Shown here: piece by piece, positions 1 through 32,060 of the stretch
How the letters are laid out: each line of letters starts with the position of its first letter
Position numbering within the stretch: the stretch's first letter is position 1
Assembly (NCBI GenBank): GCA_030153605.1
Contig: JASKLO010000019.1
Location: 1-32,060 of the forward strand
Length of the DNA stretch: 32,060 nt
DNA from: Thermosipho sp. (in: thermotogales)
GTDB taxonomy: Bacteria; Thermotogota; Thermotogae; Thermotogales; Fervidobacteriaceae
Direction: 5' to 3'
Notes under the pieces: model-generated
What the model was told of the DNA's origin: nothing
Seen by the model: the letters and a program-made list of their open reading frames with translations, nothing else
The model's database searches: none
Translations under genes and position numbers: made by a program

Positions 1-125
1 TTTTTTATTTCGTTCCTTTTCTTGGGTTCAGTCCAATAGTTATATTTTATCACTTCCGGGGGTGTTTTTTATTTCGTTCCTTTTCTTGGGTTCAGTCCAT
101 TTTATTTTTCGGGGGTGTTTTTTGT
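1..125. repeat. Tandem direct repeats, origin uncertain
   Basis: A 35-bp unit ending in GGGTTCAGTCCA occurs identically at 1-35 and 65-99. Each copy is followed, after a short AT-rich spacer of different length, by CGGGGGTGTTTTTT (57-70 and 110-123), which starts the next unit; the third unit then diverges. The spacers are about 21 and 10 bp, too short and uneven for a CRISPR array. Read on the minus strand the repeat contains ATTGGACTGAACCC, which loosely resembles the ATTGGACAG near the insertion-sequence end at the right edge of the window. A decayed transposon end is therefore possible but unproven. The first copy touches the window edge, so more copies may lie outside. I see no gene in 100-243. 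Confidence 0.7.
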
Positions 126-243
126 TGTTTTACTTACTATATTTAGTGATAATTTCCAATAATCAAAACTAGAATCCCTTTTCTATAATCTAAAAATCTT
201 CCAAAACAATTTTCTTAAAAACAAATTTTTTATAATTCAAAGT

Positions 244-1506
244 TCATACGTAAGCATTTAAATCAAATAATCCATGCCCAGATAATGTGAAAACTATTAC
301 TTTTTCTTTTCTTTCTTTTTTTGCATTCAAAGCTTCCTTTATTGCTCCTGCTATTGCATGGGCAGATTCAGGAGCGGGTACTATACCCTCAAGTTTTGAA
401 AATAATTTCGCTGCCTTAAAGGTTTCCTCTTGTGAAAATGCTTGAGCTTCAATCAGATTATTTTTTAATAAAGCCGAAATTATTGGAGCAGCACCGTGAT
501 ATCTAAGTCCTCCTGCGTGTATTGAAGGTGGGACAAAGTCTTTACCAAGGGTATACATTTTAAGCATTGGAGTAAAACCTGCAGTATCACCAAAATCGTA
601 CCTGTATTCTCCTTTTGTTAATGTCGGACAACTTTCTGGTTCACATGCAATAAATCGTAGATTTTCGCCATCTAGCTTTTCTGGAATAAAAGGAAGAATT
701 GTTCCACCAAAATTTGAACCTCCGCCATGACATCCTATTATAATGTCTGGTTTTAGCTCAAGTTTTTCAAATTGCTTTTTCATTTCAAGGCCAATAATGG
801 TTTGATGAAGTAAAACATGATTTAAAACACTTCCAAGAGCGTATTTTGCGTTGTTTTTGTTTAACACTTCTTCCATAGCTTCACTTATTGCGATACCTAA
901 GCTTCCTGGATGATCTTCTGTATATTTTCTTCCAACTTTCGTATTCCTGCTTGGGGAAGGTGTTACGTTTCCTTCAAACAAATTTATTAGGTTCTTCCTT
1001 GTAGGTTTTTGAAGGTAACTTATTCTAACCATATATACGTTTACTTTTAAACCGTATTTTATTCCCGCATATGAAAGAGCACTTCCCCATTGGCCGGCAC
1101 CTGTTTCAGTATATAAAACTTCTGTACCAGAAATTTTATTAAAATATGCTTGAGCTAAAGCTGTATTTGTTTTGTGACTTCCTGTAGGACTAACGCCCTC
1201 ATATTTGTAATAAATTTTTGCAGGGGTTTCCAAAAATTCTTCTAAAAATTTTGCTCTGATTAAAGGAGTTGGTCTGTAAACAGCATATTCTTTTAAAATT
1301 TCTTCTGGAATATCAATATACCTATCAACATCGTTTGCCTCCTGTTCTAATAAAGGACCAGGAAAGATTTTTAAAAGTTTTTCAGGAGTAATAGGTTTCT
1401 GAGTTTCTGGATCAAGTGGCGGTTCTAAATTAAATGGTAAGTCAGGAAGAACATTATACCAACTTTTTGGCATCTCGTAATAATTCAAATGAACATATTC
1501 TCTCAT
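244..1506 (-). CDS. trpB2: Tryptophan synthase beta chain, TrpB2 type
   Basis: This PLP enzyme of about 420 residues should condense indole with L-serine (or O-phosphoserine) to give tryptophan. The PLP lysine lies in the conserved SPTGSHKTNTA stretch, followed by GAGQWGSALSYAG and the phosphate-binding GGGSNFGG. The long N-terminal region (YYNVLPDLP-like) and the TGSHKxN form are typical of the TrpB2 branch, which usually works without TrpA; no trpA or other trp gene is nearby. Two adjacent ATGs (1507-1509 and 1504-1506) follow AAAGGAGGAG; the second has the better spacing. A longer reading from 1548 would start inside a terminator hairpin and is rejected. The gene is monocistronic here and is preceded by a leader peptide and attenuator. 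TrpB2 enzymes may also scavenge indole or have another role. The family call is firm; the exact physiological role is inferred. Confidence 0.95.
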   Translation of the reverse strand: MREYVHLNYYEMPKSWYNVLPDLPFNLEPPLDPETQKPITPEKLLKIFPGPLLEQEANDVDRYIDIPEEILKEYAVYRPTPLIRAKFLEEFLETPAKIYYKYEGVSPTGSHKTNTALAQAYFNKISGTEVLYTETGAGQWGSALSYAGIKYGLKVNVYMVRISYLQKPTRKNLINLFEGNVTPSPSRNTKVGRKYTEDHPGSLGIAISEAMEEVLNKNNAKYALGSVLNHVLLHQTIIGLEMKKQFEKLELKPDIIIGCHGGGSNFGGTILPFIPEKLDGENLRFIACEPESCPTLTKGEYRYDFGDTAGFTPMLKMYTLGKDFVPPSIHAGGLRYHGAAPIISALLKNNLIEAQAFSQEETFKAAKLFSKLEGIVPAPESAHAIAGAIKEALNAKKERKEKVIVFTLSGHGLFDLNAYV

Positions 1507-1532
1507 CATATCTCCTCCTTTTTTATATAAAT

Positions 1533-1562
1533 AAAAAAAGCCGGGCATTAAACCTGCCCGGC
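1533..1562 (-). terminator. Intrinsic terminator in the trpB2 leader (attenuator arm 3:4)
   Basis: On the minus strand GCCGGGC (1562-1556), a nine-base loop and GCCCGGC (1546-1540) are followed at once by seven U (1539-1533). This is a textbook intrinsic terminator, but it sits 30 bp before the trpB2 start codon and downstream of its promoter. Its natural role is therefore conditional termination. The first three bases of the stem (1562-1560) are shared with the competing antiterminator helix. Confidence 0.92.
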
Positions 1563-1629
1563 AATTGTCCTAATAATAAATAACTCACCACGACAAAAGT
1601 GGCGGACAATTGCCCTTTTTCCACCACCA
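1560..1629 (-). promoter_or_regulatory. Tryptophan attenuator: alternative RNA helices of the leader
   Basis: Three mutually exclusive pairings can be drawn in the leader RNA (minus strand). First, UGGUGG within the Trp codons (1626-1621) pairs with CCGCCA (1605-1600), with one U-G pair. Second, GGCAAUUGUCC (1614-1604) pairs perfectly over 11 bp with GGACAAUUGCC (1570-1560); this is the antiterminator. Third, the terminator stem starts at 1562 and overlaps that helix. A ribosome stalled at the first Trp codon would hide the first pairing and leave the antiterminator free. A ribosome reaching the stop codon at 1585 would cover 1614-1604 and allow termination. This matches the 1:2 / 2:3 / 3:4 logic of enterobacterial trp attenuation. 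The pairing is seen in the sequence; the regulation is inferred. Confidence 0.85.
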
Positions 1630-1695
1630 AACAAATTCATTATTAAAATTGATATTAAAAACCCTCATTTTTTCGGTTGTTAACTTTTCGTTCAA
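1585..1695 (-). CDS. trpL: Trp leader peptide (36 aa, WWW)
   Basis: This short reading frame starts with TTG (1695-1693), 6-7 bases after a good ribosome site (AGAGGTGA), and ends with TGA at 1587-1585. Residues 22-28 read VWWWKKG: three successive TGG codons at 1629-1621, plus a fourth Trp as the last codon before the stop. Four tryptophans in 36 residues, placed directly ahead of an antiterminator/terminator pair and a tryptophan-synthesis gene, are the signature of a translation-sensing leader peptide. An internal ATG (1668-1666) is a weaker alternative start because it lacks a ribosome site. It is too short to be called by usual gene finders. I am confident of its role from its layout, not from homology. 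Confidence 0.88.
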   Translation of the reverse strand: MNEKLTTEKMRVFNINFNNEFVWWWKKGNCPPLLSW

Positions 1696-1716
1696 TTTTT
1701 TCACCTCTTATTAAGA

Positions 1717-1745
1717 ATTATAAATTTAAATTTAATTTTTGTCAA
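1717..1745 (-). promoter_or_regulatory. Consensus sigma70-type promoter of trpL-trpB2
   Basis: On the minus strand TTGACA (1745-1740) and TATAAT (1722-1717) are separated by exactly 17 bp, matching the consensus at every position. Transcription should begin near 1711-1709, only a few bases before the ribosome site of the leader peptide. The promoter itself looks constitutive, so control would rest on the attenuator. Confidence 0.9.
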
Positions 1746-1763
1746 CTATTTTTAATGTATAAT

Positions 1764-1787
1764 ATTTTGTATACTGGGATACAAAAT
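1764..1787. promoter_or_regulatory. 24-bp palindrome, possible Crp/Fnr-family site
   Basis: ATTTTGTAT (1764-1772) and ATACAAAAT (1779-1787) form a perfect inverted repeat with a 6-bp centre, the geometry of a Crp-type operator. Its centre (1775.5) lies 41.5 bp upstream of the start expected from the -10 box at 1805-1810, where class II Crp activators bind. A further half-site-like TTTTTGTATAC lies at 1810-1820. The second gene of the operon encodes a Crp/Fnr-type protein, making autoregulation plausible. The site is also about 65 bp upstream of the predicted trpB2 transcript start. Confidence 0.55.
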
Positions 1788-1804
1788 TTTGTCAAAATTT
1801 TTTA

Positions 1805-1810
1805 TATAAT
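1805..1810 (+). promoter_or_regulatory. -10 box of the pcp operon, no good -35
   Basis: TATAAT lies 32 bp before the pcp start codon. The region 17 bp upstream (near 1782-1787) is CAAAAT, not a recognisable -35 box, and it overlaps the palindrome at 1764-1787. This is the pattern of an activator-dependent promoter. A second TATAAT at 1758-1763 is a weaker candidate. Confidence 0.5.
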
Positions 1811-1842
1811 TTTTGTATACAGCATAAGTGGAGGTAGGATAT

Positions 1843-2460
1843 ATGAAAACACTAATAACTGGTTTTGAACCTTTTGGTGGGGAAGTTGTAAACCCTTCTT
1901 TTGAAGCTGTCAAACTAATTCCAGATTCTATTGATAATGTACAAATCGTTAAAGCATCAATACCCACGGTATTTAGAAAAAGCATTGAAATTCTTGATAA
2001 ACTAATTAGAGAAGAAAAACCCAATGTTGTTATCTGTGTAGGACAAGCGGGAGGAAGAGCAGAGATAACAATTGAAAGAGTAGCCATAAATATCGATGAC
2101 GCAAATAATCCAGACAACGAAGGAAATACTCCTAAAGATGAAGTTATTTTTGAAGATGGTGAAAACGCCTATTTTTCTAATTTACCGATCAAAAAAATGG
2201 TTGAAGAAATCAGAAATTGCAAAATTCCTGCTTCAATTTCAAATTCTGCCGGTACATACGTATGTAATCATCTAATGTATGGGCTTCTTTATCTTATAAA
2301 CAAAAAATACAAAAATATAAAGGGTGGTTTTATTCACGTCCCATATCTACCTCAACAGGTTTTAAATAAGAGGAATGTTCCCAGCATGTCTTTAGAAAAT
2401 ATTGTTCAAGCTTTAGTTTGCTCTATAAAAGCAATAATTAAAGAATATATTAATGAATAA
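1843..2460 (+). CDS. pcp: Pyroglutamyl-peptidase I (pyrrolidone-carboxylate peptidase)
   Basis: This is a cytoplasmic cysteine peptidase of family C15, 205 residues, the usual size. It removes N-terminal pyroglutamate from peptides. The family opening TGFEPFGG is at residues 6-13. The catalytic triad is visible as Glu78 in the ITIERVAIN stretch, Cys141 in [13 protein letters not shown] and His165 in [10 protein letters not shown]. The ATG at 1843 follows GTGGAGGTAGG; an in-frame GTG at 1828 lies inside that ribosome site and is rejected. It is the first gene of a plus-strand operon, and the next gene begins 17 bp later. The partners (transglutaminase-like protein and dipeptide epimerase) point to peptide or murein-peptide breakdown. 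Confidence 0.96.
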
Positions 2461-2477
2461 TTTTGGGAGCTTTTAAA

Positions 2478-3161
2478 ATGGAAATTTTTTCTTATGAATC
2501 TATTTTTGACAAAGAAAAACAAAATGAATTAAGAAAAATTTTTCTTTCTCTTGCAAAAAAAGGTAAAAAAATTGAAGTTGATAAAAATTCTGAAATAGAA
2601 CTTCCTAATGAATCTTCTATTGCAATTGTTATTGAGGGAAAACTCAAACAATCACTTATTAACAAAGAAGGGTTAGAAAAGGTACTATTTTATCTTCAAC
2701 CTGGTGAGATATTTGGTGAAGTTGATTATTTTGGAGAAACCAAATTCAGTGCTATTACAATTGCTTTAGAAAATTCTAAACTTTCTATTCTTGAAAAAAA
2801 CATATTAGAAGAGCAATTATCCAAAAAACCTATTCTTTACCGTTATTTTATGAAAAGCATTATTAGAAAACTTAGAATCATTGAATTCCAAATGCTGAAT
2901 ATGGCCTTTAATGATTCAATTGGTAGAATTTCAAATACATTACTCAGACTCGCTGCTCAACAAGGAATTAAAAATGACGACAAAGTTATTATTAATTTTC
3001 CCTTAACTCACCAGGAATTAGCAAATATAATTGGATGTTCTCGTATAACTGTCACAAGAACTCTCAAAGATTTAACTTCAAAAGGAATAATTTCAGTAAA
3101 GCACAAAAAAATAATAATAAACAATATAAAAGAACTTGAAAAACTTGATAAATCATTTTGA
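2478..3161 (+). CDS. Crp/Fnr-family transcription regulator
   Basis: The protein has 227 residues, the typical size of the family. The N-terminal half is a cyclic-nucleotide-binding-type beta-roll, including the turn motif LQPGEIFGEVDYFGE. A long helix follows, then a C-terminal winged helix-turn-helix (LTHQELANIIGCSRITVTRTL, about residues 170-192). The canonical cAMP-contact pattern is not obvious and no Fnr-type cysteine cluster is seen, so the effector is unknown. The ATG at 2478 follows GGGAG; an in-frame TTG at 2463 is less likely. The gene sits between pcp and the transglutaminase-like gene, and a fitting palindrome lies upstream of pcp. It may control this operon. Confidence 0.9.
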   Translation: MEIFSYESIFDKEKQNELRKIFLSLAKKGKKIEVDKNSEIELPNESSIAIVIEGKLKQSLINKEGLEKVLFYLQPGEIFGEVDYFGETKFSAITIALENSKLSILEKNILEEQLSKKPILYRYFMKSIIRKLRIIEFQMLNMAFNDSIGRISNTLLRLAAQQGIKNDDKVIINFPLTHQELANIIGCSRITVTRTLKDLTSKGIISVKHKKIIINNIKELEKLDKSF

Positions 3162-3179
3162 AGAATAGGAGGGGAAAAC

Positions 3180-4499
3180 ATGAAATTTTTGACAACACCA
3201 TTACCAAAGGATATTGAAAAACTAATAAATCTTGGTATGTTCAAACAGGCTAAAGAGAATATTGTAAAAAGATTTAAAAAACCTATTCCAGAATCATTGA
3301 AAAAAAGATTAAAGTTCGAAATCTTTAGATTAGAACTTCTAGAAAAAACCTATCCTTATTCCGAGAAAGAAGCTTTTGAACTTTTTAAAAAGCTGTTTAA
3401 AAACGCAAAAAAAGCAGAATTTGAAAAGCTACTAGAAGAGGGATACATTGATTTTAGATATATTAACGGAGAAAAAAGATTCCAGGAAAGATTTCACTAC
3501 AATATAGGTTTTACATTAAACGAATACAAAGAAAGACAAAGAGAAGATAAAGGTAGAACTAATCTTAGAAAATTAACTAATGAAGCAATAGAAAGATTAT
3601 TAGAAACCAAACAAGAAAAAAGTTATTCAGTTCAAGCTAAAATTTCAATTAAAAGAAAAAATCCAAAAAACGAAGATGTTTCGGTCTGGCTTCCTGTACC
3701 ATTTGAAAAATTTCAGCAAACTTCTGTAAAAATAATAAATGCAAGCCATGATTATATTTTATCTTCTCCTAAAACTTTACAAAGAACAGTACACATGAAA
3801 GGAAAAGATACAGAAACTTTTTGGGTGGAATTTAGTTACATTGTCTCAGAATGGATTGGAGAAAACTCAAAGTATAAGTACAAACCAACAAAAGATGATT
3901 TATCTGAAAAATCACCTCATGTTTTATTCAAGCCTTATTTAAAAGAAGTTCTTCAAAAAATACTGAAAGACAAAAACCCAGAAAATGATTATGAAGTAGC
4001 AAAAAGCATATATGATTATCTCACCAAAAATGTTTATTATTCCTATGTTCTTCCATACGCACTATATGACAACATTCCTGAATACGTTACAACAGTATTT
4101 AGAGGAGATTGTGGATTTTACGCAATTACATTCATAACGCTATGTAGACTAGCAGGTATTCCTGCAAAATGGCAGTCTGGGTGGTTTGCAACACCATTGG
4201 GTGCTTCTCCACATGATTGGGCATTAGTATATCTTAAAGATTTTGGTTGGGTCCCAGCTGATTTATCTTTTGGGGGTAGTAGAAGGGATAACGAAGAAAT
4301 GAGAATGTTTTACTTTGGCAACTTAGATGGATTTAGAATGTTTGCAAATCTTGATTTTCAAGCTGATTTTTCTCCAAAGAAAAAATATTTCAGAAATGAT
4401 CCATATGATAACCAGGTTGGTGAAATGGAAAGTAAAGAGGGTTATATTTTAGACACAGAATCAGAAATTGAAATCTTGTCTTTTAAAGAAATTAAGTAA
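3180..4499 (+). CDS. Transglutaminase-like protein (probable peptidase-type fold)
   Basis: This 439-residue protein has no signal peptide. Residues 1-145 are mostly charged and helical. Residues about 148-230 look like the beta-sandwich often found before bacterial transglutaminase cores. Residues about 260-370 form the core, with the papain-like triad Cys311 (RGDCGFYA), His346 (SPHDWA) and Asp361 (VPADLSF). Bacterial proteins with this core are usually proteases or amidases rather than cross-linkers. The start follows AGGAGGGGAAAAC. It lies 18 bp after the regulator and 15 bp before the epimerase. Acting on peptides in the same pathway as Pcp and the epimerase is inferred. The substrate is unknown. 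Confidence 0.85.
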   Translation: MKFLTTPLPKDIEKLINLGMFKQAKENIVKRFKKPIPESLKKRLKFEIFRLELLEKTYPYSEKEAFELFKKLFKNAKKAEFEKLLEEGYIDFRYINGEKRFQERFHYNIGFTLNEYKERQREDKGRTNLRKLTNEAIERLLETKQEKSYSVQAKISIKRKNPKNEDVSVWLPVPFEKFQQTSVKIINASHDYILSSPKTLQRTVHMKGKDTETFWVEFSYIVSEWIGENSKYKYKPTKDDLSEKSPHVLFKPYLKEVLQKILKDKNPENDYEVAKSIYDYLTKNVYYSYVLPYALYDNIPEYVTTVFRGDCGFYAITFITLCRLAGIPAKWQSGWFATPLGASPHDWALVYLKDFGWVPADLSFGGSRRDNEEMRMFYFGNLDGFRMFANLDFQADFSPKKKYFRNDPYDNQVGEMESKEGYILDTESEIEILSFKEIK

Positions 4500-4514
4500 A
4501 GGAGGAAATCAAAT

Positions 4515-5546
4515 ATGGGTAAAATAAAGTCCGTAAAATTTAAATTAAATGTTTTTGAATATGAAAAACCGTTCCATATAACTAACAGTATTTCATCTCA
4601 AACAAGAAATATTGAAGTTTGTATTGAACTAGAAAATGGAATTTTAGGTTTTGGAGAAGCTTCTCCTTCTTTTAGAGTAAATGGAGAAAAGGTTGAAACT
4701 TTACTTGCTCTTGAACCCGTAGTAAATGAAATGATTAAAGGTTTTGATGTTAAAAATTATAGACAGATTTTTGATATTACAGACAAATTATTTGCTTTTC
4801 CAAGTATTAAAGCAGCAGTTCAATATGCAGTGTTAGATGCTTTGTCTGAAGAAATTGACCTACCAGTTTATAAAATCCTTGGGGGTTCAAAAGAAAAAAT
4901 AGAAACAGACAAAACGGTTTCTATTGGTACTTTAGAGGAAAGAGTTAATGATGCAACAAAAATTTTTGAAGAAGGTTTTAGAATTATAAAAATAAAAGTT
5001 GGAGAAAATCTTAAAGAAGATATAGAGGCTATGGAAAAAATATATGAAAAAACAAAGGGAGCAAAATATATTGTTGATGCAAACATGGGATACACTCCTA
5101 AAGAAGCAGTAACTTTTGTAAATGAACTATACAAAAAAGGAATAGATATCAGTATTTTCGAACAACCTGTAAAAATGCATGATATTGAAGGATTAAAATT
5201 TGTTAGATTTCACTCCCCATTTCCAGTAGGAGCAGATGAAAGCGCAAAGACAAAATACGATGTTATGAGATTAATAAAGGAAGAAGCAGTTGATTATGTA
5301 AACATTAAACTCATGAAAAGTGGAATTTCTGATGCACTAGCAATAGTCGAAATGGTTAAAGCAGCTAATTTGCACTTGATGATTGGATGTATGGGAGAAT
5401 CAAGTCTTGGAATCAATCAAAGCGTGCATTTTGCTCTTGGAACAGGTGCTTTTGATTTTCATGATCTTGATAGTGCTTTAATGATAAAGGAAGAAAAATT
5501 TAGAGGAAAATACAAAACAGAAATCCCCTATCACATAGGTATTTAA
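4515..5546 (+). CDS. Dipeptide epimerase (L-Ala-D/L-Glu type), enolase superfamily
   Basis: The 343-residue enzyme belongs to the muconate-lactonizing subgroup of the enolase superfamily. The capping domain (1-125) is followed by a TIM barrel with the expected residues: KIK at Lys159/Lys161, metal ligands Asp188 (VDAN), Glu216 (FEQP) and Asp241 (GADES), and the second catalytic Lys265 (NIKLMKSG). A DLD motif at 317-319 near the C-terminus is typical of dipeptide epimerases. These enzymes invert the second residue of dipeptides such as L-Ala-D-Glu from murein; the homologue in Thermotoga maritima is characterised. The start follows AAAGGAGG. It is the last gene of the operon, followed by a strong terminator. 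The exact dipeptide preference cannot be read from the sequence. Confidence 0.92.
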   Translation: MGKIKSVKFKLNVFEYEKPFHITNSISSQTRNIEVCIELENGILGFGEASPSFRVNGEKVETLLALEPVVNEMIKGFDVKNYRQIFDITDKLFAFPSIKAAVQYAVLDALSEEIDLPVYKILGGSKEKIETDKTVSIGTLEERVNDATKIFEEGFRIIKIKVGENLKEDIEAMEKIYEKTKGAKYIVDANMGYTPKEAVTFVNELYKKGIDISIFEQPVKMHDIEGLKFVRFHSPFPVGADESAKTKYDVMRLIKEEAVDYVNIKLMKSGISDALAIVEMVKAANLHLMIGCMGESSLGINQSVHFALGTGAFDFHDLDSALMIKEEKFRGKYKTEIPYHIGI

Positions 5547-5560
5547 TACTATTAAAATAA

Positions 5561-5592
5561 GAACCCATCTCAGAAGAGATGGGTTCTTTAAA
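5561..5592 (+). terminator. Intrinsic terminator of the pcp-epimerase operon
   Basis: GAACCCATCTC (5561-5571), loop AGAA, and GAGATGGGTTC (5576-5586) form an 11-bp perfect stem followed by a T-rich stretch (TTTAAATATTTTTT). It lies 14 bp after the epimerase stop. The opposite strand is also followed by a T-rich run, so it may stop transcripts coming from the minus-strand glycan operon too. Confidence 0.9.
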
Positions 5593-5757
5593 TATTTTTT
5601 GATTTTCTTGAACTTCGCTAAGATATCCTTGAATGTACATAACTTTTTTCACAACCACTTGTAAAATCACCTGGATAAAATACTACAACTATTTTTTGCC
5701 TATCAAAGAAGAAAGTTTAACTTTTTAGTGTTCACAAGGATAAAATCAATATACATA
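5585..5757 (-). pseudogene. Remnant of a peroxiredoxin gene, frameshifted
   Basis: Between the terminator and the GH3 stop codon the minus strand encodes peroxiredoxin-like pieces in different frames. They are FILVNTKK (about 5743-5720), then VKLSSLIGKKIVVVF and FYPGDFTSGCEK (5721-5645) with the peroxidatic-type Cys, then LCTFKDILAKFKK (5642-5604). The pieces join in the order expected for an AhpC/Bcp-type protein (beta strand, PGDFT..C loop, helix). One shift lies before VKLSS, with a stop codon at 5727-5725. Another lies in the A-run at 5649-5644. There is no complete start and no C-terminal half. It therefore looks like a dead gene fragment. Two sequencing errors alone could not restore a full-length gene, because the rest is missing. 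Confidence 0.75.
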
Positions 5758-5764
5758 TTTCTTT

Positions 5765-7924
5765 CTACAAATCGAATACTTTTGGTTTTAAATATATTTT
5801 TCCTTCCAATCTAATATCTCTTGAAGAAGCACCTACCCTTATTCTATATTCTCCTTCTTCAAGTAGCCATTTGTCTTTACAAAAGCTGGTTAAATCTCTT
5901 AATGGTATCCTTATTGATACGAATTCTTTTTCGCCAGGTTTCAAAAGTTTGGTTTTATAAAATCCTTTTAATTCTTGGAAAGGTTTATCTAATTTTCCTT
6001 TTGGCGCTTTTACATAAACCTGTGCTATTTCTTTTCCATCAACATTTCCAGTATTTATAATTTCAAAATTTATTTCAATATTTTCATCATCTAATTTGAT
6101 ATTTAAATCTTTGTAATCGAACTTAGTATATGATAGACCATAACCAAATTCGAACAATGGAACAACTTGGAATGTGTCATAATATCTGTATCCAACATAA
6201 ATATCTTCTTCATATATTACTTCTGTTGGATTATCATTAGGCGTTCCCGGGAAGGTTTTGGATGGAATATCTTTATAATCCTTTGGAAAAGTTGTTGGAA
6301 GCTTTCCAGAAGGATTAACAACTCCCAAACAAACATCTGCAGCAACCCTTCCAGCTTCTTGCCCAGGTTGCCAAATAAGAATTAAGCCGTCAACTAGATT
6401 TAACCAGCTTGCAATTTCAATTGGACCTCCTATGTTTAACAAAACAATAACCTTTTTTCCCTTTTTATGGAACTTTTCAGATACATTTTCAACAAGCTTT
6501 CTTTCATCATCACTTAAATAATAATCTCCTTTTTCTGCTTTTCTGTCAACAAATTCTCCAGAAATTCTACTAATTACGATAACTGCTAAATCATTTCTTT
6601 TAGAAGCTTCTTCTAATTTGCTTTCATCAACTATGTCTTCAGGAAGTTTAGGAGGAATTTTCAGATTAAAGTTATTTACAAATACAGGTTTATAATCTCC
6701 ATTTCTCATCTCTTTTACTTTTTGTCGATAGAACTCTCCCAGAGTTTCATCGACTTTAATTCCTCTTTCCTTAAATCCATCAAAAATACTTATAGTATAT
6801 CTTGGATGTGTGTCTCCACTACCAAATCCACCTTTGATTGTTTCAATTTGACCTGTTCCAAAAATTGCTACCTTTGTCTCGGCTGAAAAGGGAAGAACTC
6901 CATCGTTTTTCAAAAGAACTACACCTTCAGAAGCTGCATTATATGAAATTTTTGCGTGCCTTTCAAAATCTGGTTTGTTTGAAAACTTATATCCTTTAAA
7001 AGAAGGAGTTTTTACCAAAACTTTCAAAATAGCTCTTACTCTTTCGTTTAATACTTCATCAGTGATTTCTCCTCTTTCATATGCTTCCTTTAATTCTTCT
7101 ATTTCATCTTTTCTATCTCTAAAAACATTGTAAGTTTTTCCGGGCATTATTAAATCGTTACCGGCTTTTATTTGCTCTACTGGATTGTCGCCAGCAAACC
7201 AATCACTCATAACAAAACCTTCAAATCCCCACTCTTCCCTTAAAACTTTTGTTAAAAGCCATTCATTCTGCGAACAATATTTTCCATTTAATTTGTTATA
7301 TGCACTCATAACTGTCCAAGGCTTGGCCTTTTTTACTACAATTTCAAATCCTTTTAAATAAATTTCTCTCAAGGCTCTTTCAGAGACTATTGTATCAATC
7401 TTCATTCTATTAGTTTCTTGATTGTTTGCAACAAAATGTTTTAAACTTGTTCCAACACCTTCTGATTGAACTCCTTCCACAAAAGAAGATGCAAGTTCAC
7501 CAGCTAAAACAGGATCTTCTGAATAATACTCAAAATTTCTACCACATAAAGGATTTCTATGAATATTTATCGCGGGAGCAAGTAAGAAATCAACACCATA
7601 TTCTTTGGTTTCATTTCCCATTGCTTTACCAACTTCAAACAAAATTTCTTTATTCCATGTTGATGCTAGCATTGAAGCTATTGGAAAAGCTGTAGCATAG
7701 TATTTTTTCTCATCATTCTCCCTTTCGGGATTTATTCTTAAGCCAGCGGGGCCATCTGCATGAACAGTAGATGGAATATTTAATCTTTCAATTGGATGTG
7801 TTTCACCTGCTGCACCAGGAACTATAGAAGGTTTGTTTCCAAACATTCCAGGAAGACCTACCCCAACTACAAGTTTTATTTTTTCTTCTACAGTCATTTG
7901 GGAAATAATTTTTTCAATATCCAT
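5765..7924 (-). CDS. Beta-glucosidase, glycoside hydrolase family 3
   Basis: The 719-residue enzyme has the length and layout of Thermotoga-type GH3 beta-glucosidases: a TIM barrel (about 1-310), an alpha/beta sandwich (about 325-560) and a C-terminal fibronectin III-like domain (about 600-705). The nucleophile is Asp241 in VMSDWFAG. The likely acid/base is Glu457 in SRISGEFVD. The substrate-binding LKHF and YSED motifs are present. There is no signal peptide, so it acts in the cytoplasm on imported oligosaccharides, releasing glucose. The ATG follows AAAGGAGGAAATTGG. It is the last gene of the long glycan operon, 14 bp after the beta-mannosidase. Linkage preference (beta-1,3, beta-1,4 or both) cannot be told from the sequence. 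Confidence 0.95.
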   Translation of the reverse strand: MDIEKIISQMTVEEKIKLVVGVGLPGMFGNKPSIVPGAAGETHPIERLNIPSTVHADGPAGLRINPERENDEKKYYATAFPIASMLASTWNKEILFEVGKAMGNETKEYGVDFLLAPAINIHRNPLCGRNFEYYSEDPVLAGELASSFVEGVQSEGVGTSLKHFVANNQETNRMKIDTIVSERALREIYLKGFEIVVKKAKPWTVMSAYNKLNGKYCSQNEWLLTKVLREEWGFEGFVMSDWFAGDNPVEQIKAGNDLIMPGKTYNVFRDRKDEIEELKEAYERGEITDEVLNERVRAILKVLVKTPSFKGYKFSNKPDFERHAKISYNAASEGVVLLKNDGVLPFSAETKVAIFGTGQIETIKGGFGSGDTHPRYTISIFDGFKERGIKVDETLGEFYRQKVKEMRNGDYKPVFVNNFNLKIPPKLPEDIVDESKLEEASKRNDLAVIVISRISGEFVDRKAEKGDYYLSDDERKLVENVSEKFHKKGKKVIVLLNIGGPIEIASWLNLVDGLILIWQPGQEAGRVAADVCLGVVNPSGKLPTTFPKDYKDIPSKTFPGTPNDNPTEVIYEEDIYVGYRYYDTFQVVPLFEFGYGLSYTKFDYKDLNIKLDDENIEINFEIINTGNVDGKEIAQVYVKAPKGKLDKPFQELKGFYKTKLLKPGEKEFVSIRIPLRDLTSFCKDKWLLEEGEYRIRVGASSRDIRLEGKIYLKPKVFDL

Positions 7925-7938
7925 TCCAATTTCCTCCT

Positions 7939-10302
7939 TTATAAATAATCATATAAAGATTTTATCTGTAAAACATTTTTTGTATCTAAAGTTTTTTTCT
8001 CGCCAGGAAATAAAACGAAAAAGTTTTCTTTTTCGTATAATTTTTCAGCTTCTCTTACTTCCACACCTATAGCAGGTTTCTTACATGTAATAACGGCATG
8101 TCCGTTTAAATATTCTATTTTTATTTCTGGATTTTCTGGTTTGAATTTTCTCAAATCAGCAAGTATTTTGTGATTCTCGTAAGTTATTCCTTCGACATTT
8201 AAATAAATTTTAGCAAAGCTCTTTTCAATTAGTTCTTTTTTCAAATTAAATTCATCAATTTTAACTACTGAGTCTTCATTTAGTTTTGAAAGATACTCTT
8301 TTTCAAAAATAATTTTTCCAGAAATATCTCTTATAACTAGTTTTAATTCACCAATAGTTTCTTTACCATCGTTAACTACAAACAAAAACAATTTTTCTCC
8401 TTTTTGCTTTAAAATTGGTAAGATTTTTGAATAAAAATTTTTAGTATAGAAATACAAAGCCTTTGGCCTTTTAAAATAATCTATAGCAGACCAGCTAAAG
8501 ACTGGCCAAGAATCATTCAGTTGCCAGTAAATTGTACCTGCTGTCTTATATTTTCTACTTCTCCAATGTTCTACACCAAATTTTATTGCTTCAGCCTGGT
8601 TTAGCTGGGAAAGGTAAACAAACGATTCAAAATTTTTAGGAAGGCCAAATCTACCTGATATAAATCTAATTAATCTTTCCATACCTTCAACTTGCTTGTT
8701 GTGATTAAGCATCACATCTGAGAAGATTTCCCTTTTTTCACTTTTATCAAAAAATTCAATTGTCTTTATATCTGGGGCAGCTTGAAAACCAAATTCACTC
8801 ACAAATCTTGAAGAATCTTCCTCATACAGTTTGTAGTCTTGCCATCCTGACCATACGTTCCAAACATGTGTATCTCCTGCTCTACTAGAATTGGCTTTAA
8901 ATCCCGAACCGCTATAAGGACTTGATGGCCAGTAAGGCCTTGTATTGTCTTTTTCAACACAAATTTTTGGAAAATCTTCAAGATAAAGTGTGTTACCCAG
9001 GTTTTTATTATTGACCTTTAAATCAAATCCCCATTCTTCAAAGGCCCAGTTATTTTCATTGTTTCCACACCAGATTATAATGCTTGGATGATGTCTTAAT
9101 TTCAAGACATTTTCAATAACTTCCTGATTAGATAACTTCCTAAACCAATCAAGATGATCTGGATATTCACCACAAGAAAACATAAAATCTTGCCATACTA
9201 AGATACCTAGTTTGTCACACGTTTCGTAAAATACCTCTTTTTCGTATATCCCTCCACCCCACACTCTTAACATATTAATATTTGCTTTGTATGCCATTTC
9301 TAAAAGCTTTACATAATCTTGATCCTTTAAAAAACTTAAAATGTTATCCGCAGGAATCCAATTTGCCCCTTTTACGAACACTTTTTTGCCATTTATCACA
9401 AATATAAAACTTTCGCCATCTTCATCTTTTTCCTTAAGAATATCAATAGTTCTAAATCCTATCTTTTTTGTTTCTGAATAAACTTCTTTGCCATCTTTTA
9501 CAAGTATAAATGAAACATCGTATAAATTACTTTCGCCAAGATCTCTTGGATACCAATACTTAAGGTTTTTTATCCTTTTAAACCCTTTAAATTTATAGTT
9601 TTCTCCTTCTTTAAAAACAGGCAATGAAATAATTTCATTACCATCTAATAAAATTCTTACTTCGTATTTTGAAGGATCTTTAATGTTTTCAACGTATCCT
9701 TCAAAACATACGAGACCTTTTAAATCTTTCAAATAGGAAGTTGAATATTTTATTTTGCCATCAACTAATTCTTCAATGTATACGTCTCTATAAATCCCGC
9801 TTGTTACAATTCTCGCACCCCAATCCCAACCAAAAGAATATTGTGCCTTTCTAATATAAACTCTTGGGGGAAATTCTGTAGCGTGCAGTTGCCCGTATAT
9901 TTGCTCAAGTCTTTTTGCATGCTGTGTAGCAGAATAAATGATAACCTTTATTTTGTTTTCTCCTTCTTTTAGCAAATGAGAAACATCATATCTGTAAGTC
10001 AAAAACATGTTTTCGGTTTTTCCTAAATAAACATTGTTTAAGAAAATTTCTGAAATTGTATCAATTCCTTCAAAAACAAGAAAATAATCTTTTTTTTCCA
10101 GTTTTTCAACAAAAAAACTTTTTTCATACACCCATGTTTTTTCTTCAAGCCTCTTAAATTCTTTTTCATTGAGACCTACATATGGATGAGGCAAAAAACC
10201 TTGTTCAACAAGATCACCATGAACTGTTCCAGGGACATTTCCTATAAAATTAAATTCATTTTCTAAATCATAAACTTTCCATTTTCCATTTAAAGAAATG
10301 AT
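7939..10302 (-). CDS. Beta-mannosidase-like glycoside hydrolase family 2; unusual start codon
   Basis: A cytoplasmic GH2 enzyme with a sugar-binding jelly roll, an immunoglobulin-like domain, a TIM barrel and C-terminal beta domains. Numbering from the first possible TTG (10323), the acid/base is Glu423 in WCGNNEN and the nucleophile Glu510 in FVSEFGFQ. The WDWG motif (about 166-169) and the NNEN acid/base motif are typical of beta-mannosidases, which release mannose from non-reducing ends. No ATG opens this frame. TTG (10323) and GTG (10311) lack ribosome sites, whereas GGGGTGGT (10314-10307) sits 5-8 bases before ATC (10302) and ATT (10299). Starting there gives (M)ISLNGKW, where homologues usually begin. 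I use 10302 provisionally. The frame from TTG would overlap the phosphorylase gene by 8 bp. Confidence 0.88.
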   Translation of the reverse strand: MISLNGKWKVYDLENEFNFIGNVPGTVHGDLVEQGFLPHPYVGLNEKEFKRLEEKTWVYEKSFFVEKLEKKDYFLVFEGIDTISEIFLNNVYLGKTENMFLTYRYDVSHLLKEGENKIKVIIYSATQHAKRLEQIYGQLHATEFPPRVYIRKAQYSFGWDWGARIVTSGIYRDVYIEELVDGKIKYSTSYLKDLKGLVCFEGYVENIKDPSKYEVRILLDGNEIISLPVFKEGENYKFKGFKRIKNLKYWYPRDLGESNLYDVSFILVKDGKEVYSETKKIGFRTIDILKEKDEDGESFIFVINGKKVFVKGANWIPADNILSFLKDQDYVKLLEMAYKANINMLRVWGGGIYEKEVFYETCDKLGILVWQDFMFSCGEYPDHLDWFRKLSNQEVIENVLKLRHHPSIIIWCGNNENNWAFEEWGFDLKVNNKNLGNTLYLEDFPKICVEKDNTRPYWPSSPYSGSGFKANSSRAGDTHVWNVWSGWQDYKLYEEDSSRFVSEFGFQAAPDIKTIEFFDKSEKREIFSDVMLNHNKQVEGMERLIRFISGRFGLPKNFESFVYLSQLNQAEAIKFGVEHWRSRKYKTAGTIYWQLNDSWPVFSWSAIDYFKRPKALYFYTKNFYSKILPILKQKGEKLFLFVVNDGKETIGELKLVIRDISGKIIFEKEYLSKLNEDSVVKIDEFNLKKELIEKSFAKIYLNVEGITYENHKILADLRKFKPENPEIKIEYLNGHAVITCKKPAIGVEVREAEKLYEKENFFVLFPGEKKTLDTKNVLQIKSLYDYL

Positions 10303-10315
10303 AAAAACCACCCCA

Positions 10316-13300
10316 TTATTCAAAATAACATATTATTTCATCTATTTCTTTGTTTCTCAACTTGTGAGCAAGTTCTCCTTTAATTTTATTTCCTATTATT
10401 TCATATTTTGTTCCATTTTCAAAAACCTCAATTTTGCCGATTTTTTCCTTTAAGTGTGGATTAACATATTTAACCAATGTTCTTGAGAATAATTTAAACT
10501 CTATAACACCATTTTCATAAAATTCTTTGCTTAATTTTGGATTAAATGTAAATGTGAGCTCTCCATCTTCAATTGTGAACAGTTTGTCGCCTATAAATAT
10601 ATGTTTCCACATGCTTAGAAATTCTGCCGTTGAACCGCTGAGTCTTGCATAAAAACCCTGGCCGTGAAGAGTTAGGTTTGAATTTGCGCTGCTAACTATA
10701 AATGAAGAATTTTCAAGGATACTTCTTCCGTATACCTTATAATCCATATACGGCGGAAGAGCTGTTTTTATATCTTCATAAAATTCTTCAATCATATTTG
10801 ATTTAATTAATTCTAATAAATACTTGAATTCCATGTGCATAAAAACAGATTCGTTTTCAAGCCATCCAGGAGTAAATGCTCTTATCCTTCCTATGCTGTA
10901 AGGCTGGTTTAAAATACTTTCAGAAGTTTTGTACATTTTTAGTTTTTTGTCATATATATCGGATTTTTTTACGAAACTGTATAACTTCTTCTTTTCATCT
11001 GTGTCTATAACTTTAAATGCTCTTACTATTCCCTCAAGGAAATATGGTAAAACATTAACCTCAAATTTCTTGGGTATAATTACGTTATCTTTTACCTCAT
11101 AATCTACAAGTTCATATGTAAAGAATGTTGGATATACTCCTTTTCCATATTCTTTTGCCTTTTTAATACCTTCATCAATTTTCTTTAACATCTTTTCAAA
11201 AACATCTAATAGTTCATTTTTTGAAATTTTTCTTTTTCTACCTGTTATATTGAAGAAAACCTTACTTCTATAATCTTCTTTTGCATTTGATACATTGTCC
11301 CAATATTTAAATTGATCATTTTCTTTGAAGTATCTGTCAAGTTCTAAATTAATTTTTTCAATAAATTCATATAATTCTTCAAAAATTTCAATACTTCCAT
11401 CGTACTTTTTAAGTTCTTCATACATAAAACTTAAAAGCCTCTTAAGTTCAAATGTTTCGCTCATTCCAGAACCAAACAATGCAGGAAGGCCATTTAAAGC
11501 ATCGTTCCATCCGGGTTTGTTTGCTTCCATTTCTAGCCCCATTCCATATGGATCAAGTGTGGCAAATTTATTTATTGCAAGCATCAATAATTTTTCAAAC
11601 ATGTTTGATTTATAAATATTACCGTCTTTGTCAGTTAAATAATTATGACCTCTTTCCTGAATAATTCTCAACTTTTCATGAGATTCTCCAACCGATGCAA
11701 TTTGTCTTACCTTTCCTTTATAAAACTTATATTTCTCTTTTCTTGGTTTTACATAAGCATGGCTGTCAAATGTTTTGTATTCATATTTCTCAAACAAGGT
11801 TTTTTCAAGCTTATCAGGATAAATTTCCTTGTATGTTTCCACTAGATCCATTAAATAAGTCCAGTGATCAATCCAATAACCCTCTCCAAATTCTGCTTGC
11901 TCGTGTTGTGAAGAATGATATAAAATTTTAGAAATAAACTCATCTTCATCGATGTCCTTGTTCTTCAATCTTTCAAGAACTTCCCCTGGGGTAAAGTAAT
12001 TGTTTAGAATAAATTCTTTTAATTCATCATTTAAATCACTTAATATTGAAGGATCACCTTCAAATTTAAACCTTGTGCCTTTTACAACCAAAGGATTATT
12101 TCCATCTGCCTGTATTAAATTCATAAACATGCTTAAATTAAAATCTTCAATTTCTGGATGAAAGATTACATCATTTCTCCTGTTTTGAACAACATCTCTG
12201 AAATTTCCATTCCCCTGAGAATATTTATTAGCCTCAATTACAAAAAAGTTGTAATCTCTTTCTAAATCACCATGTTTTCTAGAGTAAATGTGATATACAA
12301 TTTTTCCATTTTTGTTATTAAAAACAAGAGGATAACCTCCTCTTAATACGTTATCCAGGTAGTTTTGTTCACAATATTTGTTAAAAAGTTCGTTCGATGT
12401 TTTTGTCAATATATCACTAACTATCTCCTCAACTATCATATCTGCTTCTTGTTTCTTTAAAAGTATGTATTCATCTTTTTTTAATGTTTCTATACGATTA
12501 TTTATTAATTCCTTTTCTTTTGAAAAACCGATCATGCTATTAACAACTACTTTATCTTTCAAATTGGTTTCCAAAACCCCAAATGCACTTGGAAGAAGGT
12601 TTTCATCATATTGTTTCCTAGACAAAACTTCTTTGACTCCACCGTTTTTGAAAACGATGGCTTCTTGTAGAGATGTTAAATTATCAAATAAAACATTTTT
12701 ATCATATACAACATCTATGAGTTCATTCTCACTTGAAGCAAAATAAAAATATCCATTATTAATCTCTTCTACTATTTCAAGATCTCCAATTGTCGTTCTT
12801 ACACTAAAAAACGGTATCTTTTTTTCGTAGTTGTACACATGCATCCATGCACGAGCGGTATTCCCCATCTCTTTATAAACCCCGTTTGAAACACCATATG
12901 GTATAACCTCAGGAAGGCCGTCAATTACTTCTAAGTGTTTTTCGTTTTCATCTGTATTTTCAATTTCAAGTCTTCTAACAAGAGCCGCAAAATCTTCATT
13001 TGGAAGAACAAAATAAATAACTCTTACTATTAACCCCAATTCTTCATTAATTTCTTCAATTTCAAGGTTGTTTTTGCTAATTTTCATTATTTTTTTAAAA
13101 TTATTTAGTTCAGAAAAAGGTTCATAATATTTGCTATTTACTTTAATAAAGGTCCTAAAACCTTTCAGAGGTGTATCGGTATAACTCTGAGTTGCTGGTT
13201 TAAATTCAAGTATTGAATTTGCTTTGTTTTCAATCCCAAAACTTGCTATACACTGACCTCTATTTACATAAAATACCCATAGTGGTATTCCATGTTTTCC

Positions 13301-13375
13301 GGCGATCCCCGGAAGAAAGCTTGAAAATAATTTTTGTTTTGAGTAATTTTCGATAATAAAATCGTATTTTTTCAC
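10316..13375 (-). CDS. GH94-like glycan phosphorylase (clan GH-Q), about 1019 aa
   Basis: This large cytoplasmic protein opens with an N-terminal beta-sandwich (HGIPLWVFYVNRGQ, SFGIENK; about 25-310) and then a helical (alpha/alpha)6 region. It has GH94-type signatures: QGNGNFRDVVQNRRND (about 387-402), EGYWIDHW (498-505) and PGWNDALNGLP (621-631), where Asp625 is the likely catalytic acid. At about 1019 residues it is longer than ordinary cellobiose phosphorylases. It fits the larger relatives, such as cellodextrin phosphorylases or beta-1,3-glucan phosphorylases of families GH149/GH161. With two GH16 enzymes and a glucosidase in the operon, beta-glucan phosphorolysis to glucose 1-phosphate is likely. 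The exact family and linkage are uncertain. The start is GTG at 13375 after AGAGGTGAT; the longer upstream frame runs into the preceding gene and is rejected. Confidence 0.8.
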   Translation of the reverse strand: MKKYDFIIENYSKQKLFSSFLPGIAGKHGIPLWVFYVNRGQCIASFGIENKANSILEFKPATQSYTDTPLKGFRTFIKVNSKYYEPFSELNNFKKIMKISKNNLEIEEINEELGLIVRVIYFVLPNEDFAALVRRLEIENTDENEKHLEVIDGLPEVIPYGVSNGVYKEMGNTARAWMHVYNYEKKIPFFSVRTTIGDLEIVEEINNGYFYFASSENELIDVVYDKNVLFDNLTSLQEAIVFKNGGVKEVLSRKQYDENLLPSAFGVLETNLKDKVVVNSMIGFSKEKELINNRIETLKKDEYILLKKQEADMIVEEIVSDILTKTSNELFNKYCEQNYLDNVLRGGYPLVFNNKNGKIVYHIYSRKHGDLERDYNFFVIEANKYSQGNGNFRDVVQNRRNDVIFHPEIEDFNLSMFMNLIQADGNNPLVVKGTRFKFEGDPSILSDLNDELKEFILNNYFTPGEVLERLKNKDIDEDEFISKILYHSSQHEQAEFGEGYWIDHWTYLMDLVETYKEIYPDKLEKTLFEKYEYKTFDSHAYVKPRKEKYKFYKGKVRQIASVGESHEKLRIIQERGHNYLTDKDGNIYKSNMFEKLLMLAINKFATLDPYGMGLEMEANKPGWNDALNGLPALFGSGMSETFELKRLLSFMYEELKKYDGSIEIFEELYEFIEKINLELDRYFKENDQFKYWDNVSNAKEDYRSKVFFNITGRKRKISKNELLDVFEKMLKKIDEGIKKAKEYGKGVYPTFFTYELVDYEVKDNVIIPKKFEVNVLPYFLEGIVRAFKVIDTDEKKKLYSFVKKSDIYDKKLKMYKTSESILNQPYSIGRIRAFTPGWLENESVFMHMEFKYLLELIKSNMIEEFYEDIKTALPPYMDYKVYGRSILENSSFIVSSANSNLTLHGQGFYARLSGSTAEFLSMWKHIFIGDKLFTIEDGELTFTFNPKLSKEFYENGVIEFKLFSRTLVKYVNPHLKEKIGKIEVFENGTKYEIIGNKIKGELAHKLRNKEIDEIICYFE

Positions 13376-13395
13376 AATATCACCTCTTTTTTCTT

Positions 13396-14283
13396 TTATA
13401 GTACATCGAAACCTCTTGAAGCTTTTAATAAATAGAACCATTCTTGCCTATCAAGATCTATTTCTAATGCTTCAACTGCTGTTTTAATTCTTTCAAATTT
13501 TCCACTTCCAACAACTGGGTATATTTTTGAAGGATGTTTGTAAAGCCAAGCATATGCAATGTGTTCTGGAGTTGTAGAATGATTTTTAGCTATTTCGACA
13601 AGCGCGTTATATATTCTCAGAACCCTCTCGTCTTTCCTATCTTCTTCTTTAAAAAGTCTGCCACCAGCAACAGGAGACCATGCCATAGGAAGAATATCTT
13701 TTTGTTGACAATAATCAAGGGTGCCATCAAATAAAGATTCTACGTTCCATAAAGAAATTTCAACCTGATTGTACAATACCGGCAGGGAAAGTTTTTCTAC
13801 AAAAAGCGACATGTGTTGAGGTTTGAAATTTGAAACACCGAAAGTTAATACCATTCCTTTTTCCTTCAAATATTCAAACGCTTCAGAAATTTCATTAGGA
13901 TCCATCAAAGGATCTGGCCTGTGAATTAAAAGAACGTCAAGATGATCTGTTCTAAGATCTTTTAGTGTCTTTTCAACAGATTCTATAATATGCTTTTTTG
14001 AAGTGTCATAATGTTTAACATAAACTTGAGGATGTTTGTTTGAAAGAAGAACTATACCAACCTTTGAAATCAACTGAATCTTTTCTCTTAATGAAGGATC
14101 TTTTTCTAAAGCTCTTCCAAATATTTCCTGCGCTTCATAATCACCATAAATATCTGCAAGGTCAAAGGTTGTAACACCCAAATCTATCAATTTATAAATA
14201 AGACTTAATAACTCTTCTGTGGTATAATTCCAGCTTTTAATCCTCATTATTCCATGAATAACTCTACTTAATTTAACACTCAT
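13396..14283 (-). CDS. Aldo/keto reductase
   Basis: A 295-residue NAD(P)H-dependent oxidoreductase with the (beta/alpha)8 fold. The catalytic tetrad is visible: Asp41 and Tyr46 (FDLADIYG), Lys74 (LISKVG) and His121 (LLIHRPDP). The cofactor-binding end (PVVGSGKFERI) is present near the C-terminus. It resembles the YdhF-like group of bacterial AKRs. Its ATG overlaps the LacI stop (ATGA), so the two are translationally coupled, and the phosphorylase starts 20 bp later. The ribosome site is AAGGGGGA. Its substrate is unknown; reduction or oxidation of a sugar produced in this pathway is a guess from position. Confidence 0.9.
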   Translation of the reverse strand: MSVKLSRVIHGIMRIKSWNYTTEELLSLIYKLIDLGVTTFDLADIYGDYEAQEIFGRALEKDPSLREKIQLISKVGIVLLSNKHPQVYVKHYDTSKKHIIESVEKTLKDLRTDHLDVLLIHRPDPLMDPNEISEAFEYLKEKGMVLTFGVSNFKPQHMSLFVEKLSLPVLYNQVEISLWNVESLFDGTLDYCQQKDILPMAWSPVAGGRLFKEEDRKDERVLRIYNALVEIAKNHSTTPEHIAYAWLYKHPSKIYPVVGSGKFERIKTAVEALEIDLDRQEWFYLLKASRGFDVL

Positions 14284-15299
14284 TTTTTCAATCCCCCTTC
14301 CAATCTCTTGACAGATTGTCTAACAACCAACTCCGTTGGAAGAACAATGTTTCTAGGTAATCTTGCCCTTTTAGCCGTGATTCTTTCTATTAAAATTTGT
14401 GCCGCTGTATAACCTAATTCCCATCGTGGTTGCCTTATTGTTGTAAGTTTTGGTTCAATAAAGTCAAGAAAAGGTGCATCATCAAAACCAATCACAGAAA
14501 CATCATCTGGAATCTTTAAACCCTTAGATTTTAATGCATCAATTGCGCCAATTGCAGACCAATCGTTAATAGAAAAAATAGCAGTAAAGTTCAAACCATT
14601 TCTGTCTAAATACTCAAACACAGCATCTCTTCCATCTTGTGCATTATATCCTCTAATATTTGTGTAATATATTTCAAGATCAGGGGCTTGATCCAAAAAT
14701 CTTTCTATTCCTTTTTCTCTTTCAATAGCTGCAGGAGACCATTCTGGGCCAGGAATGAAAAGAATTTTTCTATGCCCGTTTTCATACAAAAACTTTATAG
14801 CATTATATGCCCCCATCATGTTATCTACATTAACCACATCAAAATTAATTTCTTCAACACTAAAATCGAGAACAACTAAGGGAATCCCGCTTTTCAAAAA
14901 TTTATCTATGTAATTTTCGCCTCCCAAAAGTTCAGCTACAATAATTCCATCGATTTTTCTTCTAAAATACTTTTCTAGTATATGTTTTTCGTTATCAATA
15001 TCTGCCTTGGGTATAGCTAACATAACATCAAAGCCGTTTTCATATGCACAGCTTTCTATGGCCATAACAATGTCGCTATAATGATACCCCCTTATATCGG
15101 GAACTAAAACTCCAATTGTTTTAAAAAACACTTCTCTTTTTCCACCAATGGCTGGTCTGGGCCTAAAGTTCAATTTTTTCATAGCCCTTAAGACCTTTTT
15201 TCGAGTCTCTTCTGAAACGTTGCTGCTTCCATTTATAACCCTTGAAACTGTAGCAATTGAAACATTTGCTTCTCTCGCAACATCTCTAATTCCCACCAT
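14280..15299 (-). CDS. LacI/GalR-family repressor
   Basis: The 339-residue regulator begins with the family DNA-binding domain (IRDVAREANVSIATVSRVING, residues 4-24, with the hinge helix to about residue 55). A periplasmic-binding-protein-like effector domain follows (IGVLVPDI, VIGFDDAPFLDFI, TTIRQPRWELG). The ATG at 15299 is chosen because AGGTGA lies 5 bases upstream; an in-frame GTG at 15308 is part of that ribosome site. The gene is inside the operon, between the secreted GH16 enzymes and the intracellular enzymes, and is coupled to the aldo/keto reductase. A LacI-type operator at 29240-29253, at the head of the operon, is its probable target, giving negative feedback. The inducer is probably an oligosaccharide of the pathway. 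Confidence 0.93.
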   Translation of the reverse strand: MVGIRDVAREANVSIATVSRVINGSSNVSEETRKKVLRAMKKLNFRPRPAIGGKREVFFKTIGVLVPDIRGYHYSDIVMAIESCAYENGFDVMLAIPKADIDNEKHILEKYFRRKIDGIIVAELLGGENYIDKFLKSGIPLVVLDFSVEEINFDVVNVDNMMGAYNAIKFLYENGHRKILFIPGPEWSPAAIEREKGIERFLDQAPDLEIYYTNIRGYNAQDGRDAVFEYLDRNGLNFTAIFSINDWSAIGAIDALKSKGLKIPDDVSVIGFDDAPFLDFIEPKLTTIRQPRWELGYTAAQILIERITAKRARLPRNIVLPTELVVRQSVKRLEGGLKK

Positions 15300-15311
15300 G
15301 TATTTCACCTG

Positions 15312-16151
15312 CTATTCATTTTTTTGCCAAACTCTAATATAATCAACATACATTCTTGCTGGAAATTGTGTTGTGTTGTCTGGATATCCAGGCCAGTACC
15401 CTCCAACTGCAAGGTTTACAATGATAAAGAAATAATTATCAAATACCCAAGGATGTCCTTGTTTTAAAATAGCATTTTTGGTAACTGTGTAATAAACAGT
15501 ATCATCAACATAGAAAGAAATTTTTTCACTATCCCAAATTATTCCAAATGTGTGAAATTCTTCAGTAAAATTTGGCTCATCAATTGTTAATTTATATTTC
15601 CATGATTTTGCCTTGTCTCTGCTGTAGCCGGGACCATGAAGTGTTCCATAGACTGTGTATTTGTCGTGTCCTAAAAATTCAACAATATCAATTTCACCGC
15701 ACATCGGCCATCCAACGTATCTGTAATTTGAACCTAACATCCAAACAGCGGGCCATAAACCTTTTCCATATGGAAATTTTGCTCTAACTTCTATTTTTCC
15801 GTATTTTACTTTAAATTTATTTTCTGTATTTATCCTGGTTGATGTATAGTAATACTCTCCGTATGGATCTTTTACCTTCTCTTTTCTTGCCTCAATTACT
15901 AGCATCCCATTTTCAAGATACATATTATCTCCTTCGGTATAATACTGCAGTTCTCCATTACCCCAACCAGGATTCCATCTAGAATGACCGTTTCCTACAT
16001 CAAACTTCCAAATATCTGTATTAAGTTTTTCACCGTCAAATTCTTCAGACCATACTAATTTCCATTCAGCCTGTTTCATTTCATCGCCTCCATTAGCAAA
16101 ATAAATCGATATCAAAATAATACTAAGAAAAATAACTAAACTCTTTTTCAT
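15312..16151 (-). CDS. Exported GH16 beta-glucanase (laminarinase-like), copy 2
   Basis: A 279-residue GH16 enzyme. The catalytic motif GEIDIVEFLGH gives nucleophile Glu153, Asp155 and acid/base Glu158, in the beta-bulge form ExDxxE typical of laminarinases and related endo-beta-1,3-glucanases. MKKSLVIFLSIILISIYFA is a signal peptide without a lipobox cysteine, so the protein is probably secreted or held by its N-terminus. The ATG at 16151 follows GAGGTGGCAAA; the longer frame from 16190 overlaps the upstream gene and would bury the signal peptide. The catalytic domain is closely similar to the gene just upstream, indicating tandem duplication. It should cut beta-1,3 or mixed beta-1,3/1,4 glucan outside the cytoplasm. 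Confidence 0.93.
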   Translation of the reverse strand: MKKSLVIFLSIILISIYFANGGDEMKQAEWKLVWSEEFDGEKLNTDIWKFDVGNGHSRWNPGWGNGELQYYTEGDNMYLENGMLVIEARKEKVKDPYGEYYYTSTRINTENKFKVKYGKIEVRAKFPYGKGLWPAVWMLGSNYRYVGWPMCGEIDIVEFLGHDKYTVYGTLHGPGYSRDKAKSWKYKLTIDEPNFTEEFHTFGIIWDSEKISFYVDDTVYYTVTKNAILKQGHPWVFDNYFFIIVNLAVGGYWPGYPDNTTQFPARMYVDYIRVWQKNE

Positions 16152-16171
16152 TTTGCCACCTCGCAATTTTA

Positions 16172-17002
16172 TTATTCTTCTTTTTGCCATACTCTTATAT
16201 AATCAATGTACATTTTTGCTGGAAATTGCGTATTCTCGTCTGGATATCCTGGCCAGTTTCCGCCAACGGCCAAATTAACTATAATGAAAAATGGTTTATC
16301 AAAAACCCAGGAATATCCTCTACTCAAAACATACATTTTTGAAACCGTATAATAAACATAATCGTCTACATAAAAATCTATTTTCTCTTCATCCCATATT
16401 ATGCCAAATGTATGAAAATCTTCTGTGAAATCTGGATCAGTTAATTCATAACTACCCGATATACTATTCCCCCCAGAATATCCGGGTCCATGGACTGTTC
16501 CATATACTTTAGTAGATTCATGCCCTAAGAATTCAACAATATCTATTTCTCCACAATTGGGCCATCCAACACTTCCAATGTCTGACCCAAGCATCCAAAC
16601 AGCGGGCCATAATCCTTTTCCATATGGAAACTTTGCACGAACTTCAATTCTTCCGTACTTTACTTCAAATTTACCTTGTGTAGTCATTCTTGATGAAGTA
16701 TAGTTGTAGGTTCCGTAAGCATCTCTTCTGCCTTCTTTTCTTGCTTCAATTACTAAAATACCATTTTGAATATAGGCATTTTCACCGTCCGTGTAATATT
16801 CAAGTTCGTTATTTCCCCAGCCAGGTATTCCTTTAGAATGACCATTACCTATTTCAAAATTCCAAACATTTCTATCAATTACAGAATCATCAAACTCTTG
16901 AGACCATATTAATTTCCAGTTATCGGCATTGAAATTGTTATTTTCACATGAACCAAGAACAAAAGTGATTGATATCAACAGAAACACCAATATTTGCTTC
17001 AT
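16172..17002 (-). CDS. GH16 beta-glucanase lipoprotein (laminarinase-like), copy 1
   Basis: A 276-residue GH16 enzyme with catalytic Glu152, Asp154 and Glu157 in GEIDIVEFLGH (ExDxxE form). The signal peptide ends in LGSC, so Cys19 should be lipidated and the enzyme anchored to a membrane. Residues GWGNNELEYY and WPAVWMLG are typical of the glycan-binding groove. It differs from its tandem copy mainly at the N-terminus and in loops, for example SGGNSISGSYE against SRDKAKSWKYK. It follows the permease by 11 bp, with GAAGGTGA as ribosome site. The pair suggests one anchored and one freer enzyme acting on the same polymer. Laminarin or mixed-linkage glucan are the best substrate guesses. Confidence 0.94.
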   Translation of the reverse strand: MKQILVFLLISITFVLGSCENNNFNADNWKLIWSQEFDDSVIDRNVWNFEIGNGHSKGIPGWGNNELEYYTDGENAYIQNGILVIEARKEGRRDAYGTYNYTSSRMTTQGKFEVKYGRIEVRAKFPYGKGLWPAVWMLGSDIGSVGWPNCGEIDIVEFLGHESTKVYGTVHGPGYSGGNSISGSYELTDPDFTEDFHTFGIIWDEEKIDFYVDDYVYYTVSKMYVLSRGYSWVFDKPFFIIVNLAVGGNWPGYPDENTQFPAKMYIDYIRVWQKEE

Positions 17003-17013
17003 TTCTTCACCTT

Positions 17014-17916
17014 CTATTCACCGGTAATACCTGTTCTTTCAAGACTTTCAACAAATTGTCTTTGTAAGAACAAATAAGTTATTAGCAAAGGCAGAATCGT
17101 TATAAAAGTAGCCGCAAGACGTATTCCTTCATTCAGCCTGTTTGCAGAACTTCCAGTTGTTGATGGAAACATCTGCGCATATCTCCAGATAAAATCTCTA
17201 AGAGCTATTGGAAGTGTTTTAATTGAATTTCCTAATATAAGGCCTGAAACAAGTGTTTCGTTCCAATACCAAACAAGAGAAAAAATGAATGTTGTCACCA
17301 ATGCAGGTATTGAAAGTGGTAACATTATAGTCCAAAAAATTCTTAAAGGACCCGCACCATCAAGTTCTGCGGCTTCATCAAAAGTTTTTGGAAGCATTTG
17401 AAAAAAGTTGTAGAAAAGAAGTATAAAAATAGCACTTTTAATTCCCTGTCCAAATAATGCAGGCAAAAATGAAGCAAGTGGTGTTCCAACTAACTTAAGC
17501 TTGCTGAAAAGCATGTACTTTGTTACAAGCGTTGTTTGGGCAGGAATTAAAAATGTTGCAAGAACTAAAACTAACCAAAATCTTTTCAAAGGTATATCAA
17601 ACCTTTGAAGGCCATATGCAATGATTGCCGTACTAAATGTCTGAATTAATGCCGGTACAACTGAAAGGTATATGCTGTTAAGTAAAGATTTTGAAACTTC
17701 CAAAACTTGCCATGCAAGTTTGTAATTACTCAGAGTAGGATGAACAGGAATCCACCTAATAGTAGGATTAACAAGATCTTCCACGCTCATGATACTTGTG
17801 GTAATCATGTAAAGCAATGGATATAAATAAGCATATCCTATGCCGATTAACAAAACATATAAAACTAACTTTGTTGAAGGTGATTTAATGTATTTGTAGT
17901 AAAATGATCCTCTCAT
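17014..17916 (-). CDS. ABC sugar transporter permease, MalG type (second pair)
   Basis: A 300-residue inner-membrane permease with six predicted membrane segments. Its EAA loop EAAELDGAGPLRIFWTIMLP (about 190-209) docks the transport ATPase. It pairs with the MalF-type permease just upstream (13-bp gap). Carbohydrate-uptake (CUT1) permeases of this kind carry oligosaccharides. The start follows GAGGTGA. It is encoded directly before the GH16 genes, which fits uptake of beta-glucan oligosaccharides. Which of the two binding proteins serves this pair cannot be told. Confidence 0.94.
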   Translation of the reverse strand: MRGSFYYKYIKSPSTKLVLYVLLIGIGYAYLYPLLYMITTSIMSVEDLVNPTIRWIPVHPTLSNYKLAWQVLEVSKSLLNSIYLSVVPALIQTFSTAIIAYGLQRFDIPLKRFWLVLVLATFLIPAQTTLVTKYMLFSKLKLVGTPLASFLPALFGQGIKSAIFILLFYNFFQMLPKTFDEAAELDGAGPLRIFWTIMLPLSIPALVTTFIFSLVWYWNETLVSGLILGNSIKTLPIALRDFIWRYAQMFPSTTGSSANRLNEGIRLAATFITILPLLITYLFLQRQFVESLERTGITGE

Positions 17917-17929
17917 ATTTTCACCTCAT

Positions 17930-18781
17930 TTAATCTTTCTTTCGAAGAATTAAAAAAGCAACTCCAATAATAGCCATAACTGCTACGAAATAAATCCAAG
18001 ATAATGCAGCTGAATATGAATAAGGTCTATCAATATCGAACATATGTTGCGTTATACTTGTATTAACTGAGTTATTCGCAAATGAAGCAAGATCAACTAT
18101 AGTGTAAATAGTATTGATTAAAATAAATGGTCTAATTAAAGGGAGCGTTATTTTCCAAAAAATTATCCATGAATTTGCCCCGTCAATTTTGGCCGCTTCG
18201 TAAATTGATGAACTGATTTTTTGTAAACCCGCTAAGAAAAATAGGATTTGTACACCAGAAAACCATAAAATAAGAACAAGATTGTCGAACATATATAAGA
18301 AAGGAAAACTGATTCTATCTGGCAAAGTTGTAAAAAACTGATAAATAAAGTATTTTCCTGGATCAACAATTCTAGCGGCGTTATTTTCAACAAGCTCTGA
18401 AACAACTGGCCCACTTATAATAACCACGGGTAAAAAATATAGAAGTCTGAAAAATGCTCTGAATTTAATTTTGTTGTTTAACAAAATTGCAACTATTAAA
18501 GCAAAAATTACTATCAACGGGGTTGACAATATTATATTTGTTATTGTATTTGTAAAATTAATTGGAAAAGTAAGATCTCCTCTAAACGCATATTTATAAA
18601 ATTCAAAACCAACAAAAGTTGATTCAACCCCAGAAACGGTAAATCTAACCTTAAAGAAGCTTAAATATAGAGAGTAGAAAAACGGATATGCAGTAAAAAG
18701 TAAAAAGCCAATTATCCAGGGTGAAAAAAATAGATACCCAACTAACGCTCTTTTTGTCTTTGCCTTCAATCTTTTACTCAT
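17930..18781 (-). CDS. ABC sugar transporter permease, MalF type (second pair)
   Basis: A 283-residue membrane protein with an N-terminal segment GYLFFSPWIIGFLLFTAYPF typical of MalF/UgpA permeases and an EAA loop EAAKIDGANSWIIFWKITLP (about 195-214). Its start codon overlaps the end of the DUF5696-like gene by 8 bp, and the ribosome site lies inside that gene. It has no long periplasmic P2 domain of the E. coli MalF kind, as is usual for CUT1 permeases. It forms a heterodimer with the following permease. Confidence 0.94.
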   Translation of the reverse strand: MSKRLKAKTKRALVGYLFFSPWIIGFLLFTAYPFFYSLYLSFFKVRFTVSGVESTFVGFEFYKYAFRGDLTFPINFTNTITNIILSTPLIVIFALIVAILLNNKIKFRAFFRLLYFLPVVIISGPVVSELVENNAARIVDPGKYFIYQFFTTLPDRISFPFLYMFDNLVLILWFSGVQILFFLAGLQKISSSIYEAAKIDGANSWIIFWKITLPLIRPFILINTIYTIVDLASFANNSVNTSITQHMFDIDRPYSYSAALSWIYFVAVMAIIGVAFLILRKKD

Positions 18782-21014
18782 AACTCTCTTCCCCTTTATT
18801 TATTAAAATCCACGATTCTGGCTGTATTTTTAAACCGTTATATTCATAAGGCTCTTTTGTGTAATTTATCAAAAAACTTACATTATTTTCATAACTAACT
18901 AAAACAATTCCAGGAGCAATTACCTTTCTATCATTTATTGAATATCCCCTAACATGTTTTAGTGCTTCGTTTATTTGGAAATAAATATCTAAAATACTAT
19001 CTTTCCAATCTTCAAATTTAGTCGACGGATAATACCAGAGTGGAGTTTTGGATAGATAATAATTATCTATTTCGGTTAATATAAAATTTGGAAATGCTCC
19101 AAAATCGATTGATTTTAAAACATCTAATCTTGAGAAAAACCCATCGTTCATGAAGGGAACGTAATAGTCAATATAACCACTTAATACAATTTGAAGAAAC
19201 GGAACAGTATCTGTTTCAAAGAGATATTGACTATTATTCATTGGTATATTTATAATTGCATCAGCATATTTCCAAAGATAATCATTTGCTTTGAAAAATA
19301 GTATATTCATGTTTTTAGAAATATCGCTAATTGTTTCTTGAATCAATTTTTTGGCTTGATCTCTATATATTTCTTTATCTACAAGTAGATCTCCATAAAG
19401 TTTAATCCCATATTCTTTTATGGCAATATTTGCAATACCAAGTTTGTTTAATTTCGACGCCTTTTCTTTTAAATATTCGCTAGCAAGTTTAATGTTTGTA
19501 TAATATGATCTATAGAACCACAAATCCCTGTTATTCTTTTCTTCGTATATTAATGATTGAGAAAGATTTGTACCAGCTTCTTTATTTATATTTATCTGTT
19601 GCTCAGTTACTTTTGTAACATTTTCAACTAGAACTATTTTTACATTTTCATTGTTATATTTTTTGTACAAACCTAACAATTCCTCTTTCCCACCAACAGA
19701 TTTTTCAAAAGAAAATTTTGATATTTTATTTCCGCTTCTTCCCCTTTCTTGCCATCCTTCAATTAAAACAAGAAGATTATTGACTCCAGATTTTTTAAAA
19801 TACTCTATAGCTTCTTCAATGTATTTATAACCTGTTGTTTTTAAAACATTAAAACCTAAAACCTTTTTTTCCAATTCCGAAGCTACAAAATCTAGTGAAA
19901 GAGGAATATTTCCAAAATTTTCATTTCTTGTTAGTATCCCTTCGTTAACAAGAATGGTTCTGTACAGTTTTGCCATTCCAACATAATTAGCATTTTTTCC
20001 GTTTAAAAAATAAACCTGAAACTTAGCATCAAACTGATTTTTCTTTTTCTGAGGAACTTGAATACCGCTTCCACTCCTGCTTGTAGGTTGTAAATACTTT
20101 TGCCTGTAAATAAACTTAACGCTTGCCCAGTTGAATGGACTTACTACTCCGCTAGGATAAGCAACTATTGAACTATATTCAGAACCTGAAACAACTCTTC
20201 CAAAAATTGCATTTTGGTTAACTCCATGTACAATTCCAAATACAGGCATATAAATTGTAGGTTCTTCTCTTAAAAAGTCATTAGGCCTGCTGGATTTTAG
20301 GTCGCTAACCTCTCTAAGATTTTCAATACTGTAATCTTTTCCATATATTCTTTTTTCAAATATATTTGATGCTTGGGATGCTTTGGAAAATCTTATTAAA
20401 GCGCCTGGACCATCTGGTATAAAAATATATCCATATTTCTTATCTTCCCTTACGGCTCCTAAGAAAGGCGCAATATAAATGGAAGCCAACTTAAATTCTC
20501 CTGTTTCAGTTATACTCTCAAATGGAACATAAAACTCTAAATGATCATCTTTCAAATAAACATAAAGTTCTAGAGTTATTCCAAGATTTTCATAGAGTAT
20601 TTTTACTTTAAATCCATCTTCTATGTAAGAAAATTCTTTTTTTACATTTTGATCTGAAATACTCAAAAGATAGCTTAAAGCATTTTTATCAAAATATTCT
20701 ATGGTTAACAGAGAAGAAGCTATTCCTTTCCAAATTTTATTCATTCCAGATAAATTCTTTGAGTCTACAAGTCCCCAAATATATCCACTTTCTTTGTTTT
20801 TGACTCTAATAGAATAAGTGTTTTCATCAAACCACAGCTCTAATTTTTTTGATTCTTTAATTAATCTAAAACCCTCTGTTGTTAAATCATTTACAACTTG
20901 TATATCTTTATCTGGTTTTGTAAATCTATTTGAAAGATAATCATCGCCTATTGGAAACAAAAGACTAGAAATTAGAATTAAACACAGAAAAATGAATTTT
21001 AATTTATCTGACAC
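18774..21014 (-). CDS. DUF5696-like exported protein, function unknown
   Basis: This 746-residue protein has an N-terminal membrane segment or signal peptide (FIFLCLILISSLLF). An N-terminal beta-rich part follows (about 45-330, with IFIPDGPGALIRFSK and MPVFGIVHG). A middle alpha/beta region (about 370-640) contains KLYRTILVNEGIL and FNVLKTTGYKYIEEA and looks like a TIM barrel. A short beta domain ends it. This matches proteins I know as DUF5696, found beside sugar ABC permeases in Firmicutes. No function is established to my knowledge; a sugar-processing or sugar-handling role outside the membrane is a guess. The GTG start at 21014 follows AGGAGGT and overlaps the previous gene by 11 bp, so the two are tightly linked. 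Confidence 0.75.
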   Translation of the reverse strand: MSDKLKFIFLCLILISSLLFPIGDDYLSNRFTKPDKDIQVVNDLTTEGFRLIKESKKLELWFDENTYSIRVKNKESGYIWGLVDSKNLSGMNKIWKGIASSLLTIEYFDKNALSYLLSISDQNVKKEFSYIEDGFKVKILYENLGITLELYVYLKDDHLEFYVPFESITETGEFKLASIYIAPFLGAVREDKKYGYIFIPDGPGALIRFSKASQASNIFEKRIYGKDYSIENLREVSDLKSSRPNDFLREEPTIYMPVFGIVHGVNQNAIFGRVVSGSEYSSIVAYPSGVVSPFNWASVKFIYRQKYLQPTSRSGSGIQVPQKKKNQFDAKFQVYFLNGKNANYVGMAKLYRTILVNEGILTRNENFGNIPLSLDFVASELEKKVLGFNVLKTTGYKYIEEAIEYFKKSGVNNLLVLIEGWQERGRSGNKISKFSFEKSVGGKEELLGLYKKYNNENVKIVLVENVTKVTEQQININKEAGTNLSQSLIYEEKNNRDLWFYRSYYTNIKLASEYLKEKASKLNKLGIANIAIKEYGIKLYGDLLVDKEIYRDQAKKLIQETISDISKNMNILFFKANDYLWKYADAIINIPMNNSQYLFETDTVPFLQIVLSGYIDYYVPFMNDGFFSRLDVLKSIDFGAFPNFILTEIDNYYLSKTPLWYYPSTKFEDWKDSILDIYFQINEALKHVRGYSINDRKVIAPGIVLVSYENNVSFLINYTKEPYEYNGLKIQPESWILINKGEESYE

Positions 21015-22995
21015 GATATAGCACCTCCTGGATTATTCCATAAACTGTTTCAAATATCTGATCCCAAAGCATATAGACTATTGAAAACACAAGAACAATA
21101 ACAAGAATCCAGACTATAGAATAAAGAATACTTCCTATTGTACCTTTCAGGTGGTAATCATGTGTTTCTTTAACTCCTATGAACAAAACAATAATCGTCC
21201 AAGAAATAACAAAGAAAGATCCAAAGCTAATTAAGAAACTTTCGTTATATGTAAGAACATAAGTAAGTAAAATAATAAATGGTTGGAAAATTATATATGG
21301 TGCAGCAGAATATGCGGTAAAGATATAAATATTTTTCAGAGTACCTCTACCTTCATTTATCGAACTAACAAGATAATTTGAAAATACCCATAACATTACA
21401 GGAGCAATTATGGATAAAACAACATATCCTACAGATCTTTCAGAAGTATTAAGATTGAAAATAAAACTTCTCCCCATGTAATCAAAAACAACCACAAGTA
21501 CAAATAATGCATAGATTATTGACGCCGATAAAACACTTCCGTGCGTACCTTTTCTTAAATAATAAAAGCTATCAATTGGATGCCTTAAAAGATTTTTAAG
21601 GTATAAAATATCATTTAACAGTTTATTTTTTATTTGTATTTTTAGCTTTATATTTTTCTTTTTAAGAATTCTTCCACCAATTTCAAAGAATGCCAAGAGC
21701 AAGAACAAAATTATCAATATTATTTTCATGTTTTCTTGTAAAAATTGATTTCTAATTTCCCAGAATGCATCTGAATACTCTCTTTTGTTGTACGCCACCT
21801 TAAAATGTAAAGCAGCTTCTTTGTATTTTCCTTCCTGGAAATAAGCTTTTCCAAGTCCGTTATGTATAACACTTGAAAATCCATCATATTTTAAAACATC
21901 TTGCCAGATAGATTTACTTTCTAAATATTTTCCCTGGATATATAAGTTCAAAGCTTTATGTATAAGAGTTGCATAAATCGTTGGATTAAATATTTGAACT
22001 ATTCCTTTTTCTCTATCTAGAACATATATCCTTCCTTCGTCATCAACCTCAATAGAAGATGCAACTGAAAAAAGTCCATTTTTGTCATACGCAATTGCCC
22101 TTCCACCAAAAGAAAAAATTAAATTTCCTTCCTGATCGTACTCGTATATAAGTCCCGTTTCTGTTAAAGCAAAAATTCTTCCATCTTTGTCAACTGTAAT
22201 ATCCACAAAATTCGCTTCATCAACCATTGAATCAAGTCGAGATAAGTATAAGATATTGTTCCCAAGTGTATTGTGCTTTTTTATTGCGTCTCCATGCTCT
22301 TTTTGTGTAATAGTATAAATTAACCCTTTGTTATCTATTGCAAGGTTATAGTATGGCTTTGGTGCCCTTGTTAAAATCCTTTCTTTTTGTTCCTTAGAAT
22401 AAAACAAATCAATAAATTTATCTAAAGCAGTTATTCTTACTTTGTTGGCCCCAAAATAACCTAAAAATTCGCCATTTCTATCAAGTTGAATTATTCCATC
22501 AAGAGAACCTTCACTAACTATATATAAATTACCTCTTTTATCAACAACTAATTTTTTAGGTTTAAATTTCGTATATTGACCAAAAAGAATGCTTTTTGGC
22601 TTTCCTATTCTTTTTACCTCATTTCCCTCTTTATCAAAAATAACAACTTCAGACATACCTATATCTGCAACATATATATAGTTATCATCAACAAAAACGC
22701 CTGTGGGTGTAAAAAGAGACCAAGAGCCTATTTCTGTAGTTTCTCTTGTTTTTAAATCATACACAAGTATTCTTGCATTCCCAGAATCAGCAATATAAAG
22801 TTTCCCATCTTTTAAATACATATCCTCGGGATAATAAAGACCAGCATCATCCAGGATTATTTCACTAACAAGATAAGCATCCTGGGTTATTTTCCATTTG
22901 TTATTCTGCCCAATTGTATATGTCAAAAATGTACTGTTTGATGAAAATGCTAGAATAGTTAGAATTAAAAAGATCAAAACAATTTGTTTTTTCAC
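21004..22995 (-). CDS. NHL-propeller / TPR / Yip1-like membrane protein
   Basis: The 663-residue protein has three parts. After a signal peptide (1-18) comes an extracytoplasmic beta-propeller of NHL type (about 40-335), with repeated units such as GLYYPEDMYLKDGKLYIAD and SSIEVDDEGRIYVLD. A TPR-like pair of helices follows (about 342-402, YIQGKYLESKSIWQDVLK and YFQEGKYKEAALHFK). The rest is membrane: one segment at 424-442, then a Yip1-type multi-pass domain (about 470-663, RHPIDSFYYLRKGTHGS). No enzymatic motif is visible. Propeller and TPR suggest a scaffold or sensor that holds transporter or binding proteins at the membrane. The GTG start follows GGGAGGAA. It lies 15 bp after a permease and overlaps the DUF5696-like gene. 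Confidence 0.8.
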   Translation of the reverse strand: MKKQIVLIFLILTILAFSSNSTFLTYTIGQNNKWKITQDAYLVSEIILDDAGLYYPEDMYLKDGKLYIADSGNARILVYDLKTRETTEIGSWSLFTPTGVFVDDNYIYVADIGMSEVVIFDKEGNEVKRIGKPKSILFGQYTKFKPKKLVVDKRGNLYIVSEGSLDGIIQLDRNGEFLGYFGANKVRITALDKFIDLFYSKEQKERILTRAPKPYYNLAIDNKGLIYTITQKEHGDAIKKHNTLGNNILYLSRLDSMVDEANFVDITVDKDGRIFALTETGLIYEYDQEGNLIFSFGGRAIAYDKNGLFSVASSIEVDDEGRIYVLDREKGIVQIFNPTIYATLIHKALNLYIQGKYLESKSIWQDVLKYDGFSSVIHNGLGKAYFQEGKYKEAALHFKVAYNKREYSDAFWEIRNQFLQENMKIILIILFLLLAFFEIGGRILKKKNIKLKIQIKNKLLNDILYLKNLLRHPIDSFYYLRKGTHGSVLSASIIYALFVLVVVFDYMGRSFIFNLNTSERSVGYVVLSIIAPVMLWVFSNYLVSSINEGRGTLKNIYIFTAYSAAPYIIFQPFIILLTYVLTYNESFLISFGSFFVISWTIIVLFIGVKETHDYHLKGTIGSILYSIVWILVIVLVFSIVYMLWDQIFETVYGIIQEVLYRVR

Positions 22996-23010
22996 TCTTA
23001 TTCCTCCCGA

Positions 23011-23883
23011 TTATTTCAATCCGCTATGAGCCATTGTATTCATTACCCTTGATTGCATAAAGATAAATAGTACAAGATTTGGAACAAACATTATCAAACT
23101 AGCAGCTGCTGCAATACCTTGTCCTGCTATTGTGTTTCCTGTAACAGCCGTAAGATTTGAAACATAAAACGCAAAGGTTCTTAAATTTTCATTGTTTATA
23201 AAATATGTTGAAGCATCTGCACTATTCCAAGCAACCTGAAACGCGAGAATTCCAACAGTTGAAATTGCAGGCTTTAAAAGTGGCATTATCAGATTAAAAA
23301 TTATTTGAAAGTCATTTGCACCATCAATTAAAGCCGCTTCAATTAAAGCATCAGGAATTTGATCAACAAATTGTTTTATAAGAAAAATACCAATAGGCAT
23401 AGCAAGAAGCGAAAGAACGTTGATTATAAAAGTATCAATTAAACCAAGCTTTTGAACAATTAAATACCTTGGAATAATAACTGCAACAGGCACGAACATA
23501 AGAGCAAGGTTATTAATAGTAAAGATTAAATTTTTTGCTTTAAATCTTTTCTTTGAAAGTGCATATCCAGCGAAAACTGAGATAATAATTGTGAAAATAA
23601 CCGTAAATAAAGCAGTTAAAATACTATTTATTAAATATCTACTTACAGGAATACTTGAACCTTTTGTAGCTGCAAAAAGTTCATAAAAATTATTGAATGT
23701 AGGCCTTCTAACAAAAAATCTGGGAGGGTATAAAAACAGTTCGTCTATAGGTTTAAACGCTTGAGAAAAAATGAAAATTATAGGCAAAAGCATAAATGCA
23801 GCTATCGGAGCTAAAATGAAATAAAATTTTAATTGACTTTTATGAAACCGTTTTGGATTAGTTTTAGTTGTAAAACCTGCCAC
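23011..23883 (-). CDS. ABC sugar transporter permease, MalG type (first pair)
   Basis: A 290-residue permease with six membrane segments and the EAA loop [20 protein letters not shown] (about 182-201). The GTG start follows AAGGAGTGGT. It pairs with the MalF-type permease 15 bp upstream and is followed by the NHL-TPR-Yip1 gene. It belongs to the first of two complete permease pairs in this operon. Confidence 0.94.
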
Positions 23884-23898
23884 AGTACCACTCCTTTA

Positions 23899-24783
23899 TT
23901 AATTATCCCCAAATAACTTCCAAGCAATTCTTGAGAACAGATAAATGATAAGTAACAAAACCACAGAAACTGCAGCTGCATATCCCATTTCATATCTTAA
24001 AAAACCATAATCTTCTATATGGTTTACAATTAATTGCCCAGCATACTGTGGAGTTGGATTTGTTCCAGACAAAGCAACACCAATACCTGCGGTGGTAAAT
24101 GTCTGAACAATAGACATAACTGCTCCAAATAACATTTGTGGTTTCATTGCAGGTATTGTTATATAAATAATCTCTTGGAGCCTATTTCTTATTCCATCGA
24201 TATACGCCGCTTCATACAAAGTTTCATCAACATTTAAAATACCTGCAAGCATTGCCAGAAACCCTACGCCCATACTACTCCACAAGGATACAATTATCAT
24301 AATTGTTAATAAATGTTCTGGAGATTGAAGCCATTGTATGGGTTTATCAATAAATCCCAAACGTAAGAGAAGAGCATTTAGATAACCCTGTTGGTCTCCA
24401 TTGAATAAAACTCTCCAAACAACAGCCATAGTTACACCAGCAGTTAGTGAAGGTGAATACAATATTAAAGCAAAAATCGTTCTGGGAATTTTAGTAAGCT
24501 GTGCAACAAGCCAAGCTAAAATAAAAGATAAAATGTATCCGCCAGGACCTACAATTAAAGAAAATTTAATTGTGTTTGGCAAAACCTTTTGCATGAAAAT
24601 TTCATCTCTTGTGAAAAGATTTACGTAATTTTGTAATCCCACCCATCTCGGGGATTGTATCGCATTAAAATATGTAAAAGAAAGATAAATTGCGACAACA
24701 ATAGGTAACAAAATAAAAATTACAAATAAAGTTAAATATGGAGATAGAAGAATCCAGTGCATGTATTTTTTTAGCTTTTTCAT
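23899..24783 (-). CDS. ABC sugar transporter permease, MalF type (first pair)
   Basis: A 294-residue permease that opens with [20 protein letters not shown] and carries the EAA loop [20 protein letters not shown] (about 193-212). The ATG (24783) overlaps the stop of the tethered binding protein (ATGA) and follows AGAGGTGGT. An in-frame GTG nine bases earlier lies inside this ribosome site and is rejected. The overlap suggests translation coupled to the tethered binding protein, so that protein and this permease pair probably form one transporter. Confidence 0.93.
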
Positions 24784-27665
24784 TTGGACCACCTCTTAAA
24801 AAATTCACTGATCGAATCATACATAGGAAATTCTTTAATAACTTTACCATCTTTTATATAACCAAATTCGGCCAGTTTCCTTTCAAGCTCTCTATTTATC
24901 AATATTTCTGCTCTATCAATGGTTGGTCTAAGACTTTTCCCTTCAATGACAACGGCATTCCATATATTACTTACTTCTCTTTCTGTCATATATCCACCTG
25001 GGTGTCTTTGAACTTCCTTTATCCATTTCCACTGTTCAAGAATCACTTTTTTATGATTTTCTGGGAAATAATCTAATTCTTTAAATGCCGAAATATTTGC
25101 TGTATTGAACATGTATTCTGGGCCATACCTATTTACAAGCATCCTGGCATATTTCACTTGAGTTTCTTTAGAAAGCCACCACTTTAAAAATGTCCATGCT
25201 TGTTCTTTTTTATTGGAATTATTAAATATTACATCTGCTCTATCACTTGAAACTTGATACCTCACTATTTCACCTTTTTCATTTTTAACGCCCGGTGAAG
25301 GGGCTATATCCCAAAGTCCATATATTTCATCTGCCGCATTTGAAAGAAGTATATAGTTTGCAAAATCAGCAACGCCAATTGGTATAAGACCATATCTAAA
25401 GCTGTTGTAAAAGCTTGCTACTTGTTCAGGCAAACCATATATCGAGTATAATTCTGTCATTAATTCAAACCCTTTTACTGCTTCCTCTTCGTTTATTGCA
25501 GCTCTTAAGCCATCCTTCGTATATATTCTTCCGCCAGTTTGAAATATAAAAGGAGCTGTTGTGTTAAAGAATTTAGTTGTCTGTTCACTCATAGGAATGA
25601 AGAAATTCATTCCTCTTCGTTGAAGTTCGGGGAGGATTTTTTTAACATCTTCCCAAGTTTGAGGGATTGGTATGTTAAGCTTTTCTAAAATATCTTTTCT
25701 ATAAAATAAAACATAGAAATTCTGAGCTTCGGTTACTCCATAAATTTTATCTTCAAGTACGTATGGAAGTAAAGTTTCAAGGTTATAATCGTCTTTTAAT
25801 GAATCTATAAAATCTGGAAATTCCGATAATGGGTATATCGCTCCTCTAATTGCAAGATCAAAAGGAATCCAGCTACTTATACCTAAAGCAATATCTGGAG
25901 TATTGCCTGCTGCACTTGCCAAAATCAGCTTTTGTTCATTCTGCATTATTGAAAGTTTTACTTTTATACCATATTTTCTTGTAAAGTCTGAATCAATTAA
26001 ATACTGCAATGTTTCAACATACTGCACAGGCCTATTAACCCATACGGAAAGTTCATCCTTAGATGTTTTTTCATATACAGAATAATATTCGTTTTTGTTT
26101 GTAAACGACAAAAGAAGTTTATAAAGTTCTGCATACGAATTAATCAAAAATCTACTTTCACTGCTTTGAACAAAAGAATCATTAGAGTAAATAAATATTT
26201 TATCGAGGCCAAGAGGTTGCTCTTTTAATGTTAAAGAAAGATTTGAAAGCCTTTGGGAAATTGAAGCCGCACCTTCACTTAAAACATCTAAATAGAATGG
26301 CAGTCTTTCAGGTTCTTTTATAATTTCTCTAATTAAATCTGCAGCAACCATCATATCTGAAATCGTAGCTCTACCTTGTTCGCCAAGAATATCTAACAAG
26401 GATTTGTATTTTTCTTCTAGTTCATTTGATAGATTCTCTAAATCACTTACTACATTTGGCATGTATTTTTCAATGTTCCATGTTCGGTTTGGATCAAAAT
26501 TATTCCCAATTAACTTTCTAATATCAAGACCGATATCTTGTAATTCTCTTACACTTTTTTGGAGAAATTTAATATATTCTTCAAATGGCCCTGTAGTAAC
26601 TTCTAAACTCAAAACGTGCAAACCTTTATCTAGATAAATATAATATGGTTCTGTACCATTGGAAAGAGTTTCTGTAGACCATTTATATCCCGTATATAAA
26701 AATGGATAAAATTCTAACTCTTTGAATGGAACTTTCCCATCAATTTTTATGGTTCTATAAGAAGGTATTCCTTTATTAATAGTTTGCTTATATCTAAATG
26801 CAATTTTGTATAAACCAGGACTTTCTATATTAAAAACCCACATTATTTTCTGATTAGATAACGAAAACGTATCTTCTAAAACATTGTTAAGTCTCTTTTT
26901 GGTAATTTCATAAGGTGTAATTTCTGGTGTTTGTTCGTTTCCTATACTTGAGGTAAAGTCGGATTTTAAAATTAAATCTTCTGCTTCTATCATCAAATCT
27001 CTTTTTGAATAATTTTTATATTTCTTTATATATTCTTCGTAGCTAATAATCTCTTGAGGCCTAACTAAATATATTTCTTTTATTGTAATATCAGATTTTA
27101 AGTTTTTTAGAATCAATAAATTTTTTCCTTTTTCAAACTTAAAAATAAGTGGACTAGCTTCGAGTCTTTTTGCATCTTCTAAAATACTGTATAAATTTAT
27201 ATTTACCCTATACTGTTCAGGTACAACTTCATTACCATATCTATCCAAAATAACTTCTGATCTATCATAATAAGCGTAATTATCTAAAAGCGCAAGAAAA
27301 TTATTTTCACCATCTTTTGAAATTTCGAGTGAACCGTTGTTAGTCGTATTAGTGTTAATCCTGTAAACCATCAAAATATTAAAATATCCTTCTTCACTTA
27401 AATCAAAATCTATTGATGTTGATTCATCAGTATGTAAAACGAATTCACCAGAATAAACTGGTATTTTTTCAAAACTTTCAAAATAAGAAAAATAATGTCT
27501 TAAGACATCTTCAGGTGTACTTAAAATATTTACTTGCTTTTCTTTAATTTCATTTATATATTCTGAAAATCTTTGATAGCTATTTTTACCCAAGAAAAAT
27601 ATTACAAGAGCTACTAAAAATACCACAAGGAATGAATAGCCTACAATTTTAATTAACCGTATCAC
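24780..27665 (-). CDS. Membrane-tethered, multidomain sugar-binding protein
   Basis: A 961-residue protein with one N-terminal membrane segment (about 8-26) and no obvious cleavage site, so it is probably anchored. Two beta-sandwich regions follow. The first (about 70-200) includes [13 protein letters not shown]. The second (about 215-360) includes [13 protein letters not shown] and [13 protein letters not shown] and resembles carbohydrate-binding modules of the CBM6/CBM35 sort. A helical region spans about 365-530. Residues about 538-950 are a family 1 extracellular solute-binding protein ([58 protein letters not shown]). Ordinary binding proteins are about 400-450 residues, so this is a large fusion. 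The GTG start follows AGGAGGTATTAGA. The glycan recognised by the extra domains is unknown. Confidence 0.88.
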
Positions 27666-27692
27666 TCTAATACCTCCTGTAATCAGAAAAAG

Positions 27693-27713
27693 GTCCCCCG
27701 AAAACCGGGGGAC
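27693..27713 (-). terminator. Intercistronic hairpin after the first binding-protein gene
   Basis: On the minus strand GTCCCCCG (27713-27706), loop GTTTT, and CGGGGGAC (27700-27693) are followed by CTTTTTC. It lies 6 bp after the stop of the binding-protein gene and 28 bp before the next start. The U-tract is short, so partial termination and protection of the upstream mRNA end are likely. That would give more of the abundant binding protein than of the membrane components, as in malE-type operons. Confidence 0.8.
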
Positions 27714-27719
27714 TTAAGA

Positions 27720-29129
27720 TTATTTACCTTCTATCTTTTTTCTAAGTTCTGGAAAGTTCTTTTGTACTTCTTCAACATCTTTAACAAACTCATTCCAAGC
27801 TTCTTCAATAATTTCATTTAGTTTTTCTTCTGTTTCAGCAGCAATTGCTGCAGGTTCTGCATCCCCACTTCTTATCTTCGTTTCTGTTGGAATCATAACA
27901 TCATTTATTGCTTGGAACCATCCAGGAATAACTTTCCACATATCAACAGGTACTGTTTTATCAAGGTTATTAAGCATATACTTGACTCCATTTGGTATGA
28001 AGCTTGCTTCCTCAAAAACCTTTATAACATCTGGGTGCATTGTTGCTGGAACAAACCAGAATGGATTTCCAATAGCATCTGTTTCTGAGGTTACATATTT
28101 AAATTTCACAACAACGCCTTTTGGATCATATGTTATGTATTTTAAAAATTTAAATGCCTCTTCGGGATGTTCTGTGGTTGAAGTCATAAATGCATAATTG
28201 ATGTGGATTGGTTGTCTCATACCAATTTCAGGATCTTGTGGCAATGGATACATATCCATTCTCCAAGGTAAAGCCTTTAAACCTTCTTCATCCCAATCCC
28301 AAGTACCTTTAAATCCCATTAAGATTTTGCCTTCAAAGAAAGCATCAACATCTTCGCCAAACTTTTTCTGATAATCATCTAATTCTCCCTGATCTCTCAA
28401 TTGTTGGTTAAAAAGTGTTGAAGCATCGAGCCCAGGAACTTTTCTGAGCCTTTCTTGTAGTTCAACTGCTCTGAGCCAGCCACCATTTGTCAAATCAAAT
28501 CTTTTTTTGTTAAAATCAAAACTCCAGAATGTAGTGTGATCACTAAGAACAGCCGCCATAAAAGCATCAAATTCCCAGAGATTATCAATTCCTGAATATT
28601 CTCTTGTTGTTGCACGCCTTGCAAGAGTCATAAAAGTATTAATATCCCAATCATAACTTGGTACTGGAAGATTCAATTTTTCAAGCAAATCAAGATTTAG
28701 AACTATAGTATTAAAATGAAGCCTTTCACCAAGGGCATATGTTTTACCCAAAAATTTAAACGCGTTTTGAATAGAATCTGGAACATAATTGTAATCAGGA
28801 TCGTTTTCAAGAAATTCATCTAATGGATAAATCCACCCTTGAGAAATAGGATACACTATAGGCTCCCAGGATTGAGCAATTACATCTGGGAATTTTTCGC
28901 CTGAGGCTGCTTTTGCAGTTAATAAACTGTTTATAATATCTCCAGGTGTCCATGGAATTTCAAGTATTTCAATTTTAATTTCAGGGTATTCTTTGCTAAA
29001 TTCTTGAGCAATTTTTTCAAATATTGGAACATCCCATGTAAAGACTCCTACTGTGATAACTGTTTCAGAAAATGCAAAAACTGAGAAAAAAACCATTAAT
29101 AAGCCAAATATCAGCCGTAATTTTTTCAT
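27720..29129 (-). CDS. Extracellular sugar-binding protein of an ABC transporter
   Basis: A 469-residue family 1 solute-binding protein with a signal peptide (MKKLRLIFGLLMVFFSVFAFS) and no lipobox cysteine; it is presumably periplasmic. The mature start ETVITVGVFTWDVPIFEKIA and TAKAASGEKFPDVIAQSWEP are typical of sugar-binding proteins of the CUT1 class. It is the first gene of the glycan operon, preceded by a LacI-type operator and followed by a hairpin, so it should be the most abundant product. The ribosome site is AAGGAGGAG. Its ligand is probably an oligosaccharide made by the GH16 enzymes, but the sequence does not reveal which. Confidence 0.94.
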   Translation of the reverse strand: MKKLRLIFGLLMVFFSVFAFSETVITVGVFTWDVPIFEKIAQEFSKEYPEIKIEILEIPWTPGDIINSLLTAKAASGEKFPDVIAQSWEPIVYPISQGWIYPLDEFLENDPDYNYVPDSIQNAFKFLGKTYALGERLHFNTIVLNLDLLEKLNLPVPSYDWDINTFMTLARRATTREYSGIDNLWEFDAFMAAVLSDHTTFWSFDFNKKRFDLTNGGWLRAVELQERLRKVPGLDASTLFNQQLRDQGELDDYQKKFGEDVDAFFEGKILMGFKGTWDWDEEGLKALPWRMDMYPLPQDPEIGMRQPIHINYAFMTSTTEHPEEAFKFLKYITYDPKGVVVKFKYVTSETDAIGNPFWFVPATMHPDVIKVFEEASFIPNGVKYMLNNLDKTVPVDMWKVIPGWFQAINDVMIPTETKIRSGDAEPAAIAAETEEKLNEIIEEAWNEFVKDVEEVQKNFPELRKKIEGK

Positions 29130-29194
29130 ATTTACTCCTCCTTATATTAAAATGTTGATAAAAATTCAAAAATTTTTACATTTTTGCATTTTTA

Positions 29195-29224
29195 ATTATA
29201 ATACTTTTAAAATCTATTCTTCAA
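29195..29224 (-). promoter_or_regulatory. Candidate second promoter of the glycan operon
   Basis: TTGAAG (29224-29219) and TATAAT (29200-29195) on the minus strand are 18 bp apart. This promoter lies downstream of the operator, so it might escape repression or be blocked by a repressor-induced roadblock. It is less certain than the promoter overlapping the operator. Confidence 0.45.
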
Positions 29225-29229
29225 AAAAG

Positions 29230-29253
29230 ATTATACCTTTGTAACGTGTTACA
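29230..29253 (-). promoter_or_regulatory. Operon promoter with overlapping LacI-type operator
   Basis: TGTAACACGTTACA (29253-29240, minus strand) has perfectly inverted 6-bp half-sites TGTAAC/GTTACA around a 2-bp centre, the form of LacI/GalR operators. Four bases downstream is TATAAT (29235-29230), so the operator fills the promoter spacer, an ideal place for repression. A matching -35 box is weak (TTTTAT near 29258-29253). The LacI-family gene within the operon is the obvious candidate regulator. Confidence 0.75.
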
Positions 29254-29329
29254 TAAAAAACAAAGTAATTTTGCTTTTTAAAGGATTATAAATAGAAAAT
29301 TTTATAATTGTCTTTTTAAATAACAGATG

Positions 29330-29358
29330 TTAACAAATAAGGATTTATAAAGTATAAT
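29330..29358 (+). promoter_or_regulatory. Promoter of the CoA-binding protein gene
   Basis: TTAACA (29330-29335) and TATAAT (29353-29358) are separated by 17 bp, 20 bp before the start codon at 29379. It is divergent from the glycan operon, and the operator lies about 80 bp upstream. Confidence 0.8.
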
Positions 29359-29378
29359 AACAAGAGGAGGTGTAAAAA

Positions 29379-29753
29379 ATGGATTTAAAATCGATTAAAA
29401 AAATTGCGCTTGTTGGCGCAACAACAAATAAAGAAAAATTTGGAAATATCATTTTGAGAGATTTAACAAAAAAAGGATTTGAGGTCATACCTGTAACACC
29501 AAATTATGATGAAGTAGAAGGTATTAAAACTATTAAAAATGTAAATGAATTGCCCAAAGATATAGATTTAATTGTTTTTGTGGTTCCACCAAAAATAGGG
29601 GTTGAGATCACAAAACAAGCTATAAATGCAGGATTTGTAAACCTTTGGTACCAACCAGGTGCATATTCAGATGAAATTGAAAAAGTGTTAAAAGAAAATA
29701 ATATTAAAGCGGTTTATGATATATGTATAATGGTTGAAACAAACAAGTTGTAG
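29379..29753 (+). CDS. CoA-binding domain protein (YccU-like)
   Basis: This 124-residue protein consists of a single Rossmann-type CoA-binding domain. It has the nucleotide loop ALVGATTNKEKFGNIILRDL (about 10-29), then VIPVTPNYDEVEGIKTIKNV, and VPPKIGVEITKQAINAG with LWYQPGAYSDEI towards the C-terminus, as in small YccU-like proteins. It has no catalytic partner domain, so only ligand binding can be predicted. The start follows AGAGGAGGTG. It is monocistronic and ends 6 bp before the end of the convergent nagA gene. It is not clearly connected to the glycan operon. Confidence 0.88.
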   Translation: MDLKSIKKIALVGATTNKEKFGNIILRDLTKKGFEVIPVTPNYDEVEGIKTIKNVNELPKDIDLIVFVVPPKIGVEITKQAINAGFVNLWYQPGAYSDEIEKVLKENNIKAVYDICIMVETNKL

Positions 29754-29759
29754 AATTAA

Positions 29760-30836
29760 TTAGTTAGGTGTATCAACTATCACTTTTTTTATGTTTAACT
29801 CATCATCTAATAAAACTAACTTTGCAGGATAGCCTTCTTTAATTCTTGGAGGATTCATTTCAACACTTTTAAATGCATTGTAAGATGAAACCATCGCAAG
29901 TTCTTTTAAAGAACATTTTGTTATTTTGCGGAAGTTTTTAACGGCTTCAATAAACTTTAATGTGCTTCCTGCAAGACTTCCTTCTTCAGTTCTTGCAATT
30001 CCATCTTTTACTTTAACTAAAATGCCACCTAAGTTGTAAATTCCATCCTTTAGGTTTGTTGCTGATATACTATCGGTTATTAAAATGATTCTTTCAGGCC
30101 CTATTAATTTATATACTAATTTTACAAAGTCAGGTGAAAGATGAATATTATCAACTATTAGCTCCACATAAAAATCTAAAGAAAAAGCAGCACCAATACC
30201 TCCAATTTCTCTATGATGGAACTCTCTGAGAGCATTGGGAAAATGTGTTATTCTTCTAACTCCTTTTTCATACGCCTTTTTAAAATCTTCAAAAGTTCCA
30301 TTTGAATGTCCCAAAGAAATAATTAAATTATTTTCTTTTGAAAATTCAAGTAATTTTTCAAATCCATTAATTTCTGGTGCTGCTGTTATTATTTTTACTT
30401 TATTATTTAAATCTGGAAGCTTTTCTTTAGAAAAAGAAGTTATTTTTTCTTTATTTTGTGCACCTGCCTTTTCTTTATTAATAAAGGGACCTTCAAAGTG
30501 AAGAAAAGAAAGGGCTGGGTGTTTAGCCTTTAAAAATTCTTTTAAAACTCTTTCTAATTCTTCTTTTGTTCCAGAAACTGTTGTTGGAAATAAATATGTA
30601 ACCCCATCTTTTGCTACAAAATTTGCCCAATTTTCAAATTCTTTTGCAGTAGCATTCATACAATCTATCCCAGAATATCCATGACTATGAGTATCAACAA
30701 AACCAGGCAATAGAATGTTTTTAGGTTCGATACATTCTTTCTTTTTGACTTTAGTTATTATTCCATCTTCTACCTCTACATCTCCACAAAACTCTCCATA
30801 AACAGGATCAACAATAAGTACATTTTCAAAAATCAC
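29760..30836 (-). CDS. nagA: N-acetylglucosamine-6-phosphate deacetylase
   Basis: A 358-residue amidohydrolase. It removes acetate from N-acetylglucosamine 6-phosphate, feeding amino-sugar breakdown or murein recycling. Metal and substrate residues are in place: His50 and His52 (DTHSHG), Glu115 (HFEGPFIN), His177 (GHSNGT), His198 (THFPNAL) and the catalytic Asp255 (LITDSISAT). It is slightly shorter than the E. coli enzyme, as in Thermotogales. The start is GTG at 30836 after AGGAGGAAA. No nagB or transport gene is adjacent. Its own promoter is not clear; a TTGAAA near 30910 has no good -10 partner. Confidence 0.93.
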   Translation of the reverse strand: MIFENVLIVDPVYGEFCGDVEVEDGIITKVKKKECIEPKNILLPGFVDTHSHGYSGIDCMNATAKEFENWANFVAKDGVTYLFPTTVSGTKEELERVLKEFLKAKHPALSFLHFEGPFINKEKAGAQNKEKITSFSKEKLPDLNNKVKIITAAPEINGFEKLLEFSKENNLIISLGHSNGTFEDFKKAYEKGVRRITHFPNALREFHHREIGGIGAAFSLDFYVELIVDNIHLSPDFVKLVYKLIGPERIILITDSISATNLKDGIYNLGGILVKVKDGIARTEEGSLAGSTLKFIEAVKNFRKITKCSLKELAMVSSYNAFKSVEMNPPRIKEGYPAKLVLLDDELNIKKVIVDTPN

Positions 30837-30925
30837 AAAAATTTCCTCCTACTAAAGTATTTGTTTTTGTAAGTTTTTTATTTAAGAATAAATATTTATG
30901 ATTTTTCATTTTCAAAAATAACAAC

Positions 30926-30948
30926 CAAAAACATCCTAAAAGGATGTT
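30926..30948 (-). terminator. Terminator after the intact prepilin gene
   Basis: On the minus strand AACATCCT (30948-30941), loop TTT, and AGGATGTT (30937-30930) are followed by TTTGG. The hairpin lies about 60 bp after the prepilin stop and separates it from nagA. The opposite strand has ATTTTAATTT after the stem and could also terminate. Confidence 0.75.
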
Positions 30949-31010
30949 ATTTTAATTTCAAAATATTACAGATATTTTCTTACATTTTTGCATAACTTTT
31001 TATTTTAACT

Positions 31011-31430
31011 TTACCATTTTCCTAAAAAAATTCTCATATACAATATATTTCCCGTTGACACAATAAATGGATACTTTTCAATTACTTCTTCTGGGGATAT
31101 ATCCTTGCCAGAATAAATAGTTTCTAAAACAATGTGATTTACTAATTCGGTAGCTGTTATACTATATTTTAAAAGATCTAAACCTTTTAAACTGCTTTCT
31201 AAATAAGATTTTTCTTTCAACAGTTCTATGGAAATATCCGAAACATCTTGCGGTTTTTCTGTGTAATAATATGTTTCAGCTGAATGCATAATATTTCTAA
31301 TATTTCTTCCCACTTGCGTAGCTTTTGCTTTTTTTACTGCATTTAAAGCAATTGGGATTGAAACTGTTAACAAAAATCCTATTATAGCCATTACAACAAT
31401 TAATTCCATTAAAGTAAAACCTTTTTTCAT
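31011..31430 (-). CDS. Type IV prepilin-like protein
   Basis: A 139-residue prepilin with a very short leader MKKG and the conserved cleavage region G-FTLMELIVVMAIIG, including Glu5 of the mature protein. The hydrophobic N-terminal helix (about 5-30) is followed by KKAKATQVGRNIRNI and a globular C-terminal part with no cysteine pair. Prepilin peptidase would cut after Gly4. It could be a pilin or a pseudopilin of a type II secretion-like system; no assembly genes are in view. The ribosome site is GGTGATAAT. It has a promoter of its own and is a paralogue of the broken gene upstream. Confidence 0.92.
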   Translation of the reverse strand: MKKGFTLMELIVVMAIIGFLLTVSIPIALNAVKKAKATQVGRNIRNIMHSAETYYYTEKPQDVSDISIELLKEKSYLESSLKGLDLLKYSITATELVNHIVLETIYSGKDISPEEVIEKYPFIVSTGNILYMRIFLGKW

Positions 31431-31467
31431 ATTATCACCAACAACAAAACAAAAAATTCTTAAAGAA

Positions 31468-31495
31468 ATTTTATCATATTATTAAAGAAAATCAA
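31468..31495 (-). promoter_or_regulatory. Candidate promoter of the intact prepilin gene
   Basis: TTGATT (31495-31490) and TAAAAT (31473-31468) on the minus strand are 16 bp apart, between the terminator of the broken prepilin and the intact prepilin start at 31430. The prepilin gene can therefore be expressed despite the upstream disruption. Confidence 0.6.
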
Positions 31496-31500
31496 AATTA

Positions 31501-31526
31501 AAAAAAGCCCTCAAAAAGAGGGCTTT
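31501..31526 (-). terminator. Terminator after the disrupted prepilin gene
   Basis: On the minus strand AAAGCCCTC (31526-31518), loop TTTTT, and GAGGGCTTT (31512-31504) are followed by TTT. It starts 25 bp after the stop codon of the disrupted prepilin and is a strong intrinsic terminator. Confidence 0.9.
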
Positions 31527-31550
31527 AATTTACCAAAAAACTTATTTAAA

Positions 31551-31961
31551 TTACCACCATTTTTGGACTTGGAATCTCAAGAAAGGACCTGTTGTAGGGG
31601 ATGACACGGTGTCAATTTCTGGATAAGCTTTCTCTAACATATTCAAATCAACATCTTTACCTTCGTAAACTATTTCCAATGTGGCAACACCGTCTTTCCA
31701 TGTTGAAGCTATTGTTAAATCAAAATTACTACCTGGATCACTGTTTAAATAACTTCCTGCTAAATCTTGCAAAGTAAGATTATCTGGAAGTTTTTGCTCC
31801 ACGTTTACATAAGATTCAACCGCGGCCTTAATGTTCCTAAAGTTTTCAGCAACTTGTGTTGCTTTTGCTTTCTTAACAGCGTTTAATGCAATAGGTGTAA
31901 CAACTGCCATCAATGCAGCAATAATTGCAAGAACAATTAACAATTCAATAAGTGTAAAACC
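31551..31961 (-). pseudogene. Type IV prepilin gene cut at its start by an insertion sequence
   Basis: The frame holds the complete mature region of a prepilin, beginning GFTLIELLIVLAIIAALMA (from 31961) and continuing through PIALNAVKKAKATQV to a WW end. The segment PIALNAVKKAKATQV is identical in the intact neighbour. The expected start and leader (Met-Lys-Lys) and the ribosome site are missing. Upstream of the glycine codon only two A residues remain, then foreign sequence creates a TAA stop in frame. An internal TTG start at 31943 would lack the cleavage site and most of the conserved motif, so it cannot yield a normal pilin. The gene looks recently inactivated because the rest is undamaged. 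Confidence 0.88.
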
Positions 31962-31962
31962 T

Positions 31963-32060
31963 TATACTGCTCCCCTGAAGGATTGGACAGTTAGAAAGTA
32001 GAGAGTATAATCATATACGAAGGGGAGTGAAAGATATGAGAAAGAAGTTTTCTGCTGAAG
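31963..32060 (+). mobile_element. Left end of an IS3-type insertion sequence (runs off the window)
   Basis: Homology to the prepilin stops near 31962. What follows (TATACTGCTCCCC...GGATTGGACAG, 31963-31990) resembles terminal repeats of IS3/IS150-type elements, which often read TGTACTG.CCC...TTGGACA. A ribosome site GGGGAGTGA and a start codon at 32036 follow at the distance usual for orfA. The exact boundary and target duplication cannot be fixed because the other end is outside the window. Confidence 0.75.
32036..32060 (+). CDS. Transposase orfA (helix-turn-helix subunit), first 8 codons
   Basis: Only MRKKFSAE is visible before the window ends. IS3-family OrfA proteins commonly begin with a very similar sequence (MRKKYSAEFK and variants). 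The ribosome site GGGGAGTGA is 7 bases upstream. The call rests on these few residues together with the terminal-repeat-like sequence upstream, so it is probable but not certain. Confidence 0.7.

Follow-up and report, generated by a model that had tools for sequence, protein, structure and literature searches.

A predicted tryptophan attenuator in front of a stand-alone trpB2 gene in Thermosipho and its occurrence across Thermotogota

Analysis of a 32,060-nucleotide stretch of a Thermosipho sp. genome (contig JASKLO010000019.1, the whole of which is called the window here) points to a classical ribosome-mediated transcription attenuator in front of a stand-alone trpB2 gene, through which trpB2 would respond to charged tRNA-Trp and its product would act as a starvation-induced enzyme of indole salvage. 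We put the probability of this reading, which was derived from sequence, at roughly 87%. It is supported by the presence of all parts of such a device, calculated folds in which these exclude one another, conservation across the phylum, covariation of the helices, and the absence of trpA, trpC and trpF from the host. The mechanism is a textbook one; what appears new, judged by the open literature, is that its target is a stand-alone trpB2 and that it recurs phylum-wide in Thermotogota. An earlier note on this DNA knew of no such description for a stand-alone trpB2 in Thermotogales, and likewise we found no description of a trpB2 attenuator in the searchable open literature, although the large survey of Lopatovskaya et al. 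2010 (cited in PMC4833913) may cover Thermotogota.

Anatomy and calculated folds of the leader

The minus strand of the window carries the following features, given in the order of transcription:

1717..1745, minus strand: sigma-70 type promoter TTGACA-17-TATAAT, with the -35 element TTGACA at 1745-1740, a spacer of 17 nt and the -10 element TATAAT at 1722-1717 (sliced sequence and consensus scan)
1701..1709, minus strand: ribosome-binding site of the leader peptide, AAGAGGTGA (sequence slicing)
1585..1695, minus strand: trpB2 leader peptide of 36 codons, MNEKLTTEKMRVFNINFNNEFVWWWKKGNCPPLLSW, from the start codon TTG (1695-1693) to the end TGG-TGA (1590-1585) (strand read and sliced by coordinate)
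1621..1629, minus strand: three Trp control codons, WWW, codons 23-25 (sequence slicing; Trp run in 62/62 phylum leaders)
1597..1629 (outer limits approximate), minus strand: region 1:2 protector hairpin, in which a CCGCCAC stretch pairs with the Trp codons (minimum-energy fold, 37 and 70 C)
1604..1614, minus strand: region 2, 5' arm of the antiterminator, GGCAATTGTCC, 15 nt past the first base of the first Trp codon
1560..1570, minus strand: region 3, 3' arm of the antiterminator, GGACAATTGCC
1540..1562, minus strand: intrinsic terminator hairpin 3:4, 8 bp with a loop of 7, arms GCCGGGCA (1562-1555) and TGCCCGGC (1547-1540) (sequence slicing and terminator scan)
1533..1539, minus strand: U7 tract of the terminator, seven T (sequence slicing)
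1520-1513, minus strand: ribosome site of trpB2 (sequence slicing)
244..1509, minus strand: trpB2, 421 aa, start codon ATG at 1509, TIGR01415/NF009057 (family models)

In the consensus scan the promoter scored 12/12 and the terminator stem comprised 8 bp, while promoter-like matches per se are no commoner at the leader than in shuffles. An alternative in-frame GTG at 1704 would extend the leader peptide to 39 codons and overlaps the ribosome site. The two antiterminator arms (1614-1604 and 1570-1560) are perfectly complementary over 11 bp, a helix that was equalled in 0 of 100 shuffles. Read as an attenuator, the region comprises a short ORF, translatable by its sequence, with its own ribosome site and a run of cognate codons, an intrinsic terminator between this leader and trpB2, and a mutually exclusive antiterminator whose 5' arm would be free on stalling at the control codons; furthermore, codons and product fit each other, as WWW precedes a gene of the tryptophan synthase beta type. 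The earlier note had described the promoter, the ribosome site, the leader of 36 codons with its WWW (codons 23-25) and final Trp, the 11-bp antiterminator and the U7 tract, and we recovered every one of them at its place on the minus strand, together with the three bases that terminator and antiterminator have in common (1562-1560).

With ample tryptophan, the ribosome would pass WWW and run on to the stop codon, covering region 2, so that region 3 would join the terminator and transcription would end near 1533. When charged tRNA-Trp is scarce, the ribosome would instead halt at the Trp codons with its front edge about 12-13 nt past the first base of the first of them; region 2 would then be exposed and pair with region 3, the terminator would be blocked, and trpB2 would be transcribed, its product converting indole to tryptophan. 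Actual stalling, termination and read-through, as well as the reaction of the enzyme in the host and the source of its indole, are parts of this scheme that we infer.

At 70 C, RNA parameters predict the 1:2 hairpin and the terminator for the complete leader. When the sequence through 1616 is masked, to mimic a ribosome held at the Trp codons, the antiterminator with a 5-bp remnant becomes the best fold. Two points count against the reading: the antiterminator removes just three of the eight terminator pairs, so that a 5-bp hairpin remains, and at 37 C with the same mask the equilibrium fold still favours the terminator, the switch showing only at 70 C. The antiterminator would be expected to form first during transcription at either temperature, and the growth temperature of the host is presumably high, judging from its relatives.

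A pattern scan of the host genome found no other leader combining WWW and a terminator, the remaining matches looking coding or unrelated, and an Rfam scan of the window (including Trp_leader, T-box and riboswitches) returned no family at gathering score. Upstream, the neighbour of trpB2 is pcp (pyroglutamyl-peptidase, 1828-2460) in the opposite orientation; because pcp is divergent from trpB2, the terminator would act on transcripts of the leader's own promoter. Between these two divergent genes we also observed an operator-like palindrome, TTTTGTAT-CCCAGT-ATACAAAA (window 1765-1786), which is not clearly retained in the nearest relative, G028. Window 1-135, behind trpB2 at the contig end, has a 35-nt direct repeat (1-35 and 65-99) with a partial third copy.

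Conservation and covariation in Thermotogota

The comparison covered 103 genomes, drawn from the order and then from the whole phylum, 75 of which carry trpB2, and 74 upstream regions were read (groups are coded f for family, g for genus and G for genome). We take f1 to contain relatives of Thermosipho and Fervidobacterium, and g13 to be Thermotoga. A Trp-rich leader with terminator and antiterminator was found in 62 of the 74 regions, spanning 23 genera and 9 families. Two of the remaining 12 regions are cut by contig ends and ten are without a leader (seven in g13, one in g12 and two in g2). The expectation that other Thermotogales share the attenuator held apart from some exceptions, as all g13 genomes, two of f1/g2 and one of g12 are without it. 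At the Thermotoga-like (g13) trpB2 the WWW leader is absent, and the gene is arranged head to head with an ORF resembling, by eye, a fumarase subunit. The genus g32 is Marinitoga, and the Marinitoga lauensis locus L040 and G085 carry an identical leader.

A WWW leader ORF is present in 57 of 67 full-length real regions and in 12 of 10,050 shuffled ones (0.1%), an excess of about 700-fold. A promoter scoring at least 9/12 precedes 56 of the 62 leaders, and 55 have a ribosome site. All 62 retain the Trp run, whereas conservation does not extend to the final Trp. The antiterminator of 58 of the 62 leaders starts 12-16 nt past the opening base of the first Trp codon, the distance at which the front edge of a ribosome stalled at that codon is expected.

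The antiterminator helices comprise 47 distinct sequences that still pair, and 54 out of 62 beat dinucleotide shuffles (p<=0.05). In most family alignments 88-100% of the cells are paired, compared with 13-69% in controls with one arm slid, and two-sided helix changes occur in six family sets (f1/g2-3, f2, f3, f8, f9 and f11); the full f8 set aligns badly (63% paired), its g21-23 part reaching 97%. Among the eight sequences of g1 and g4, the closest relatives of the window, the antiterminator is near-invariant, with zero two-sided changes and one broken pair in G028, and since the helix hardly varies there, the covariation argument rests on the wider comparisons. Conserved Trp codons and co-varying helices in relatives, which the earlier note had named as the check on its proposal, were thereby found across the phylum, and anatomy and phylum comparison together support its putative ribosome-stalling Trp attenuator on a stand-alone trpB2.

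TrpB2, its pathway and alternative readings

The window TrpB2 scores 663 bits against TIGR01415 (cut-off 519) and 151 against the TrpB1 model (cut-off 392), and its nearest solved structures are chains of 6hul, 4qys and 6hte. Searches of the host genome, which is 98.1% complete, found no trpA, trpC or trpF, nor did the TrpB2 protein as query reveal a second TrpB (trpB1); tryptophanase as an indole source is likewise absent from the host, where only a fragmentary match was obtained (E 7e-4). Some genomes of the phylum are incomplete, but all four genomes of the host genus agree on these missing trp genes. In these genes the host has the make-up of salvage-only Trp metabolism, in which trpB is kept and the indole-supply genes trpA, trpC and trpF are lost. 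Because it has no genes for making indole glycerol phosphate or for releasing indole, the indole would have to come from outside. The earlier note had regarded trpB2 as a genuine tryptophan-starvation gene, which our reading retains, and "not merely" an indole scavenger, a contrast that does not stand: with trpA, trpC, trpF and trpB1 missing, outside indole only could be used, and in a host lacking an internal indole supply, starvation gene and indole scavenger become one reading. Additionally, serA-like genes are present below the family cut-off, which fits a supply of phosphoserine without proving one.

Across the phylum, trpA over the cut-off is lacking in 53 of the 62 attenuator genomes (the nine with trpA being G002, G022, G052, G053, G054, G059, G100, G101 and G102), and trpA, trpC and trpF are present in eight of the ten trpB2 genomes that have no attenuator, but not in the other two; such counts are not independent, as the attenuator absences need about three changes on the TrpB2 tree, in which the sequences of the phylum cluster with weak support. 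Thermotoga is the genus in which TrpB2 was studied, and T. maritima TrpB2 has reportedly been proposed as an indole rescue protein; the Thermotoga-like genomes keep the Trp pathway and are without the attenuator. As a separate observation, full-length tnaA-like genes occur only in f10 (G079-G081 and G091-G096), where the trp pathway is present and trpB2 is not, the reverse of the trpB2-only pattern.

The attenuator might be real and sense tryptophan while the main job of TrpB2 lies elsewhere, e.g., in serine deamination, so that Trp control would be incidental, which we consider unlikely. Serine deamination by TrpB2 was predicted earlier from phyletic patterns, but the TrpB2 enzymes of T. maritima and S. 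solfataricus have poor serine deaminase activity (PMC1854888), and titles cited in PMC12727527 present TrpB2 as an O-phosphoserine-dependent tryptophan synthase and as taking part in indole salvage in Thermococcus. Moreover, the Trp control codons in 23 genera link trpB2 to tryptophan.

Highly improbable is a TnaC-like leader, at which free tryptophan would stall the ribosome and the gene would be on when tryptophan is plentiful. Trp-containing leaders do control tna operons and the window leader does end in Trp-stop, yet it is WWW and not the final Trp that is conserved, the antiterminator of nearly all leaders (58/62) begins one ribosome edge past WWW, the controlled gene makes tryptophan rather than degrading it, and an intrinsic terminator follows the leader. 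Hardly credible is a reading in which the hairpin is a usual terminator for transcription arriving from upstream and the WWW ORF arose by chance, for common as intergenic terminators and ordinary as 8-bp stems are, pcp points away and leaves no upstream transcript needing an end, WWW leader ORFs far exceed their frequency in shuffles, and the antiterminators covary.

Relation to known systems and biological meaning

The predicted trpB2 attenuator resembles enterobacterial trpL in its Trp codons within a short leader, the alternation of 1:2, 2:3 and 3:4 pairing, the intrinsic terminator and the read-through on starvation, which is here a prediction. It differs in controlling one trpB2 gene instead of trpEDCBA and in having three Trp codons instead of two; furthermore, the sequence is unrelated, the phylum is another one, and the attenuator genomes are usually without any other trp gene. 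Predicted Trp leaders outside Proteobacteria are also known from actinobacterial trp attenuators, such as those of Corynebacterium diphtheriae trpB1EDGC and trpB2A (PMC1262725), but these control whole or split biosynthetic operons, and the C. diphtheriae 'trpB2' lies in an operon with trpA, whereas the gene studied here is of the TIGR01415 type and stands alone. Within the phylum, a WW(W) leader plus terminator precedes four trp operons (in G081, G094, G052 and G059), which share the leader type and differ in that trpE- or trpD-headed operons are controlled; Trp attenuation in Thermotogota is consequently not limited to trpB2. These operon leaders lie near 8083 (L209), 7442 (L210), 4875 (L211) and 6867 (L212), and no WWW leader was found before the Thermotoga-like trpE operon. 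Chlamydia trachomatis trpRBA is comparable as a pathway remnant that turns outside indole into tryptophan under tryptophan control; there, however, TrpB works with TrpA, and control is exerted by the TrpR repressor and YtgR (PMC7755916).

Outside Thermotogota, a WWW leader with a terminator was found at three of about 79 trpB2 loci, namely in a Melioribacter roseus assembly (L072), a Melioribacteraceae MAG (L075) and a Flavobacteriales MAG (L061). These relatives belong to Ignavibacteria and Flavobacteriales, and their leaders are found some 100-200 nt ahead of the gene; L072 and L075 each show a further hairpin, followed by a T tract, and L072 by eye a bulged antiterminator too. Since the three stand apart from Thermotogota on the TrpB2 tree, their attenuators are probably independent gains.

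For Thermotogota themselves, we lean towards the view that trpB2 was already under Trp attenuation in the ancestor of the phylum and that this control persisted on a solitary salvage gene while the pathway was lost repeatedly. The physiological role of TrpB2, which has been debated on the basis of the Thermotoga enzyme, would then be starvation-induced indole salvage in most of the phylum, with the Thermotoga lineage as the exception. The roles assigned to TrpB2 so far are those of a tryptophan synthase, an indole rescue enzyme and a serine deaminase, and a Trp-codon attenuator in 23 genera adds evidence from control logic that trpB2 is wanted at tryptophan shortage. In addition, a large covarying set of predicted classical attenuators is gained from a thermophilic phylum, the one in the window having no match among the Rfam families. 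Overall, the reading predicts that many Thermotogota unable to make tryptophan can live on the indole of their neighbours, i.e., by cross-feeding.
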